DNA of 64,000 nt, from positions 3,765,001-3,829,000 of the forward strand of contig NZ_CP124535.1 of the NCBI RefSeq assembly GCF_029953595.1, read 5' to 3'. Position numbers and translations under genes: made by a program. Shown here in pieces: positions 1-64,000 of this stretch. The number at the start of each line of letters is the position of its first letter. Position 1 is the stretch's first letter. The notes below the pieces were generated by a model, which was not told the origin of the DNA, did not search any database, and saw only the letters and a list, made by a program, of their open reading frames with translations. The DNA comes from Fuscovulum ytuae (GTDB lineage: Bacteria; Pseudomonadota; Alphaproteobacteria; Rhodobacterales; Rhodobacteraceae).

Positions 1-2754
1 GGGCAGATGGGGGTGGCAGAGGGGCTGCCCGTCGACACGCCGACCGCCCTGCGGGTGGTGGAGGCCTATGGGCAACACTGGTTGATCGTGGCGGCGGCGG
101 GGACCTCTAGCCTGTCGGTGCTGCGGATCGGGCCGGGGGGCAGCCTGACCCCAGCGGATCATGTGATGGACGGGCTGGTTACGCGCTTTGACGGGGTCAC
201 GGTCATCGAGACGGTGGCTTATGGCGGCTGGACCTTCGTCATCGCGGCGGGGGCGGATGCGGGGCTTTCGGTGTTGGCGCTGTTGCCGGGGGGGCGGCTG
301 GTGCATCTGGCGACGCTGGCCGATCGGGGGGATGTGACGCTGGCCGACATAACCGCGCTGCGGGCGGTGGTGGTGGGCGACCAGATGCAGATCATGATCC
401 TATCGGGGGGCGAGGCGGGGCTGACGCAGCTTGCCTTACCGCTGGCCGCTTTGGGGGCCGTGGGGGTGGCCGGGGGCGCGGGGCGGGATGTGGTGCTGGA
501 CGGGGTGGGCGCGGATACGCTGGTCGGTGGGGCGGGGGCCGATCTGTTCATGATGCGCGCCGATGGGCAGCGAGATGTGATCGTCGATTTCGAACCGGGG
601 GTAGATCGGATTGATCTGACAGGGTGGACCTTTTTCCGCAATTCCGGGCAGTTGACCCTGACACCGACGGCGGGCGGGCTGGTGTTGCGTTTCTGGGTCG
701 AGGAGTTGGAGATCCGCGCGGCGGCGGGGCGCAGCCTGACGCTGGCCGATCTGCGCGGGATGGTCTTTGCCGAGATGGACCGCGCGTTGTTCGAGGCGCT
801 GGTTGACTTGCCGCCCGATCCCGGCCCCGCGCCGGAGCCTCCTAGAGACCCGCAAAATCCGACCCCGCCCCCGGCGCCGGAGGACCCGGTGGCGCCGGAG
901 GACCCCGGTCCGCCCACAACTGGCCCGCGTCCCATCGAGGGCGGCACGGCTGCCGATACCCTAAGGGGGGGCGTGGACAATGACCGGATCTTTGGCGGCG
1001 GTGGCGATGACAGCCTTCTGGGCGAAGCGGGGTCCGATAACCTGCTTGGTGAGGACGGTGCGGATCGTCTGGAAGGGGGGGAAGGGGCCGATACGCTGGA
1101 CGGGGGCGCGGGGAATGATGTGCTGCTTGGCGAGGTGGGGGATGACAGCCTAATCGGCGGTGCCGGGGATGATGGGCTGTTCGGGGGCGATGGTTCGGAT
1201 CGTCTGGAAGGAGGAGAGGGGGCCGATACGCTGGAAGGGGGCGCGGGGAATGATGTGCTGCTGGGCGCGGTTGGGGATGACCGGGTCTTTGGCGGTTTGG
1301 GGGATGATCTGATCGAGGGCGGTGCAGATCAGGATTCCCTTTGGGGCGGCGTGGGCCGTGATCGTCTGATCGGCGGAGATGGGAATGATTGGCTGTTGGG
1401 CGCGTCGGGTGCTGATGTTTTGGAGGGAGGGGGAGGTCGGGATGTCCTCTTTGGCGGCGACGACGCCGATATCTTGGACGGCGGAACCGGGAATGACACG
1501 CTGCATGGAGAGAGCGGGGATGACCGACTGACGGGTGGGCTGGGGAATGATCTGCTTTACGGTGGAGCGGGCACAGATCGTTTGGAAGGCGGTGAGGGCA
1601 CCGACACTTTGAACGCCGAAGCGGGAAATGACCTGCTGCTGGCCGAGGCGGGGAATGACAGGCTTTTTGGCGGAGATGGCGATGATCTGATCGATGGCGG
1701 CACAGATCAGGATTCGCTCTGGGGCGGAATTGGCCGTGATCGGTTGCTTGGCGGTGATGGAGATGACTGGCTTCTCGGAGCGTCGGGCAGTGACGTCCTA
1801 GAGGGGGGTAATGGAAGGGATGTCCTTTATGGCGGAGACGATGCCGATACCTTGGACGGCGGGGGCGGGAATGACACGCTTTACGGTGAAATGGGCAATG
1901 ACAGTCTGATCGGCGGTCTTGGATCGGATCGATTGGCGGGTGGAGACGGAGCCGACTCGCTGGATGGTGGCGTGGGTGGTGATGTGCTTCAGGGCGACGC
2001 AGGAAACGATCGCCTGTTTGGGGGAGATGGCGAAGACGTGGTGGATGGCGGCGCGGATCAGGATTCGCTGTGGGGCGGGGCGGGACTTGATCGCTTGATT
2101 GGCGGGGATGGGAATGACTGGTTGCTCGGCGGTCCGGACGGGGACGTTCTGGAAGGGGGCAACGGGCGGGATGTGCTTTATGGTGGGGACGGTGACGATA
2201 CGCTGGATGGGGGGCAGGGTACGGATACCCTATATGGGGACCTCGGAAATGATCGCCTTTTGGGTGGTGAAGGCGATGACCGGTTGGAGGGCCAGGACGG
2301 GAATGACACCCTGTGGGGCGGATGGGGGCGTGACCAACTGATCGGTGGGGCCGGGAATGATTGGATGCTGGCCGGGGCTGAGGCAGATAGTTTGGACGGC
2401 GGGGATGGCCGTGATGTGCTGTATGGCGGTGATCAGGGGGATACGCTTTTCGGGGGGGCGGGGCCTGATCGTCTGTTCGGTGGCGCGGGATGGGATGTGA
2501 TGTCGGGCGGGCCGGGGGCGGATGTCTTTGTCTTTACGCCTCAGGATGGAACGGGGCGCGACCGCATTCTGGATTTCAACATTGCCGAGGATCGGTTGGA
2601 GTTCCGTGGCCTGTCGGGGATGGGCGATCTGACCTTGCGGGACGTGCGTCTGGGCGGGGTCTTGACGGCCGAGGTTTCGGGGGGCGGCCATCTGATCCGA
2701 CTTGAGGGGGTGCGGGCGGCAGACCTAGATGCGGGGGACTTCCTGTTCCTGTGA
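1..2754 (+). CDS. Large RTX (hemolysin-type calcium-binding repeat) secreted protein, 5' end outside window
   Basis: The reading frame is open to the window edge, so the first visible Met (base 7) is probably internal and the protein is 5'-truncated here. The first ~150 residues contain beta-propeller-like strands. A short RTX block ending in a DVIVDFEPGVDRIDL segment follows, then a Pro-rich linker (~residues 266-312), then about 550 residues of GGxGxDxLx nonapeptides. The C-terminus repeats the RDRILDFNIAEDRLEF arrangement typical of serralysin-like RTX modules. RTX proteins bind calcium and usually leave the cell by a type I secretion system; the exporter is not in this window. The repeat array has a higher-order period (DQDSLWGG segments at 1327, 1705 and 2056). 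No enzymatic domain is visible, so an adhesin or S-layer-like role is only a guess. Confidence 0.9.
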   Translation, partial: GQMGVAEGLPVDTPTALRVVEAYGQHWLIVAAAGTSSLSVLRIGPGGSLTPADHVMDGLVTRFDGVTVIETVAYGGWTFVIAAGADAGLSVLALLPGGRLVHLATLADRGDVTLADITALRAVVVGDQMQIMILSGGEAGLTQLALPLAALGAVGVAGGAGRDVVLDGVGADTLVGGAGADLFMMRADGQRDVIVDFEPGVDRIDLTGWTFFRNSGQLTLTPTAGGLVLRFWVEELEIRAAAGRSLTLADLRGMVFAEMDRALFEALVDLPPDPGPAPEPPRDPQNPTPPPAPEDPVAPEDPGPPTTGPRPIEGGTAADTLRGGVDNDRIFGGGGDDSLLGEAGSDNLLGEDGADRLEGGEGADTLDGGAGNDVLLGEVGDDSLIGGAGDDGLFGGDGSDRLEGGEGADTLEGGAGNDVLLGAVGDDRVFGGLGDDLIEGGADQDSLWGGVGRDRLIGGDGNDWLLGASGADVLEGGGGRDVLFGGDDADILDGGTGNDTLHGESGDDRLTGGLGNDLLYGGAGTDRLEGGEGTDTLNAEAGNDLLLAEAGNDRLFGGDGDDLIDGGTDQDSLWGGIGRDRLLGGDGDDWLLGASGSDVLEGGNGRDVLYGGDDADTLDGGGGNDTLYGEMGNDSLIGGLGSDRLAGGDGADSLDGGVGGDVLQGDAGNDRLFGGDGEDVVDGGADQDSLWGGAGLDRLIGGDGNDWLLGGPDGDVLEGGNGRDVLYGGDGDDTLDGGQGTDTLYGDLGNDRLLGGEGDDRLEGQDGNDTLWGGWGRDQLIGGAGNDWMLAGAEADSLDGGDGRDVLYGGDQGDTLFGGAGPDRLFGGAGWDVMSGGPGADVFVFTPQDGTGRDRILDFNIAEDRLEFRGLSGMGDLTLRDVRLGGVLTAEVSGGGHLIRLEGVRAADLDAGDFLFL

Positions 2755-2814
2755 AGGGTCCGCGCGGCCTTGTGTCGTCTTGTCGCGCGGGGCGGGTCAT
2801 GGAAAGGGAAAGCT

Positions 2815-3015
2815 ATGCCGATCCTTGTGCCCCTCCTGCTGATTTGCGTCTTTCTGGCGATGTATCTGATGCGCCGGGGGCGCACATTGACGCGGGATTG
2901 CCGCTGGCGGCTGGATCGGGCGGCAGAGGGCGGCCCAGTCTGGCGCTGTGCGGTTTGCGGCGGCCTCTCGCGGGGTGGGGCGACGCCGCGCCATTGCCAG
3001 CGCAAGACGGGCTGA
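2815..3015 (+). CDS. Small membrane-anchored Cys-rich protein (66 aa)
   Basis: This short protein starts at an ATG preceded by a purine-rich GGAAAGGGAAAG ribosome site. Residues 2-19 form one hydrophobic segment (PILVPLLLICVFLAMYL) followed by basic residues. That suggests an N-terminal membrane anchor with the rest in the cytoplasm. The tail carries a CAVCGG pair and a further Cys (RHCQRK), resembling a partial zinc ribbon. The function is unknown. It lies 31 bp before the DUF1989 gene on the same strand and may share its transcript. Confidence 0.6.
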   Translation: MPILVPLLLICVFLAMYLMRRGRTLTRDCRWRLDRAAEGGPVWRCAVCGGLSRGGATPRHCQRKTG

Positions 3016-3045
3016 TAGGGTGGGGCGAAAAGAGGTGCCCCTGCC

Positions 3046-3909
3046 ATGAAACTATCCCACGATCATACCGCCCCGGCGGATGCCCTTGCCCGCAAGGGCA
3101 TTGCCCCGGTCATCTGCTATCCGGTCGAAGGGCTGGCCCGGCCCGATATGGCCCCCTTTCGCGCCGCGCGCGCAGGGTGGGATAAGGTGGCCGAGGTCGT
3201 GGTGCCTGCGCGCGAGGCGCGGTGTTGGGCTGTGGCGGCGGGGCAGTTTTTCCGCATCACCAGCATCGAAGGGCCGCAGGTGGGCGATCTGAACCTGTGG
3301 GCACAGGCCGATCTGCGCGAAAGGTTCTATTCCGGCAAGACGCGGGCGCTGCATGGCACGCATCTGTCGACGGGGGACAGGATGTGGTCGGCCTTTCCCT
3401 TCCTGCGCCCGATGGCGGTGATCACGGATGACAGTCTTGACTGGTATGGGTTCGACGCTTTCGGGGGCGCGGTGCATGACGTGATCGGCACGCGCTGTGA
3501 TCCCTATACCCACAACCTGCTGAGCGGGGGCGGGCAGTATCACCATTGCTGCCATTCCAACCTGACCCGCGCCTTGGCGGATTGGACCGGGCTTTCGCTG
3601 CACGAGGCGGAGGGGCATGTGCATGATGTGCTGAATGTCTTCATGTGCACGGGGTTCACGCGCGATACGGGCCAGTATTTCATGAAGGCCTCACCCGTGC
3701 GTCCCGGCGATTATCTGGAATTCTTTGCCGAGATTGATCTGGTGGGGGGGCTGTCGGCCTGCCCCGGTGGGGATTGTTCGGCGGAACATTCGTCGGATGC
3801 GGCGGCCTGCCATCCTTTGCTGGTGGAGGTCTTCCAACCCATCGCCCCGCCTGCGGGATGGGTCGCGCCGGCTGTGAATGGCTATGACCGGAGCCATGGG
3901 CGCCCATGA
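3046..3909 (+). CDS. DUF1989 (urea carboxylase-associated family) protein
   Basis: The 287-residue product matches the DUF1989 family, whose members are often found with urea carboxylase or aminomethyltransferase-like genes. Family-like features are the VVVPAREARCWAVAAGQ entry strand, the GPQVGDLNLWAQ segment, and the Cys/His-rich stretch around HHCCHSNL, which may bind metal. A strong AAGAGGTG ribosome site precedes the ATG. Its stop overlaps the next gene's start (ATGA), so the two are translationally coupled. No urea carboxylase gene is nearby, so the usual partner gives no help with its role here. Confidence 0.85.
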   Translation: MKLSHDHTAPADALARKGIAPVICYPVEGLARPDMAPFRAARAGWDKVAEVVVPAREARCWAVAAGQFFRITSIEGPQVGDLNLWAQADLRERFYSGKTRALHGTHLSTGDRMWSAFPFLRPMAVITDDSLDWYGFDAFGGAVHDVIGTRCDPYTHNLLSGGGQYHHCCHSNLTRALADWTGLSLHEAEGHVHDVLNVFMCTGFTRDTGQYFMKASPVRPGDYLEFFAEIDLVGGLSACPGGDCSAEHSSDAAACHPLLVEVFQPIAPPAGWVAPAVNGYDRSHGRP

Positions 3910-4592
3910 GCTGTGTGCGCGCCCTGCACCTGACCGAGGCGTTGGTCGCGCGGGTAGAGCGGCAGGAGCCGGAATATCCCGGCGCACGGGGGCAGCCCTA
4001 TATCGATGATGACGCCTTTGGTCGCCATGCGCGGCGTCTGGTGGAGGAAGCGGGGGAGGGACCCGTCTGGACTTTTGCTTATGGATCGCTGATCTGGAAA
4101 CCGGCCTTCGAGGCGGTGGCAGCAGCGCCTTGCCTGTTGCATGGCTGGAGGCGGTCTTTCTGCATCCATCTGGAAAGTTGGCGCGGGACGCCAGAGGAGC
4201 CGGGGCTGATGCTGGCCTTGGCGCGGGGCGGGAGTTGTCGGGGGATGGCCTATCGCCTGCCCGATGCGGCGCGCGAAGCGGCGATGGAGGCGCTTTTGCG
4301 CCGTGAGATCGGCTATGAGGTGGACCTTGCCTCGGTCCGCTGGTTGACGGTGCGGGGGGCGGCGGGGCCGTTCCGGGTGCTGGTTTTTTATGCCGCCCCG
4401 CTTGATCGGTCGATCCATGTGGACCTGCCAATGGCGGAACAGGCGCGGCGGATCGCGCGGGCTGCGGGACATATGGGAAGTTGCGCGGCCTATTTGCGCA
4501 ACACCGTGCAGCATCTGGAGGAATTGGGTATCCGCGACCGATACCTTTGGTCCTTGCAAAGGATGGTCGCGGAGGAAATTGCTGCGCTGTAG
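3906..4592 (+). CDS. ChaC-like gamma-glutamylcyclotransferase
   Basis: The protein (228 aa) has the ChaC/GGCT signature FAYGSLIWKP around residue 57, the loop that holds the gamma-glutamyl moiety. Enzymes of this family open glutathione to 5-oxoproline and Cys-Gly in the cytosol. The predicted catalytic glutamate probably lies in the GYEVDL region, but I cannot assign it with certainty. It overlaps the DUF1989 gene by four bases (ATGA), indicating an operon. Length agrees with bacterial ChaC proteins. Glutathione is the expected substrate by family, not shown by context. Confidence 0.85.
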   Translation: MSCVRALHLTEALVARVERQEPEYPGARGQPYIDDDAFGRHARRLVEEAGEGPVWTFAYGSLIWKPAFEAVAAAPCLLHGWRRSFCIHLESWRGTPEEPGLMLALARGGSCRGMAYRLPDAAREAAMEALLRREIGYEVDLASVRWLTVRGAAGPFRVLVFYAAPLDRSIHVDLPMAEQARRIARAAGHMGSCAAYLRNTVQHLEELGIRDRYLWSLQRMVAEEIAAL

Positions 4593-4605
4593 GAGGGGCC
4601 TTGGG

Positions 4606-5313
4606 TCAGGTGGCGAAGGCGGCCTGTAGCGCAATGTCCACCATATCGCCAAAGCTGCGTTCGCGCTGATCGGAGGGCAGCGCCTCATGCGTGAGGATGT
4701 GGTCGGAGATTGTCAGGATCGCCAGCGCGCGCACATTGTGGCGGGCGGCGAGGGTGTAGAGTTCGGCCGCCTCCATTTCCACGCAGAGGCAGTTGTGGCG
4801 TTGGAGTTGGTCGGACAGGTCTTGCCGTTCGTCGTAGAAGGTATCGGAGGAATAGATGCCGCCGACATGGGTGGGGATATTGCGGGCCGTTGCAGCGGCA
4901 TGGGCAGCGGAGAGAAGGCCGTAATCGGCAACAGGGGCGAAGTTCAATTCGCGGAAGATCGACCGCGAGGGGGAGCCAAGTGTGGTCGTGGCCTGTGCCA
5001 GCACGATGTCGCGGACCTTGACATGATGTTGCAACGCCCCGGCCGAGCCGATGCGGATCAGCGTTTGGGCCCCGTAGTCGCGGATCAACTCATTGGCATA
5101 GATCGAAAGGGACGGCATGCCCATGCCTGTGCCGTGAATGGTGACGGGGTGCCCATGCCATGTGCCGGTATAGCCCAGCATCCCGCGCACTTCGTTCACC
5201 AGAACGGGGTTTTCCAGAAAGGTCTGGGCGGCCCAGCGCGCGCGGTAGGGATCGCCCGGCAGAAGGACGGTTTTGGCAATCTCGCCGGGTCGCGCGCCGA
5301 TATGGACGGTCAT
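4606..5313 (-). CDS. deoD: Purine-nucleoside phosphorylase, DeoD type
   Basis: The chosen start gives a 235-residue protein beginning [20 protein letters not shown], which aligns in length with E. coli DeoD (239 aa). The frame stays open a further 65 codons upstream, but that extension has no family resemblance. Visible family features are the [11 protein letters not shown] phosphate-binding region, RIGSAGAL, the [12 protein letters not shown] segment with the ribose-binding Met-Glu pair, and SDHILTHE with the catalytic Asp. It performs reversible phosphorolysis of purine (deoxy)nucleosides in the cytosol. It is convergent with the ChaC-like gene, with 13 bp between the stops. A short AGAGG ribosome site precedes the ATG. 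Confidence 0.93.
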
Positions 5314-5387
5314 GGGGGCCTCTGCATGGTCTACAGGGGCCAAAGCTAGACGAAGGCCGAGGCGGTTGAAAGGCCACGACGTGCCGA

Positions 5388-5747
5388 TCAGGCAGCGGCG
5401 TGGTTGTGGTTGCTGTAGGTGCCCGCATTGGGGCAGAAGGTCGCCTCGGCGGGGCGGGCGATTTCCCATCTTGCGAGGATCAGCGAACAGGTCCCTCGTT
5501 CGCGGCAATGGGCGCAGGTGCCCAAAATCTCAAGATATTCCGCATGGTTGGCCTTCACCTCGGCCTCGGACAGGCCGAAGATCGCGGCCATCCGGGCGAC
5601 ACGGTCAGGCACATCGGGCGGCATGCGGATGAAATCCTCGACCTGACGGCGGGTCATGCCGAGATCGGCAAGATCGCGGTCCGTCAGCGCGTCCACGGTT
5701 TTCAGTTGCTGCCAGCGGTCAATCAGTGCGCGGATTCGGGCAAGCAT
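5388..5747 (-). CDS. DUF1127-like/DUF6455-like small protein (119 aa)
   Basis: The N-terminal ~45 residues ([29 protein letters not shown]) look like a DUF1127 helix-loop-helix, a small domain common in alphaproteobacteria and often RNA-binding or stress-linked. The C-terminal part carries four cysteines ([12 protein letters not shown] and FCPNAG) in a spacing that could bind zinc or form an Fe-S site. It resembles the DUF6455 proteins of Rhodobacterales, though I cannot confirm the family without a profile search. It lies between deoD and ecm on the same strand. The physiological role is unknown. Confidence 0.75.
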
Positions 5748-5823
5748 TGGGGTCTCCGTCAGGGTGAGTGACGTGAGGGTGCCCGATGCGCGGGGGCCGC
5801 ACCTTGATCTGGCGCAAAGGACG

Positions 5824-7791
5824 CTATTCGGCGGCGACGGCCTGCCGGTCCACCAGACCCACGATATCCATCATGATGCGGTTGAGTTCGAAATCCTTGG
5901 GCGTATAGACGGCGGCAACGCCCATGGCACGGAGGCGGGCGGCATCCTCTTCGGGGATGATGCCGCCGACGACGACGGGGATGTCGCCAAGGCCTGCCGC
6001 GCGCATCCGCTCCATGGTTTCGGAAATCAGGGGGATGTGGCTGCCCGACAGGATAGAGAGGCCCACCACATGCGCCTCTTGGTCCGCTGCCGCCGCGACG
6101 ATTTCGGCAGGCGTCAGGCGGATGCCTTCGTAATGGATATCCATCCCGCAATCGCGGGCGCGGGCGGCGATCTGCTCGGCCCCGTTGGAATGGCCATCAA
6201 GACCGGGCTTGCCGACGAGGAACTTCAGCTGGCGGCCAAGCTTTGTGCTGACCTGCGCCACGGCGTCGCGGATCGGTTCCAGCCCTTCGGTGCGGTTTGA
6301 CGGGTTGCGCGACACGCCAGTGGGCGCGCGATATTCGCCAAAGGCCGAGCGGACCACGGCCCCCCATTCGCCGGTGGTGGCGCCTGCCTTGGCGGCGGCG
6401 ATGGAGGCGGGCATGACGTTCTGACCTGTCGCGCAGGCCTGACGCAAGGCGTCAAGCGCGGCTTTCACCTTTGCCTCGTCGCGGGTGGCGCGCCACTGGT
6501 TCAAACGTTCGATCTGATCGCGTTCGGCATCGGCATCGGCAACCATGATCGCCCCGTCGCCTGCGGTAAGGGGGGAGGGCGCCGCCTCGGTCCAGCGGTT
6601 GACGCCGACGACGGTGGTCTCCTTCGTTTCGATTTTTGCGAGACGTTCGGAATTCGAGTCGACCAAACGGCCCTTCATATATTCGATGGCAGCCACGGCC
6701 CCGCCCATCGCATCGATCGTGGCAAGTTCGGCGCGCGCGCCGTCTTTGAGTTCGGCCACCTTGCGGTCGACGGCGGGGTTGCCGTCGAAAAGGTCGTCAT
6801 ATTCCAGAAGGTCCGTTTCATAGGCGAGGATCTGCTGCATGCGCAGCGACCATTGCTGATCCCATGGGCGGGGCAGACCCAGCGCCTCGTTCCACGCAGG
6901 CAGCTGCACGGCGCGGGCGCGGGCCTTCTTGGAAAGAGTCACGGCGAGCATCTCGATCAGGATGCGGTAGACGTTGTTTTCGGGCTGCTGTTCGGTCAGG
7001 CCAAGAGAATTGACCTGCACGCCATAGCGGAAACGGCGGTATTTCGGATCGGTCACGCCATAGCGGGTTTCGCAAATCTCATCCCAGAGATCGACGAAAG
7101 CGCGCATCTTGCACATCTCGGTCACGAAGCGGATGCCTGCGTTGACGAAGAAAGAGATGCGACCGACCATATTGGGAAAGTCTTCGGGCGCGACCTTGCC
7201 TTTAAGGTCATCCAGCACGGCGCAGGCGGTGGCCAGTGCGAAGGCAAGTTCCTGTTCCGGCGTCGCGCCTGCCTCTTGCAGGTGGTAGGAGCACACGTTC
7301 ATCGGGTTCCATTTCGGCAGATGCTTCTGCGTATAGGCCGCGACGTCGGTGATCATGCGGAGCGAAGGTTTCGGCGGGCAGATATAGGTGCCACGCGACA
7401 GGTATTCCTTGATTATATCGTTCTGGACGGTGCCTTGCAGGGCGGTGATATCGGCCCCCTGTTCCTCGGCCACCGCGATGTAAAGCGCGAGGAGCCACGG
7501 TGCTGTGGCGTTGATCGTCATGGAGGTGTTCATCTGTTCGAGCGGGATTTGATCGAACAGGGTGCGCATGTCGCCCAGATGCGCGACGGGGACGCCGACC
7601 TTGCCCACCTCGCCGCGCGAGAGTTCGTGGTCGCTGTCATAGCCCGTTTGGGTGGGCAGGTCGAAGGCGACGGAGAGGCCCGTCTGCCCCTTGGACAGAT
7701 TGGTGCGGTAAAGGGCGTTCGAGGCCCGCGCGGTGGAGTGCCCGGCATAGGTGCGGAAGAGCCAGGGGGACTCTTTCTGCTTTTGGGTCAT
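5824..7791 (-). CDS. ecm: Ethylmalonyl-CoA mutase (protein MeaA family)
   Basis: This coenzyme-B12-dependent mutase converts (2R)-ethylmalonyl-CoA to methylsuccinyl-CoA in the ethylmalonyl-CoA pathway for acetyl-CoA assimilation. The start at 7791 follows a strong AGGAGG site and gives 655 residues, the usual Ecm length and clearly shorter than methylmalonyl-CoA mutases. The N-terminal half carries the substrate barrel (YAGHSTARASNALYRTNL, SVAFDLPTQTGYDSDHE). The C-terminal ~125 residues are the cobalamin domain with D532-x-H534-x-x-G537 (LDGHSNG), where His is the lower axial cobalt ligand. The ccr gene, which acts one step before Ecm's substrate, lies about 2 kb away on the other strand. 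Methylmalonyl-CoA mutase is the main alternative; length and the YAGHSTARASN segment favour Ecm. Confidence 0.95.
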   Translation of the reverse strand: MTQKQKESPWLFRTYAGHSTARASNALYRTNLSKGQTGLSVAFDLPTQTGYDSDHELSRGEVGKVGVPVAHLGDMRTLFDQIPLEQMNTSMTINATAPWLLALYIAVAEEQGADITALQGTVQNDIIKEYLSRGTYICPPKPSLRMITDVAAYTQKHLPKWNPMNVCSYHLQEAGATPEQELAFALATACAVLDDLKGKVAPEDFPNMVGRISFFVNAGIRFVTEMCKMRAFVDLWDEICETRYGVTDPKYRRFRYGVQVNSLGLTEQQPENNVYRILIEMLAVTLSKKARARAVQLPAWNEALGLPRPWDQQWSLRMQQILAYETDLLEYDDLFDGNPAVDRKVAELKDGARAELATIDAMGGAVAAIEYMKGRLVDSNSERLAKIETKETTVVGVNRWTEAAPSPLTAGDGAIMVADADAERDQIERLNQWRATRDEAKVKAALDALRQACATGQNVMPASIAAAKAGATTGEWGAVVRSAFGEYRAPTGVSRNPSNRTEGLEPIRDAVAQVSTKLGRQLKFLVGKPGLDGHSNGAEQIAARARDCGMDIHYEGIRLTPAEIVAAAADQEAHVVGLSILSGSHIPLISETMERMRAAGLGDIPVVVGGIIPEEDAARLRAMGVAAVYTPKDFELNRIMMDIVGLVDRQAVAAE

Positions 7792-7835
7792 GGGGGCCTC
7801 CTGTCGTAGCTCGGCAATTTTATTTCGCGATGACC

Positions 7836-7865
7836 TCAATAGAGGACAGAATCATTCAATGTCAA
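7836..7865 (-). promoter_or_regulatory. Candidate sigma-70-like promoter for ecm
   Basis: On the minus strand TTGACA (7865-7860) is followed after 18 bases by TATTGA (7841-7836), which would place the transcript start about 40 bases before the ecm ATG. The -35 box is a perfect match to the consensus; the -10 box is weak. This is a motif reading only. Confidence 0.3.
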
Positions 7866-7900
7866 TTCGCCGCGTTGCGGCATTCCGCGCTGCGGCGGGG

Positions 7901-8019
7901 GAGGGCGGCGGATTTTGACGCAAAATCCGCGCCGGAATTTGACACAAATTCCGGGTGGGGGCGTGGCGCGGCGGTGAAAGGCGATTTCTGTGTCAGAAAT
8001 CGCGCTGGAGGCCGCCCTC
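7901..8019. repeat. Composite palindromic element, copy 1 (three hairpins inside a 9-bp closing stem)
   Basis: Three perfect 10-bp-stem, 3-nt-loop palindromes lie in a row. They are 7908-7930 (stem GCGGATTTTG, loop ACG), 7932-7954 (stem CCGGAATTTG, loop ACA) and 7981-8003 (stem GCGATTTCTG, loop TGT). GAGGGCGGC at 7901-7909 and its exact complement GCCGCCCTC at 8011-8019 bracket the whole, sharing two bases with the first hairpin. Related units occur at 33295-33340 and 43073-43144. It fills most of the ecm to 8118-gene gap. A transcript would fold as a multi-branch junction. Origin and role are unknown. Confidence 0.8.
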
Positions 8020-8117
8020 TTAACATGACGGTTCGGTTTGCTTATATTGGGCGTGAAGGCCCTTGCCGGGCATCTGGCATCAACAAGGGGGGCCGAGGGT
8101 CGAAGGACCTGATCACG

Positions 8118-8429
8118 ATGCGCGGTTCATTTGCGCTTGCTGCCTTGACGATCACGCTCGCCGTTCCTGCCGTGGCGGAGCAGCGGTCTGTTCAGATCGT
8201 GAACCAGTCGGGTTTTACCATCACCAACTTTTACGCCTCGACCATGGGGGCGGAGGATTGGGAGGAGGATGTGCTGGGCGGTCAGGCCGTTGGCACGGGT
8301 GAAAGCGCGATGGTCAATTTCGCCGATAGCGGGCAATGCACCTATAGTTTCCGCGCCATCTTTGACGATGGCGATGAGGCGGTGCAGGATATCGACGTCT
8401 GCTCTGTCACCTCTGTGACCTATAACTGA
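8118..8429 (+). CDS. Small exported protein of unknown function (103 aa)
   Basis: The start at 8118 gives a clear Sec signal peptide (MRGSFALAALTITLAVPAVA, cleavage expected after AVA). The reading frame continues upstream, but only through the palindromic element, so that extension is unlikely to be translated. The mature ~83 residues contain a FTITNFYASTMGAEDWEEDVLG segment and two cysteines (GQCTYSF and DIDVCS) that could form a disulfide. The pattern resembles small periplasmic proteins common in Rhodobacterales, but I recognise no characterised member. The composite palindromic element ends about 100 bases before the ATG. Confidence 0.75.
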   Translation: MRGSFALAALTITLAVPAVAEQRSVQIVNQSGFTITNFYASTMGAEDWEEDVLGGQAVGTGESAMVNFADSGQCTYSFRAIFDDGDEAVQDIDVCSVTSVTYN

Positions 8430-8469
8430 TCCCTTTGCAGGTCGGGTCCGGGCCGGATAGCCTGTTCCC

Positions 8470-9819
8470 ATGACGGGGACGATCGAACTTCCTTTATGGC
8501 TGGTGGTGCTGGTTTTGGTCCTTGCGGCCATTGCGGCGCTTGACCGTATCCTTGCCCCCTCGGTCCGGTGGTTCTTTCGCCGCCGGATGGAACGGGCCGT
8601 GGCGCGGCTGAACGAGCGGCTGGAGCGGCCCATCGCGCCGTTCAAGCTGGCGCAGCGGTATGACATGATCCTGCGGCTGGCCTATGACCCGCAGGTGATG
8701 CAGGCGGTGGCCGAGCATGCCGCCGAGACAGGCGTGCCCCCCACCGTGGCGATGCAGGAGGCGCGCGACTATGCGCGCGAAATCGTGCCCGCCTTTTCGG
8801 CCACCATGTATTTCGGCTTTGCCGTGCAGGTGGCGCGCTGGCTGACGCGGCAATTCTATCGCGTGCGGATCGGGCGGATCGACCCGGCGCTGGCGCAGGT
8901 GGATGATCGTGCGACGGTCGTCTTCGTGATGAACCACCGCAGCAATATGGATTACGTGCTGGTGACTTGGCTGATCGCGGATCGGTCGGCGATTTCCTAT
9001 GCCGTGGGGGAATGGGCGCGGGTCTGGCCTTTGTCGCGACTGATCCGTGGGATGGGGGCCTATTTCATTAGGCGCGGGTCGCGCAATGCCCTGTATCGGC
9101 GGGTGTTGGCGCGTTTTGTCCAGATGTCGGCGCAGGAAGGGGTGGCGCAAGCGATCTTTCCGGAAGGGGGGCTTTCGCTGGATGGCCGGGTGGGGCAGGC
9201 GAAGCTGGGCCTTTTATCCTATTTCGTATCCGGGTTCGATCAGACGGGGCGGGATATTTTGTTTGTACCAGTTGGGCTTGCCTATGACCGGGTGATGGAG
9301 GATCGGCTGCTGACCGAGGCGGGGCGGACGGGGGTGCGGCGGTTCCGGCCCAGCTTGTTCGGGGTGCTGACCTTTGTCTTTCGCATGGGGTGGCGGGCGC
9401 TGCGGGGGAATTTCCCCGGCTTTGGCGCGACGGCAGCGGGTTTTGGTGCGCCGATCAGCCTGCGCGTCTTTCTGGCAGGGCGGGCGGAGGATGCGACCGA
9501 GGCGTTGGGGGAGGAGTTGATGGCTCGGGTGGCGCGGGCCGTGCCGATCCTGCCCGTGCCTTTGGTCGCGGCGGCGCTGGAGGCGGGGGTTCAGGATCGC
9601 GCGGCGCTGGTCGCCGAAGTGACGCGGCTGGTGGGGGTGTTGGCTGCGAAGGATGCGGTGCTGCGACTGCATCCACAGGGGGTGGAGCCCACGGTGGACG
9701 AGGCGCTTTTGCATTTGCAGCGGCGCGGGCTGGTCGGGCCGGATTTGGCGATCAGGGATGAGAAGCGGGCGGTGGTGGCCTTTTACGCGGCATCGGTGCG
9801 GCAGCGGCTGGAGATGTGA
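8470..9819 (+). CDS. PlsB-like glycerol-3-phosphate 1-O-acyltransferase
   Basis: The protein (449 aa) has an N-terminal hydrophobic helix (~residues 8-25) and an acyltransferase core with the HX4D motif NHRSNMDYV. The downstream glycerol-phosphate-binding motif IFPEGGLSLDG is also present, as in PlsB-type enzymes that acylate sn-glycerol-3-phosphate at the membrane to start phospholipid synthesis. It is much shorter than E. coli PlsB (807 aa) and resembles the compact alphaproteobacterial form. It sits between the 8118 gene and ccr, all on the plus strand. A 1-acylglycerol-3-phosphate acyltransferase activity cannot be excluded from motifs alone. Confidence 0.85.
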   Translation: MTGTIELPLWLVVLVLVLAAIAALDRILAPSVRWFFRRRMERAVARLNERLERPIAPFKLAQRYDMILRLAYDPQVMQAVAEHAAETGVPPTVAMQEARDYAREIVPAFSATMYFGFAVQVARWLTRQFYRVRIGRIDPALAQVDDRATVVFVMNHRSNMDYVLVTWLIADRSAISYAVGEWARVWPLSRLIRGMGAYFIRRGSRNALYRRVLARFVQMSAQEGVAQAIFPEGGLSLDGRVGQAKLGLLSYFVSGFDQTGRDILFVPVGLAYDRVMEDRLLTEAGRTGVRRFRPSLFGVLTFVFRMGWRALRGNFPGFGATAAGFGAPISLRVFLAGRAEDATEALGEELMARVARAVPILPVPLVAAALEAGVQDRAALVAEVTRLVGVLAAKDAVLRLHPQGVEPTVDEALLHLQRRGLVGPDLAIRDEKRAVVAFYAASVRQRLEM

Positions 9820-9977
9820 GGGGTTAGGCTGTGCCGAACTGCGACGCTGCGACGCGGCGGACATAAAATTACAAAATTTCCGTCTTCTCTATTGCAATGT
9901 TGCGCGTGCATCCTCTATTCCTTCGCCAAGGGCGCCGATTCTGCGGCGCGGCATTGGGTTCAGAGGGAGGCCGGAGG

Positions 9978-11270
9978 ATGGCTTTGGATAACCAGCAGCA
10001 GATCGTCGCCTATGACGCACCGAAAAAGGACCTCTATGAATTGGGCGAGATGCCCCCGCTGGGCCATGTTCCGGCGAAGATGTATTCCTGGGCCATCCGG
10101 CGTGAACGCCATGGCCAGCCGGATGAGGCATTTCAGGTGGAAGTGGTGGACACCTGGAAGATCGACAGCCATGAGGTGCTTGTCCTCGTGATGGCGGCGG
10201 GGGTGAATTACAACGGCGTCTGGGCGGCGCTGGGCCAGCCAATCAGCCCCTTTGATGGCCACAAGATGCCCTATCACATCGCGGGTTCCGATGCGGCGGG
10301 CATCGTCTGGGCGGTGGGCGACAAGGTGAAGCGTTGGAAGGTGGGCGACGAGGTCGTGATCCACTGCAACCAAGACGATGGCGACGACGAGGAATGCAAC
10401 GGCGGCGATCCGATGTTTTCGCCCACGCAGCGCATCTGGGGCTATGAGACGCCGGATGGGTCTTTCGCGCAATTCACGCGGGTGCAGGCGCAGCAATTGA
10501 TGCCGCGGCCCAAGCATCTGAGCTGGGAAGAAAGCGCCTGCTATACGCTGACACTGGCTACGGCCTATCGGATGCTGTTTGGCCATGAACCCCATGACCT
10601 GAAGCCCGGTCAGAACGTGCTGGTTTGGGGCGCGTCGGGCGGCCTTGGCGTCTATGCGATCCAGCTGATCAATACCGCGGGCGCGAATGCGATCGGGGTG
10701 ATTTCCGACGAAAGCAAGCGTGATTTCGTGATGGGTCTTGGCGCGAAGGGCGTCATCAACCGGAATGAGTTCAAATGCTGGGGCCAATTGCCCAAGGTGA
10801 ACAGCCCGGAATATGCCGAATGGCTTAAGGAAGCGCGGCGCTTTGGCAAGGCGATCTGGGATATCACGGGCAAGGGTGTGAATGTCGACATGGTGTTCGA
10901 ACATCCCGGCGAGGCGACCTTCCCGGTGTCGTCGCTGGTCTGCAAGAAGGGCGGCATGGTGGTGATCTGCGCGGGTACCACCGGGTTCAACTGCACCTTC
11001 GATGTCCGCTACATGTGGATGCACCAGAAGCGCCTGCAGGGCAGCCATTTCGCCCATCTGAAACAGGCGAGTGCTGCCAACAAACTGATGATTGAGCGGC
11101 GGTTGGATCCCTGCATGTCCGAGGTCTTTCCTTGGGCCGAGATTCCGCAGGCGCATGTGAAGATGCTGAAAAATCAGCACAAGCCGGGGAATATGGCGGT
11201 TTTGGTGCAGGCGCCGCGCGCGGGTCTGCGCACCTTTGAGGATACGCTGGAGGCGTCGCGCGGTCTGTAA
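9978..11270 (+). CDS. ccr: Crotonyl-CoA carboxylase/reductase
   Basis: Ccr reductively carboxylates crotonyl-CoA to ethylmalonyl-CoA with NADPH and CO2, the key step of the ethylmalonyl-CoA pathway. The start at 9978 follows GGAGG and gives 430 residues, the usual Ccr length. It is an MDR-superfamily enzyme: an N-terminal GroES-like part (VLVMAAGVNYNGVWAALG), then a Rossmann domain with VLVWGASGGLGVYAIQL. The NQDDGDDEECNGGDPM insert and the KRLQGSHFAHLKQA segment are typical of Ccr and not of simple crotonyl-CoA reductases. An AT-rich 157-bp upstream gap containing ACATAAAATTACAAAATTT probably holds the promoter. An intrinsic terminator follows. Confidence 0.97.
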   Translation: MALDNQQQIVAYDAPKKDLYELGEMPPLGHVPAKMYSWAIRRERHGQPDEAFQVEVVDTWKIDSHEVLVLVMAAGVNYNGVWAALGQPISPFDGHKMPYHIAGSDAAGIVWAVGDKVKRWKVGDEVVIHCNQDDGDDEECNGGDPMFSPTQRIWGYETPDGSFAQFTRVQAQQLMPRPKHLSWEESACYTLTLATAYRMLFGHEPHDLKPGQNVLVWGASGGLGVYAIQLINTAGANAIGVISDESKRDFVMGLGAKGVINRNEFKCWGQLPKVNSPEYAEWLKEARRFGKAIWDITGKGVNVDMVFEHPGEATFPVSSLVCKKGGMVVICAGTTGFNCTFDVRYMWMHQKRLQGSHFAHLKQASAANKLMIERRLDPCMSEVFPWAEIPQAHVKMLKNQHKPGNMAVLVQAPRAGLRTFEDTLEASRGL

Positions 11271-11291
11271 GGGCCGACGCATCGGATAGGG

Positions 11292-11328
11292 GGCGCGCCG
11301 GGGAATTCCCCGGCGCGCCTTTTCCTTT
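11292..11328 (+). terminator. Intrinsic terminator of ccr
   Basis: A perfect palindrome (outer arms GGCGCGCC, inner GGGGAATTCCCC) at 11292-11319 is followed by TTTTCCTTT, a standard Rho-independent terminator 21 bases after the ccr stop. Confidence 0.9.
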
Positions 11329-11387
11329 GGGCGGGGGGAAGTCATGGCCCCTCGCATCTTCGCGGCGGTGGCTTTATGGTCGCGCGC

Positions 11388-12905
11388 ATGACGGTTCCGG
11401 TGACCCTTTCCGACGATCAGGCCGAAGCCTTTGACCGCGTGGCGGCAGAGCTTTTTGCCAATGGCATCGACCTGACGGCAGGTGAGTTGACGCCGCGCGC
11501 AGAAGGCAAGCCTTCGGTTTTGGCCGTGGTGGGCAAGGCCGGATCGGGCAAGACGATGCTGCTGGCGGGGTTGACGAAGGCGCTGATCTCGGCCGGGGTA
11601 GAGGTGATTTCCGGCGATTACGAAGGGCGGCGGCGGAAGGATCGCCGCACGCTGGCCATTCTGGCGCCCACCAACAAGGCGGCAAGCGTGCTGCGTCTGC
11701 GGGGGGTGCCGGCGACGACGATCCACCGCATCCTTTATACGCCAGTCTACGACCCGGAATATGAGCGCATCGCAGAATGGCTGACGGGGCAGGGCGAAAG
11801 GCCCGTGGTCGAGGGGTTGACCGATCTGGCATTGGATCGGGCCTTTGCCTTTTATCAACAAGTTGCCTCGGTTCCGGGGGCCTTGGCGGCTGCGGGATTG
11901 AAAGGTTCGGACTTCATCAAGGGTTGGAAGCGGCGAGAGGAGCCGCTGGATGTGGGGTTCATCGACGAATCCTCGATGCTGGATGAGCGGCAGTTGGAGG
12001 ATTTGCGGGAGATCTTTCCGACGCTGGTTCTGTTCGGCGATCCGGCGCAGTTGGCCCCGGTGGGGCTGTCGGGCGAGATGGTTTTTGACCGCCTGCCCGC
12101 GACGCGGCGGTTGGTGCTGAACCGAATCCATCGGCAGGCCGAGGATAACCCGATCCTTGATCTGGCCCATGCGCTGGGGGATGAGGGGCTTCGTTTTGAG
12201 GCCTTTGAGCGGATGGTGGAGGATGCGGCACGGTCCGATGACCGGGTGGTGATGGCCGAGCGGGTGGATGCCGATATGATGGCGCGGTCGCCTGTTCTGG
12301 TCTGGCGGAATGCGACGCGCATCCGGTTGATCCATGCCTTCCGCGGGGCCTTTGGTGCGCCGGAGGATGAACTGCTGCCGGGGGAGCCGCTGATCTGTGA
12401 CGGGATCGAATTGCCGCTGAAGCATCGCAAGAAGCGGATCGATCTGGAGGCGCGGGGTCTGATCAAGGGGGCGCAGGTGATCTATCTGGGCCCCGGATCG
12501 AAACCCGGTTTCGCCAAGCTGCATGTGGTGGGGGCAGAGGAGCCGCAGGTATCAGCCGCCTCAATCATCAAGATCGAAAAGCCCGAGGAGGAGGAGCCCT
12601 TCATCCCATCGGCGGCGACGATGGGGGCGGCCTTTCTGCATGGCGCGGCGGTGACGATCCACAAGGCGCAAGGCAGCCAGTGGGAGGATGTGCAGGTCTT
12701 TGCCCCCGATATCTGGGCCGCCGCACAAGCGGGGCGGAGCGAGGCGGGGGTGCCCTTGTGGAAGCGGCTGGCCTATGTGGCGATCACGCGGGCGGAAAAG
12801 CGGCTGTTCTGGGTGACCCGCTACCGTCTGGCACGGCCACAGGGGCCGCTTTCGGTGGCCGATCTGCGCAAGGGGCCCGCCGCGCTGGCGCTTGAGGCGG
12901 AGTAG
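11388..12905 (+). CDS. RecD-like ATP-dependent DNA helicase (superfamily 1)
   Basis: The protein (505 aa from ATG 11388; an upstream in-frame ATG at 11376 adds four residues) carries Walker A GKAGSGKT near residue 45 and Walker B FIDESSMLD. It also has the motif III region LFGDPAQLAPVG, and the C-terminal UvrD/RecD box (TIHKAQGSQWEDVQVF, AITRAEKRLFW). These are SF1 helicase motifs of the RecD2-like single-subunit type. No RecB or RecC gene is nearby. It probably acts in DNA repair or replication, but the substrate is not shown by context. The stop codon overlaps a palindromic structure that may terminate transcription. Confidence 0.88.
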   Translation: MTVPVTLSDDQAEAFDRVAAELFANGIDLTAGELTPRAEGKPSVLAVVGKAGSGKTMLLAGLTKALISAGVEVISGDYEGRRRKDRRTLAILAPTNKAASVLRLRGVPATTIHRILYTPVYDPEYERIAEWLTGQGERPVVEGLTDLALDRAFAFYQQVASVPGALAAAGLKGSDFIKGWKRREEPLDVGFIDESSMLDERQLEDLREIFPTLVLFGDPAQLAPVGLSGEMVFDRLPATRRLVLNRIHRQAEDNPILDLAHALGDEGLRFEAFERMVEDAARSDDRVVMAERVDADMMARSPVLVWRNATRIRLIHAFRGAFGAPEDELLPGEPLICDGIELPLKHRKKRIDLEARGLIKGAQVIYLGPGSKPGFAKLHVVGAEEPQVSAASIIKIEKPEEEEPFIPSAATMGAAFLHGAAVTIHKAQGSQWEDVQVFAPDIWAAAQAGRSEAGVPLWKRLAYVAITRAEKRLFWVTRYRLARPQGPLSVADLRKGPAALALEAE

Positions 12906-12947
12906 CGAAATTCCTTGGAAGATTTCGCTATTTTCTTCGAAGAAAAT
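12905..12947. repeat. Double palindrome after the helicase gene
   Basis: 12905-12928 is an imperfect palindrome (GCGAAATTCC ... GGAA-GA-TTTCGC, two-base bulge). 12930-12947 is a perfect 18-base palindrome with arms ATTTTCTTC/GAAGAAAAT. The first arm begins on the last base of the helicase stop codon. There is no long T tract, so a terminator role is possible but not clear. AT-rich stems set it apart from the surrounding GC-rich hairpins. Confidence 0.55.
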
Positions 12948-12999
12948 TGTATCAGGCCGGCGGGTTGGATAGGCTTTGCCCAAGATCAGGAGGCACAAG

Positions 13000-13236
13000 A
13001 TGCGCTGCGTTTTCGTCCAGTTCCGTTGCACCCCCGGCAAGACCTATGAAGTGGCCGATGCCATCTATAACCGCGAGGTGGTGAGCGAGCTTTATTCCAC
13101 CAGCGGGGAATATGACCTGATCGCGAAGGTCTATATCCCCGATGACGAGGATGTGGGGCATTACCTGTCGTCCCGGTTGTTCGATATTCCGGGGATCGTG
13201 CGAACGCTGACGACGATGACCTTCAAGGCGTTCTGA
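13000..13236 (+). CDS. Stand-alone Lrp/AsnC ligand-binding (RAM) domain protein
   Basis: The start at 13000 is preceded by CAGGAGG and gives 78 residues. The sequence (MRCVFVQFRCTPGKTYEVAD, then a STSGEYDLIAKVYIPDDEDV core and IPGIVRTLTTMTFKAF end) fits the alpha-beta sandwich of the Lrp/AsnC effector domain. There is no helix-turn-helix domain. Such stand-alone RAM domains bind amino acids and may modulate full-length Lrp proteins through mixed oligomers. The partner is not in the window. The upstream palindromes separate it from the helicase gene. Confidence 0.85.
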   Translation: MRCVFVQFRCTPGKTYEVADAIYNREVVSELYSTSGEYDLIAKVYIPDDEDVGHYLSSRLFDIPGIVRTLTTMTFKAF

Positions 13237-13285
13237 GCGGGGCGGTCTGACATTCGTTCTTGGCTGCGTCGCGCCCTTGGCAGGC

Positions 13286-13359
13286 GTTGCAGGGGGCTTT
13301 GCTCCCCCTCGCCGCCTTTGGCGGCTCACCCCCGCAGAGTATTTGTCGCCAAGATGAAG
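13286..13359. repeat. Hairpin-plus-core dispersed element, copy A
   Basis: GTTGCAGGGGGC...GCTCCCCC and GCCGCC-TTT-GGCGGC hairpins precede the core at 13337-13359 (GAGTATTT-GTC-GCCAAGATGAAG). It lies between the Lrp-like gene and the pyrD stop. The same architecture recurs at 38383-38456, and the core recurs at 17581, 36766, 41937 and 54144. On the minus strand the hairpins would follow pyrD and could terminate it. Confidence 0.75.
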
Positions 13360-13366
13360 GGGCGGG

Positions 13367-14428
13367 TCAGAGCCAGCGGTCGCGGCCCGTGCCGGTGGCA
13401 TCGGTGACACGGGCAAAGCCGTGTTTTTTGGCGAGCGTGTCAAGGCCTTGGGCGATGCGGGGGATGAGGGAGAGGCCCTCATAGACCATGGCGGTGTACA
13501 GTTGCACGGCGCTGGCCCCGGCGCGGATTTTTTCCCAAGCCTGTTCGGGGGTGGAGATGCCGCCCACGCCGATGAGGGGGAGTTTGCCATCGGTCAGCTG
13601 CGACAGGCGCGCGAGGGTGCGGGTTGATTTTTCAAACAGCGGCGCACCGGAGAGGCCGCCGGTTTCGCCACGATGCGGGCTTTGCAGGCCGTCGCGGGAG
13701 AGGGTGGTGTTGGTGGCGATGATGCCCGCGATGCCGGAGGCGAGGGCCACTTCCGCGATTTCGGCCAGATCCGCTTCGGTGAGGTCGGGCGCGATCTTCA
13801 GAAAGACGGGGATCGGGCGGGCGAGGCGCGCGCGGGTTTCCATCACGCCCCCAAGAAGGGCGGCGAGGGCGGCGCGGCCTTGCAGATCGCGCAGCTTTTC
13901 GGTGTTGGGGGAAGAGACGTTGACGGTGGCGAAATCGACATGCGGGCCGCAGCGGGCAAGGACGGTGGCGAAATCGGCGGCGCGGTCGGCGCTGTCTTTG
14001 TTGGCGCCGAGGTTGAGGCCGACGGGAACCGGGCCGAGGGTTCGGGCCGCGAGGCGGGTGGCGATGGCCTCCATCCCGTCATTGTTGAAACCGAAGCGAT
14101 TGATGGCGGCGCGGTCTTCCGTCAGGCGGAAGAGGCGCGGTTTCGGGTTGCCCGGTTGTGGGCGAGGGGTGGCAGCCCCCACCTCGACAAAGCCGAAGCC
14201 CGCGCGCGACAGGGGGGCGAGGGCTGTGGCGTTCTTGTCATAGCCGGCGGCGAGGCCCACCGGATTGGGCAGGGAAAGGCCTGCCATCGTTGTGGCAAGG
14301 CCGGGCGAGGTTACGGGGCCGGGGCCGGGGGCGAGGCCCGATTGCAGCGCCTTGATGGAGAGGCCATGCGCCACCTCGGGGTCGAGGCGGTGCAGGAGGG
14401 AGAGGGCAGCGCGTTCGAGAAGGGTCAC
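13367..14428 (-). CDS. pyrD: Dihydroorotate dehydrogenase (quinone), class 2
   Basis: The enzyme oxidises dihydroorotate to orotate and passes electrons to membrane quinone in pyrimidine synthesis. The GTG start at 14428 overlaps the upstream TGA (GTGA) and gives 353 residues beginning [18 protein letters not shown], the amphipathic quinone-site helix of class 2 enzymes. Further motifs are [23 protein letters not shown], the [18 protein letters not shown] segment with the catalytic Ser of class 2, and [16 protein letters not shown] for FMN. It is translationally coupled to the DUF952 gene. Confidence 0.95.
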
Positions 14429-14763
14429 CACAGGCCTTCGGGGAAGATATGCCCGGTCGCGCCAAGGGGGAGGGACTTGTCCCAGATGACATCGGCCAGA
14501 GTCAGGCGGCGGTAGAGATGCGGAAAGAGCGCGCCACCGCGTGAGGGTTCCCATTTCAGAGCGGGGCCAAGCGTATCGGCGTTCAGGGCGACGAGGACGA
14601 GGTCGCTTTCCGTGGCGAAATGCTTGGCTGCCGTTTCCGCCACCTGCGCGGCGGTGGAGAAGTGGATGAAGCCGTCGGTCACGTCGATGGGGGCACCGTC
14701 GGTTTCACCGGCGGCGCGGAAGGCATCCCATTCGGGGCGGCGGAAGATCTTGTAGATCAGCAT
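14425..14763 (-). CDS. DUF952 domain protein
   Basis: The 112-residue product ([52 protein letters not shown]) matches the DUF952 family, small cytosolic proteins of unknown activity that are often encoded next to pyrD in alphaproteobacteria. The start at 14763 is the last in-frame ATG before the conserved region; the frame continues upstream but without family resemblance. Its stop overlaps the pyrD GTG start. It is divergent from the 5'-nucleotidase gene. Confidence 0.9.
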
Positions 14764-14914
14764 GGGCGGTTCATGCACCGGGCGGGCAGGCGGGTCAATG
14801 GTGCGCGGCGGTTCTGGGATGGTCCGGGGGCGCGGCTTTTCGCGACGTCGGGTTTGACAGGGGGGGATGTGGGCGGCAGGCTGACCCTTCAAGCAACAGA
14901 AGGAGTGGATTTCG

Positions 14915-16513
14915 ATGAGGAGGATTTTCCTTTCCGGTGCGGCGGTTGTCGCGCTTTCTGCCGGGCAGGCGGCGGCGGAATATCGGCTGCATGTGCTGCA
15001 TATCAACGATTTTCACAGCCGTGTGGAGCCGATCAGCAAATCCGATTCCACCTGCGGGGCAGAGGCGGAAGCGGCTGGAGAATGCTTTGGCGGTGCGGCG
15101 CGGGTGGCCACAAAGATTCGCGAGTTGCGGGACGCCCTGACGGCGGCGGGCGAGAATGTGATCGTTCTGGATGCAGGTGATCAGTTTCAGGGCAGTCTGA
15201 TGTACACGACCTATAAGGGGTCCGTGGAAGCCGAGATGATGCAGGCCATCGGATTTGACGCGATGGCGGTGGGCAATCATGAATTTGATGATGGGCCAGA
15301 CGGGCTTGGCGGGTTTCTGGACAAGGTGACCTTCCCCGTCACTTCGGGCAACCTTGATGTGAGCGGGTCGGCGGTTCTGGCCGGGCGGGTGCAGGATCAT
15401 TTGGTGCTTGAGGTGGGGGGCGAGCGGATTGGCATCGTCTCGGCCCTCGCCACGGATACGCCCGAAACATCAAGCCCCGGAGAAAGCGTTGTTTTTCAGG
15501 ATGATATCGCAAGCTTGACGGCGGATGTCGCGGCGCTTGAGGCGGAAGGGGTGACGAAGATCATCGCGCTGACCCATGTCGGCCTGCCGCGGGATCAGGA
15601 GATTGCGGCGGCGGTGCCGGGGATTGATGCGGTGGTGGGCGGGCATTCGCATACCTACCTGTCAGCCCGCGATCCGGCGCGTCATGGCCCCTATCCCACT
15701 TGGGTGACGCGGGGGGAGAGCGATCTTGTCCCCGTGGTGCAGGCCTATGCCTATGGCAAATATGTGGGCCATCTGGAGCTGACCTTTGATGATGCGGGGC
15801 GGTTGGTTCATGCCGGGGGGGATACGATCCTTCTGGATGCCTCGGTTACGCCCGATCCGGCGATTGTGGCGCGGGTGGCGGAACTGGCCGGGCCGATCGA
15901 GGAATTGAAGAACCGGGTTGTGGCCGAGACGGCGGCCCCGATCGACGGGGCGCGGGAGACCTGCCGCGCGGGCGAATGCGAGATGGGCAACCTTGTGGCC
16001 GAGGCGATGCTGGATCGCGTGGCAGATCAAGGGGTTACCATTGCCATCACCAATGGCGGCGGCTTGCGCGCCAGCATCGATGCGGGCCCTGTGACGATGG
16101 GCGAGGTGCTGACGGTGCTGCCTTTCCAGAACACCTTGTCGACCTTTGAGGTGACGGGTGAGGCGATCGTGGCAGCCTTGGAAAACGGGGTGAGCCAGAT
16201 CGAGGACGGGGCCGGACGTTTTCCGCAGGTGGCGGGGCTGAAATACGCCTTCGATCCGGCGGCAGCACCGGGGGCGCGGGTGTCCGAGGTGATGGTGAAG
16301 GCCGGGGCGGATTGGGCGCCGATCGATCCGGCGGCGACCTATAAGGTGGTGTCGAACAACTATGTCCGTGGTGGCGGGGATGGTTATGCGATGTTCAGGT
16401 CGGCGGCCAATGCCTATGATTTCGGCCCTGATCTGGCCGATGTGGCGGCCGAATATCTGGCGAAAAACCTTCCCTATCAACCCTTTACGGATGGGCGCAT
16501 CACCCGTAAGTGA
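14915..16513 (+). CDS. Exported 5'-nucleotidase/2',3'-cyclic phosphodiesterase family protein
   Basis: The 532-residue protein has a Sec signal peptide (~residues 1-21, ending QAAA). The N-terminal metallophosphatase domain has all the metal-site blocks: LHINDFHSR, DAGDQFQG, VGNHEFDDG, THVGL and GGHSHTY. The C-terminal 5'-nucleotidase domain follows with NGGGLRASIDAGPVTMGEVLTVLPF, which holds the substrate-stacking residues. It should dephosphorylate extracellular or periplasmic nucleotides. AAGGAG precedes the ATG. An intrinsic terminator lies 20 bases after the stop, so it is probably transcribed alone. Confidence 0.93.
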   Translation: MRRIFLSGAAVVALSAGQAAAEYRLHVLHINDFHSRVEPISKSDSTCGAEAEAAGECFGGAARVATKIRELRDALTAAGENVIVLDAGDQFQGSLMYTTYKGSVEAEMMQAIGFDAMAVGNHEFDDGPDGLGGFLDKVTFPVTSGNLDVSGSAVLAGRVQDHLVLEVGGERIGIVSALATDTPETSSPGESVVFQDDIASLTADVAALEAEGVTKIIALTHVGLPRDQEIAAAVPGIDAVVGGHSHTYLSARDPARHGPYPTWVTRGESDLVPVVQAYAYGKYVGHLELTFDDAGRLVHAGGDTILLDASVTPDPAIVARVAELAGPIEELKNRVVAETAAPIDGARETCRAGECEMGNLVAEAMLDRVADQGVTIAITNGGGLRASIDAGPVTMGEVLTVLPFQNTLSTFEVTGEAIVAALENGVSQIEDGAGRFPQVAGLKYAFDPAAAPGARVSEVMVKAGADWAPIDPAATYKVVSNNYVRGGGDGYAMFRSAANAYDFGPDLADVAAEYLAKNLPYQPFTDGRITRK

Positions 16514-16533
16514 GGGTTTGTGGACGGCTTTCT

Positions 16534-16566
16534 GACCGCCCCCCCAAGGGGGCGGTCTTTTCTTTC
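16534..16566 (+). terminator. Intrinsic terminator of the 5'-nucleotidase gene
   Basis: GACCGCCCCC, a CCAA-like loop, and GGGGGCGGTC form a 10-bp stem followed by TTTTCTTT. Confidence 0.92.
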
Positions 16567-16591
16567 GGGGGGCTTTGACTAGGATGGCGGC

Positions 16592-17242
16592 ATGTGCGGG
16601 CGCTTTACCATCACCCATCCAGACGAGGCGATTGCGCGGCTGTTTGATGCCGTGATCGGGAATGATCTGCCGCCTGTGCCACGGTTCAATATCTGCCCCA
16701 CGACGCAAGTGGCGGTGGTGACATCTGAGGGCGGCGCGCGGCGGTTGCGGGCGATGCGGTGGGGGTTCATCCCGGCCTGGTACAAGGCCCCGAATGACGG
16801 GCCGCTGATCATCAATGCGCGGTCCGACACAATCGCCACCAAGCCTGCCTTCCGCGAGGCCGTCAGGGCGCGGCGCTGCATCGTTCCGGCCTCTGGCTTT
16901 TACGAATGGCAGGCGGTGGAGGGGCGGAAATTGCCTTGGTATTTCAAGCGGATGGATGGGAACCCCATGGCCTTTGCCGGAATTTGGCAGAGGTGGGGGG
17001 AGATTGACACCGTCGCCATCGTCTCGACCGAGGCTGGGCCGGGGATGGCGGGACTGCATCACCGCGAGGCGGTGGTTCTGGAGCGGGGGGATTGGCCCCT
17101 GTGGCTGGGTGAGGCGGGGCATGGGGCGGCGGTCCTGATGAAGGCCTCGGCCGAGGGGGTGTTGACCTGCCATCGGGTGGATGCGCGGGTGAATTCCAAC
17201 CGGGCCGAGGGGCCGGAGTTGATCGAGCCTGTAACTGTCTGA
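16592..17242 (+). CDS. SOS response-associated peptidase (SRAP; YedK/HMCES family)
   Basis: The protein (216 aa) starts MCGRFT, the SRAP hallmark in which Cys2 becomes the N-terminal nucleophile and crosslinks to abasic sites in single-stranded DNA. Other conserved blocks are MRWGFIPAW, INARSDTI, VPASGFYEW (catalytic Glu region) and the AGLHHREAVVL His region. It protects abasic sites during replication. The next 500 bases hold no gene. Confidence 0.93.
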   Translation: MCGRFTITHPDEAIARLFDAVIGNDLPPVPRFNICPTTQVAVVTSEGGARRLRAMRWGFIPAWYKAPNDGPLIINARSDTIATKPAFREAVRARRCIVPASGFYEWQAVEGRKLPWYFKRMDGNPMAFAGIWQRWGEIDTVAIVSTEAGPGMAGLHHREAVVLERGDWPLWLGEAGHGAAVLMKASAEGVLTCHRVDARVNSNRAEGPELIEPVTV

Positions 17243-17749
17243 GAACGCTGTATTTACCGGGAAGATCGGGCTGCATCGGTTGTGCCCTGTTTTGTGCCGG
17301 GTTTTGTGCAGCATTCTGTGGCCACGCGCGGTGGCTTTGCCGGACGTTAAGGTTAACGCGACTCGGGGGCGGGGTTAATCCCGCGCTGCGGGGGGACTTG
17401 GCCCATTGGGGTGGGCGGCCGCTGGGGACAGCTATCACAGGGGCGCTGGTGGCGTTCTGCGGGCTGGTGCGGTGGGGGGCGGGGACCACCAGAGGGGGGA
17501 GGGGTCCAGGCCTTGCATCGGGGGGATGGGTTCGGGTCTTGCGGATTTGCCAGCGTCGCATGGGGGGAGGCCGGGCATTTGAGTATTTTTGCCAAGATGA
17601 AGGGGGGAGGGTTGGGCCTTGGGGCGAACTTGTCCTTGGGGCGGTGAGGGTGTGGCCAAGGGGCTTGGCCGGGTGCTGCGGTATGCTTGTTCCGGGGGGC
17701 GGACACGGGTTGCATCGGTCGGGCGGGATGGGTAGAAGAGGCCTGCAAC
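17243..17749. other. Gene-free region before tRNA-Gly
   Basis: I see no credible gene in these 507 bases. They hold a short tandem repeat (TTTTGTGC at 17290-17297 and 17302-17309, with TGTGCC just before), G-rich runs, and one copy of the dispersed GAGTATTT...GATGAAG core at 17581. Open frames here run into the tRNA and lack family resemblance. The tRNA promoter presumably lies in the last ~100 bases. Confidence 0.6.
17581..17603 (+). repeat. Dispersed core element, copy B
   Basis: GAGTATTTTT-GCCAAGATGAAGG matches the core found at 13337 and, inverted, at 36766 and 41937. It is followed by GGGGGAGGG. It lies in the gap between the YedK-type gene and tRNA-Gly. Confidence 0.7.
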
Positions 17750-17823
17750 GCGGGCGTTGTGTAATGGTAAGACCCCTGCCTTCCAAGCAGGAGACGCGGG
17801 TTCGATTCCCGCCGCCCGCTCCA
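17750..17823 (+). tRNA. tRNA-Gly(TCC)
   Basis: The acceptor stem GCGGGCG pairs with CGCCCGC, followed by discriminator T and encoded CCA. The D-arm is short (GTGTAATGGTAAGAC), the anticodon loop CTTCCAA reads TCC, and the T-arm is GCGGGTTCGATTCCCGC. Length is 74 bases. No integrase or att-like duplication is seen near it. Confidence 0.97.
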
Positions 17824-17932
17824 GAAAGCTTTCCCACAGTTTTGGATATTGAGCCTTGGGCACGATCGCGTGATCGGGCGTCGGAAGACCGTGGCTGCTG
17901 CGTATATCGTCGGAACAGCGGCGGAGGGCGGG

Positions 17933-18763
17933 ATGCGGCGTGAACGTGGCGAGCGGGAAGAGCGTCGTGCTGAAGGGCTGCGGGCGGATTTGCCGGGGCT
18001 GATCGGGCGGCGGCCGATCCTTGCCGGGTTGGTGGGGGGTGGCGCTGCGCTGGCCTTTGGGGCGGGGCGTGGCGGGGCCGAGGTGACGGGGATCGGGCCG
18101 GATGGGGCGCAATGCGTGGGGATGCCTGCGGAAATGGCGGGGCCCTTTCCGGCGGATGGCACGAATGTGCGCGCGGGGCAGGTGGTGAATATCCTGACCG
18201 AGGCAGGGGTGATCCGCGAGGATATCCGTGAGTCGATCGGCGGGTTGCGGCCCGTGGCGGCGGGGGTGCCCCTGCGGCTGGACCTGCGGTTGGTGGATGT
18301 GCGGCGGGCTTGCGCGCCGCTGGCGGGGCGGGCGGTCTATGTCTGGCAATGCGACGCGGCGGGGGTCTATTCCATCTATGGCGCGCCGGACCGGAATTAT
18401 CTGCGCGGGGTGGCCATCAGCGATGCCGAGGGGCGGGTGCGGATGGTGACGGTGGTGCCGGGGACCTATCCGGGGCGCTGGCCGCATCTGCATTTTGAGG
18501 TCTTTGCCGATGCGGGGGCGGCGGTGGACGGAGGGGCGGCGCTGTTGACCGGGCAATTCGCCTTGCCGGAAGAGGCCTGTCGGGCGGCCTATGCCGCCGA
18601 TGCGGCCTATGCGGCAAGCCGCGTGGCATTGGATGGGGTGCGGTTTGACCGAGACGGGATATTCAGGAACGGCACAGTGGCGGAACGCGCGGCGCAGATG
18701 TTGCGGGTGACGGGCAATACGGGGGGCCTTGTCGCGGTGGGCGAGGTTGGTTTGGTGGTGTGA
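17933..18763 (+). CDS. Exported intradiol ring-cleavage dioxygenase-like protein
   Basis: The start at 17933 follows GGAGGGCGGG and gives 276 residues. Residues ~25-50 (GRRPILAGLVGGGAALAFG) look like a twin-arginine signal. The catalytic domain has the four non-heme Fe(III) ligands expected for the protocatechuate 3,4-dioxygenase beta-like family: Tyr in CDAAGVYSIY, Tyr in VPGTYPGR, and two His in RWPHLHFEV. A Tat export signal and no partner alpha subunit suggest an extracytoplasmic catechol or lignin-fragment dioxygenase of unknown substrate. No other aromatic-degradation gene is nearby. Confidence 0.82.
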   Translation: MRRERGEREERRAEGLRADLPGLIGRRPILAGLVGGGAALAFGAGRGGAEVTGIGPDGAQCVGMPAEMAGPFPADGTNVRAGQVVNILTEAGVIREDIRESIGGLRPVAAGVPLRLDLRLVDVRRACAPLAGRAVYVWQCDAAGVYSIYGAPDRNYLRGVAISDAEGRVRMVTVVPGTYPGRWPHLHFEVFADAGAAVDGGAALLTGQFALPEEACRAAYAADAAYAASRVALDGVRFDRDGIFRNGTVAERAAQMLRVTGNTGGLVAVGEVGLVV

Positions 18764-18862
18764 GGGGGGGGAGGCGAGAGCAATGAAAACGGAAATGGCC
18801 CTGCTTCGGATGCGGGACGCTAGGCCCGTTTAGGGCTGGATCTCTTGAACTGTCGGACCTTT

Positions 18863-18897
18863 GGGGATGTAGCGTGGGGTTCTACCCCATCGTCCCC
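18863..18897. terminator. Hairpin downstream of fabI
   Basis: GGGGATGTAGCGTGGGG folds onto CCCCATCGTCCCC with small internal mismatches, just after the fabI stop on the minus strand and 100 bases after the dioxygenase stop on the plus strand. There is no T tract on either side, so termination is plausible but unproven. Confidence 0.45.
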
Positions 18898-18899
18898 GG

Positions 18900-19709
18900 T
18901 CAGCCCTTGTCGGCCGGGCCGCCGAGATTGTCCTGCTGCGGCATCCCCAGCACATGATAGCCGCCATCGACATGCACCACTTCGCCCGTGGTGAAGCAGC
19001 CGTAATCGGAGGCGAGCCAGACGGCGGTGCCGCCCACGGCTTCCAGCGTGGCGTTGGAGCGGAGGGGGGCGTTCGCCTCGGTATGGCGGTAGGTGGCGCG
19101 GGCGCCGCCGATGGCCGCACCTGCCAGCGTCTTCATCGGACCCGGAGAGACGGCATTGACGCGGATCTTCTGTGGGCCGAGGTCATTGGCGAGATAGCGG
19201 ACAGAGCTTTCCAACGCCGCCTTGGCCACGCCCATGACGTTGTAATTGGGCGTCACGCGGTTTGAGCCGCCATAGGTGAGGGTGATCAGCGTGCCACCTT
19301 CGGGCATCAGTTCCGCCGCGCGGCGCGACACGTCGATGAAGCTGAAGCAGGAAATGGCCAACGAATTGGTGAAATTGCCGCGTGTCGTGTTGATGAAGCG
19401 TCCCGTCAACTCATTCTTGTCGGAATAGGCGATGGCGTGGACGAGGAAATCCATCCGTCCCCAGCGATCTTTCAGCGCGGCGAAGCAGGCGTCGAGGCTT
19501 TCGTCATTGGTCACATCCACATCGACGAGAAAGTCGGAGCCGACGGAGGCCGCGAGGGGGGCGACGCGTTTTCCAAAGGCCTCTCCCTGATAGGAAAACG
19601 CGAGTTCTGCGCCTTCGCGGGCCATGGCGGCGGCAATGCCCCAGGCGATGGAGCGTTCGTTTGCCACGCCCATGATGAGGCCGCGCTTGCCCTTCATCAG
19701 ATCAGCCAT
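18900..19709 (-). CDS. fabI: Enoyl-[acyl-carrier-protein] reductase (NADH), FabI
   Basis: The 269-residue protein is an SDR-type enoyl-ACP reductase that performs the last reduction in each fatty-acid elongation cycle. Diagnostic features are the N-terminal GKRGLIMGVANERSIAWGI nucleotide loop unique to FabI and the catalytic Y-x6-K (YNVMGVAK). The substrate-loop region after SPGPMKTLAGAA and the C-terminal VDGGYHVLGM are also typical. It lies 32 bases after fabB and is probably cotranscribed with it. Confidence 0.96.
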   Translation of the reverse strand: MADLMKGKRGLIMGVANERSIAWGIAAAMAREGAELAFSYQGEAFGKRVAPLAASVGSDFLVDVDVTNDESLDACFAALKDRWGRMDFLVHAIAYSDKNELTGRFINTTRGNFTNSLAISCFSFIDVSRRAAELMPEGGTLITLTYGGSNRVTPNYNVMGVAKAALESSVRYLANDLGPQKIRVNAVSPGPMKTLAGAAIGGARATYRHTEANAPLRSNATLEAVGGTAVWLASDYGCFTTGEVVHVDGGYHVLGMPQQDNLGGPADKG

Positions 19710-19741
19710 GTCCCTGTCCCCTTTGCACGCGGGCCGAAGTG

Positions 19742-20971
19742 TCAGCCGAGATACTTGCTCATCACCAAGGTGGCGTTGGTGCCGCCGAAGCCGAAGCTGT
19801 TAGACAGGACCCCGTCGATATTCACGCCATCGCGCATGGTGGTCACGATTTCCGACGGATCGAGCGCGGGGTCGAGGGTGGTGACATTGGCCGAGGCCGC
19901 GATGAAATTGCCGTTCATCATGAGGAGGGAATAGATCGCCTCATGCACGCCCGTTGCGCCGAGGGAGTGGCCGGTGAGGGATTTGGTCGAGGCGACGGGG
20001 GGCGTGGAGCCCTTGCCAAAGACGCGGCGGATCGCCTCCATCTCGGTCACGTCGCCGACCGGGGTGCTGGTGCCGTGGGAGTTGATATAGTCGATCTTGC
20101 GGCCCTGCGGCAGGGTGGAGAGGGCAAGGCGCATGGAGCGTTCGCCGCCCTCACCGGAGGGGGCGACCATGTCATAGCCATCGGAGGTGGCGCCGTAGCC
20201 GGTGACTTCGGCATAGATCTTGGCGCCACGGGCAAGGGCGTGGTTCAGTTCTTCGAGGACGACCACGCCGCCGCCGCCCGCGATCACGAAACCGTCGCGC
20301 GTGGCGTCATAGGTGCGCGAGGCGGTTGCGGGGGCGTCGTTGTATTTCGAGGACATGGCCCCCATGGCGTCGAAGAGGCAGGAGAGCGTCCAATCCAGTT
20401 CCTCACCGCCGCCGGCGAAGACGATGTCCTGCTTGCCGAATTGGATGAGTTCCGCGCCATTGCCGATGCAATGGGCCGAGGTGGAACAGGCGGACGTGAT
20501 GGAGTAGTTGACGCCCTTGATCTTGAACGGGGTCGCAAGGCAGGCGGAGGTGGTCGAGGACATGCCCTTGGTGACGCCGAAAGGGCCGATCCTTTTGGGG
20601 CTGCCGGTTTCGCGCACCACGTTATGGGCCTTGAAGAAGGATTTTGTCGAGGGGCCACCGGACCCCACGATGATGCCAGTGCGGTCGTTGGAGATGTCTT
20701 TTTCTTCCAGCCCCGAGTCCTTGATCGCCTGATCCATGGCGATGAAGTTATAGGCCGCGCCATCGCCCATGAAGCGCAGGTCGCGTTTGTCGATATGGTC
20801 TTCCAGCACGATATTGGGCTGGCCGTGGACCTGTGAGCGGAAGCCACGCTCGGCATATTCGGGGGCGAAGACGATGCCGGATTTGCCCGCGCGGAGCGAG
20901 GCCTCTACCTCGGCCGCGGTATTGCCGATGGGTGAGACGATGCCGATCCCGGTGATGACGACGCGACGCAT
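19742..20971 (-). CDS. fabB: 3-oxoacyl-[ACP] synthase I, FabB
   Basis: The start at 20971 follows GGAGG and gives 409 residues beginning [18 protein letters not shown]. The Cys-His-His triad is visible: [12 protein letters not shown] near residue 160, then [11 protein letters not shown] and [12 protein letters not shown]. The FabB type (unsaturated fatty acid synthesis with FabA) is supported by a fabA gene about 500 bases upstream on the same strand. Elongation of cis-3-decenoyl-ACP is its expected role. Confidence 0.95.
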
Positions 20972-21098
20972 GCGGCCTCCTTCTCGATGGTCTTGGATTG
21001 TCTCTAAGGGAGAGGGGGGAAAGGGGCAAGGGGATTGGGGTTGTCTGAGGCAGGGCGGCGGGGAAGGATGGGCCATTGGACTGGGGGGGGAGGGCAAG

Positions 21099-21470
21099 AT
21101 GGACCGGGTGACGGGCGGGTGTCTGTGCGGCGCGGTGCGGGTCGTGGCGGAGGGTGAACCGTTGCGGGTGGGGCTGTGCCATTGCATGGACTGCCGCAAG
21201 CATCATGGGGCGGTGTTCCATGCCTCGGCGATCTATGCGGAGGGGCGCGTCGCGGTGACGGGAAAGGTGGGGGAGTATCGGGGGCGGTGCTTTTGCCCGG
21301 TCTGCGGATCGTCGGTCTTTTCGCGCAGCCCCGGCGAGGTGGAGGTGCATCTGGGGGCGCTGGACGAGGTGGGGGTTTTTGCACCGTCGTATGAATTGTG
21401 GACTGTGCGGCGGGAGGGGTGGTTGCCGGAGTTTCCGGGGATGGTGGCGTATGTGGGGGATCGGGAGTAG
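21099..21470 (+). CDS. GFA/CENP-V domain protein
   Basis: The product (123 aa from ATG 21099) carries the zinc-cysteine pattern of the GFA (glutathione-dependent formaldehyde-activating) fold: [20 protein letters not shown] and FCPVCGSS. Most members of this family have unknown chemistry, and true Gfa activity is disputed. It lies on the plus strand between fabB and fabA, which are both on the minus strand. It is therefore divergent from fabB and convergent with fabA, an apparent insertion into the fab cluster. Confidence 0.88.
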
Positions 21471-21502
21471 GGCGGGGTGCGTGCGGGCACGCACCCTAAG
21501 GG

Positions 21503-22012
21503 TTACGCCTCGCTGAGCGCGACCTTCATGTCCTTGACGATGTAGATCACTTCGCCATCCGCCTCGACGATCCCATCGGCCACGCCCATGGTCAGGCGGC
21601 GGGTTTGCAGGGCCTTGGTGAAATCAACCTTGTAGGTCAGCATCTTGCGGTCGGGGCGGACCATGCCGGTCAGCTTCACCTCGCCCACGCCCAGCGCGTA
21701 GCCGCGACCCTGCCAGCCGCGCCAGCCGAGGTTGAAGCCCGTGAGTTGCCACAGGCCATCAAGGCCAAGGCAGCCGGGCATGATCGGGTTGCCGGGGAAA
21801 TGGCAGTCGAAGAACCACAGGTCGGGCGTGATGTCGAATTCCGCCACGACATGGCCCTTGCCATGAAGGCCGCCTTCTTCCGAAATGTCGGTGATGCGGT
21901 CCATCATCAGCATGGGGGGGGCGGGAAGCTGGGCATTGCCGGGACCGAAAAGTTCCCCGCGGGCGCATTTCAGGAGGGCGTCGCGGTCAAAGCTGTTCGG
22001 ATAGGCGGCCAT
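21503..22012 (-). CDS. fabA: 3-hydroxydecanoyl-[ACP] dehydratase/isomerase, FabA
   Basis: FabA dehydrates 3-hydroxydecanoyl-ACP and isomerises the product to the cis-3 enoyl form, opening the anaerobic unsaturated fatty-acid route. The start at 22012 gives 169 residues ([20 protein letters not shown]), the family length; an ATG at 22036 would add eight residues. The catalytic pair is visible as His71 in [12 protein letters not shown] and Asp85 in LGLDGLWQ. It is divergent from irr, with a 176-bp gap that should hold both promoters. Confidence 0.95.
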
Positions 22013-22188
22013 GAAGATCGGTTCCCGGTTTGTCATTTTTTCGTCAAATCCCCCTGTATCACCCGCATGGAAGGGGTGGCAAGGGTCGTGGAGTGGCCGT
22101 GAAATGGAGGGGCCGGGGGGCGCTGCGACCTATTTTCATTTGTATTTTCGGCCTGTCCCGCCGTATATGACAATGAGAGACAGATTTT

Positions 22189-22617
22189 ATGGACGACGGC
22201 ATGACGCTGACGGCACAGGATCGCGGGACGGATTGGCTGGCGCGGGGAGGGCTTCGCCCGACACGGCAGCGGCTGGCCTTGGCCGCGCTGCTGGTGGGCG
22301 ATGGCGAGGATCGGCATGTGACGGCGGAAAGCCTTTACGCGCTGGCCGAGCAGTCGGGCGAGAAGGTGTCTCTTGCCACGGTCTATAACACGCTGCGCGC
22401 CTTTTGCGAGGCGGGGTTGATGAACGAGGTCGTGGTGGATGGGTCGAAAAGCTATTTCGACACACGGATGGATGATCATCCGCATTTCTATTGGGAAGAC
22501 AGTGCCACGCTGACCGATGCCCCGGCCGAGGATCTGCGGATCGAGGGCCTGCCTGCCGCGCCTGAGGGGATGCAGGTGGCGCGGGTCGATGTGGTGATCC
22601 GGCTGAAGCGCGCCTGA
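22189..22617 (+). CDS. irr: Iron response regulator Irr (Fur family)
   Basis: The 142-residue protein has the Fur-type winged helix (RGGLRPTRQRLALAALLV, KVSLATVYNTLRAFCEAGL). It also has the Irr-type DDHPHFYWEDS histidine cluster in place of the canonical Fur metal sites. In alphaproteobacteria Irr controls heme synthesis and iron uptake and is destabilised by heme. The N-terminal GCW-type heme motif of Bradyrhizobium Irr is absent, as in other Rhodobacterales. It is divergent from fabA, an arrangement I expect in this order. Confidence 0.92.
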   Translation: MDDGMTLTAQDRGTDWLARGGLRPTRQRLALAALLVGDGEDRHVTAESLYALAEQSGEKVSLATVYNTLRAFCEAGLMNEVVVDGSKSYFDTRMDDHPHFYWEDSATLTDAPAEDLRIEGLPAAPEGMQVARVDVVIRLKRA

Positions 22618-22727
22618 GGGCGGCGGGGAGACCCTGCCCACTGGCTGGCGATTGGGACGGCAGCGCCAATTCATGACATTTGGGGTTTGCGGGATGTGGT
22701 CGGGTGGAACCCCACCTTCCCGAAAGG

Positions 22728-22752
22728 GGCGGCCTACCGGGGGCAGGCCGCC
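22728..22752 (-). terminator. Hairpin downstream of the fasciclin gene
   Basis: GGCGGCCT and AGGCCGCC form a perfect 8-bp stem 11 bases beyond the fasciclin stop. On the minus strand only CCTTTC follows, a weak T tract. Confidence 0.55.
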
Positions 22753-22762
22753 GCTTGGTGGA

Positions 22763-23314
22763 TCACTTCGGGACGAGGACCGCGTTCACGACGTGGATGA
22801 CACCGTTCGACTGGTTCACGTCGGCGATGGTCACCCGTGACGCATTGCCGCTTTCGTCGATGAGATAGAGGTTGCGGCCCTTCACCTGCGCCGAGAGCGC
22901 GTCCCCCGAGACGGTTTGCATGTGGTAGAAACCGTCTGCGGAATTGCGGGCGCGGCGCATGATCTCTGCACCCGACAATTTGCCCGCGACGACATGGGCG
23001 GTCAGGACCTTGACCAGCAGGTCCTTGTTTTCCGGCTTGAGCAGGGTGTCGACGGTGCCTTCCGGCAGGGCGGCGAAGGCGTCGTTCACCGGGGCGAAGA
23101 CGGTGAAGGGGCCTGCAGATTGCAGCGTTTCGACCAGACCTGCGGCCTGTACGGCGGCGACGAGGGTGGTGTGATCGGCCGAGTTCACGGCGTTTTCGAC
23201 AATGTTCTTGTCTGCGAACATGGGGGCACCGCCCACCATCGGATTGTCTTGGGCAACTGCCGGCGCGGCGAGCAGGGCGGTGAGGGCGAGGGTGCGGAAG
23301 GTGGTTTTGAACAT
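22763..23314 (-). CDS. Exported fasciclin (FAS1) domain protein
   Basis: The 183-residue protein has a Sec signal peptide (MFKTTFRTLALTALLAAPAVA) and one FAS1 domain. H1-like TLVAAVQAAGLVETLQSAGPFTVFAPVNDAFAALP and H2-like VTIADVNQSNGVIHVVNAVLVP blocks are clear. Single FAS1 proteins are adhesion-related and periplasmic or surface-located. It is flanked by irr and the sugar operon, both on the plus strand, and is probably monocistronic. Confidence 0.93.
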   Translation of the reverse strand: MFKTTFRTLALTALLAAPAVAQDNPMVGGAPMFADKNIVENAVNSADHTTLVAAVQAAGLVETLQSAGPFTVFAPVNDAFAALPEGTVDTLLKPENKDLLVKVLTAHVVAGKLSGAEIMRRARNSADGFYHMQTVSGDALSAQVKGRNLYLIDESGNASRVTIADVNQSNGVIHVVNAVLVPK

Positions 23315-23455
23315 GGGTCTTCTCCGATCTGGGGCGGCGGAACCGTTCCATCCGCCCTGTGCCGAGACCTACGAGGGGTGGCGGAGGAAAGTTTCGCCTG
23401 CCTCTGCACGGGGTGCGGCGGGCTTGATCGGGGGGCGGGGGTGGGATAGGCTTTG

Positions 23456-23469
23456 TGGAAACGTTTCCA
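23456..23469. promoter_or_regulatory. LacI-family operator candidate
   Basis: TGGAAACGTTTCCA is a perfect 14-base palindrome with the central CG typical of LacI/GalR-family operators. It ends one base before the GAGGGG ribosome site of the aldolase gene, so a bound repressor would block early transcription of the three-gene sugar operon. No LacI gene is in the window. Confidence 0.7.
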
Positions 23470-23482
23470 TGAGGGGATCACG

Positions 23483-24313
23483 ATGAAAACCGCCCGGATG
23501 AACCGCCTTTTTGCCCCGTCGGGGATGTGTTTCGACGTGGCGATCGATCACGGGATGTTCAACGAGCGGAGCTTTCTGGGCGGGATCGAGGATATGGGGC
23601 GGGCGATCCGCACGGTGGCGGCGGCGCGGCCTGATGCGATCCAGCTGCCGCCGGGGACGGCGCCCTTGTTGCAGGCCATTCCGGGGAAGGAGAAGCCTGC
23701 GCTGGTGCTGCGGACGGATATTGCCAATGTCTATGGCACGCCTTTGCCGCGCGCGCTGTTTTCGGAGGTGATCGACCGGGCGGTGGAGCAGGGCGTGGTG
23801 CTGGATGCGGCCTGTGTTGTGGTGAACCTGCTGATGCTGCCTGATCAGCCCGAGGTCTATCGCGCCTGCCTGCGCAACGTGAATGCCCTGAAGCGGGAAT
23901 GCGAGATCATGGGAATGCCCTTGATGGTGGAGCCTTTGGTCATGCAGGACAATGCCAAGGGCGGCTATATGGTGGATGGGGATATCGACAAGATTTTGCC
24001 CTTGGTCCGGCAGGCGGCGGAATTGGGGGCGGATATCATCAAGGCGGACCCGTGCGCGGAGGTGCAGGAGTATCATCGGGTGATCGAGATTGCCCAAGGC
24101 CTGCCCGTTCTGGTGCGGGGCGGGGGGCGGGTGTCGGATGCCGAAATCCTGTCGCGGACGGCGGAGTTGATGCGGCAGGGGGCGCGCGGCATCGTTTATG
24201 GGCGCAATGTGATCCAGCATCCCGATCCGGGCGGGATGACGCGGGCCTTGATGGCGGTGGTGCATGAGGGGGCGTCGCCTGAGGTCGCGCTTGCCATGAT
24301 CGGGGGGGCGTGA
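23483..24313 (+). CDS. DhnA-type class I aldolase
   Basis: The start at 23483 (SD GAGGGG) gives 276 residues. The TIM-barrel motifs of the DhnA/DeoC/LacD aldolase group are present: FDVAIDHGMF near the N-terminus, the Schiff-base Lys in ADIIKADPCAEV, and the phosphate-binding VLVRGGGRV and ARGIVYGRNVIQ. The enzyme should cleave a phosphorylated keto-sugar; the exact substrate is unknown. It is the first gene of a tightly coupled operon with an oxidoreductase and a PfkB kinase. That fits a route in which a sugar is oxidised or epimerised, phosphorylated, then split. Confidence 0.85.
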   Translation: MKTARMNRLFAPSGMCFDVAIDHGMFNERSFLGGIEDMGRAIRTVAAARPDAIQLPPGTAPLLQAIPGKEKPALVLRTDIANVYGTPLPRALFSEVIDRAVEQGVVLDAACVVVNLLMLPDQPEVYRACLRNVNALKRECEIMGMPLMVEPLVMQDNAKGGYMVDGDIDKILPLVRQAAELGADIIKADPCAEVQEYHRVIEIAQGLPVLVRGGGRVSDAEILSRTAELMRQGARGIVYGRNVIQHPDPGGMTRALMAVVHEGASPEVALAMIGGA

Positions 24314-25449
24314 TGCGCGAGGTTCGGTTCGGCATCATTGGCTGCGGGTTGATGGGGCGGGAGTTTGCCTCTGCTGCCGCGCGCTGGATGCATCTGACGG
24401 GGATGAAGGCGCGGCCACGGATCGTGGCGGTTTGCGACACGAACCCCGCGTTGATGGGGTGGTTCACCGATGCGCTGGGGCCGGTGCAGGTGACGGCGGA
24501 TTACCGGGAACTGCTGGCCAATCCCGAGGTGGAGGCGGTTTATTGCGCCGTGCCGCATGTGCTGCATGCCGAGATTTACCCCGCGATATTGGCGGCTGGG
24601 AAGCATCTGTTGGGGGAAAAGCCCTTTGGGATGGATCTGGCGCAGAACCGGGCGATCATGGCGGCCATCGCGGCGCGGCCCGATCTGATGGTGCGCTGTT
24701 CATCCGAGATGCCTTTTTATCCCGGTGCGCAGAAGGTGGTGGAGTTTGTCCGGTCCGGCGCGGTGGGGCCTATGTTGGAGGTGGAGGCGGCTTTCCTGCA
24801 TTCTTCGGACATCAACCCCGATAAGCCCATCAATTGGAAGCGGATGGCGGGGGTGAATGGCGATTATGGCTGCATGGGTGATTTGGGGATGCATGTGCTG
24901 CATGTGCCGCTGCGCCTTGGCTGGCGGCCTGCGCGGGTGACGGCATCGCTGGTCAAGCGGGTGGAGACGCGGCCCGATGGCAAGGGCGGGCGTGCGGCTT
25001 GCGATACATGGGACAATGCGACGATCACTTGCCATGTGCCGGATCGGGCGGGCGATTTCCCCATGGTTCTGAAGACATGGCGGATTGCGCCGGGAGAGGC
25101 GAATACGTGGTCGATCCGGGTGCTGGGGATGAAGGGGTCGGCGTTCTTTACGACCAAGTCGCCACGGCAATGGTCCTATATGCGCTATGAGGCGGGCGGG
25201 GCGCAGGGCTGGGTGACCGAGGACCTTGGCTATACGCCTTTGTTCGGGGCGATCACGGGCGGGATTTTCGAGTTCGGCTTTACGGACGCCATCCAGCAGA
25301 TGTGGGCGGCTTTTGTGGATGAGTTGGCGGGGGGCGATGCGAAGGGTTTTCCCTGCGCCACGCCAGACGAGGCTGCGGCGCATCATGCGGTGCTGACGGC
25401 GGCCTTGCAGGCGGGGGTGAGCGGGCAGTCGGTGGGGGTGGTCTATTGA
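24313..25449 (+). CDS. Gfo/Idh/MocA family oxidoreductase
   Basis: The 378-residue protein starts in a TGATG overlap with the aldolase stop. The N-terminal Rossmann fold has RFGIIGCGLMGREFA, and the family EKPFGMDLAQN motif (LLGEKPFG) holds the catalytic Lys. The second domain has the GDYGCMGDLGMHVLHVP segment with the substrate-site His. Such NAD(P)-dependent enzymes oxidise sugars, sugar acids or inositols. The ring hydroxyl acted on cannot be read from sequence. It is translationally coupled on both sides. Confidence 0.87.
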   Translation: MREVRFGIIGCGLMGREFASAAARWMHLTGMKARPRIVAVCDTNPALMGWFTDALGPVQVTADYRELLANPEVEAVYCAVPHVLHAEIYPAILAAGKHLLGEKPFGMDLAQNRAIMAAIAARPDLMVRCSSEMPFYPGAQKVVEFVRSGAVGPMLEVEAAFLHSSDINPDKPINWKRMAGVNGDYGCMGDLGMHVLHVPLRLGWRPARVTASLVKRVETRPDGKGGRAACDTWDNATITCHVPDRAGDFPMVLKTWRIAPGEANTWSIRVLGMKGSAFFTTKSPRQWSYMRYEAGGAQGWVTEDLGYTPLFGAITGGIFEFGFTDAIQQMWAAFVDELAGGDAKGFPCATPDEAAAHHAVLTAALQAGVSGQSVGVVY

Positions 25450-26441
25450 CACGGCCCGTTTCGGAAAGGCGGGGCATCGCCTGCGCGGGGAACTGGATCG
25501 TGGACATTGTCCATACGATCGAGGCTTGGCCCGCGAAAAGCGATCTGGTGCGGATCTTGGACGAGGTGGAGGGGACCGGGGGCGGGGCGGCGAATGTGAT
25601 GCTGTCGCTTGCGGCCTTTCAGGCGGGTTTGCCGCTTTGGGCCATCGGCTTGGTGGGGATGGACCGGCACGCCGCGACAGTGCGCTGGGCGGTGAAGGGG
25701 GCGGGGGCGGATGGCACCCATCTGGCCGAGACGGAGCGCGCGCCGACGGCCCATACCCATGTGATGAACCTGCCCGGGGACAGCCGGACGTTTTTCTACC
25801 ATCCCGGCACGAATGACCTTCTGGATGAGGGCGATATCGCGGTGGAGGCTGTGGCAGAGGCGGGGGCGAAGGTGTTTTACCTTGGCTATCTGAACCTTTT
25901 GGGGCGGCTGGATGCGGTTGAGGCCGGGTCTTCGGGCGGCGCGCGGGTTCTGGCGCGGGCGCGGGCGGCGGGGATGGTGACGGTGGCCGATCTTGTATCG
26001 ACCGACCGGGAGGGCTTTGCCGAGACGGTGGCGGCGGCGCTGCCGCATCTGGATGTGCTGTTTCTGAACGAGGGCGAGGCCGCGCGGGCGACGGGTTTGC
26101 CCGTGACGGGGCCGGATGATCTGGACGGGGTCGCGGCGGCGGCGGCGCGGTTGCGCCTGGGTGGTGCAGGCGTGGTGGTGGTGCATACGCCTGCGCTGGG
26201 GCTGTGGCTTTCGGGGGCAGGGGCGGTGGTGGTGCGGCCTGACCCTGTGCCTGCCTCGGACGTGGTGTCACCTGTCGGGGCAGGGGATGCCTTTGCGGCG
26301 GGTTGCCTTTACGGGCTGCACGAGGGGTGGGGGCCGGAGGCATGCCTGCGGCTGGGCCACCTTGCAGCGGCGGCGTCCCTGCGGGGGGCGACGGCGACGG
26401 GGGCGATCCCGGCGCTGCCTGTGTTGATGGGCGGTCAGTAG
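25446..26441 (+). CDS. PfkB-family carbohydrate kinase (TTG start)
   Basis: The frame begins at a TTG overlapping the previous TGA (TTGA). No in-frame ATG or GTG precedes the ribokinase fold, so TTG is the best start. The 331-residue product has the GTGGGAANVMLSLAAF sugar site and the VGAGDAFAAG anion-hole/catalytic Asp motif. It should phosphorylate the sugar made or handled by the neighbouring oxidoreductase, ahead of the aldolase. Its stop overlaps the convergent 2-hydroxyacid dehydrogenase gene by seven bases. Confidence 0.87.
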   Translation: MTRPVSERRGIACAGNWIVDIVHTIEAWPAKSDLVRILDEVEGTGGGAANVMLSLAAFQAGLPLWAIGLVGMDRHAATVRWAVKGAGADGTHLAETERAPTAHTHVMNLPGDSRTFFYHPGTNDLLDEGDIAVEAVAEAGAKVFYLGYLNLLGRLDAVEAGSSGGARVLARARAAGMVTVADLVSTDREGFAETVAAALPHLDVLFLNEGEAARATGLPVTGPDDLDGVAAAAARLRLGGAGVVVVHTPALGLWLSGAGAVVVRPDPVPASDVVSPVGAGDAFAAGCLYGLHEGWGPEACLRLGHLAAAASLRGATATGAIPALPVLMGGQ

Positions 26442-27367
26442 CCGCGTGCGCGGTCGACGCGGTGGAGGAAGGCTTCCCCCGCCTCGCCGCGGCGGATGTT
26501 TTCGGCGATCACGTGGCTTGCCGAAGAGGCGCGGGTGTCGGCAGCGATATGGGGCGTGACGGTGACGCGCGGGTGGGACCAGAAGGGGTGGTCCTGCGGC
26601 AGGGGTTCCACGCGGAAGACATCCAGCGTCGCATGGCCGATCTGGCCCGCATCCAGCGCGGCAAGAAGGGCGTCATCGTCGATCAATGGCCCACGACCGG
26701 GGTTCAGGATCACCGCTCCCTTGGGCAGCAGCGACAGAGTGCGGGCGTTCAGCGTGTTTTCTGTTTCCGGCGTGCGGGGCAGGAGGGTGACCACGATCTG
26801 GGCGGTGGACAGGGCCTGATCGAGGCCCGTGTCCCCGTGCAGGCAGGGGATGCCGGGGATCTGTTTGGGCGTCCGGCTCCACCCGGTGACGGGGAAGTTG
26901 AGGGCGGCAAGGGCGCGGGCGCAGGCGGTGCCCAACTCGCCCATCCCCAGCATGGTGACGGGGCGTTCACGGGCGATGGGCGGGCAGGTCGGATCCCAGA
27001 CATGGCCGGGGTTCACGATATGGCGGTCCATGCCGAGGTGGTGGCGCAGCGTGTGGCCGACGACCCATTCCACCATGCCTTCGGTCAGGCCGGGGTCCAC
27101 CATGCGGCAAAGCGGTTGGGTGAGGCTGGCATTTCCCACGATGCGTTCAACACCCGCCCAGAGCGACAGCACCGCCTTGCAGCGGGTGTAGGGCGCGAAG
27201 TCCTGCAGGGCAGAGCTGGGGGCGTAGATGATGTAATCCACCTGTTCTGGTGCCGCCTCGCGCGTGAGGGTGGCGGGCAGGCCCTTGGCCGCGATGGCGG
27301 CGCGGAGGGGGGCGGCATATTCCGCCCAATTGGCATCGGAGGCGGCGAAGAGGATGGTCAGGGTCAT
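26435..27367 (-). CDS. ghrA: Glyoxylate/hydroxypyruvate reductase A-like 2-hydroxyacid dehydrogenase
   Basis: The 310-residue protein has the D-2-hydroxyacid dehydrogenase NAD(P) domain (TMLGMGELGTACARAL). The catalytic Arg (LNPGRGPLIDDDAL), Glu (FRVEPLPQDHPFW) and His (VTPHIAA) are all present. The GhrA subtype is favoured by the N-terminal ASDANWAEYAAPLRA pattern and by length. It starts three bases after the rodA stop, so it appears to be the last gene of the mre transcript, with no obvious link to cell shape. It overlaps the convergent kinase gene. Confidence 0.87.
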   Translation of the reverse strand: MTLTILFAASDANWAEYAAPLRAAIAAKGLPATLTREAAPEQVDYIIYAPSSALQDFAPYTRCKAVLSLWAGVERIVGNASLTQPLCRMVDPGLTEGMVEWVVGHTLRHHLGMDRHIVNPGHVWDPTCPPIARERPVTMLGMGELGTACARALAALNFPVTGWSRTPKQIPGIPCLHGDTGLDQALSTAQIVVTLLPRTPETENTLNARTLSLLPKGAVILNPGRGPLIDDDALLAALDAGQIGHATLDVFRVEPLPQDHPFWSHPRVTVTPHIAADTRASSASHVIAENIRRGEAGEAFLHRVDRARGY

Positions 27368-27370
27368 CTG

Positions 27371-28510
27371 TTACCTAGGTCGGTGGACATGGGCGCTTTG
27401 GATCAGGCCGAAGGCGATGAGCAGCACCAGCATGACCGACCCGCCATAAGAGAGGAAGGGCAAGGGCACGCCCACGACGGGGGCCATGCCCATGACCATG
27501 GACAGGTTCACCGCCAGATAGAGGAAGAAGTTCGCCGCCAGCCCGATGATGAGCAATTGGCTGAAGCGGTCCTTGTTCTGCACGGCGGATGTGAAGCAGA
27601 AAAAGAGGATCAGGCCGTAAAGGATCAGCAGCGAGAAGGCGCCGACGAAGCCAAATTCCTCGCCCAGCGTGGTGAAGATGAAGTCGGTGTGTTTTTCGGG
27701 CAGGAAGTTCAGGCGCGACTGGGTGCCCTGCATGAAGCCCTTGCCGCCCCAGCCGCCGGAGCCGAGCGCGATCTTGGCCTGCATGATGTTGTAGCCCGCG
27801 CCAAGCGGATCGGCAGAGGGGTCAAGGAAGGTGTCGATGCGGCGATATTGGTAGTCGTGCAGGAATTGCCATGGCGTGCCGCGCAGGGCGAAGACGGCAA
27901 AGACGAGGCCTGCGATCAGCGCGGCCACCACGGCGAAATACCAGATGGAGACGCCCGCCGCGAACATCACCGCCGCGCCCCCCATCAGAAGCATGAGCGA
28001 GGTGCCGAGGTTGGGTTGGATCACCACGAGGAAGGTGGGCAGGATGATCATGGCGACCGGGATCAGCACCCAAAGTGGGCGCGAGGTTTTCTTGAGGTCG
28101 AGCCAGTCGTAATAGGCCGCGAGCATCATCACCATCGTGACCTTGGCCAGTTCCGAAGGTTGCAGGCGGAGGGGGCCGATATCAAGCCAGCGCTGTGCGC
28201 CCATGCCGACGACGCCGAAGAATTCCACCGCCAGAAGAAGCAGGATCGAAACGCCATAGGCGAGGCCCGCCATGTTGCGCCAAAACCAGATCGGCACCAG
28301 CGCTATGCCGAACATCAGCACCATGCCCGCCGCAAAACGCTTCATCTGCGGTTCGGCCCAGACGGCCATGTTGCCGCCTGCGATGGAGTAGAGGATGAGG
28401 AAGCCCACGGCCGAAACGGCGCTGACCAGAACCACCAGCGGCCAGTTGAGGTAAAGCACCTTGCGCAGGCCGGAGGGGACGGTTTTTACCTGATATTCCA
28501 GAAAGCTCAT
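27371..28510 (-). CDS. rodA: Rod shape-determining glycosyltransferase RodA
   Basis: The 379-residue polytopic membrane protein belongs to the SEDS family (FtsW/RodA/SpoVE), which polymerises lipid II into peptidoglycan glycan strands. Conserved features include GAQRWLDIGPLRLQPSE near TM4, NLGTSLMLLMGG, the QAKIALGSGGWGGKGFMQGTQS loop with LPEKHTDFIFT, and VPLPFLSYGGS at the C-terminus. Roughly ten membrane helices are visible. It follows mrdA by 18 bases; RodA and PBP2 work as a pair in the elongasome. Confidence 0.96.
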   Translation of the reverse strand: MSFLEYQVKTVPSGLRKVLYLNWPLVVLVSAVSAVGFLILYSIAGGNMAVWAEPQMKRFAAGMVLMFGIALVPIWFWRNMAGLAYGVSILLLLAVEFFGVVGMGAQRWLDIGPLRLQPSELAKVTMVMMLAAYYDWLDLKKTSRPLWVLIPVAMIILPTFLVVIQPNLGTSLMLLMGGAAVMFAAGVSIWYFAVVAALIAGLVFAVFALRGTPWQFLHDYQYRRIDTFLDPSADPLGAGYNIMQAKIALGSGGWGGKGFMQGTQSRLNFLPEKHTDFIFTTLGEEFGFVGAFSLLILYGLILFFCFTSAVQNKDRFSQLLIIGLAANFFLYLAVNLSMVMGMAPVVGVPLPFLSYGGSVMLVLLIAFGLIQSAHVHRPR

Positions 28511-28528
28511 GCCATGCCCCCTTGCGCC

Positions 28529-30472
28529 CTAGGCCCGCGAATTGCCGGATTGGGTGACATCGCGGAGTTTTTCGCGCAGGGCGTTCAGGTCCGTCTCGAT
28601 CCGCCCGCGCTGATTGGCGGGATAGGCGGTGAGGGGAGGGATATCCTCGTGCAGGGCGCGCAGGATGGCGTCACGGGCGATGGGCGCGGCGGCGGCAGAA
28701 CCGCCGCCGCCATGTTCCACCACAACGGTGACGGCATAGCGCGGGTTGTCATAGGGGGCGTAGCCCACGTAAAGCGCGTGGTCGCGGCGGTTCCATGGCA
28801 GTTGGTCATTCGAGATCACGCCGCGCGCGCGTTCGGCGGCGGTGATGTTGCGGACCTGACTGGTGCCTGTCTTGCCCGCGAAGACCATGGTGTCATCGGC
28901 AATGCGCGAGGAATAGGCGGTGCCGCGCTGGGTGTTCATCACCTCATACATCCCGTTCTGGATGGCGCGGAGATTTGTGCCGGACAGGCCGAGCGGTTCC
29001 GCCTCGGGCATTGGTTGCGGCGTGCCGTCGATGGCGCGGATCAGGCGCGGCACGACGGCGCGGCCCGTGGCAATGCGGGCGGTCATGACGGTAAGTTGCA
29101 AGGGAGAGGCCAGCACATAGCCCTGCCCGATGGAGGCGTTGATCGTGTCGCCGATGCGCCAGTCCTGCCCCCAGCGTTCCTGTTTCCACGCGCGGTTGGG
29201 CATGATGCCTTCGGTGATGGCGGACATGGGCAGGTCGTGGCGGATGCCAAGGCCAAGGCGTTTGCCCATCTCGGCGATCTTGTCGATGCCGACCTCTTGC
29301 GCGATTTCGTAATAAAAGACGTCGCAGCTTTCCGACAGAGAACGAGCAAGGTCCACACGGCCATGCCCGCCGCGTTTCCAGCAATGGAAGCGACGGTCGC
29401 CGAATTCGATATAGCCGGGGCAGGAATGGGTGGTTTCAGGGGTGATGAGCCCCTCTTCCAGCGCGGCCAGCGCGGTGACCATCTTGAAGGTGGAGCCGGG
29501 GGGATAGGCGCCCTGCACCGTCTTGTTGGCAAGCGGTCGGTGGTCATCCTCCATCAACGCGGAATAGTCGCGCTGCGAGATGCCGCGCACGAAGAGGTTC
29601 GGGTCGAAACCGGGCGAGGAGGCGCAGGCGATAAGTTCGCCCGTGTTCACATCCATGACCACGCAGGCGGCGCTTTCTTCGCCAAGGCGGGCCTGAATGA
29701 AATTCTGCACCTCGGCATCGATGGTCAGTTGGATATCACGGCCGGGGATTCCGTCGGTGCGTTCCAATTCGCGCATGACGCGGCCGACATGGTTCACCTC
29801 GATCCGTTTGTTGCCCGCGCTGCCGCGCAGCGTTTCTTCCATCCAGCGTTCGACACCGATCTTGCCGATCTGGAATTCGGGGATGCGCAAGACGGGATCG
29901 GGGTTGGGGCGTTCTTCGAGATCGCGTTCGCTGACCGGGCCGACATAGCCCACGACATGGGAGAAATCCTCGATCAGCGGGTATTGGCGGGACAGGCCCA
30001 CCTCGGGCGTGACGCCCGGCAGGGTGGGGGCGTTCATCGCGATCTTGGAGAAATCCTCCCAAGGCAGGCGGTCGGCCACGATGATGGGCACGAAGGGCGA
30101 GTTGCGGTCGAGATCGCGGGTGATCCGTTCCATATCCTCGGCCGTGATCGGGATGAGGTTGGTGAGACGGGCCAGCACCATATCCACGTCGCCCGCTGCC
30201 TCACGCGTGACCGTGACGCGGTAATTCTGTTCGTTGCCTGCGATCAGGACGCCGTTGCGATCGAAGATCAGGCCGCGTTCGGGCGGGATGAGGCGCATGT
30301 TGATGCGGTTCTCTTCGGCCAGAAGCCGGAATTCATCCGCCTGTTCGACGGAAAGAAAGCGCATCCTTGCGCCAAGGACGGCAAACATCGCCACCATCGC
30401 GCCGCCCATCATGAGCGAGCGGCGGGTGATGCGGCGGGCGCTTTCCTCTGTGTCGCGGGCGGTGCGTCTCAT
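28529..30472 (-). CDS. mrdA: Penicillin-binding protein 2 (elongation transpeptidase)
   Basis: The 647-residue class B PBP has one N-terminal membrane helix (SLMMGGAMVAMFAVLGA) after a basic tail, then the PBP dimerisation domain. The transpeptidase motifs are S-x-x-K in PPGSTFKMV, S-x-N-like SESCD, and KTG in FAGKTGTSQV. It crosslinks side-wall peptidoglycan in the periplasm together with RodA. Its start overlaps the mreD stop by four bases (ATGA). Confidence 0.96.
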   Translation of the reverse strand: MRRTARDTEESARRITRRSLMMGGAMVAMFAVLGARMRFLSVEQADEFRLLAEENRINMRLIPPERGLIFDRNGVLIAGNEQNYRVTVTREAAGDVDMVLARLTNLIPITAEDMERITRDLDRNSPFVPIIVADRLPWEDFSKIAMNAPTLPGVTPEVGLSRQYPLIEDFSHVVGYVGPVSERDLEERPNPDPVLRIPEFQIGKIGVERWMEETLRGSAGNKRIEVNHVGRVMRELERTDGIPGRDIQLTIDAEVQNFIQARLGEESAACVVMDVNTGELIACASSPGFDPNLFVRGISQRDYSALMEDDHRPLANKTVQGAYPPGSTFKMVTALAALEEGLITPETTHSCPGYIEFGDRRFHCWKRGGHGRVDLARSLSESCDVFYYEIAQEVGIDKIAEMGKRLGLGIRHDLPMSAITEGIMPNRAWKQERWGQDWRIGDTINASIGQGYVLASPLQLTVMTARIATGRAVVPRLIRAIDGTPQPMPEAEPLGLSGTNLRAIQNGMYEVMNTQRGTAYSSRIADDTMVFAGKTGTSQVRNITAAERARGVISNDQLPWNRRDHALYVGYAPYDNPRYAVTVVVEHGGGGSAAAAPIARDAILRALHEDIPPLTAYPANQRGRIETDLNALREKLRDVTQSGNSRA

Positions 30473-31008
30473 AGGCGTTTTCCGTAGGCGTCCACCTCAC
30501 CCGTCGCGGGTTTGCGCAGGTCGAAGGCAAGGCGGGATGCGGCCACCACAAGGGGATAGCACAGGATGGACCAGACTGTCTGCACCAGTGCAAAGCCAAA
30601 GCTGGGTTGCGGCAGGAAGGCGAAGGCGAAGGCCAGACGGTAAGAGATGAGGAGAGCCGCCATCATGCCCGCGACAAGCAGCCATTCGGTGACAAAGCCC
30701 AATTCGCGGGTCAGTGCTGCGCGAGAGCGGATGAATTCCGTGGCAAGGATGACGAGCGCGGTCCAAAGGCCGGGGGGGCGCATCAGGAGCAGGTCTTCCA
30801 GCAGCAGGACGGCAGCGATCAGGGGGACGGGCAGGAAATCGGGACGCCGGACAACCCATGCGAAGATGAGGCAGAGCAGGATGTCCGGCCCCGGCCATTC
30901 GCCTGCAACCGATCCAAGCGGCAGGAGTTTCAGAAAGAGGAAGGCCGCCGCGAGGCCCAGAAAGACCAGACGGTACAGCCAGACGGAAGAGCGAAGGCTG
31001 TCAACCAT
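30469..31008 (-). CDS. mreD: Rod shape-determining protein MreD
   Basis: The 179-residue protein has about five hydrophobic helices and the family-like WPGPDILLCLIFAWVVRRPDFLPV segment. MreD is an inner-membrane partner of MreC in the elongasome. It overlaps mreC by eight bases upstream and mrdA by four downstream, so the operon is tightly coupled. Confidence 0.92.
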   Translation of the reverse strand: MVDSLRSSVWLYRLVFLGLAAAFLFLKLLPLGSVAGEWPGPDILLCLIFAWVVRRPDFLPVPLIAAVLLLEDLLLMRPPGLWTALVILATEFIRSRAALTRELGFVTEWLLVAGMMAALLISYRLAFAFAFLPQPSFGFALVQTVWSILCYPLVVAASRLAFDLRKPATGEVDAYGKRL

Positions 31009-31987
31009 CGGCTCCTCCTTGGCCCGGCGAGCCTTCGGTCACGTCGCCCGTGCTGCCTTGATCGGCGGGGTCGGGGCTGGTGGCGGTGCCTTCGCCGGTT
31101 TCGGCCTCGGCCTCGGGCGGGGCGGGGGGCGGGGCGATGAGGGCACCCGCATCGGTGATCGGGGTGAGGTCATGGCTGCGCAGGACGCGCAGGAATTCCA
31201 GCCGTTCGTAATCGGCCGAAAGGACCACGCGCAGGCGGCGGTCGGTGCCCATGGCGACTTGGCCGACGAGAAGGCCAGCCGGCAGCATGGCGCCATCGCC
31301 CGATGTCACAACCCGGTCGCCGGGGCGGACGAGATCGGCGTCTTCAAGGAATTCGAGTGGCGGCAAGGCGCTGTTGTCGCCCGACAGAAGCGCGCGCTGG
31401 CCAGAGGGTTGCACGGTGACTGGAACGCGGGAGTTCGAGTCGGTGAGAAGGATCACGCGCGAGGTACGTTCACCCACGCCGGAAATGCGGCCCACCAGCC
31501 CGATGCCATCCATCGTGGCCCAGCCGTCGCGGATGCCGTCGCGCGCGCCCACGTTCAGAAGCACGGATTGGCGGAAGGGCGACCCGCTATCGGCCAGCAC
31601 GACGCCTGTGACATGGGTCAGTTTCGGGTCAAGCCGCACCTGATTGAGGTCAAGCAGGCGGGCATTCTTCTGTTCCAGTTGCAGCGCCGCCTCGCGCCAG
31701 GCCTTCATCTGCTGCAATTCGCGGCGGAGTTCCTGATTTTGTTCGTAAAGGCTCGCGTAGCTTTGGAATTCGTCGATCATCGCGGCGGCCTTGGTGATCG
31801 GCAGAAGCGCCCAGTCGAAAGAGGGCACCACACGATCCACCAAGGCGGCGCGGAAGCGTTCGACGCGGGGGCTGTCGATCCGCCAAAGGAGGAACAGGCC
31901 GATAAGGACAAGCACAAGCAGGCCGACAAACAGCCGCCGCAGGGGGCGGGCGTAATCTTCCGGTCCTGTGCTGCGCGACTTTGCCAC
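31001..31987 (-). CDS. mreC: Rod shape-determining protein MreC
   Basis: The 328-residue protein has a short basic cytosolic tail, one membrane helix (LRRLFVGLLVLVLIGLFLLW) and a coiled coil (~residues 65-105, LYEQNQELRRELQQMKAWRE). Periplasmic beta domains follow, with VTGVVLADSGSPFRQSVLLNVG and VGRISGVGERTSRVILLTD. The last ~50 residues are Pro/Glu/Ala-rich and probably disordered. MreC links MreB and MreD to PBP2. Confidence 0.95.
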   Translation of the reverse strand: MAKSRSTGPEDYARPLRRLFVGLLVLVLIGLFLLWRIDSPRVERFRAALVDRVVPSFDWALLPITKAAAMIDEFQSYASLYEQNQELRRELQQMKAWREAALQLEQKNARLLDLNQVRLDPKLTHVTGVVLADSGSPFRQSVLLNVGARDGIRDGWATMDGIGLVGRISGVGERTSRVILLTDSNSRVPVTVQPSGQRALLSGDNSALPPLEFLEDADLVRPGDRVVTSGDGAMLPAGLLVGQVAMGTDRRLRVVLSADYERLEFLRVLRSHDLTPITDAGALIAPPPAPPEAEAETGEGTATSPDPADQGSTGDVTEGSPGQGGADG

Positions 31988-32024
31988 GGCTTACCCTTTT
32001 CCGATGGCCTGCCCCGGTGCGGGA

Positions 32025-33467
<1,443 letters not shown>

Positions 33468-34211
33468 ATGCCCGATTTCCTGCCCGATCTTCCCGTTGAT
33501 GCCTTGCTCGCCGCCTTGCGGCGCAGTCCGGGGAACGAGGTGGATAGCGGCAAATTCGCGAGCCCCGAGTCCTCATCCGCGTTGGCGGTGAATGCCTTTG
33601 GCTGGTTTCTGGAGCGGCCCGATGCCCTGCCGCCTTTGCCCGGCGTGCCGATGGGGCGGCCTGAGGCTGTGGAGGTTGAGGCAGAGATGCGCTTCCCTTG
33701 GTCGGGCGGGCGGCATCCTTGGCTGGATGTGGCGGTGACGACGGCCACCACCTTGGTGGGGGTGGAATCGAAGCGCTATGAGCCGTTCCGTCCGGGCAAG
33801 GCCGTGCTGTTTTCCGAGGCCTATGACAGCCGCGACTGGGGGCCGGGGATGGCGGCCTATGATCGGCTGCGGGCGGAGCTTTCGGCGGGGCGCCTGCGGT
33901 ATCGGCATCTGGATGCGGTGCAGTTGGTGAAGCACGCTTATGGGCTGCGCAATCAGGCGCGAAAGCGTGGGCGGGGGGCGGTGCTGGTCTATTTGCATGC
34001 CGCGCCTGAGGCTTGGGCCAGTGGCAAGCCCGTCGATCCGGGGGCTATCCGTGCCCATGCGGCGGAGGTGGCGGATTTTGCAAGCCGCGTGAAGGGGGCG
34101 GATGTGGTCTTTGTGCCGGTGCGCTGGGCGGACCTTTTGGCGCAATGGGCAGGGCTGCCTGCACTGGCCGCCCATGTGGCGGCGATCCGGGCGCGGTTCG
34201 GGGTTGTGTGA
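33468..34211 (+). CDS. Orphan PD-(D/E)XK nuclease-like protein
   Basis: The start at 33468 follows GAGAGG and gives 247 residues. A PD-(D/E)XK-like active site is readable as Asp87 in HPWLDVAV and Glu100-Ser-Lys102 in LVGVESKRYEPF, with strand-like spacing between them. The context resembles restriction endonuclease-like proteins, but no methyltransferase or specificity gene is adjacent. The frame is isolated between mreB (divergent) and leuA (convergent). The nuclease call is an inference from three residues and predicted strands; DNA repair or a defence role are both possible. Confidence 0.6.
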   Translation: MPDFLPDLPVDALLAALRRSPGNEVDSGKFASPESSSALAVNAFGWFLERPDALPPLPGVPMGRPEAVEVEAEMRFPWSGGRHPWLDVAVTTATTLVGVESKRYEPFRPGKAVLFSEAYDSRDWGPGMAAYDRLRAELSAGRLRYRHLDAVQLVKHAYGLRNQARKRGRGAVLVYLHAAPEAWASGKPVDPGAIRAHAAEVADFASRVKGADVVFVPVRWADLLAQWAGLPALAAHVAAIRARFGVV

Positions 34212-34213
34212 GG

Positions 34214-34234
34214 GGGGGCGGCTGGGCCGCCCCC
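34214..34234. terminator. Bidirectional hairpin between convergent genes
   Basis: GGGGGCGGC and GCCGCCCCC form a perfect 9-bp stem with loop TGG between the nuclease-like gene stop and the leuA stop. Neither strand has a T tract after it. Confidence 0.6.
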
Positions 34235-34241
34235 TGCAAGA

Positions 34242-35816
<1,575 letters not shown>

Positions 35817-35853
35817 GGCTGTGGTCCTTGTGCCGTCTTGCTGCTTTTCCTTT

Positions 35854-35938
35854 GGGCGCTGGTCACCTCTGAGCGGTCGCGCCCTTCGGCACGCTCAGAG
35901 GCGGGTAAGGAGAAGCAGGCCACGGGGAGAGAGGGCGC
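35854..35938 (-). promoter_or_regulatory. Candidate leu attenuator: mutually exclusive hairpins
   Basis: Hairpin A pairs CCTCTGAGCG (35901-35892, containing the leader stop codon) with CGCTCAGAGG (35875-35866), a perfect 10-bp stem. Its loop holds GGGCGC (35884-35879). That hexamer can instead pair with GCGCCC inside the leader ORF (35938-35933) or GCGCCC downstream (35859-35854), and the downstream pairing also uses sequence within hairpin A. Ribosome position on the leader should decide which forms. No U tract follows any stem, so the output (Rho, pausing or translation) is not clear. Confidence 0.55.
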
Positions 35939-35981
35939 AAAGCGCTCCCGTCAGCGAAAGGATATGCCGGTCCCGTGTCAT
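35895..35981 (-). CDS. leuA leader peptide (28 aa, leucine-rich)
   Basis: On the minus strand ATG at 35981 opens a 28-codon frame ending TGA at 35897-35895. Nine of its codons encode Leu, including four in a row (CTG CTT CTC CTT, residues 22-25) in the C-terminal GLLLLTRL, as expected for a ribosome-stalling leucine sensor. Its stop codon sits in the 5' arm of a 10-bp hairpin. No Shine-Dalgarno is visible. The nearest promoter-like boxes would put transcript start close to the ATG, so leaderless translation is possible. Leucine leader peptides are established for leu operons of enterics and predicted in other proteobacteria. Confidence 0.72.
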   Translation of the reverse strand: MTRDRHILSLTGALCALSPRGLLLLTRL

Positions 35982-35989
35982 GGGGCGCG

Positions 35990-36017
35990 ACGATACGCAG
36001 GAATTGCCGCAGCGCAA
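35990..36017 (-). promoter_or_regulatory. Candidate leuA leader promoter
   Basis: On the minus strand TTGCGC (36017-36012), 16 bases, then TATCGT (35995-35990) resemble a weak sigma-70 promoter. The ATG of the leader begins nine bases beyond the -10 box. Just upstream, CCGAAAA/TTTTCGG inverted repeats (36020-36026, 36043-36049) and a GCGGGTT direct repeat of 10-base period (36028, 36038) could be a regulator site. Confidence 0.35.
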
Positions 36018-36083
36018 GGCCGAAAACGCGGGTTGAAGCGGGTTTTCGGCGGGTTATCTGCCCGGACGGAAAGCGAGGGCGGC

Positions 36084-36746
36084 ATGCGGGCATTGGTCAT
36101 CGGGGCATCGGGGGGGATCGGCGGGGCGGTCTGCGGGGCCTTGCGGGGGCGCGGGGCCGAGGTGCTGGGGCTGTCGCGATCCGGCGATGGGCTGGATGTG
36201 ACGGATGAGGTGTCGCTTGTCCGGGTGCTGGGGGATTTGGAGGGGGCGTTCGATCTGGTCTTTGTGGCGACGGGGGGGCTGGAGATTGCGGGGGCGCGGC
36301 CGGAAAAGAGCGTGAAGGCGCTGGACGGTGCCGCGATGGCGGCGCAATTCGCGTTGAACACCATCGGGCCTGCGCTGGTTTTGAAACATGTCTGGCGCAT
36401 GATCCCGCGGGATCGGGCGGCGCGGGTGGCGGTGCTGTCGGCGCGGGTGGGATCGATCGGCGACAATCGGCTGGGCGGCTGGCATGGCTATCGGGCGGCG
36501 AAGGCGGCGCTTAATCAGATCGTGCGGACCTGCGCGGTGGAATTGGCGCGGACGCATCCGCATGCCGCTCTGGTCGCGTTGCATCCCGGCACGGTGGCGA
36601 CGCCCCTGACGGCGGCCTATGCGGGCGGGCATCCGACCGTGACGCCGGATGTCGCGGCGGGGAACCTGCTTCGCGTGCTGGACGGGGTCGGGCCGGCGCA
36701 ATCGGGGCAGTTTTTTGACTGGAAGGGGGAGGTCGTGCCGTGGTGA
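36084..36746 (+). CDS. SDR family NAD(P)-dependent oxidoreductase
   Basis: The start at 36084 follows GCGAGGGC and gives 220 residues. The Rossmann glycine motif is ALVIGASGGIGGAV, and the catalytic Y-x3-K is WHGYRAAKAALNQ, with a preceding Ser in VAVLSARVGSIGD. The short, CsgA-like form lacks an extended C-terminal part. The substrate is unknown. It lies 85 bases before the photolyase gene on the same strand, with one dispersed core element between, so cotranscription is uncertain. Confidence 0.88.
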   Translation: MRALVIGASGGIGGAVCGALRGRGAEVLGLSRSGDGLDVTDEVSLVRVLGDLEGAFDLVFVATGGLEIAGARPEKSVKALDGAAMAAQFALNTIGPALVLKHVWRMIPRDRAARVAVLSARVGSIGDNRLGGWHGYRAAKAALNQIVRTCAVELARTHPHAALVALHPGTVATPLTAAYAGGHPTVTPDVAAGNLLRVLDGVGPAQSGQFFDWKGEVVPW

Positions 36747-36765
36747 CCCTTTCTCTGACCGGTGG

Positions 36766-36787
36766 CTTCATCTTGGCCCAAATACTC
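36766..36787 (-). repeat. Dispersed core element, copy C (inverted)
   Basis: CTTCATCTTGGCCCAAATAC followed by TC is the reverse complement of the GAGTATTT...GATGAAG core. GGTGG before it and CCACC after it could close a weak stem. It sits between the SDR and photolyase genes. Confidence 0.75.
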
Positions 36788-36831
36788 AAATACCACCTGT
36801 CGGCGGGATGCGCCGCAGGATGGAGGGGCGC

Positions 36832-38361
36832 ATGAGCGCGCCGCGTCTGATCCTTGTGCTGGGCGATCAGCTGGCGCCGGATATGGCGGCCTTGCGGGCG
36901 GGCCGTCCCGGCGATGTGGTGGTGATGGCCGAGGTGATGGCGGAGGGCAGCTATGTGCCGCATCACCCGCAGAAGATCGCGCTGATCCTGTCGGCGATGC
37001 GGCATTTCGCGGAAGCTTTGCGCGAGGGCGGATGGCGGGTGGCCTATTCGCGGCTGGACGATGCCGAGAACACGCAAAGCATCGTGGGCGAGTTGATCCG
37101 CCGCGCGGCGGAGTTCGGCGCGGGCGAGGTGATGGCCACGGCGCCGGGGGATTGGCGGCTGCGGCAGCTTTTGGCGGAGTGCCCGGTGCCGGTGACGGTT
37201 CTGCCGGATGATAGGTTCCTGTGTTCGGAGGCCGAATTCGCGGCTTGGGCCGAGGGGCGCAAGCAATTGCGGATGGAGTTCTTCTATCGTGAGATGCGGC
37301 GCAAGACCGGGCTGATGATGGAGGGGGAGAAACCCGCAGGCGGGCAGTGGAATTTCGACCATGACAACCGCAAGCCTGCGAAGGCGGATCTGTTCCGCCC
37401 GCGCCCGCCGCGTTTTGCCCCCGATGCGGTGACGGAGGAGGTTCTGGCGCTGGTGGCATCGCGGTTCGCGTCGCATTTCGGGGCGCTGCGCCCCTTTGGC
37501 TGGGGCGTGACGCGGGATGATGCTTTGGCCGCGCTGGACCATTTCCTGCGCCATGCGCTGCCCAGATTTGGGGATGAGCAGGATGCGATGCTGGCGGGGG
37601 ACCCCACGCTGAGCCATGCGCTGATTTCGCCTTACCTCAACCTAGGGCTTTTGTCGCCGATGGAGGTCTGTCTGCGGGTTGAGGCGGAATGGCAGGCGGG
37701 GCGCGTGCCGATCAATGCGGCGGAGGGGTTCATCCGCCAGATTATCGGCTGGCGCGAATTCGTGCGCGGCATCTGGGCGCTGGAGGGGCCGGATTATGCG
37801 GCGCGGAACGCGCTTGGCCACAAGCGCGCCTTGCCTGCGGTCTATTGGGGGGGCGAGACGCGGATGGCCTGCATGGGCCATGCGGTGGGGCAGACGCGGG
37901 ACATGGGCTATGCCCATCACATCCAGCGGTTGATGGTGACGGGGAATTTCGCGCTGCTGGCCGGGGTGGACCCTTGGGCGGTGCATGAATGGTATCTGTC
38001 GGTCTATGTCGACGCTTTCGAATGGGTCGAGGCGCCCAATACGGTGGGCATGAGCCAATTCGCCGATGGTGGGGTGGTGGGGTCGAAGCCCTATGTCAGC
38101 TCGGGGGCCTATATCGACCGGATGTCGGATTATTGCGGCGGCTGCCATTACCGGGTGAAGGAGAAGACGGGGGAGCGGGCCTGTCCGTTCAACCTGCTTT
38201 ACTGGCATTTCCTGCTGCGGCACCGGGAGCGGTTTGCGGGCAATCCGCGCATGGCGCAGATGTATCGGACATGGGACCGGATGGAGGAGGGCCATCGTCG
38301 CGCCGTGCTGGCGGGCGCGGAGGCCTTTCTGGCGCGGATGGAGGCGGGGGAGCCGGTCTGA
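36832..38361 (+). CDS. Fe-S cluster (6-4) photolyase/cryptochrome (FeS-BCP class)
   Basis: The 509-residue product starts MSAPRLILVLGDQLAPD, typical of the prokaryotic (6-4) photolyases related to Agrobacterium PhrB and Rhodobacter CryB. Four cysteines positioned as in PhrB (Cys347, Cys435, Cys438, Cys451; RMACMGHA and DYCGGCHYRVKEKTGERACPF) should hold a [4Fe-4S] cluster. The FAD domain has INAAEGFIRQIIGWREFVRG and VEAPNTVGMSQFADGG. It either repairs (6-4) photoproducts with blue light or signals; CryB of Rhodobacter is known to influence photosynthesis-gene expression. An intrinsic terminator follows. Confidence 0.94.
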   Translation: MSAPRLILVLGDQLAPDMAALRAGRPGDVVVMAEVMAEGSYVPHHPQKIALILSAMRHFAEALREGGWRVAYSRLDDAENTQSIVGELIRRAAEFGAGEVMATAPGDWRLRQLLAECPVPVTVLPDDRFLCSEAEFAAWAEGRKQLRMEFFYREMRRKTGLMMEGEKPAGGQWNFDHDNRKPAKADLFRPRPPRFAPDAVTEEVLALVASRFASHFGALRPFGWGVTRDDALAALDHFLRHALPRFGDEQDAMLAGDPTLSHALISPYLNLGLLSPMEVCLRVEAEWQAGRVPINAAEGFIRQIIGWREFVRGIWALEGPDYAARNALGHKRALPAVYWGGETRMACMGHAVGQTRDMGYAHHIQRLMVTGNFALLAGVDPWAVHEWYLSVYVDAFEWVEAPNTVGMSQFADGGVVGSKPYVSSGAYIDRMSDYCGGCHYRVKEKTGERACPFNLLYWHFLLRHRERFAGNPRMAQMYRTWDRMEEGHRRAVLAGAEAFLARMEAGEPV

Positions 38362-38382
38362 GGCGTTCCGCTGGGGGCTGGT

Positions 38383-38456
38383 GTTGCAGGGGGCAGTCTG
38401 CCCCCTTTTGGCCTGCGGCCACTTCACCGCCGAGGATCTTTTTCGCCAGAAAACAA
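38383..38456 (+). repeat. Hairpin-plus-core dispersed element, copy F (divergent core)
   Basis: It starts GTTGCAGGGGGCA like copy A at 13286. It then has a GGCCTGCGGCC hairpin and a diverged core GAGGATCTTTTTCGCC...AACAAGG at 38432. The offset from GTTGC to the core is 49 bases here and 51 in copy A, supporting common descent. It follows the photolyase gene. Confidence 0.6.
38389..38409 (+). terminator. Intrinsic terminator of the photolyase gene
   Basis: GGGGGCA and TGCCCCC form a 7-bp stem with loop GTC, followed by TTTT. It lies 28 bases after the stop. Confidence 0.85.
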
Positions 38457-38501
38457 GGGGGTGGGGCGCGTTACCCTTAATGCGGGGTTGCGGAACGGGT
38501 T

Positions 38502-40046
38502 TCAGGGGGTTGCGGGGGCCGTGCCTTCGGTGGGCGGCGCGGGCTCCGTTGGGGGGGTGGCTGGGGAAGCGGGTTGCGCTGTGCCTTCTGACGGGCTGGC
38601 CGTGTCTGCGGGGGCGGGTGCCTCGGTTGCGGGGGGCGTTTCGGGCGGGGCGACGAGGATGCCGTTAAGCCAGTTGCCTTCGGCGACCTGACCGGAGGCA
38701 TAGGTAAGTTTGCCCGCGCCTTGCCGTTTGCCTTTTTCGAACAGGCCTTCATAGACATCGCCGCCGGGATAGGTGGCGCGGCCTTGGCCGTGAATCTCGC
38801 CCATCTGCCATTGGCCTTCGTAAACAAAGCCATCGGGCATGGTGAGTTTGCCCATGCCGTGACGCTGGCCCATGCGGAACTCGCCTTCATAGACCGTGCC
38901 ATCGGGATAGGTGGCGGTGCCTTTGCCTTCGCGCTGACCTGCCTTCCACTGGCCGGTGTAGACATAGCCATCGGGCAGGGTCATGGTTCCGGTGCCGTCC
39001 GGTTGGGCATTGGCGAAGCGGCCTTCATAGACCGCGCCGCCGGGATAGGTGGCCTTGCCTTGGCCGGTGATCGCGCCTGCGGCCCATGTGCCGTCATAGG
39101 TGGCGCCATCGGGATAGGTGATGCGGCCACGGCCTTCGGGGCGGTCGTCGCGCAAGGCCCCTTCATAGACCGACCCGTCAGGATAGGTGAGCTTGCCCTG
39201 ACCGTTCAGCGCGCCTTCGGACCAGATGCCGTCAAGGATATAGCCGTCCTTGCTGCGGAAGGTGCCGCGACCGCTGCGTTGATCGGCAGCGAAAGCGCCT
39301 TGATAGACATCGCCCGAGGCGAAGGTGAGGGTGCCGGAGCCATCCTTCAGCCCGTCGCGGAAGCCACCCTCGTAGATATCGCCATTGGCATAGGTGAGCT
39401 TGCCTTGGCCGTTGATCTGACCTTCGGCCCAATTGCCTTGATAGGTCATCCCATCCGGCAGGGTGAGGATGCCGGTCCCCTGGCGCTGGCCCGCCTTGAG
39501 GTTGCCTTCGTAGATCGCGCCGTCGGGATAGATGATCTTGCCCGTGCCCTCTTTCTGACCCGCGACCCATGTGCCCTCATAGCGATAGCCGCCCGGACCT
39601 TCGAGGATACCTTGCCCTTCATGCCGGCCTGCGGTGAATTGGCCGGTATAGGTGGTGCCATCGGCATAGGTCGCGGTGCCGCTGCCGGTGATGGCCCCTG
39701 CGAGCCAATCGCCTTCATAGGTGCCGCCGTCGGGATAGGTGATGCGGCCCTTGCCTTCGGGTTGGCCATTGAGGAAGGCCCCTTCATAGACCGCCCCATT
39801 GGGATAGGTGGCGCGGCCCGTGCCAGTGATCTGCCCGTCGACCCATTCGCCCGAATATTCATAGCCATTGGGCAGGCGATAGGTGCCCATGCCGTGCTGA
39901 AGCCCGTCGCGGAAGGTGCCTTCATAGACGGAGCCGTCATCATATTGCTTGGTGATGACCTCGCCTTCGTCTTGCGCGGCGGCGGGGAGGGCCCCTGCCA
40001 ATGCTGCCGACATGACCACGGCCACCATCACCTGTCCGATCCGCAT
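38502..40046 (-). CDS. Exported MORN-repeat protein (18 full repeats)
   Basis: The start at 40046 gives 514 residues with a signal peptide (MRIGQVMVAVVMSAALAGAL, then PAAAQ). Eighteen complete 23-residue MORN repeats (PDGxxYEGxWxxGxxxGxGxxTY) and a partial nineteenth follow without interruption. A ~50-residue Pro/Thr/Ala/Glu tail ends the protein. Repeats alternate between YEGxF and YxGxW, a 46-residue period with one phase slip at repeats 9-10. MORN repeats bind lipids or proteins or act as scaffolds. An envelope role is inferred from the signal peptide. Confidence 0.9.
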   Translation of the reverse strand: MRIGQVMVAVVMSAALAGALPAAAQDEGEVITKQYDDGSVYEGTFRDGLQHGMGTYRLPNGYEYSGEWVDGQITGTGRATYPNGAVYEGAFLNGQPEGKGRITYPDGGTYEGDWLAGAITGSGTATYADGTTYTGQFTAGRHEGQGILEGPGGYRYEGTWVAGQKEGTGKIIYPDGAIYEGNLKAGQRQGTGILTLPDGMTYQGNWAEGQINGQGKLTYANGDIYEGGFRDGLKDGSGTLTFASGDVYQGAFAADQRSGRGTFRSKDGYILDGIWSEGALNGQGKLTYPDGSVYEGALRDDRPEGRGRITYPDGATYDGTWAAGAITGQGKATYPGGAVYEGRFANAQPDGTGTMTLPDGYVYTGQWKAGQREGKGTATYPDGTVYEGEFRMGQRHGMGKLTMPDGFVYEGQWQMGEIHGQGRATYPGGDVYEGLFEKGKRQGAGKLTYASGQVAEGNWLNGILVAPPETPPATEAPAPADTASPSEGTAQPASPATPPTEPAPPTEGTAPATP

Positions 40047-40174
40047 CGCCTGCACCCGCCCGTTCCTGCGCCGCCTTTTGCCAAGGCCCCGGCAAAGCCT
40101 AGCCGTCGGTCCGGTTTGCCGCAAGTCGGGCACCTTTCCCTCGGCAAGGGTTCTGCTAGAACGAGGGGGAGAAC

Positions 40175-41857
40175 ATGAGGGAACCGTCGCGCATGGCCGA
40201 TACCTTTCGCCTTACGCTGGCGCAATTGAACCCCACGGTTGGGGCGATTGCCGCCAATGCCGCCAAGGCGCGGGCCGTCTGGGATCAGGCGAAGGCGGCA
40301 GGGGCCGATATGGCCGCGCTGACCGAGATGTTCATCACCGGATATCAGACGCAGGACCTGATCCTGAAGCCTGCCTTTGTGGCCGATGCGATGGCGGCGG
40401 TGGAGGCCTTGGCGCGGGACTGCGCGGATGGCCCGGCGCTGGGCATCGGGGGGCCCTTGCTGCGCGAGGGGCGGCTTTACAACGGCTATTATGTCTTGCA
40501 GGGCGGCCGGGTGGCAGCGACGGTTCTGAAGCATCATCTGCCCAATGACGGGGTGTTCGACGAAAAGCGCCTTTTCACGCCGGCCGATGTGCATGGGCCT
40601 TATGTGGTGAACGGGGTCCGCATTGGCACGCCCATTTGCGAGGACAGCTGGCATCCCGACGTGGCCGAGACGCTGGCCGAAACAGGGGCCGAGATTCTGC
40701 TGGTGCCCAACGGATCACCCTATCACCGGGGAAAGCCTAATCTGCGGCTGAACCTGATGGTGGCGCGGGTGGTGGAGACGGGGCTGCCGCTGGTCTATCT
40801 GAACATGACCGGCGGGCAGGATGACCAGGTCTTTGACGGCTGTTCGATGGTGCTGAACCCCGGCGGGCATCTGGCGGTGCAGATGCCGCAGTTCGAGGAT
40901 TGCGTGACCCATGTCGATTTCACGCGCGGGCCAGAGGGTTGGGTGGCAGCCAAGGGGATGCTTGCCCCCGTGCCGCCGGTGGCGGAGGCGGATTATCACG
41001 CGATGACCGTGGGTCTGCGCGATTATCTGGGGAAGTCGGGGTTTTCCAAGGTGGTGCTGGGTCTGTCGGGCGGGATCGATTCCGCGCTGGTGGCGACGAT
41101 TGCCGCCGATGCGCTTGGTCCTGAAAATGTGCATTGCGTGATGCTGCCGTCACGCTTCACCTCGGCCCATTCCCTTGAGGATGCGGCGGATTGCGCGGGG
41201 CGGCTGGGCTGCCGTTTGGACACGATCCCGATTTCGGGGCCGCAAGAGGCGGTGGGTGAGGCGCTGGGGCCGCTCTTTGCCGGGACGGAACCGGGGATCA
41301 CCGAGGAGAACATCCAGTCGCGGCTGCGCGGTCTTTTGTTAATGGCGCTGTCGAACAAGTTCGGGGCGATGCTTCTGACCACGGGGAACAAATCCGAAGT
41401 GGCGGTGGGCTATTGCACGATCTATGGCGATATGAATGGCGGCTATAACCCGATCAAGGACCTGTGGAAGACGCGGGTTTTCGACACCTGCCGCTGGCGG
41501 AACGAAACGCATCGCCCTTGGATGAAGGGTCCCACAGGCGAGGTCATCCCGCCCCGGATCATCGACAAGCCGCCCAGCGCCGAATTGCGCGACAATCAGA
41601 AGGACGAGGATTCGCTGCCGCCTTACCCGGTGCTGGACGCGATCCTTGAAGGCTTGGTGGAGAAAGAGCTTTCGGTGGCCGAAATCGTGGCGCAGGGGCA
41701 TGACCTTGCCACGGTGAAACGGGTGGAGGGGTTGCTTTACACCAGCGAATGGAAGCGCTTCCAATCCGCCCCCGGTGTGCGGCTGACGCAAAAGGCCTTT
41801 TGGCTGGATCGCCGCTATCCGATGGTGATGCGCTGGCGGGATCAAAGCGGGGCCTGA
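40175..41857 (+). CDS. nadE: Glutamine-dependent NAD+ synthetase
   Basis: The 560-residue enzyme makes NAD from nicotinic acid adenine dinucleotide with ATP and glutamine. The N-terminal nitrilase domain has catalytic Glu (LTEMFITGY), Lys (LKHHLPND) and Cys (PICEDSWHP). The C-terminal synthetase domain has the PP-loop LGLSGGIDSALVATIAAD and TGNKSEVAVGYCTIYGD. The start at 40175 has the stronger SD (GAGGGGGAG). An in-frame ATG at 40193 (MADTFRLTL) is closer to the family start. It is divergent from the MORN gene. Confidence 0.95.
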   Translation: MREPSRMADTFRLTLAQLNPTVGAIAANAAKARAVWDQAKAAGADMAALTEMFITGYQTQDLILKPAFVADAMAAVEALARDCADGPALGIGGPLLREGRLYNGYYVLQGGRVAATVLKHHLPNDGVFDEKRLFTPADVHGPYVVNGVRIGTPICEDSWHPDVAETLAETGAEILLVPNGSPYHRGKPNLRLNLMVARVVETGLPLVYLNMTGGQDDQVFDGCSMVLNPGGHLAVQMPQFEDCVTHVDFTRGPEGWVAAKGMLAPVPPVAEADYHAMTVGLRDYLGKSGFSKVVLGLSGGIDSALVATIAADALGPENVHCVMLPSRFTSAHSLEDAADCAGRLGCRLDTIPISGPQEAVGEALGPLFAGTEPGITEENIQSRLRGLLLMALSNKFGAMLLTTGNKSEVAVGYCTIYGDMNGGYNPIKDLWKTRVFDTCRWRNETHRPWMKGPTGEVIPPRIIDKPPSAELRDNQKDEDSLPPYPVLDAILEGLVEKELSVAEIVAQGHDLATVKRVEGLLYTSEWKRFQSAPGVRLTQKAFWLDRRYPMVMRWRDQSGA

Positions 41858-41936
41858 GGACCACGGGGGCGCTGCCTCCACGCGGCCTGTGGCGGCGTCA
41901 CCCAGAGCATCTTTCTTTCAAGAAGAAGAGGATTGG

Positions 41937-41981
41937 CTTCATCTTGGCCCAAATACTCTGGGGTCCGGGGCAAAGCCCCGG
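41937..41981 (-). repeat. Hairpin-plus-core dispersed element, copy D (inverted)
   Basis: On the minus strand a CCGGGGC-TTT-GCCCCGG hairpin (41965-41981) precedes ACCCCAGAGTATTTGGGCC and the rest of the core, which ends at 41937. It lies in the gap between nadE and the convergent hexose kinase gene. Confidence 0.78.
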
Positions 41982-42018
41982 GGGGTGGGTCGGGCGTGCG
42001 GCATGGCCCTTCGGAGGA

Positions 42019-42984
42019 TCAGACGGCGCTGACCGCCGCTTCGGGCAGAAGGCGGGCCACATCTTCGGCGCGGCACAATTCGGTGGCGTCGGACATGACG
42101 GCGGCGGCGGCGGCGGCGACGCCTTGGGCCAGCGCCTCGGCCTCGGATTGCCCGCGGGCGAGGGCGAGCGTGTAGCCGCCCACGAAACTGTCGCCTGCGC
42201 CGACCTTGGAGCGGACCTGCACCTTGGGGGCCTTGGCGAAGATGCGCTGCTTTGCATCGGCAAGGACGGAACCATCGGCGCCACGGGCGACGATCACCTT
42301 CTTTGCCACGCCGCGCGCCACGAGGGATTGGGCAAAATCGGCGGTGTCGGCGCGGGTTTCAAGGGGGCGGCGGGCCAGCGCCTCGGCCTCTTCGCCATCC
42401 ATGCGGAGAACCTCAAGATCGGGGATCGGATGATCGACGGCCTGTGTCAGCGCAGCCCCGGAGGTGTCCAGCACGACGCGCATCCCCGCCATGGCGGCGG
42501 CAAGGCGGGCGGGGAAATCCATCGGCACGCCTGGGGGTTGGCTGCCGGAGATCACGGCAAAACCACCGGGTTTTCCAGCCGCGCGCAACAGCATGAAGAC
42601 GCGGTCCTGATCTTCCTGATGCCAGACGGGGCCGGGCAACATGAAGCGATATTGGCGGCCAGTCGAGGCTTCATTCACGGTAAGGCTTTGCCGGGTTTCG
42701 CCGGGGCCGGTGATGCCGAGAAACATGACACCTTCGCGGCGGATCAGTTCGGCCAGACGGTCACCCGTCAATCCTCCGAGGGCAACAAGGGCGAGGGATT
42801 CGCCGCCTAGGGCGTGGACAGCGCGCGAAACATTGAGGCCGCCACCGCCGGGGTCAAGCTGGGGTTCAGAGCAGCGGAGTTTCTCATCCGGCACCATGAC
42901 GGGCACGGCAGACGCCATGTCGAGCGCGGGGTTGAGGGTGAGGGTCAGGATTGGGGCCTGAGGGGAGGGAGGCGTGTCAGGCAT
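42019..42984 (-). CDS. 1-phosphofructokinase/PfkB-family hexose kinase
   Basis: The 321-residue protein has the LTLNPALDMA start of the 1-phosphofructokinase/PfkB/LacC subgroup, the LDPGGGGLNVSRAVHALGG sugar site, and the SKVGAGDSFVGGYTLAL catalytic Asp motif. It may phosphorylate fructose-6-phosphate (PfkB), fructose-1-phosphate (FruK) or tagatose-6-phosphate; no fru PTS gene is adjacent, which favours a PfkB-like role. It is the only gene in its transcription unit as far as can be seen. Confidence 0.85.
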   Translation of the reverse strand: MPDTPPSPQAPILTLTLNPALDMASAVPVMVPDEKLRCSEPQLDPGGGGLNVSRAVHALGGESLALVALGGLTGDRLAELIRREGVMFLGITGPGETRQSLTVNEASTGRQYRFMLPGPVWHQEDQDRVFMLLRAAGKPGGFAVISGSQPPGVPMDFPARLAAAMAGMRVVLDTSGAALTQAVDHPIPDLEVLRMDGEEAEALARRPLETRADTADFAQSLVARGVAKKVIVARGADGSVLADAKQRIFAKAPKVQVRSKVGAGDSFVGGYTLALARGQSEAEALAQGVAAAAAAVMSDATELCRAEDVARLLPEAAVSAV

Positions 42985-43030
42985 GATGCGGCTCTTCGTC
43001 TGGCGATGGGCGGCATGATAGCGCTAACGG

Positions 43031-43065
43031 GGCACGGGGGGCAAGCGGTGCCCCCCGTGCCTTTT
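43031..43065. terminator. Strong 13-bp hairpin upstream of the hexose kinase gene
   Basis: GGCACGGGGGGCA and TGCCCCCCGTGCC pair perfectly around AGCGG and are followed on the plus strand by TTTT. The flanking genes both run on the minus strand, where no T tract follows, so it may separate the MBL hydrolase from the kinase transcript or act as a 5' structure. Confidence 0.6.
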
Positions 43066-43072
43066 GGGGCAA

Positions 43073-43144
43073 GCGGAATTTGACGCAAATTCCGCGTCGA
43101 AATCTGCGCGCAGATTTCGGGGCGATTTCTGTGTCAGAAATCGC
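43073..43144. repeat. Composite palindromic element, copy 3
   Basis: Three palindromes: 43073-43095 (stem GCGGAATTTG, loop ACG); 43098-43119 (perfect, arms CGAAATCTGCG/CGCAGATTTCG); and 43122-43144 (stem GCGATTTCTG, loop TGT, identical to 7981-8003). It ends six bases before the MBL-hydrolase stop on the minus strand. Confidence 0.82.
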
Positions 43145-43149
43145 GGAGC

Positions 43150-44085
43150 TTAAAGCATCAGCTGATAGCTGGCCGGAACGTAGCGGAAGCCATCGCCGTT
43201 TGCCTCGACAAAGCCGATCGCGGGGAAGGGCATGTGGTAGCCCGCGAAGGGGATGCGGTCGGCGGCCAGCATGCCAAGAATCTGGCGACGGGTCGCTGCG
43301 GCCTGTGCCTTGTCCTGATCGAAGCGCACCTCCCAATCCGGGTAGGCAAGCGACCAGACATAGTGGTTGGTCGTATCGGCAAGGATCGCCATGCGTGAGC
43401 CGTTCGATTCCAGCATATAGGTGAAATGGCCCGGCGTATGTCCGGGTGCCGCCATGGCGGTGATGCCCGAGACGACTGCGCCGCCATCGTCGAGGAAGGT
43501 GAACTTGTCGTTCAGGGGTTTCACCTTGGCATCGAAATTCTCATTCGCGGCGGCGGACCAGTTGTTATGTTCGGTGGCCCCCGTCACATAACGGGCATTG
43601 GCATAGGTCGCCGCCCCATCTTCGCCTGACAGGCCGCCGATATGGTCGCCATGCATATGGGTGATCACAACGATGTCGATCTGATCGGGGGTGATCCCGG
43701 CGCTGGCCAGTGCGGCGGTGGTGCCTGCGGCGGAAAGGCCGGTGTCGAAGAGGACCAGTTCCGACCCTGTGTTCACCACGACGGGGGTGAAAAAGTTGAA
43801 GGTCTTGTCGGCGGGGATGAAATTCGCGGCCGAGACGGCGGCGAATTCCTCGGGTGCCACGTTCATGCCGAAGGTTTCCTGCGGCTTATCCCCGGCGCGG
43901 GTGCCGGCGAGGACGGTGGTCACCTCGAACCCGCCCAAGGTCACCCGGTGGAAGGGGGCGTGCATCGCGCCCTGTTGCGGCGCAGCGGCAAGGGCAGGGC
44001 GGGCGCTGAGCAGCGCAGGCGCGGCGAGGGGAAGGGCGGCACCGGCAAAAAGCGCTTTGCGGCGCGAGAGGGTCGGGGTCGTCAT
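43150..44085 (-). CDS. Tat-exported MBL-fold metallohydrolase
   Basis: The 311-residue protein has a twin-arginine signal (LSRRKALFAGAALPLAAPAL) and a metallo-beta-lactamase fold. VITHMHGDHIGG is the HxHxDH zinc motif; APGHTPGHFTY and ILADTTNHYVWS hold further ligands. Substrate classes in this fold range from lactones to thioesters; none is indicated by neighbours. The composite palindromic element directly follows its stop. It is convergent with nothing and lies 130 bases from the zincin gene. Confidence 0.88.
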   Translation of the reverse strand: MTTPTLSRRKALFAGAALPLAAPALLSARPALAAAPQQGAMHAPFHRVTLGGFEVTTVLAGTRAGDKPQETFGMNVAPEEFAAVSAANFIPADKTFNFFTPVVVNTGSELVLFDTGLSAAGTTAALASAGITPDQIDIVVITHMHGDHIGGLSGEDGAATYANARYVTGATEHNNWSAAANENFDAKVKPLNDKFTFLDDGGAVVSGITAMAAPGHTPGHFTYMLESNGSRMAILADTTNHYVWSLAYPDWEVRFDQDKAQAAATRRQILGMLAADRIPFAGYHMPFPAIGFVEANGDGFRYVPASYQLML

Positions 44086-44215
44086 GGCATCCTCCGGGGT
44101 TGTGACTATCCGGAAGGATAGGCCGATGGGCGGGTTGGGCCAGTCACGGCTTTGTCAGGGGTTGCGCAGCCCTGCACAGGGCATGTGCGGGTGATGGTGG
44201 GAGGGCGGCCCCAGC

Positions 44216-44653
44216 CTACTCCCACCATGGGTCGATGCGGGCGATATCGTCGTCGGACCAGCCGAAGTGATGGGCGAGTTCATGCACCACGACATGGGCG
44301 ATCAGATCGCCCAAGCCCACATCGCCGCGATCGATCCATTCTTCAAGGATCGGGCGGCGGAAGAGCCAGACGATATCGGGATGGGTGGGCTGTTCCATCA
44401 CCGATTTTTCGGTCAGCGGCGTGCCTTCATATAGGCCGGTGAGTTCATAGGGGTCTTCCATTCCCATCGCTTCGAGGACGTCATCGGGGGGGAAGTCGGT
44501 GATGCGCAGCGCCACGTGGGTGGCATGGTCGCGCCAAGGCTGAGGCAGGTTGACCACCGCCTCATGGGCAAGCTGTTCGAAAAGCGCGAGGTCGGGGGCG
44601 GGGAAGGCATCCCAGCCGGGGGCTTGCGGATCGGGATTGTCGGCTGTGGTCAT
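44216..44653 (-). CDS. Zincin-like metallopeptidase family protein
   Basis: The start at 44653 gives 145 residues. The HExxH zinc site is VVVHELAHHFGWSDDDI near the C-terminus, matching the small PF06262-like (zincin_1) family with its preceding LFRRPILEEW segment. Substrates are unknown; proteins of this family are common in alphaproteobacteria and actinobacteria. It is divergent from gltX with an 86-bp gap. Confidence 0.85.
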   Translation of the reverse strand: MTTADNPDPQAPGWDAFPAPDLALFEQLAHEAVVNLPQPWRDHATHVALRITDFPPDDVLEAMGMEDPYELTGLYEGTPLTEKSVMEQPTHPDIVWLFRRPILEEWIDRGDVGLGDLIAHVVVHELAHHFGWSDDDIARIDPWWE

Positions 44654-44739
44654 GGCGGCCCCTTGCTTTGCCCCCAGATATGGACAAAAGCGCCCGCCTA
44701 TGAAAGAGGAACGGGGGTCCAACGGAGCCCGTTTTTCCC

Positions 44740-46077
44740 ATGACCACGCCGTCCAACGTCACCACCCGTTTCGCGCCGTCGCCCACCGGATATATCCATG
44801 TGGGCAATCTGCGCACTGCGTTGATGAATTACCTGATCACCCGCAAGGCGGGGGGGACCTTCATCTTGCGGTTGGACGATACGGATCAGGAACGGTCGAA
44901 GCAGGAATATATCGACGGGCTGATGGAGGATCTGGACTGGCTGGGCATCCGCTATGACCGGGTGGAGCAGCAGTCGAAGCGTCTGGCGCGCTATGCCGAA
45001 GCCGCCGAGCAGTTGAAGGCGGCGGGGCGGTTTTACGAATGTTTCGAGACGCCGACCGAGCTGGACCTGAAGCGGAAGAAGCTTTTGAACATGGGGCGGC
45101 CACCGGTCTATGACCGGGCGGCCCTGTCTTTGACCGAGGAGCAGAAGGCAGCCTATCGGGCCGAGGGGCGGCAGGGCTATTGGCGGTTCCTGCTGGATCA
45201 GGAGCGGATCGAGTGGCGCGATGGGATCATCGGGGACATTTCGATTGATGCGGCGTCCGTGTCGGACCCGGTGCTGATCAAGGCGGATGGGCAGGTTCTT
45301 TATACCTTTGCCTCGTCGGTGGATGATGTGGATATGGGGGTCACCCACATCGTGCGGGGCGCGGACCATGTGACGAACACGGCCACGCAGATCCAGATCA
45401 TGAAGGCGCTGGGCGGCACGCCGCCGCAATTTGCCCATCACAGCCTGCTGACCGGGCCGCAGGGCGAGGAATTGTCCAAGCGGCTGGGTGTGCTGTCCTT
45501 GCGCGACCTGCGGGCGCGGGGCGTGGCGCCCTTGGCGCTGATGTCGTTGATGGCGCGACTGGGGTCTTCGAAACCGGTGGAACTGGCGGCATCGATGCAA
45601 GACCTTATCGACGGGTTCGATGTGGGATCTTTCGGGGCGGCGCCGACGAAGTTTGATGCCGAGGACCTATTCCCGCTGACGCGCGCGCATGTGCAGGGCC
45701 TGCCCTTTGCCGCCGTGGCAGAGCGGATCGCGGCGCTGGGCGTGCCGGCGGAGGAGGCAGAGGCCTTCTGGAATGTGGCCAAGGGCAATATCACGGTGCT
45801 GGCCGATCTGGAGGAATGGTGGGCGCTGTTCCGCGATGGGGCCGAGCCGATGGTCGAGGCGGGGGATGAAGAGTTCATCCGGCAGGCGGTGTCGATGCTG
45901 CCCGCGCGGCCATGGACGCGGGCCACCTGGGGCGAATGGACCGAGGCGGTGAAGGCCGCCACGGGGCGGAAGGGCAAGACGCTGTATATGCCCTTGCGTA
46001 AGGCGCTGACGGGGCGGGCGAATGGGCCGGAAATGGCCGAGGTCATGCCCTTGCTGAAGGTGGTGAAGGCGGGGTGA
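44740..46077 (+). CDS. gltX: Glutamyl-tRNA synthetase
   Basis: The 445-residue class I synthetase has the HIGH-like motif in TRFAPSPTGYIHVGNLRTAL and a KMSKS-like ELSKRLG. The catalytic and anticodon-binding domains are present and the length is normal for the shorter of the two GltX forms found in many alphaproteobacteria. Whether it charges tRNA-Glu only or also tRNA-Gln cannot be read here. A weak CCGGGT/ACCCGG hairpin follows the stop. Confidence 0.95.
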   Translation: MTTPSNVTTRFAPSPTGYIHVGNLRTALMNYLITRKAGGTFILRLDDTDQERSKQEYIDGLMEDLDWLGIRYDRVEQQSKRLARYAEAAEQLKAAGRFYECFETPTELDLKRKKLLNMGRPPVYDRAALSLTEEQKAAYRAEGRQGYWRFLLDQERIEWRDGIIGDISIDAASVSDPVLIKADGQVLYTFASSVDDVDMGVTHIVRGADHVTNTATQIQIMKALGGTPPQFAHHSLLTGPQGEELSKRLGVLSLRDLRARGVAPLALMSLMARLGSSKPVELAASMQDLIDGFDVGSFGAAPTKFDAEDLFPLTRAHVQGLPFAAVAERIAALGVPAEEAEAFWNVAKGNITVLADLEEWWALFRDGAEPMVEAGDEEFIRQAVSMLPARPWTRATWGEWTEAVKAATGRKGKTLYMPLRKALTGRANGPEMAEVMPLLKVVKAG

Positions 46078-46190
46078 CCTTAGGCTTCCGGGTGAAGACC
46101 CGGGCGCTTTACTGGCGACCTTGATGAAGTCTGATGCGTCGGACCGGGGGGCACACTTCCGGACCCCCGTGGGATATTCGCAGACAGCAA

Positions 46191-47615
46191 ATGTGCAGGC
46201 CGGTCGGCGTGTTTCCGGCATTGGGGGCAAAGGTGGCGGCGACGATTGATGGCGAGACTGGTGCGGTGGGCGAAGCGGCACCCGTGACGGCGAAATTCGT
46301 GACGGGGAACCTGTTTCGGCATGTTGCGGTGATGTCTCTGACCTCGTCGGTCGGGTTGATGGCGATCTTCGTCGTGGACCTGATCAACATGCTTTATATC
46401 AGCTGGTTGCAGGACCCAGAGAAGACGGCGGCCATCGGCTATGCGGGGGCGGTGTTGTTCTTCACCACGGCCTTCGGGATCGGGCTTTCGGTGGGCGTGT
46501 CGGCGCTGGTGTCGCGGGCGGTGGGGGCGCGGGATTTTGCGCTGGCGCGGCAGCGGACGACCGAGGGGCTTTTGCTGGGTGCGGGGTTCGGCGCGGGTTT
46601 TGCGGCGCTGGTCTGGGTTTTGTTGCCGCCGATCGTGGGGCTTTTGGGGGCAACGGGCGGGACAGCGGCGGAGGCGCTGCATTTCCTGCGGGTGCTGATC
46701 CCGTCGCAGCCCCTTTTGATGATCGGCATGATCGGGGCGGGGGTGCTTAGGGCGCATGGAGATGCGCGGCGCAGCATGATGGTGACGGTTTGGGGGGCCA
46801 TCGTTCTGGCGGCGCTGGACCCGGTGCTGATCCTTTGGGCGGACCTTGGCCTTACGGGGGCGGCGCTGGCGGGATGGGGGTCGCGGGCGGCCATCGCGGG
46901 CATGGCGCTGTGGCCGATCTGGCGGCATTATGGCGGGTTCGGGCGGCCTTCGGGGGCGAGTGTGGCGGCCGCCTCAGTGCCTTTGTTCGCGATTTCCGGG
47001 CCAGCGATTCTGACGCAGTTGGCCACCCCGGTTGGGCAGGCGGTCGTGACGCGGATGGTGGCGGGCTATGGTGAGGCTGCGGTGGCCGGGATGGCCATTG
47101 CGGGGCGGCTGACCCCGGTGGCCTTTGGCATCATCTTTGCGCTGTCGGGGGCGGTGGGGCCGATCATCGGCCAGAACCTTGGCGCGAAGAAGATGGACCG
47201 GGTGCGGCGGGCCTTTTGGGATTCGATCCTGTTCGCCGGGCTGGTGATTGTGGCCATGTCGGCGCTGCTATTCATGGCGCGGGGATACATCGCGGCTGCC
47301 TTCCATGCCGAGGGATTGACGCGCGATCTGATCTTTCTCTTCTGCGGGCCGTTGAGCCTGCTGTTCTTCTTCAACGGCTTGATCTTTGTGGCCAATGCGA
47401 CCTGCAACAATCTGGGCGCGGCGATGCAGTCCACGATGGTGAACTGGGGGCGGCATACGATCGGGACCGTGCCATTTGCCTGGGCCTTGGGTCTTTGGTG
47501 GGGGGCGGAGGGCGTGCTGATCGGTCAGGCGCTGGGCGGGGTGCTGTTTGGTATTCTGGCCGTCTGGCTGGCGCTGCGGGTGGTTGACCGGGTGGCGGCG
47601 GGGGCGAAGGTCTGA
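46191..47615 (+). CDS. MATE family efflux transporter
   Basis: The product (474 aa from ATG 46191) has the twelve hydrophobic helices of a MATE exporter in two similar halves (e.g. VSALVSRAVGARDFALARQ in the first and SGAVGPIIGQNLGAKKMDRV in the second). It should export cationic drugs or metabolites with Na+ or H+. The start is uncertain: a GTG at 46233 after GGGGGCAAAG gives 460 residues, closer to the family length. It follows gltX by 113 bases. Confidence 0.88.
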   Translation: MCRPVGVFPALGAKVAATIDGETGAVGEAAPVTAKFVTGNLFRHVAVMSLTSSVGLMAIFVVDLINMLYISWLQDPEKTAAIGYAGAVLFFTTAFGIGLSVGVSALVSRAVGARDFALARQRTTEGLLLGAGFGAGFAALVWVLLPPIVGLLGATGGTAAEALHFLRVLIPSQPLLMIGMIGAGVLRAHGDARRSMMVTVWGAIVLAALDPVLILWADLGLTGAALAGWGSRAAIAGMALWPIWRHYGGFGRPSGASVAAASVPLFAISGPAILTQLATPVGQAVVTRMVAGYGEAAVAGMAIAGRLTPVAFGIIFALSGAVGPIIGQNLGAKKMDRVRRAFWDSILFAGLVIVAMSALLFMARGYIAAAFHAEGLTRDLIFLFCGPLSLLFFFNGLIFVANATCNNLGAAMQSTMVNWGRHTIGTVPFAWALGLWWGAEGVLIGQALGGVLFGILAVWLALRVVDRVAAGAKV

Positions 47616-47710
47616 GCCGATCGGCGGGCCTGCATGTCGGTTAGGGATTGTATACCGTCGTATCCGAAATTCCCCTTGCCTGACATGTGCCAGTCGGGTT
47701 ACCCAGATTG

Positions 47711-47900
47711 CGTCAGCATCGGGAGAATCCGGCGCACGTGGGCAACCCCGTGGGAGCCGGTGCCGAAGGAGCAACCGCCCCGGTAAACTCTCAGGCAACA
47801 GGACCGTTGCTGGCGAAGAACTCTGGAGAGTGGCGCAGCTGCGCCCGCCGAAGGGATAACGATCTCAGGCGCCCCAATGGGCAGGGACAGAGGGGGCATC
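47711..47900 (+). ncRNA. Tandem glycine riboswitch
   Basis: Two consecutive glycine aptamers are readable. The first (about 47715-47812) has CGGGAGAAT, CCGAAGGAGCAACC and AAACTCTCAGGCAACAGGACCG. The second (about 47812-47898) has CTCTGGAGAGTGG, CCGAAGGGATAACGATCTCAGG and AGGGACAGAGGGGG. They lie immediately upstream of gcvT, as expected for activation of glycine cleavage by glycine. A GGACAGG/CCTGTCC hairpin (47904-47923) follows and may be part of the expression platform; no U-tract terminator is seen, so translation control is likely. Confidence 0.95.
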
Positions 47901-47971
47901 GTAGGACAGGGATCGGCCTGTCCGGGCGGTGCCGCGTTGCAAAGACCGGCGCTTTGGAAGGGGAGGGACGC

Positions 47972-49093
47972 GTGTCCGACCTGAAGCGATTGGGTCTTCA
48001 TGACCTGCATGTGGAATTGGGGGGGAAGATGGTCCCCTTCGCCGGATATGAGATGCCGGTGCAATATCCGGCGGGCGTGATGAAGGAGCATCTGCACACG
48101 CGTACCGCCGCCGGGCTGTTCGATGTGAGCCATATGGGGCAGGTCATCCTGCGCCCCAAGCGCGGGATGGAGGCGCTGTGCCTTGGGTTCGAGGCGCTGA
48201 TGCCCGTCGATGTGCTGGGACTGGCGGAGGGGCGGCAGCGATACGGGCTTTTCACGAATGAGACGGGGGGCATCCTTGATGACCTGATGTTCGCGCATCG
48301 GGGGGATCATCTGTTTGTCGTCGTCAATGCCGCCTGCAAGGAGGCCGATGTGGCGCATATGCGGGCGCATCTGGCGGATGTGGCAGAGGTGGAGTTCATC
48401 GCCGACCGTGCGCTGATTGCGCTGCAGGGGCCGGGGGCGGAAGCGGCGCTGGCGGCGATGGTGCCGGAGGTGGCGGCTATGCGGTTCATGGATGTGGGGG
48501 TTTTTCCGTGGCAATCCAACGAGCTGTGGGTGTCGCGGTCCGGCTATACCGGCGAGGACGGGTTTGAGGTTTCGGTGCCGGAGGCAGGGGCGGAAGGGTT
48601 TGTCCGGACGCTTTTGGCGCAAGAGGGCGTGGCCCCCATCGGCCTTGGGGCGCGCGACAGCCTGCGGCTTGAGGCGGGTCTGTGCCTTTACGGGCATGAC
48701 ATCGACACAGGGACGAGCCCTGTCGAGGCTGCTCTGACTTGGGCGATCCAGAAAGCGCGGCGCGCAGGCGGGGCGCGCGAGGGCGGGTTCCCGGGTGCCG
48801 CGCGCATCCTGCGGGAATTGGCCGAGGGGCCGGAGCGCCGCCGCGTTGGACTGCGCCCGGAAGGCCGGGCGCCGATGCGCGAGGGGGTGGAGCTGTTTGC
48901 GACAGATGGCACGCCGCTTGGTCGCATCACTTCGGGCGGGTTTGGCCCCAGCGTCGAGGCCCCTGTTGCCATGGGCTATGTGCCCGCGTCTTATGCGAAA
49001 ATCGGAACGGTGATCGAAGGGGAGTTGCGCGGAAAACGGCAGCCCCTGACCGTTGCGGACATGCCTTTCAATCCCACCACCTACAAGCGTTGA
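47972..49093 (+). CDS. gcvT: Glycine cleavage system T protein (aminomethyltransferase)
   Basis: The GTG start at 47972 follows GGGGAGGGAC and gives 373 residues beginning with SDLKRLGLHDLHVELGGKMV after Met. It transfers the methylene group from the H-protein aminomethyl-lipoyl arm to tetrahydrofolate, releasing ammonia. MVPFAGYEMPVQYP, VSHMGQ, and the GYTGEDGFEVSVPE folate-site segment are visible. It is the first gene after the glycine riboswitch and nine bases before gcvH. Confidence 0.96.
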   Translation: MSDLKRLGLHDLHVELGGKMVPFAGYEMPVQYPAGVMKEHLHTRTAAGLFDVSHMGQVILRPKRGMEALCLGFEALMPVDVLGLAEGRQRYGLFTNETGGILDDLMFAHRGDHLFVVVNAACKEADVAHMRAHLADVAEVEFIADRALIALQGPGAEAALAAMVPEVAAMRFMDVGVFPWQSNELWVSRSGYTGEDGFEVSVPEAGAEGFVRTLLAQEGVAPIGLGARDSLRLEAGLCLYGHDIDTGTSPVEAALTWAIQKARRAGGAREGGFPGAARILRELAEGPERRRVGLRPEGRAPMREGVELFATDGTPLGRITSGGFGPSVEAPVAMGYVPASYAKIGTVIEGELRGKRQPLTVADMPFNPTTYKR

Positions 49094-49102
49094 GGATGCG
49101 CG

Positions 49103-49462
49103 ATGAAATACACCGAAGAACATGAATGGCTACGGGTCGAGGGCGATCTGGTCGTCGTCGGGATCACCGAGCATGCCGCGACGCAATTGGGCGACGTGGT
49201 GTTTGTCGAATTGCCCGAGACCGAAACCATGGTCGCTGCGGGCGACGAGGTCGTGGTGATCGAGAGCGTGAAGGCCGCGTCCGACATCCTTGCCCCGGTT
49301 GATGGCGAGATCGTCGCCGTCAATTCCAAGCTGACGGATCATCCGGGCCTTGTGAATGAGGACCCGACGGGTGCGGCGTGGTTCTTCAAGATGAAGCTTG
49401 ATGATTTGTCCGTGCTGGATCAGTTCATGGACGAGGATGAATATAACGACCTGATCGGGTGA
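49103..49462 (+). CDS. gcvH: Glycine cleavage system H protein
   Basis: The 119-residue carrier has the lipoyl-lysine at residue 57 in [20 protein letters not shown] and the acidic C-terminal segment typical of H proteins. It shuttles the aminomethyl group between GcvP and GcvT. GAGGATGCGCG precedes the ATG. Confidence 0.97.
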
Positions 49463-49589
49463 TCCCCGTCAGGCCGTTGAAGGGCAAGAGTTTTTCGGAA
49501 ACTTTTGCAAGTTCCATCGAAGGAATTTGGTGGGCGCCTGCGTGCCCGCCTTCCCCAATCCCCCGCCTTCCCAATCCAAGGTGCGCGCC

Positions 49590-52430
49590 ATGAGCTATAC
49601 CCCGGTCGACTACAACCCCTATGACTTTGCCAATCGTCGCCATATCGGCCCTTCGCCCGCCGAAATGGACGAGATGCTGAAGGTTGTGGGGGTCAAGACA
49701 CTGGACGAATTGATCGACCAGACGGTGCCGGCTGCGATCCGGCAGAGCGTACCTCTAGGTTGGGCGCCCTTGTCCGAGCATGAATTGCTGGCGCGAATGC
49801 GGGCTGTCGGTGCGCGCAACAAGGTGATGACCAGTCTGATCGGGCAGGGCTATTACGGCACGGTCACGCCGCCCGCGATCCAGCGCAACATTCTGGAAAA
49901 CCCGGCGTGGTATACTGCCTATACGCCCTATCAGCCCGAAATTGCTCAGGGGCGGCTTGAGGCGCTGTTGAATTACCAGACGATGGTGGCCGATCTGACC
50001 GGGCTGCCGGTGGCCAATGCGTCGCTGCTGGACGAGGCGACGGCGGCAGCCGAGGCCATGGCGATGGCGGAGCGGGTGGCCAAGTCGAAGGCGCGGGGTT
50101 TCTTTGTCGATCATGGTTGCCATCCGCAGACCATCGCGGTGATCCGCACAAGGGCCCTGCCTTTGGGGATTGAGGTGATCGTGGGCGATCCGGCGAAGCT
50201 GGTGCCGGAGCAGGTCTTTGGCGCGATCTTCCAATATCCGGGCACTTATGGGCATGTGATTGACTTCACAAAGGAAATCGCAGCGCTGCATGCGGCGAAG
50301 GCGGTGGCCATCGTGGCGACCGATCTGCTGGCGCTGACCATCCTGAAAGAACCCGGTGCGATGGGGGCGGATATCGCCATCGGGTCGAGCCAGCGTTTCG
50401 GCGTGCCGATGGGCTATGGCGGGCCGCATGCCGCCTTCATGTCCTGCAAGGACGACTATAAGCGCGCGATGCCGGGGCGGATTGTCGGGGTGTCCATCGA
50501 TGCGCGGGGGAATAAGGCCTATCGCCTTTCCTTGCAGACGCGCGAGCAGCATATCCGGCGCGAGAAGGCGACCTCGAATGTCTGCACGGCGCAGGCGCTA
50601 CTGGCGGTGATGGCGTCCTTCTATGCGGTGTTCCACGGACCGAAGGGCCTGCGGGCGATTGCGGAACGGGTCCATTTCCTGACGAACCGTCTGGCGCGCG
50701 CGCTGAAGGCGGCGGGGGCAAAGGTGTCGCCCAAGGCGTTTTTCGACACGATCACGGTGGAGGTGGGTGTCGGGCAGGCAGGCATTCTGGCTGCCGCGCG
50801 GCATGAAGGGTTGAATTTCCGCAAGATCGGAAGTGATCGCGTGGGGATCAGCTTGGACGAGACGACGGATGAGAAGGTGCTGATCCGTGTGCTGCGGGCC
50901 TTTGGGATTGATGGCGTGCCGCCGCATCGGGCGACGCTGGGCTTTCCGATGGAGATGGTGCGGCAGTCGGACTATCTGACCCATCCGGTATTCCACATGA
51001 ACCGCGCGGAATCTGAGATGATGCGCTACATGCGCCGTCTGTCGGACCGCGATCTGGCGTTGGACCGGGCGATGATCCCGTTGGGGTCCTGCACGATGAA
51101 GCTAAATGCGGCGGCAGAGATGATGCCGATCACTTGGCCGGAATTTGGCACACTGCATCCTTTTGCCCCGTCTGATCAGGCAGCAGGCTATCGCGAGGCG
51201 ATCGAGGATTTGACGGCCAAGCTGTGTGAGGTGACGGGGTATGACGCCTTTTCCATGCAGCCCAATAGCGGCGCGCAGGGGGAATATGCAGGGCTTTTGA
51301 CCATTCAGGCCTATCACCGTGCGCGGGGCGAGGGGCACCGGAACATCTGCCTGATCCCGGTATCGGCGCATGGCACGAACCCCGCCTCCGCACAGATGGC
51401 CGGGATGCAGGTCGTGGTGGTGAAATCGGCGCCGAATGGCGACGTGGATCTGGATGATTTCCGGCAACGTGCGGAACAAGCAGGGGAAAATCTGGCGGCC
51501 TGCATGATCACTTATCCGTCCACCCATGGGGTGTTCGAAGAGACGGTGAAGGAGATCTGCAAGATTACCCATGACCATGGCGGGCAGGTCTATCTGGACG
51601 GGGCAAATATGAACGCGCTGGTCGGGTTGGTGAAGCCCGGCGAGATCGGGTCGGATGTGAGCCATTTGAACCTGCACAAGACATTCGCCATTCCGCATGG
51701 CGGCGGCGGTCCGGGCATGGGGCCGATCGGGGTGAAGGCGCATCTGGCGCCTTATCTGCCGGGGCATCCCGAAACCGGGGGGACGGAAGGTCCGGTCAGT
51801 GCCGCGCCTTTTGGTTCGGCCTCCATCCTTCTGATTTCATGGGCTTATTGCCTGATGATGGGGGGCGAGGGGCTGACGCAGGCGACGCGGGTGGCGATCT
51901 TGAACGCCAATTATATCGCGGCGCGGTTGAAGGGGGCCTATCCGATCCTGTTCATGGGGAACAAGGGGCGGGTGGCGCATGAATGCATCCTTGATACGCG
52001 GCCGTTTGCGGAGTTTGGCGTAACGGTGGACGACATCGCCAAGCGGTTGATCGACAACGGGTTCCACGCGCCGACGATGAGCTGGCCGGTGGCGGGGACC
52101 CTGATGGTGGAGCCGACGGAAAGCGAAACGAAGGCCGAGATCGACCGTTTCATCACCGCCCTGATGGCGATCCGGGCCGAGATTGAAGCCGTTGAAAAGG
52201 GAGAGATTTCCGCCGAGGACAGCCCGCTGCGCCATGCCCCGCACACGGTGGAGGATCTGGTGGCGGACTGGACGCGGAAATATCCGCGCGAACAGGGCTG
52301 CTTCCCCCCCGGTGCGTTCCGGGTGGACAAATACTGGCCGCCCGTGGGGCGGGTGGACAATGTCCATGGCGACCGCAACCTGATCTGCATCTGCCCGCCC
52401 GTGGAGAGCTATGCCCAAGCGGCGGAATGA
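49590..52430 (+). CDS. gcvP: Glycine decarboxylase (P protein)
   Basis: The start at 49590 gives 946 residues, the full-length fused form of GcvP. It decarboxylates glycine with PLP. The PLP Lys is in [22 protein letters not shown]-terminal [13 protein letters not shown] and [11 protein letters not shown]-like [14 protein letters not shown] are family landmarks. An alternative Met at 49527 lacks family resemblance. A UUCG-loop terminator follows. Confidence 0.96.
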
Positions 52431-52501
52431 GGCGGCGCCCTGATCCCAGGACGGTGCCGTGACCTGTGCCGCATATTGTGCAGACAGTTGTGCATACAAA
52501 T

Positions 52502-52533
52502 GGGCGCACCTTCGGGTGCGTCCTTTTGGTTTT
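52502..52533 (+). terminator. Intrinsic terminator of the gcv operon
   Basis: GGGCGCACC, a TTCG tetraloop and GGTGCGTCC form a 9-bp stem (one G-U pair) followed by TTTTGGTTTTGG, 72 bases after gcvP. Confidence 0.88.
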
Positions 52534-52650
52534 GGTGCATGAATGCGGAGGGGGAGTGCAAGGTAGGAAGGGCAATGTTGCCCATCCTGGGCGGGGTGGG
52601 GCGCGATTGACGGGGCGGCGCGGGGCGGGTAGCCCTGCGCAGCGCTAGGC

Positions 52651-53358
52651 ATGGGGGGCATCTTGGGCAACGGGTGGGGCGGAACTTTCGGCACGGGGCT
52701 GGTTGCGGCGGTGCCGATCGCGCTGGGCTATTTTCCGATCGCCTTTGCCTTTGGGGTTGCGGCGGTGGGGGCGGGGCTTACGCCGCTTGGGGCGACGGCG
52801 TTGTCGGTCATCATCTATGCGGGGGCGTCGCAATTTCTGGCGCTGGCGCTGATCACCTCGGGCGCGGCGCTGCCGGTGGCGGCGGCGACGCTGATCGCGA
52901 TGAATTTGCGCCATGTGCTTTATGGCCCGGCGCTGATGAAGGCGGCGGGGGAAGGCGCGGGGCGGCGCTATGCCTGGGCCTGGGGCTGGGGCCTGACGGA
53001 TGAGGTCTTTGGCGCGGCGCTGGGCGAGATGGCGCGGGGGCGGCGCTTTGCCGAGGCCTGGATGTTCGGGCTGGGGCTGCCGGCCTATGCGGCATGGGTG
53101 TCGGGCACGCTGGCGGGGGCCATGGCGGGGGATGGGGCGCTGGCCGGGTGGCCGGTGGTGGAGGCGGGGTTTTCCTTTCTGCTGCCTGCGCTGTTCCTTG
53201 CACTTCTGCTGTCGATCCTGACGCGGCCACAGGTGCCGGTGATCTTGGTGGCGGGGCTGGCCTGTGTGGGCGGCACGCTGGCGGTTTCGGCGACGACGGG
53301 CATTCTGGGCGGAATGCTGGCCGGTGCCTTGGCCGGAGTTCTGCGGGGGCGAGCATGA
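52651..53358 (+). CDS. azlC: AzlC-family branched-chain amino acid exporter, large subunit
   Basis: The 235-residue membrane protein has the AzlC start (VPIALGYFPIAFAFGVAAVGAGLTPLGATALSVIIYAGASQFLALAL) with about seven helices. AzlC and AzlD form an exporter, in Bacillus linked to 4-azaleucine resistance. Its stop overlaps the azlD start (ATGA). No regulator is adjacent. Confidence 0.92.
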   Translation: MGGILGNGWGGTFGTGLVAAVPIALGYFPIAFAFGVAAVGAGLTPLGATALSVIIYAGASQFLALALITSGAALPVAAATLIAMNLRHVLYGPALMKAAGEGAGRRYAWAWGWGLTDEVFGAALGEMARGRRFAEAWMFGLGLPAYAAWVSGTLAGAMAGDGALAGWPVVEAGFSFLLPALFLALLLSILTRPQVPVILVAGLACVGGTLAVSATTGILGGMLAGALAGVLRGRA

Positions 53359-53672
53359 GTTGGGATGTGCTGGTGCTGGCGCTGTTGGTGGGGGCGGCAA
53401 ATTGGGGGTTTCGCTATTTGCCCATCCGCTTTGGGTTGGGGGGCGGGTCGGAGGGCGGACTTCTGGCGCGGTTCCTTGCCGCCGTCGGGCCCGCGGCGAT
53501 TGCCACGCTGTTTGTGGCATCCAGCCTGCCGTTTTTGCGCGAAGGGACTGTGTTGGCCCCGATTTTGGGCACGGCGGCGGTGATCGCGGTCTGGGTCTGG
53601 CGGCGGTCGGTCGTTCTTGCGACGCTGGCAGGGGCCGTGGCCTATGCGGCGGGCTTTGCGCTGGCCGGTTAG
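53355..53672 (+). CDS. azlD: AzlD-family small subunit
   Basis: The ATG at 53355 overlaps the azlC TGA and gives 105 residues with about four hydrophobic helices (ANWGFRYLPIRFG and RFLAAVGPAAIATLFVASSLPF). It is the required partner of AzlC. The frame continues upstream through azlC in another register, which is not coding. Confidence 0.9.
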   Translation: MSWDVLVLALLVGAANWGFRYLPIRFGLGGGSEGGLLARFLAAVGPAAIATLFVASSLPFLREGTVLAPILGTAAVIAVWVWRRSVVLATLAGAVAYAAGFALAG

Positions 53673-53730
53673 GGCTTGCATGGCAGGGCATCCGGCGCAA
53701 CCATAGAGCATGACCTAAGGGAGTCGTGCC

Positions 53731-54048
53731 ATGCTGGAGATCAGCCCTGAAAAGGTTGTGCATATCATTTACCAGTTCCGCGAGGGGGATGCGGCGGAAG
53801 AGGAGCTGCATGCCTTCATCGACGGTCTGAACGATGACGAGAAGGCGCATCTGACGGCCATCGCCTGGATCGGGCGGGGGGCTTTTGAACCTGAGGATTA
53901 TGAGACAGCGGTGGAGACGGCCTATACGGAGGCCACGATCCCCACGGATCAATATCTGATGGGCATGCCGCATCTGGCCGAGAACCTTGAGGCGGGGCTT
54001 GAGGCGCTGGGCATAGATGTGACGGAAGTCGAGGGCGATTTCCTTTAG
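53731..54048 (+). CDS. DUF3775 domain protein
   Basis: The 105-residue acidic protein (MLEISPEKVVHIIYQFREGD, then WIGRGAFEPEDY and HLAENLEAGLEALG) matches DUF3775, a small cytosolic family found mostly in alphaproteobacteria. Its function is unknown. GGGAGTCGTGCC precedes the ATG. Confidence 0.85.
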   Translation: MLEISPEKVVHIIYQFREGDAAEEELHAFIDGLNDDEKAHLTAIAWIGRGAFEPEDYETAVETAYTEATIPTDQYLMGMPHLAENLEAGLEALGIDVTEVEGDFL

Positions 54049-54143
54049 GAGACGCCTGTCACGGCGCGGCGTGCCGCCGCACGTCTTTGCGTGTCGTCGG
54101 CGCATTCGCGCCCTCTTTGCCTTGCGGCCAATTCACCCCCTCT

Positions 54144-54166
54144 GCGTATTTTGGCCAAGTTGAAGG
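54144..54166 (+). repeat. Dispersed core element, copy E
   Basis: GCGTATTTTGGCCAAGTTGAAGG is a slightly diverged copy of the GAGTATTT...GCCAAGATGAAG core, located between the DUF3775 gene and trxC. Confidence 0.65.
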
Positions 54167-54226
54167 GGTTGAATCTGGCGTTTTGCGTCCAACATATGCG
54201 ATAAGTTGAATTTGATGGAGGGCGCG

Positions 54227-54676
54227 ATGGCGGATGGGGTGAAGCTGTGCTGCGGAGACTGTGGGCAGATGAACCGGGTCCCGGCGGCGCGGCTGGCGGC
54301 GGGGCCGAAATGCGGGGTCTGCGGGGCGGCGCTGCTGGATGGCCGGGTGATGGCATTGGACGCCGCCGCGCATGACAAGGCGGTGCGGGGGGATGAGCTG
54401 CCGCTTTTGGTGGATTACTGGGCGGCGTGGTGCGGGCCGTGCCGCATGATGGCGCCGGAATTTGCCAAGGCGGCGAAGGCGTTGGCCCCTTCGGTGCGGT
54501 TTGGCAAGCTGGATACAGAGGCGCATCCGGCGGTGGCGCAGCGGGCAGCAATCCGGGGCATTCCGGCCCTGATCCTGTATCGGGGCGGGCGCGAGGTGGC
54601 GCGGATTGCCGGGGCGCGACCTGCGGCGGAGATCGTGGATTTCGTGCGGTCGCATGTCGCGATGGCGCGCGGTTGA
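54227..54676 (+). CDS. trxC: Thioredoxin 2 (TrxC type)
   Basis: The start at 54227 follows TGGAGGGCG and gives 149 residues. An N-terminal zinc module with Cys9-x2-Cys12 and Cys29-x2-Cys32 precedes the thioredoxin fold with active site WCGPC (Cys69, Cys72). The cis-Pro is in RGIPALIL. TrxC reduces protein disulfides in the cytosol and is often oxidative-stress induced. tRNA-Ala lies 58 bases downstream. Confidence 0.94.
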   Translation: MADGVKLCCGDCGQMNRVPAARLAAGPKCGVCGAALLDGRVMALDAAAHDKAVRGDELPLLVDYWAAWCGPCRMMAPEFAKAAKALAPSVRFGKLDTEAHPAVAQRAAIRGIPALILYRGGREVARIAGARPAAEIVDFVRSHVAMARG

Positions 54677-54734
54677 GGTCAAGGGGCCGTCGCTTGACAA
54701 GGCACAGGCTTTGCGCGAGAAGGCGCGCGCGGAT

Positions 54735-54810
54735 GGGGCAGTAGCTCAGTTGGGAGAGCGTATCGTTCGCAATGATAAGGTCAGGGGTTCGATCCCCCTC
54801 TGCTCCACCA
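54735..54810 (+). tRNA. tRNA-Ala(CGC)
   Basis: The acceptor stem GGGGCAG pairs with CTGCTCC and contains the G3-U70 alanine identity pair. The D-arm is GCTCAGTTGGGAGAGC, the anticodon loop TTCGCAA reads CGC, the T-arm is CAGGGGTTCGATCCCCCTC-like, and ACCA is encoded. Length is 76 bases. Confidence 0.97.
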
Positions 54811-55042
54811 ATCTCATCCTTCACGATAGAAAAGCTTGACCTTGTTCGGGCTGATCCGCCTTGTGAGAGTGGCGGCGGATGGGCGCATGTGGGGTTTCGC
54901 GGCGCAATTTGGCGGAAATCGCGGAAGCGCGGGCCGTTGGAACGAAGATTCTGAAAGTTCGATCCGTTAATCAAAAGAGTTTGCGCGACAGGGCGATTCA
55001 TATTCATTAGCGGTGCATCAGCCGCTGACTGGGAGGAATTTG

Positions 55043-55063
55043 ATGGGGTGGAGCGGGCCGTGA
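55043..55063 (+). other. Possible six-codon coupling mini-ORF before the histidine kinase
   Basis: A good SD (GGGAGGAAT) is correctly spaced for ATG 55043, which encodes only MGWSGP and stops in a TGATG overlap with the kinase ATG at 55063. For the kinase ATG itself that SD is too far upstream. A GTG at 55048 is the alternative kinase start. Confidence 0.4.
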
Positions 55064-56778
55064 TGACGGCAGGAAGGAAACGTCTGAAGGATCGGTTCCG
55101 GGAGGAGTCGAACCTTCTGCGACCGATCGACATGCGTGACCTGCCAAAGCGGTTGGGCATGTCAGGGTTTTTCCTGACCATCATCTTTCTTATCGACGAG
55201 ATGGAGGCGGCGCTGGCCTGTGGCCTGGCGATCCTGATTGCCGAGGGCGTTTCGAACTTTCTTTACAAGCGGGAAATGGCGTGGCGGGGGCCGGTGCCCT
55301 TGTGGTTCTTCGGGCTGCATTGGACGCTGAATGCGGGATTGGCCTTTCTTTACATGATCCCGGCGATGATCATGTCGACCAACACGGATGTGGCGGTTGT
55401 CGCGCTGAGCTTGATCTGGACCTGCGGTGTGTTCATCCACATCACAAACGCATTCGGGAAGATGCCGCTTTACACGTTGCAGATGCTTTGGCCGGTGTTG
55501 ATTTCGACCTCATTCGTCATCTGGTCGATTGCACATAATGAAATTGAGCGGGCGGGGCCATACGGGCTGGCTTTGCTGATCATCGCCTTTGTTTTGTATA
55601 TCTACAACATTGCGGAAAACCTGTTCAAACAGGCGCGGGCCGATACGGCACTGGCCGCGGCGCTGGTGGAATCGCAGGGGCGGTTGACGGATCTGGAGGC
55701 AACGCGGCAGCAGCTTTTGAATGCGGTGGAGGGGCTGAACGACGGGTTCGTGTCCTTTGACAGCGAGGATCGGCTGGTGATCGCCAACAGACGGTTCCGC
55801 GAGCTTTATGCCCGCAGCGCAGAGGCCATTCTGCCGGGCGCGCGGTTTGAGGATATCTTGCGGCACGGGCTGGCGCAGGGGCAGTTTCTGGAGGCTGTGG
55901 GGCGGGAAGAGGCTTGGCTGGCCGAGCAGTTGAATGTTGCAGCGTCGAAGGCGGTGGTGCGGCAGATCTTGCCGGATGGCACGGTGGTGCAGGTTCTGGA
56001 GCGGCGGACAGCGGATGGCGGGCGGGTCGGCCTGCGTGTCGATGTGACCGAGATGACACGGGCGCGAGAGGCGGCGGAGGCGGCCAGCCGGGCGAAATCG
56101 GAGTTTCTGGCGAATATGAGCCACGAGATCCGCACGCCGTTGAATGGCGTCTTGGGGATGGCGGATTTGCTGGCCGAGACGGAGTTGGACAGCCGCCAGA
56201 AAAAGATGCTGTCCACCATAAGGGCGTCGGGGTGGAGCCTTCTGTCGCTGTTGAACGATATCCTAGACCTTGCGAAGGTGGAGTCGGGGAAGATGGTTCT
56301 GGATGCGCGGGTGTTCGATCTGCGCGCCTCGGTCGACCGGTTGGAAGCGTTGCATGCGGCGACGGCGCAGGGGAAGGGGATCACTTTTGACATCCTGCAT
56401 TCCTCGGGCGGTCTTTATCTGCGCAAGGGGGATGAGACGCGGATCGTGCAGGTGCTGCACAATCTGGTGGGCAATGCGATCAAATTCACCGAAAGCGGGT
56501 CGGTGCGGTTGAAGGTGCGGGCGAACCAGCCGGATCGGGTGCTGTTCGAGGTGGCGGATACAGGCATCGGGATGACCGAAGAGCAGGTGTCGCGGATCTT
56601 CGAGACATTCGAGCAGGCGGATGCCAGCACGGCGCGGCGCTTTGGCGGCAGCGGTTTGGGGATGACCATTGTTCGGCGGCTGGTCGATCTGATGGATGGC
56701 GAGATCAGCATCGACAGTGCGCCGGGGCGCGGCACGCGGGTTTTGGTCATGATCCGGGTGCCGGTGGAGGCCGAGTAA
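55063..56778 (+). CDS. Membrane sensor histidine kinase
   Basis: The 571-residue protein (ATG 55063) has five to six membrane helices in residues ~30-185, a PAS-like domain (~residues 215-330, QLLNAVEGLNDGFVSFDSEDRLVI), and a complete kinase core. That core has the phospho-acceptor His354 in LANMSHEIRTPLNG, the N box NLVGNAIKFTE, G1 DTGIGM and G2 GGSGLGMTIVRRL. There is no receiver domain and no response regulator gene nearby, so it is an orphan kinase with unknown signal. A GTG at 55048 would add five residues. Confidence 0.9.
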   Translation: MTAGRKRLKDRFREESNLLRPIDMRDLPKRLGMSGFFLTIIFLIDEMEAALACGLAILIAEGVSNFLYKREMAWRGPVPLWFFGLHWTLNAGLAFLYMIPAMIMSTNTDVAVVALSLIWTCGVFIHITNAFGKMPLYTLQMLWPVLISTSFVIWSIAHNEIERAGPYGLALLIIAFVLYIYNIAENLFKQARADTALAAALVESQGRLTDLEATRQQLLNAVEGLNDGFVSFDSEDRLVIANRRFRELYARSAEAILPGARFEDILRHGLAQGQFLEAVGREEAWLAEQLNVAASKAVVRQILPDGTVVQVLERRTADGGRVGLRVDVTEMTRAREAAEAASRAKSEFLANMSHEIRTPLNGVLGMADLLAETELDSRQKKMLSTIRASGWSLLSLLNDILDLAKVESGKMVLDARVFDLRASVDRLEALHAATAQGKGITFDILHSSGGLYLRKGDETRIVQVLHNLVGNAIKFTESGSVRLKVRANQPDRVLFEVADTGIGMTEEQVSRIFETFEQADASTARRFGGSGLGMTIVRRLVDLMDGEISIDSAPGRGTRVLVMIRVPVEAE

Positions 56779-56789
56779 GGGGCGCGGGA

Positions 56790-58034
56790 TCAGCCGCGCC
56801 CGGCAACCGATGCCTGATAGCGCGCGAGATCGGCCACGAGAGTGGCACCCGTCGGGCGGTCGGCGCGGGCGCAATGTTCAGCCCAAATGGCGGCGAAGGG
56901 GAGGTCTTTCAATTCCTCGGTCAAGGCGAGGCGCTGGGTGAAGTCAAGCGCGGCCTCGGCGGCCTTGAGCCTGTCTTGCGGCAGCAGAAGGGCGCGCAGC
57001 AGCGCCTTTTGCATGTTGCGCACACCGATGACCCATGCGGCGGTGCGTGAGATGGTGGCGTCGAAAAAATCCAGCCCGATGCGGGTGCGGGGCAGAAGGC
57101 CTGCGAAGACAAGTTCCTGCGCCATGGCGAGGATGTCGTCATTGAGCAGGATTACATGGTCGCTGTCCCAGCGCATCGGGCGCGAGACATGGAGAAGGAG
57201 GTCCGGCACCGAAAGGGCGACGGCGGAAAGCTTGTCGGCCACGCTTTCGGTGGGGTGGAAATGGCCCATGTCGAGGCAAAGCGCGATGCGACGGTGGATG
57301 GCATAGCCGAGGTAGAATTCATGGCTGCCCACGGTCATCGCTTCGACGCCGATGCCGAAAAGTTTTGACTCCACGGCGTCAAGCATATGGGCGCGGTCAT
57401 GCTGCGGGGTCAGCATCCGATCGAGCGAGGCCCAGAGCCTTTCGCGGGCGGCCATGCGGTCGACGGGGATGTCCTTTGATCCGTCGGGCACCCAGTGGTT
57501 GATGACGCATTGGGAGCCCTGCGCCTTGCCGAAGCCTGCCGCGATCTCGCGGCAGCGCTGGCCATGCTCGATCCAGAAATCGCGGATGCCTGCATCGGGA
57601 TGCGACAGGGTGAGGTTGTCGTCGGCCTTTGCATGGGCAAAGAAGGTGGGGTTGAAATCAAGGCCAATGCCCCGATCACGCGCCCAATCAAGCCACGGCG
57701 TAAAGTGGCGCAGTTCGATCTGGTCGCGGTCGGGGGTTTCGTCCGTGTCCATGTAGAAGGCGTGCAGGTTCAGCCTGTGGCGACCGGGGATCAGGCCATA
57801 GGCAAAATCGAGATCGGCGCGCAGTTCATCGGGGGTGCGGGCGCGGCCCGGATGGTTGCCGGTGGCCTGTATCCCGCCGCCCGAGGCGCCGGATTTTCGT
57901 TCAAAGCCGCCGACATCATCGCCCTGCCAGCAATGGACCGAGATCGGGATGCGCGCGAGGGTGGCCATGGCGGATTCGGTATCCACGCCCCATTCGGCAA
58001 AGGCCGCGCGGGCCTGTTCATAAGCTGTGGTCAT
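56790..58034 (-). CDS. rhaA: L-rhamnose isomerase, RhaA type
   Basis: The 414-residue enzyme converts L-rhamnose to L-rhamnulose. It is of the E. coli RhaA type: SVHCWQGDDVGGFE, IQATGNHPG, the metal-site region VESKLFGIGVEAMTVGSHEF, CLDMGHFHPTES and HVSRPMRWDSDHV align with that family and length. Other rhizobial-type rha loci usually carry the unrelated RhaI isomerase, so the locus looks mixed. It follows rhaD by nine bases in one transcript. Confidence 0.93.
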   Translation of the reverse strand: MTTAYEQARAAFAEWGVDTESAMATLARIPISVHCWQGDDVGGFERKSGASGGGIQATGNHPGRARTPDELRADLDFAYGLIPGRHRLNLHAFYMDTDETPDRDQIELRHFTPWLDWARDRGIGLDFNPTFFAHAKADDNLTLSHPDAGIRDFWIEHGQRCREIAAGFGKAQGSQCVINHWVPDGSKDIPVDRMAARERLWASLDRMLTPQHDRAHMLDAVESKLFGIGVEAMTVGSHEFYLGYAIHRRIALCLDMGHFHPTESVADKLSAVALSVPDLLLHVSRPMRWDSDHVILLNDDILAMAQELVFAGLLPRTRIGLDFFDATISRTAAWVIGVRNMQKALLRALLLPQDRLKAAEAALDFTQRLALTEELKDLPFAAIWAEHCARADRPTGATLVADLARYQASVAGRG

Positions 58035-58043
58035 GGCGTTCCC

Positions 58044-60140
58044 CTAGCGCGAGAAGGCTTCTTTATTGCCGGCATCGACGTTGAGGATGTTGCCGGTGGA
58101 TTTGGCCGAAAGGTCGGAGGCGAAGAAATAGACGCCTTCGGCGATGTCTTCGGGCAGGACCGAGCGCTTGAGGAGGGAGCGTTGGCGATACATCTCTTCC
58201 AGCCCTTCCTTGTCGGTCTTGTAGGTGGCGGCGCGCTGGTCCAGCCATTCGCCCGACCAGATCTTTGACCCGCGCAAGACGGCATCGGGATTGACGACAT
58301 TGACGCGGATGCCCGCTTCGGCCCCTTCGAGGGCGAGGCAGCGGGCGAGGTGGATCTCGGCCGCTTTGGCGGTGCAATAGGCGGCGGCGTTAGGGCTTGC
58401 GGCGAGACCGTTCTTGGAGGCAACGAAGATGACCGATCCGCCGATGCCTTGGCCGCGCATCAGGCGGAAGGCTTCGCGGCTGACGAGGAAGTAACCGGTG
58501 GACAAGATATCCATGTTGCGGTTCCAGAGCGCGAGGGTGGTTTCCTCGATTGGGGCGGAACTGGCGATGCCTGCGTTGGAGACGAGGATATCAAGCCCGC
58601 CAAAGGCCAGCGCTGTGGCGGTGCAGGCGGCGATGACCTGATCTTCGCTGGTCACATCCATTGCGATGGCGCGGATCACATCGGGGCCGAAATGGCGAGC
58701 CATGGCGGCGGCGGCCTCTTCGGCGGCGGTGCCGTCGATGTCGGCGAGCATCACGCAGGCACCTTCGCGCAGCAGGCGTTCTGCCGTGGCCGAGCCGATG
58801 CCACCTGCGCCTCCGGTGACAAGGGCCACGCGGCCCGCGAGCGATTTAGGTTTCGGCATGCGCTGAAGCTTGGCCTCTTCCAGAAGCCAGTATTCGATAT
58901 CGAAGGCCTCTTGTTCCGGCAGGCCGCAATAGGTGGAGATGGCCGAGGCACCGCGCATCACGTTGATGGCGTTGACGTAGAATTCGCCCGAGATGCGGGC
59001 GGTGGCCTTGTCTTGCGCAAAGGTGATCATGCCCACGCCGGGGATCAGGTAGACCACGGCATTGGGGTCGCGCAGGGCCGGGGAATTGGGGTGTTTGCAG
59101 CGGTCGTAATAGGCGGCGTAATCGGCGCGGTAGTTCGCAATGGCGGTGGGCAGGCCGTTCAGCGTGGTGGCAAGATCGGGCTTGGCCGGATCGAAGGCCA
59201 CGACAAGCGGTCTGATCTTGGTGCGCAGGAAGTGATCGGGGCAGGATGTGCCCAAGGGGGCTAGGCTGCCCAGCATGGCGGAGCCCACGAATTCCAAGAC
59301 GGCAGGGGAATCGTCGAAATGGCCGACCTTGTGGCGATCCTGCGAGATCAGGCCGCGGATCGCGGGCATGAGGCGGGCGGCGATGGCCTGACGTTCTTCG
59401 GGTGGCAGGGTAGGGAGGGCCGCGCCACCGAAGGCTGGTTTGCCCGCCATGCGCGCTTCAAGCCATGCAGCGGCTTTGTTGATGATTTCCAGAGTGGTGA
59501 GGTAGCAGGATTTTGCGTCATCGCCCCAAGTGAACAGCCCGTGGCTTTCCAAGACGCATCCGCGCATGCCGGGGTTTTCGGCGGCCAGACGTTCCAGCCA
59601 GAGGCCGAGTTCGTAGCCCGGCCTTTTCCACGGCAGCCAGCCGATATCATCGCCGAAGATTTCGGCTGTAAGGGCCTTGGAATTGGCCGAAGCGGCAATG
59701 GCGATGATGGCGTCGGAATGGACGTGATCGACATGGCGGCGGGGCACATAGGCGTGGAGCGGGGTGTCGATGCTGGCAGCGCGCGGGTTTAGGTTGAAGG
59801 TGCAATGGGGCAGGTAGTCCACCATTTCATCTTCGTGTTCGACCCCGCGATACAGGCCTTTCAGGGCACGCAGTTTATCCATGTAAAGGGTGGAGAAGCC
59901 GTCGAGTTTCATCGACCCGATATCGCCGCCTGATCCTTTGACCCAAAGCACCTCGACCATCTGGCCGGTCAGGGGATCGGTCTGCATGACCTTGGCGCTG
60001 GTATTGCCGCCGCCGAAATTCGTGACGCGCTTGTCCGATCCCAGAAGGTTGGATCGGTAGAGAAGCTGTTCCGGCTCGCTTAGCCCTGCGGCGCGGGTGT
60101 CATCCCACAGGTTTTGCAACCGGTTGCCCGCTGCGGTCAT
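58044..60140 (-). CDS. rhaD: Bifunctional rhamnulose-1-phosphate aldolase/lactaldehyde dehydrogenase
   Basis: The start at 60140 follows AGGGAGGATC and gives 698 residues. The N-terminal ~430 residues are a class II aldolase (zinc His cluster in HVDHVHSDAIIA; VLESHGLFTWGDD). The C-terminal ~260 residues are an SDR dehydrogenase (VALVTGGAGGIGSATAE; YCTAKAAEIH catalytic Tyr/Lys). Fusions of this kind split rhamnulose-1-phosphate and oxidise the lactaldehyde. The rhaK kinase is not in the window and is presumably downstream of rhaP. Confidence 0.95.
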   Translation of the reverse strand: MTAAGNRLQNLWDDTRAAGLSEPEQLLYRSNLLGSDKRVTNFGGGNTSAKVMQTDPLTGQMVEVLWVKGSGGDIGSMKLDGFSTLYMDKLRALKGLYRGVEHEDEMVDYLPHCTFNLNPRAASIDTPLHAYVPRRHVDHVHSDAIIAIAASANSKALTAEIFGDDIGWLPWKRPGYELGLWLERLAAENPGMRGCVLESHGLFTWGDDAKSCYLTTLEIINKAAAWLEARMAGKPAFGGAALPTLPPEERQAIAARLMPAIRGLISQDRHKVGHFDDSPAVLEFVGSAMLGSLAPLGTSCPDHFLRTKIRPLVVAFDPAKPDLATTLNGLPTAIANYRADYAAYYDRCKHPNSPALRDPNAVVYLIPGVGMITFAQDKATARISGEFYVNAINVMRGASAISTYCGLPEQEAFDIEYWLLEEAKLQRMPKPKSLAGRVALVTGGAGGIGSATAERLLREGACVMLADIDGTAAEEAAAAMARHFGPDVIRAIAMDVTSEDQVIAACTATALAFGGLDILVSNAGIASSAPIEETTLALWNRNMDILSTGYFLVSREAFRLMRGQGIGGSVIFVASKNGLAASPNAAAYCTAKAAEIHLARCLALEGAEAGIRVNVVNPDAVLRGSKIWSGEWLDQRAATYKTDKEGLEEMYRQRSLLKRSVLPEDIAEGVYFFASDLSAKSTGNILNVDAGNKEAFSR

Positions 60141-60190
60141 GGCGATCCTCCCTCTGGTCTGTTGCAAATGTGCCAAGAGTGGGGGCGAAG

Positions 60191-60259
60191 TCAATCGTAA
60201 ACGATCATCTTCAATCATGCTGCGGCGCAGAAATCTATGCTGTGATTGAAAATGATTGA
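60191..60259. promoter_or_regulatory. Candidate RhaR operator array in the rhaD-rhaR gap
   Basis: GATTGA half-sites lie at 60244-60249 and 60254-60259 (10-base period). Inverted TCAATC half-sites lie at 60191-60196 and 60211-60216 (20-base period). ATCGT-AA-ACGAT (60194-60205) is a palindrome overlapping the first. Integral-turn spacing on both sides of the divergent promoters suits a DeoR-type oligomeric repressor. Binding is inferred. Confidence 0.55.
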
Positions 60260-60303
60260 CAGTGAGCGAAGCCAATGGGAACGTGATCGCCGGGGAGGAC
60301 GTC

Positions 60304-61116
60304 ATGCACGAAAGCGAACGGCACCGGATCATCCTGTCAGCCATCGAGGGGCGGCCCCTTGTGACGGTTTCGGACCTAGTCACCCTGACGGGGGCGAGTG
60401 AGGCGACGATCCGGCGCGATATCGCAGCGTTGCATATGCAAAAAAAGCTGCGGCGGGTGCGGGGCGGGGCGGAATCGATCACGCCGGCGCAATTCGTCGG
60501 GATCAATGCGCGGCCCTTCAGCGTGAATGAATCGATCCGGCTGGCGGAAAAGCGGGCCATCGCGCGCGAGGCTGTGGCCTTGGTCGAGGATGGCGAGGCG
60601 ATCATCATCAATGGCGGGACGACGACCTTCCAGATGGTGCATCCGCTGTCGACGAAGCGCTGTCAGGTTTTCACCAACAGCTTTCCCATCGCGGACCATC
60701 TGCTGAAGCATTCCAAGAACACGGTCCTCTTGCCAGCTGGGGCGATCTATCGTGAGCAGAACATCATCCTGTCGCCTTTCGATGAAGATGGCAGTCGCCA
60801 TTTCTATGCGCGGCGGATGTTCATGGGGTGCCGGGGGCTTGGGCCGCTGGGTCTGATGGAGGGGGACCCTCTGCTGGTGCAGGCGGAGCAGAAGTTGATC
60901 GGGCAGGCGGATGAACTGGTGGTGCTTGCCGACAGCACCAAATTCGCGGCGCGGTCGAGCCTGCTTTTATGCGCGCTGAAGCGGATCAGCACGGTGATCA
61001 CGGATGAGGGCATCACGGACAGGGATGCCGCGATGCTGGAGGCGGCGGATGTGCGGCTGATTGTGGCGCGCACCAATGCCGCCGAACGGTTGGAGGGACG
61101 CCAAAGCGAAGGCTGA
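60304..61116 (+). CDS. rhaR: DeoR-family transcriptional regulator of rhamnose genes
   Basis: The start at 60304 follows GGGGAGGAC and gives 270 residues. The N-terminal DeoR helix-turn-helix is HRIILSAIEGRPLVTVSDLV with SEATIRRDIAALHMQ; the effector domain has the IIINGGTTTFQM phosphosugar loop and LVVLADSTKFA. By position it should repress the rha genes until a rhamnose intermediate binds. It starts the plus-strand transcript rhaR-rhaS-rhaT-rhaP. Confidence 0.93.
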   Translation: MHESERHRIILSAIEGRPLVTVSDLVTLTGASEATIRRDIAALHMQKKLRRVRGGAESITPAQFVGINARPFSVNESIRLAEKRAIAREAVALVEDGEAIIINGGTTTFQMVHPLSTKRCQVFTNSFPIADHLLKHSKNTVLLPAGAIYREQNIILSPFDEDGSRHFYARRMFMGCRGLGPLGLMEGDPLLVQAEQKLIGQADELVVLADSTKFAARSSLLLCALKRISTVITDEGITDRDAAMLEAADVRLIVARTNAAERLEGRQSEG

Positions 61117-61152
61117 GGCGGGGATAAAACGGCCTGTAAGGGAGGGAAACCA

Positions 61153-62145
61153 ATGGGCATTCTGAAGAAGGCACTGACAACGGCGGCAGTCGCGACCGCC
61201 TTGATGGCGAATGCGGCGGCGGCCGAGACTGTGAAAGTGGCGCTGGTGGTCAAGGCGCTGGGCATCGGGTTCTTTGAAGCCGCTGCCAAGGGGGCCGAAG
61301 AGGCGGCGGCGGAACTTGGCGATGTGGAGATCATCTATACCGGCCCGACCGACACCACGGCGGAAGGCCAGATCGAGGTGATCAACGGGTTGATCGCGCA
61401 GGGCGTGAACGCCATTGCAGTCAGCGCCAATGACAAGGATGCGTTGGTGCCGACCCTGCAGAAGGCGATGGAGCGCGGGATCACCGTGATCAGCTGGGAT
61501 TCGGGCGTGGCCCCTGAAGGGCGGCAGATGCATCTGAACCCATCGTCTAATGCGCTGATCGGGAATACGATCATCAAGCTGGCGGCCGATCACATGTCGG
61601 ACGGCGGCGAAGTGGCCATCCTGTCGGCCAGCGCGACGGCGACGAACCAGAATATCTGGATCGAAGAGGCGCAGAAGGTGCTGCCGAACTATCCCGGTAT
61701 CAATCTGGTCGAGGTGGTCTATGGCGATGACCTTGCCGACAAGTCCTATCGCGAGGCGCAGGGTCTGATTGCGAAATATCCGAACCTTGAGGCGATTATC
61801 GCCCCGACGACCGTGGGCATTCTGGCGGCAAGCCAAGCCGTGACGGATGCCGGGCTGATCGGCAAGGTGAATGTGACGGGTCTTGGCCTGCCGTCGGAAA
61901 TGGCGGGCGCGGTGGCGTCCGGGGCGACCAAGTCCTTCGCGATCTGGAACCCGATCGATCTGGGCTATGCTGCCACGATGATCAGCTACAATCTGGTGAA
62001 GGGCAATGCGACCGCCGCGCCGGATGCCGAGATCGGCATGGGGCGGATGGGCAATGTGAAGCTTGACGCCAATAACGAAGGCGCGATGTCCGACCCGTTC
62101 ACCTATGACGCGTCGAATATCGAGCAGTTCAAGTCGATCTTCTGA
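61153..62145 (+). CDS. rhaS: Rhamnose ABC transporter substrate-binding protein
   Basis: The 330-residue protein has a Sec signal (~residues 1-24, ending NAAAAE) and the periplasmic sugar-binding fold (KVALVVKALGIGFFEAAAKGAEEAA; GINLVEVVYGDDLADKSYRE). The rhizobial rhaSTPQ-type locus and divergent rhaD make L-rhamnose the likely ligand. A terminator-like hairpin after its stop probably keeps its level above that of the membrane parts. Confidence 0.92.
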   Translation: MGILKKALTTAAVATALMANAAAAETVKVALVVKALGIGFFEAAAKGAEEAAAELGDVEIIYTGPTDTTAEGQIEVINGLIAQGVNAIAVSANDKDALVPTLQKAMERGITVISWDSGVAPEGRQMHLNPSSNALIGNTIIKLAADHMSDGGEVAILSASATATNQNIWIEEAQKVLPNYPGINLVEVVYGDDLADKSYREAQGLIAKYPNLEAIIAPTTVGILAASQAVTDAGLIGKVNVTGLGLPSEMAGAVASGATKSFAIWNPIDLGYAATMISYNLVKGNATAAPDAEIGMGRMGNVKLDANNEGAMSDPFTYDASNIEQFKSIF

Positions 62146-62151
62146 TCCACG

Positions 62152-62193
62152 GCCCCCGGAGGGATGTTCGTCCGTCCGGGGGCATCTTTTTCC
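62152..62193 (+). terminator. Intercistronic attenuating terminator after rhaS
   Basis: GCCCCCGGA (62152-62160) and TCCGGGGGC (62175-62183) form a 9-bp stem, extendable by inner GGA/TCC pairing, followed by ATCTTTTTCC. It lies inside the operon between the binding-protein gene and rhaT. Confidence 0.8.
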
Positions 62194-62205
62194 TGCGAGA
62201 TGCGA

Positions 62206-63702
62206 ATGCAGCCCATCCTCCGCTTGCGCGGTATTGCCAAGTCATTTCCCGGCGTGAAGGCGCTGAACGGGGTGGAGCTTGACCTGTTCCCCGGTCAGGT
62301 GACCGCGCTGGTGGGCGAGAATGGGGCGGGCAAATCGACCATCGTGAAGGTTCTGACTGGCATCTATCAACCCGATGAAGGGGTGATCGAGATGGAGGGC
62401 CGTCCGGTGCGGTTTCCGAGTGCGGATGCTGCGGCGAAGGCCGGGGTGACGGCGATCCATCAAGAGACGGTGCTGTTTGACGAATTGACGGTGGCCGAGA
62501 ATATCTGGCTGGGCCATGCGCCGCGCACGCGCTGGGGCCTGATCGACCGCAAGGCGATGCGGGCGGGGGCGGTGCGGCTGTTGGAAGAGATCGGGGCGCG
62601 ACTGTCGCCCGACATGCGGCTGGGCGATCTGGGGATCGCCTCGCGCCATATGGTGGCGATTGCGCGCGCCCTGTCGATCGAGGCGCGGGTGGTGGTGCTG
62701 GACGAACCCACCGCGGCGCTTTCGCATAAGGAGATTCAAGAGCTTTACGATCTGGTTGAGACGTTGAAGGCGCAGGGGAAGGCCATCCTCTTTATCAGCC
62801 ACAAGTTCGACGAGATCTTCCGCATCGCGGACCGCTACACCGTTTTTCGGGACGGCCAATTCGTTGGCGCGGGCGAGATGGCGGCGGTGACCGAGGCGGA
62901 ACTGGTGCAGATGATGGTGGGCCGGTCGGTGGATCAGATCTTTCCTGCCCGCATCCATTCCGTGGGCGAGCCTGTGCTGACGGTGAGCGGCTATAGCCAT
63001 CCAACGGAATTTGCCGATATCGGATTTACCCTGCATCGGGGCGAGATCCTTGGGTTCTACGGTTTGGTCGGCGCGGGGCGGTCCGAGGTGATGCAGGCGC
63101 TGTTCGGGATCACGCGGCCGTCGAAGGGCGCGGTGCGGATCGCCGGGCAGGTACGGGTGATCCGGTCCACGGCCGAGGCGGTGGAGGCAGGGATCGTCTA
63201 TGTCCCCGAAGATCGCGGTCGGCAGGGGGCGGTGAAGGGGTTGCCGATCTTTCAGAATGTCACGCTGCCTTCGCTGAGCGCGGTGAGCCGGGGCGGGTTC
63301 TTGCAGATGGCCGAGGAATTCGCACTGGCACGGGCCTATGTGGAACGGCTTGATCTGCGGGCGGCGGCGCTGGATCAGGATGTGGGGCTGTTGTCGGGGG
63401 GCAATCAGCAGAAAGTGGTGATCGCCAAATGGCTGGCCACCAAGCCGCAGGTGATAATCCTTGATGAGCCGACGAAGGGGATCGACATCGGGTCGAAGGC
63501 CGCCGTGCATGCCTTCATGGCGGAACTGGCGGCGCAGGGATTGGCGGTGATCATGGTGTCGTCGGAAATCCCCGAGGTGCTGGGCATGTCGGACCGCGTG
63601 ATCGTGATGCGCGAGGGGCGCATCGTGGATGAGGTGACGGGAGAGCGGATGACGCCTGAGACGCTTTTGCGTGCGGCGGCGGGATTGGCGGTGGCGGCAT
63701 GA
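62206..63702 (+). CDS. rhaT: Rhamnose ABC transporter ATP-binding protein (two ATPase domains)
   Basis: The start at 62206 gives 498 residues (MQPILRLRGIAKSFPGVKAL); an ATG at 62200 adds two. Two ABC cassettes are present. The first has Walker A LVGENGAGKSTIVK and Walker B VVVLDEPTAALSHKE. The second has a degenerate Walker A (GLVGAGRSEVM), signature LLSGGNQQKVVIAKWL and Walker B VIILDEPTKGIDIG. This is the carbohydrate-uptake type 2 arrangement. No strong SD is visible, which fits coupling or low expression. Confidence 0.93.
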   Translation: MQPILRLRGIAKSFPGVKALNGVELDLFPGQVTALVGENGAGKSTIVKVLTGIYQPDEGVIEMEGRPVRFPSADAAAKAGVTAIHQETVLFDELTVAENIWLGHAPRTRWGLIDRKAMRAGAVRLLEEIGARLSPDMRLGDLGIASRHMVAIARALSIEARVVVLDEPTAALSHKEIQELYDLVETLKAQGKAILFISHKFDEIFRIADRYTVFRDGQFVGAGEMAAVTEAELVQMMVGRSVDQIFPARIHSVGEPVLTVSGYSHPTEFADIGFTLHRGEILGFYGLVGAGRSEVMQALFGITRPSKGAVRIAGQVRVIRSTAEAVEAGIVYVPEDRGRQGAVKGLPIFQNVTLPSLSAVSRGGFLQMAEEFALARAYVERLDLRAAALDQDVGLLSGGNQQKVVIAKWLATKPQVIILDEPTKGIDIGSKAAVHAFMAELAAQGLAVIMVSSEIPEVLGMSDRVIVMREGRIVDEVTGERMTPETLLRAAAGLAVAA

Positions 63703-64000
63703 GCCTGTTGCGTCACCGTGAGGTACTTCTGGCGCTGGCCATCCTTGTTGCGCTGGTTGTGATTGCGCTGCGTTTTCCTGCCTTTGTCGCGCCGGCGAGC
63801 CTTGCCAATGTGTTCAATGACACGGCGCCTTTGATGATCCTCGTGATCGGGCAGATGATCGTCATTCTGACGAAATGCATTGATTTGTCGGTGGCGGCCA
63901 ATCTGGCCCTGACGGGCATGGTGGCGGCGTTGATGAATGGCGCAGGTGTGCCCTTGCCCGTGATCCTATTGGCGGTCGTCGTGATGGGGGCGGCGCTCGG
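63699..64000 (+). CDS. rhaP: Rhamnose ABC transporter permease, 3' end outside window
   Basis: The ATG at 63699 overlaps the rhaT stop (ATGA). The visible 100 codons encode three hydrophobic helices and the sugar-permease segment MIVILTKCIDLSVAANLALTGM, where the usual Gly-Gly before IDLS is replaced by Lys-Cys. Later rha genes (a second permease, mutarotase, kinase) are expected beyond the window. Confidence 0.9.
   Translation, partial: MSLLRHREVLLALAILVALVVIALRFPAFVAPASLANVFNDTAPLMILVIGQMIVILTKCIDLSVAANLALTGMVAALMNGAGVPLPVILLAVVVMGAAL

Follow-up and report, generated by a model that had tools for sequence, protein, structure and literature searches.

A conserved leucine-codon leader upstream of leuA in Fuscovulum ytuae and other Alphaproteobacteria, a candidate attenuator resembling the actinobacterial LEU element

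The leader ORF and the leuA locus

The window, by which we mean the whole 64,000-nucleotide stretch of Fuscovulum ytuae DNA analysed here, carries on its minus strand the leuA gene and, upstream of it, an ORF of 28 codons at 35895-35981 whose product is MTRDRHILSLTGALCALSPRGLLLLTRL, followed by a stop. Nine of the 28 codons of MTRDRHILSLTGALCALSPRGLLLLTRL specify leucine, with an uninterrupted LLLL at codons 22-25, and the stop codon TGA (35895-35897) is separated by 78 nt from the leuA ATG at 35816. The segment CCTCTGAGCG (35892-35901) forms 10 perfect pairs with CGCTCAGAGG (35866-35875), which places the stop codon in the 5' arm of a hairpin. All of these particulars, that is, the ORF length, the leucine content and run, the distance to leuA and the position of the stop codon in a 10-bp hairpin arm, had been given in a preliminary description of the DNA, and all were re-found. 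The features of the locus, several of them predicted, are as follows.

36012-36017, minus strand: -35-like hexamer TTGCGC in the predicted promoter of the leader, 16 nt from the -10-like hexamer; most family loci have T 35 nt and 34 nt upstream of the ATG
35990-35995, minus strand: -10-like hexamer TATCGT, ending 8 nt before the leader ATG; a TATAAT-like box is common at 7-8 nt in the family
35895-35981, minus strand: leader ORF, 28 codons with 9 Leu, predicted to be leaderless (5'-terminal AUG), from sequence and conservation
35961-35966, minus strand: CATATC, codons 6-7 (His-Ile), at a fixed distance from the start and frequent in the family
35907-35918, minus strand: element L, Leu codons CTG, CTT, CTC and CTT (CTGCTTCTCCTT), proposed sensor and pairing arm, co-varying with L'
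35892-35901, minus strand: element a, CCTCTGAGCG, holding the leader stop codon; 98.0% of a:a' cells paired in an alignment of 100 genera
35888-35891, minus strand: element c, TGCC, which lengthens the a:a' hairpin by pairing with b; 98.5% of cells paired
35879-35884, minus strand: element b, GGGCGC, in the hairpin loop, with either c or b' as partner (alignment and permutation test)
35866-35875, minus strand: element a', CGCTCAGAGG, pairing with a
35854-35859, minus strand: element b', GCGCCC, predicted to pair with b as a pseudoknot with a:a'; b:b' 92.1% of cells
35841-35852, minus strand: element L', AAGGAAAAGCAG, pairing with L at 11 of 12 positions (minimum-energy fold; own versus swapped pairing)
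35825-35829, minus strand: probable leuA Shine-Dalgarno (SD) sequence AAGGA, read from the sequence, 8 nt before the leuA ATG and here outside L'
34242-35816, minus strand: leuA, 2-isopropylmalate synthase of 524 aa, with HMGL-like and LeuA_dimer domains and matches to solved 2-isopropylmalate synthases

The preliminary description had also held such an ORF to be hard to explain by chance. For the leucine run by itself this did not stand, because LLLL within the last 11 codons occurs in two of the 437 ATG-started ORFs of 15-45 aa in the window, the leader and one other, so that the run alone is no proof. What upholds the claim is conservation across relatives: the frame, the leucine run, the promoter spacing and the paired segments are all conserved, which confirms the leader as real and far beyond chance, and an accidental ORF in a GC-rich intergenic region is an explanation of negligible probability.

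Conservation of the leader, its codons and its promoter

A LeuA search matched 18 of 19 genomes of the genus and 119 of 120 of the family, giving 135 distinct loci. The leader precedes leuA in 132 of the 135 family loci (124 of 126, then eight of nine others), a count in which up to 7 mismatches of 22 were allowed in the anchor motif and for which L028 and L032 needed patterns of their own; under a strict residue pattern the leader was recovered in 97 of 126. Locus L283 ends before the leuA start, and among the family loci with full coverage only L121 and L127 yielded no leader; in these two a covariance model was likewise without a match at E 0.01. L127 has an AT-rich region upstream of leuA. 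The leaders of the family measure 11 to 41 residues. They are present in Paracoccus denitrificans, Paracoccus ferrooxidans and Phaeobacter inhibens, and a leader also occurs in Methylobacterium bullatum, a member of another order; in the P. ferrooxidans and Phaeobacter loci no gene is annotated over the leader in the PLSDB gene table, which is incomplete. In Phaeobacter inhibens M650 (NZ_CP081282.1), leuA and its leader lie on a plasmid record of 17.9 kb.

Five loci (L035, L079, L092, L101 and L110), and by sequence reading also L131 and L134, have a cupin-like gene between the leader and leuA, so that the leader precedes both. The two of these genes that were tested, in L035 and L101, contain Pfam Cupin_2. 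The cupin-like gene is possibly a new member of the leucine regulon.

The reading frame was examined with one locus per genus: whichever ATG had, 6-8 nt upstream, the best -10-like box was taken, regardless of frame. From this promoter-linked ATG an uninterrupted frame leads to the conserved stop in 103 of 106 genera, where chance would put about one-third in frame. Counted back from the stop, leucine stands at residues -4, -5, -6 and -7 in 102, 81, 97 and 78 of 103 loci, respectively. The leucine codons near the leader end are also unusual, with CTA making up 16.5% and CTT 37.8% of them (n=492), compared with 0.3% and 7.9% in the leuA genes of the same loci (n=3844). These are the codons that we would expect of a sensitive sensor, though part of the excess may come from the pairing constraint described below. 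The comparison of leuA upstream regions that the preliminary description had called for thus came out in favor of its proposed leucine sensor: the conserved frame, the conserved run and the rare leucine codons strongly support control of leuA by a leucine-codon sensor that we infer to be translated.

In 98 of 124 family loci the leader ATG follows a TATAAT-like -10 box at a distance of 7 or 8 nt, some of the other loci having a tandem second ATG; the base immediately 5' of the ATG is C in 89 of 103 loci, and T is found 35 nt upstream of it in 94 and 34 nt upstream in 88 of 103. From the box spacing, the C before the ATG and these two T positions we predict that transcription starts at or beside the leader AUG, and the leader RNA is therefore probably leaderless. 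Leaderless mRNAs are frequent in Caulobacter, where one study gives 375 (PMC4117421). A leaderless leader also precedes trpE in Sinorhizobium meliloti, namely trpL with its peptide peTrpL (PMC10117765); the two systems are alike in being alphaproteobacterial amino acid leaders with RNA from the AUG, predicted in our case, and differ in that trpL is a Trp attenuator for trpE and not a Leu leader for leuA.

The motif CATATC is fixed at +16 to +21 of the leader, with codon 6 being CAT in 59 and codon 7 ATC in 56 of 103 loci. Of 62 His codons at position 6, CAT accounts for 59, whereas leuA prefers CAC, so that the motif looks like a DNA or RNA signal beyond peptide conservation. Pairing between CATATC and other parts of the leader RNA was not convincing (z 2.1, 0.1 and -2.8).

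Pairing of the leucine codons and the enclosed hairpin

In the window, the four leucine codons of CTGCTTCTCCTT match AAGGAAAAGCAG (35841-35852) at 11 of 12 positions, and the helix is part of the minimum-energy fold. Here 24 nt separate the end of L' from the leuA ATG, and the probable SD lies between them. Global duplex energies between L and the leuA upstream region proved uninformative (mean z versus shuffles -0.22; p below 0.05 in 6 of 116 loci; median rank of the own partner 38.5 of 116); the GC-rich flanks of L seem to dominate them. They were replaced by a score for contiguous helices, set against permuted partners and against swaps between closest relatives. These pairing tests left out L032, L072 and L128 and loci whose leader lies <40 or >215 nt from leuA, which kept 97 or 114 loci. 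Over 97 loci, one per genus, the own-genome L:L' score was 16.78 against 13.92 ± 0.25 for permuted partners, a value reached by none of 2000 permutations. Control segments upstream gave z 0.3, 2.1 and -0.2, and segments around the stop and over a' gave 2.5 and -2.2; the segment after the stop, which holds b, whose partner b' falls partly within the tested region, gave z 4.4. Shared ancestry was guarded against by pairing closest relatives by LeuA sequence (leader-leuA distance 60-215 nt) and swapping their segments. The own partner was better in 40 of 54 such pairs, worse in two and tied in 12, and for a control segment it was better in 28 and worse in 20 of 56.

A strong L:L' helix is found in 60 of 91 loci, with the partner segment ending at a median of 18 nt before the leuA ATG (IQR 16-22). 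Of these helices, 28 contain an SD-like motif and nine end within 12 nt of the ATG; in most family loci, L' lies upstream of the SD and not on it.

The hairpin between L and L' is very conserved in sequence across the family. Alignment A1, which covers 100 of 107 genera and leaves out L028, L032, L072, L085, L124, L126 and L128 as incomplete or divergent, has a:a' paired in 98.0% of cells, b:b' in 92.1%, and c:b, within the a:a' hairpin, in 98.5%. Together, a:a' and b:b' show 20 cells changed on both sides versus 3.1 in shuffles. For b:b' by itself the corresponding figures are eight and 1.3, and shuffles reach its number of double-changed pairs in 147 of 500 and its pair types in 18 of 500, so that A1 alone would provide moderate evidence for this predicted helix. 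The permutation test of b:b' gave an own score of 20.26 versus 18.01 (z 9.7, 95 loci). Since the elements follow each other in the order a, b, a', b', a predicted pseudoknot of a:a' with b:b' may form, or b may act as a switch between c and b'.

Other alphaproteobacterial families share much of this arrangement. In an even sample of 289 genomes of the class, a covariance model of the element, R1, gave matches (E up to 0.05) in at least 54, including four from the window's own family; as the filters were strict, 54 is a lower bound. Among the 30 class loci listed, 28 have leuA in the stretch, the two others being L156 and L159. From a class set of 50 loci (L135-L184), 46 were kept, L156, L159 and L177 being without leuA and L157 without the expected stop, and the pairing test was run on 37 after dropping three named Rhodobacterales and six near-duplicates. 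In these families the usual C-terminus of the leader is LLRL(I/T/S)xP or LLLLIRP, the hairpin takes the form CCCCTGAGCG...CGTTCAGGGG, and the leucine codons pair near the leuA start. In 10 of the 37 loci the helix includes an AGGA no more than 12 nt from the ATG, and in L153 it reaches 14 contiguous pairs. The L:L' score over the 37 loci was 17.63 versus 14.60 ± 0.45 for permuted partners (0 of 2000 permutations; controls z 0.7, 0.2 and -0.7). The helix b:b' was not detectable by the permutation test in 34 loci of these families (z -0.6). Some Alphaproteobacteria have another type of LeuA (L185, L186, L188 and L193, with TIGR00970 over cut-off).

A proposed mechanism and its relation to known systems

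We favor a leucine-responsive attenuator that lacks an intrinsic terminator and in which the leucine codons of L pair with L' before the leuA start, a reading to which we assign a probability of about 0.6. It builds on the computed ORF, frame, leucine run, rare codons, promoter-start spacing and pairings (a:a', b:b', c:b and L:L'), and it proposes leader translation, leaderless initiation, a direction of response and translation initiation as the output. Transcription from the upstream promoter would begin with the A of the leader AUG or right beside it, so that translation of the leader would probably be leaderless. While the RNA is free, L would pair with L', a purine-rich segment just 5' of the leuA ribosome-binding site that overlaps the site in some genera, and the L:L' region would enclose the a:a' hairpin extended by c:b and also, in the window's family, b:b' as an alternative or pseudoknot helix. 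Under leucine shortage, ribosomes would wait on the leucine run with its many rare CTA and CTT codons, cover L and free L', so that leuA could be translated; when leucine is plentiful they would quickly move past the run, which would allow L to re-pair with L' and would lower leuA initiation.

Constrained folding weakly supports such a ribosome-delay mechanism. Over 91 loci of the family, the modelled mean accessibility of the leuA SD rose from 0.577 to 0.631-0.651 with a ribosome stalled on the leucine codons; a control ribosome placed on codon 5 gave 0.588. For the sequence of the window itself the value rose from 0.546 to 0.562, below the 0.604 obtained with the control ribosome. Placing the ribosome at the stop codon makes the SD about as accessible (0.631) as a leucine stall does, so the switch would have to depend on dwell time or on b:b'. 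The folding effect is clearer in the other alphaproteobacteria than in the window's family, with the unpaired SD going from 0.389 to 0.509 (of 35 loci, 18 rose and five fell), at 0.500 in the stop codon state and 0.362 in the control. It is nearly flat in actinobacteria (0.404 to 0.426; up in 23 and down in 17 of 73).

The alternatives differ mainly in what the leader ribosome would act upon. Enteric leu operons carry the leader gene leuL, represented in Rfam by the Leu leader family, and the preliminary description had taken the present leader for the classic form of such a sensor, which would extend the enteric mechanism to this lineage. The likeness of a leucine-codon leader peptide upstream of leuA stands; the terminator does not, since a T-run of ≥4 between the hairpin and leuA is absent in 90 and present in only five of 95 loci, which makes an intrinsic terminator unlikely. 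Transcription attenuation of the enteric type, with a:a' and c:b as antiterminator and b:b' as terminator, could draw on the two partners of b, and its geometry fits if the ribosome is assumed to cover about 12 nt from the A site onward, in which case a ribosome at the stop codon would cover a and c and free b for b', and one stalled at the leucine codons would leave a and c free. Set against this are the lack of a U-tract, with only 11% T in the stretch after the hairpin, the 19-nt loop of b:b' in the window, and the failure of b:b' to be detected in the 34 usable loci of other families, in which the leader and a:a' nevertheless persist. On balance we regard it as improbable.

The main rival to translation initiation as the output is Rho-dependent attenuation, an unlikely though serious candidate, in which the leader ribosome decides on the access of Rho to the T-poor stretch between leader and leuA, with L:L' and b:b' exposing or hiding a Rho site or coupling it to leuA translation. 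The composition of the region 3' of the hairpin (C 32%, A 33%, G 24%, T 11%) suits this, as does the reported uORF-dependent and presumably Rho-dependent attenuation of another gene in Sinorhizobium meliloti (PMC12218461); Rho alone would leave unexplained both the short and fairly fixed distance between L' and the leuA start (the IQR of 16-22 nt in 60 loci) and the merging of L' with the SD in several other families. Much less probable still is a protein-binding RNA structure in which the leucine codons are a mere pairing arm. This was argued by the 2005 authors for the actinobacterial LEU element (PMC1262725) and agrees with the strong sequence conservation of the hairpin, but a pairing arm would need neither a frame conserved in 103 of 106 genera nor an enrichment of rare leucine codons.

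The closest counterpart to the favored attenuator is indeed that LEU element, which precedes leuA in actinobacteria and consists of a leader ORF with a leucine run, a base stem between leucine codons and the leuA SD, a pseudoknot enclosed by the base stem, and an alternative hairpin (Seliverstov et al. 2005, PMC1262725). Its mechanism was left open in 2005, when classical attenuation was judged unlikely and mutation work on leuA of Streptomyces coelicolor was cited as not fitting it (PMC1262725). In a set of 80 actinobacterial leuA loci a leader was called in 75 and not in five, and a:a' (≥7 pairs) and b:b' (≥5 pairs) were re-found in 74 of the 75; a stricter permutation test of b:b', for which 53 of the 75 loci were usable, gave z 5.1, and the stem of leucine codons and SD is displayed for seven loci. 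When R1 was run on 46 of the 80 loci, 14 matched at the leader place at E≤1 (best 8.5e-5) and four matches at E 0.23-0.93 lay elsewhere, matches that may rest on the shared leucine run and base composition.

The window-family element resembles the LEU element in its leader ORF with a leucine run upstream of leuA, in the base stem of leucine codons and a segment before leuA, which co-varies in the window's family, and in the predicted pseudoknot within that stem, with the same order L, a, b, a', b', L'. The alternative hairpin, known for the LEU element from the 2005 text, has a possible equivalent here in c:b inside a:a'. From this likeness of architecture the output is likely to be translation initiation or Rho, not an intrinsic terminator. 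There are differences as well: the LeuA class and the stem sequences are other ones, the stop lies inside stem a here and after it in most actinobacterial loci, and L' is mostly upstream of the SD in the window's family, whereas the LEU stem is on the SD. By analogy, then, the element would work like the LEU element without being classed as a member. Other alphaproteobacterial families keep the leader, the hairpin and the base stem but show no b:b'; common descent is therefore unproven and convergence quite possible.

A broader reading, which we hold tentatively and at somewhat less than even odds, is that of a widespread alphaproteobacterial leucine attenuator with a leaderless start, in which the leucine run (for example, CUU CUC CUU) doubles as the repressor arm by pairing with the region of the leuA start, and which arose independently in two phyla. 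A run such as CUU CUC CUU is close to the anti-SD sequence, and under independent origin the same pseudoknot topology would appear in two phyla because leucine codons complement SD sequences, a simple route by which leucine codons could evolve into a switch. A second large group with a LEU-like layout would make the question left open in 2005 testable in tractable bacteria such as Paracoccus denitrificans, and would explain the control of leuA in a part of the Alphaproteobacteria in which no Rfam family matched.

A leuA leader in Alphaproteobacteria was not found in the literature searched by title and abstract, nor is it mentioned in passages of PMC10117765, PMC4117421, PMC4833913, PMC4842269 and PMC9549626; two older comparative papers cited in this literature, Vitreschak 2004 and Lopatovskaya 2010, may treat it. 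In Corynebacterium glutamicum, a putative leuA leader peptide with four leucine codons appears in transcriptome data, and this leader, an actinobacterial one, is treated there as a case of transcriptional attenuation (PMC4046766). The Rfam 15 covariance models had no match at the place of the leader in the window or in 20 related loci, the single match to the leader region being below cut-off and to a CRISPR repeat model (E 0.3). Elsewhere in the window, they identified a glycine riboswitch at 47710-47816 on the plus strand (score 64.5), about 160 nt before an ORF that we read as aminomethyltransferase-like.
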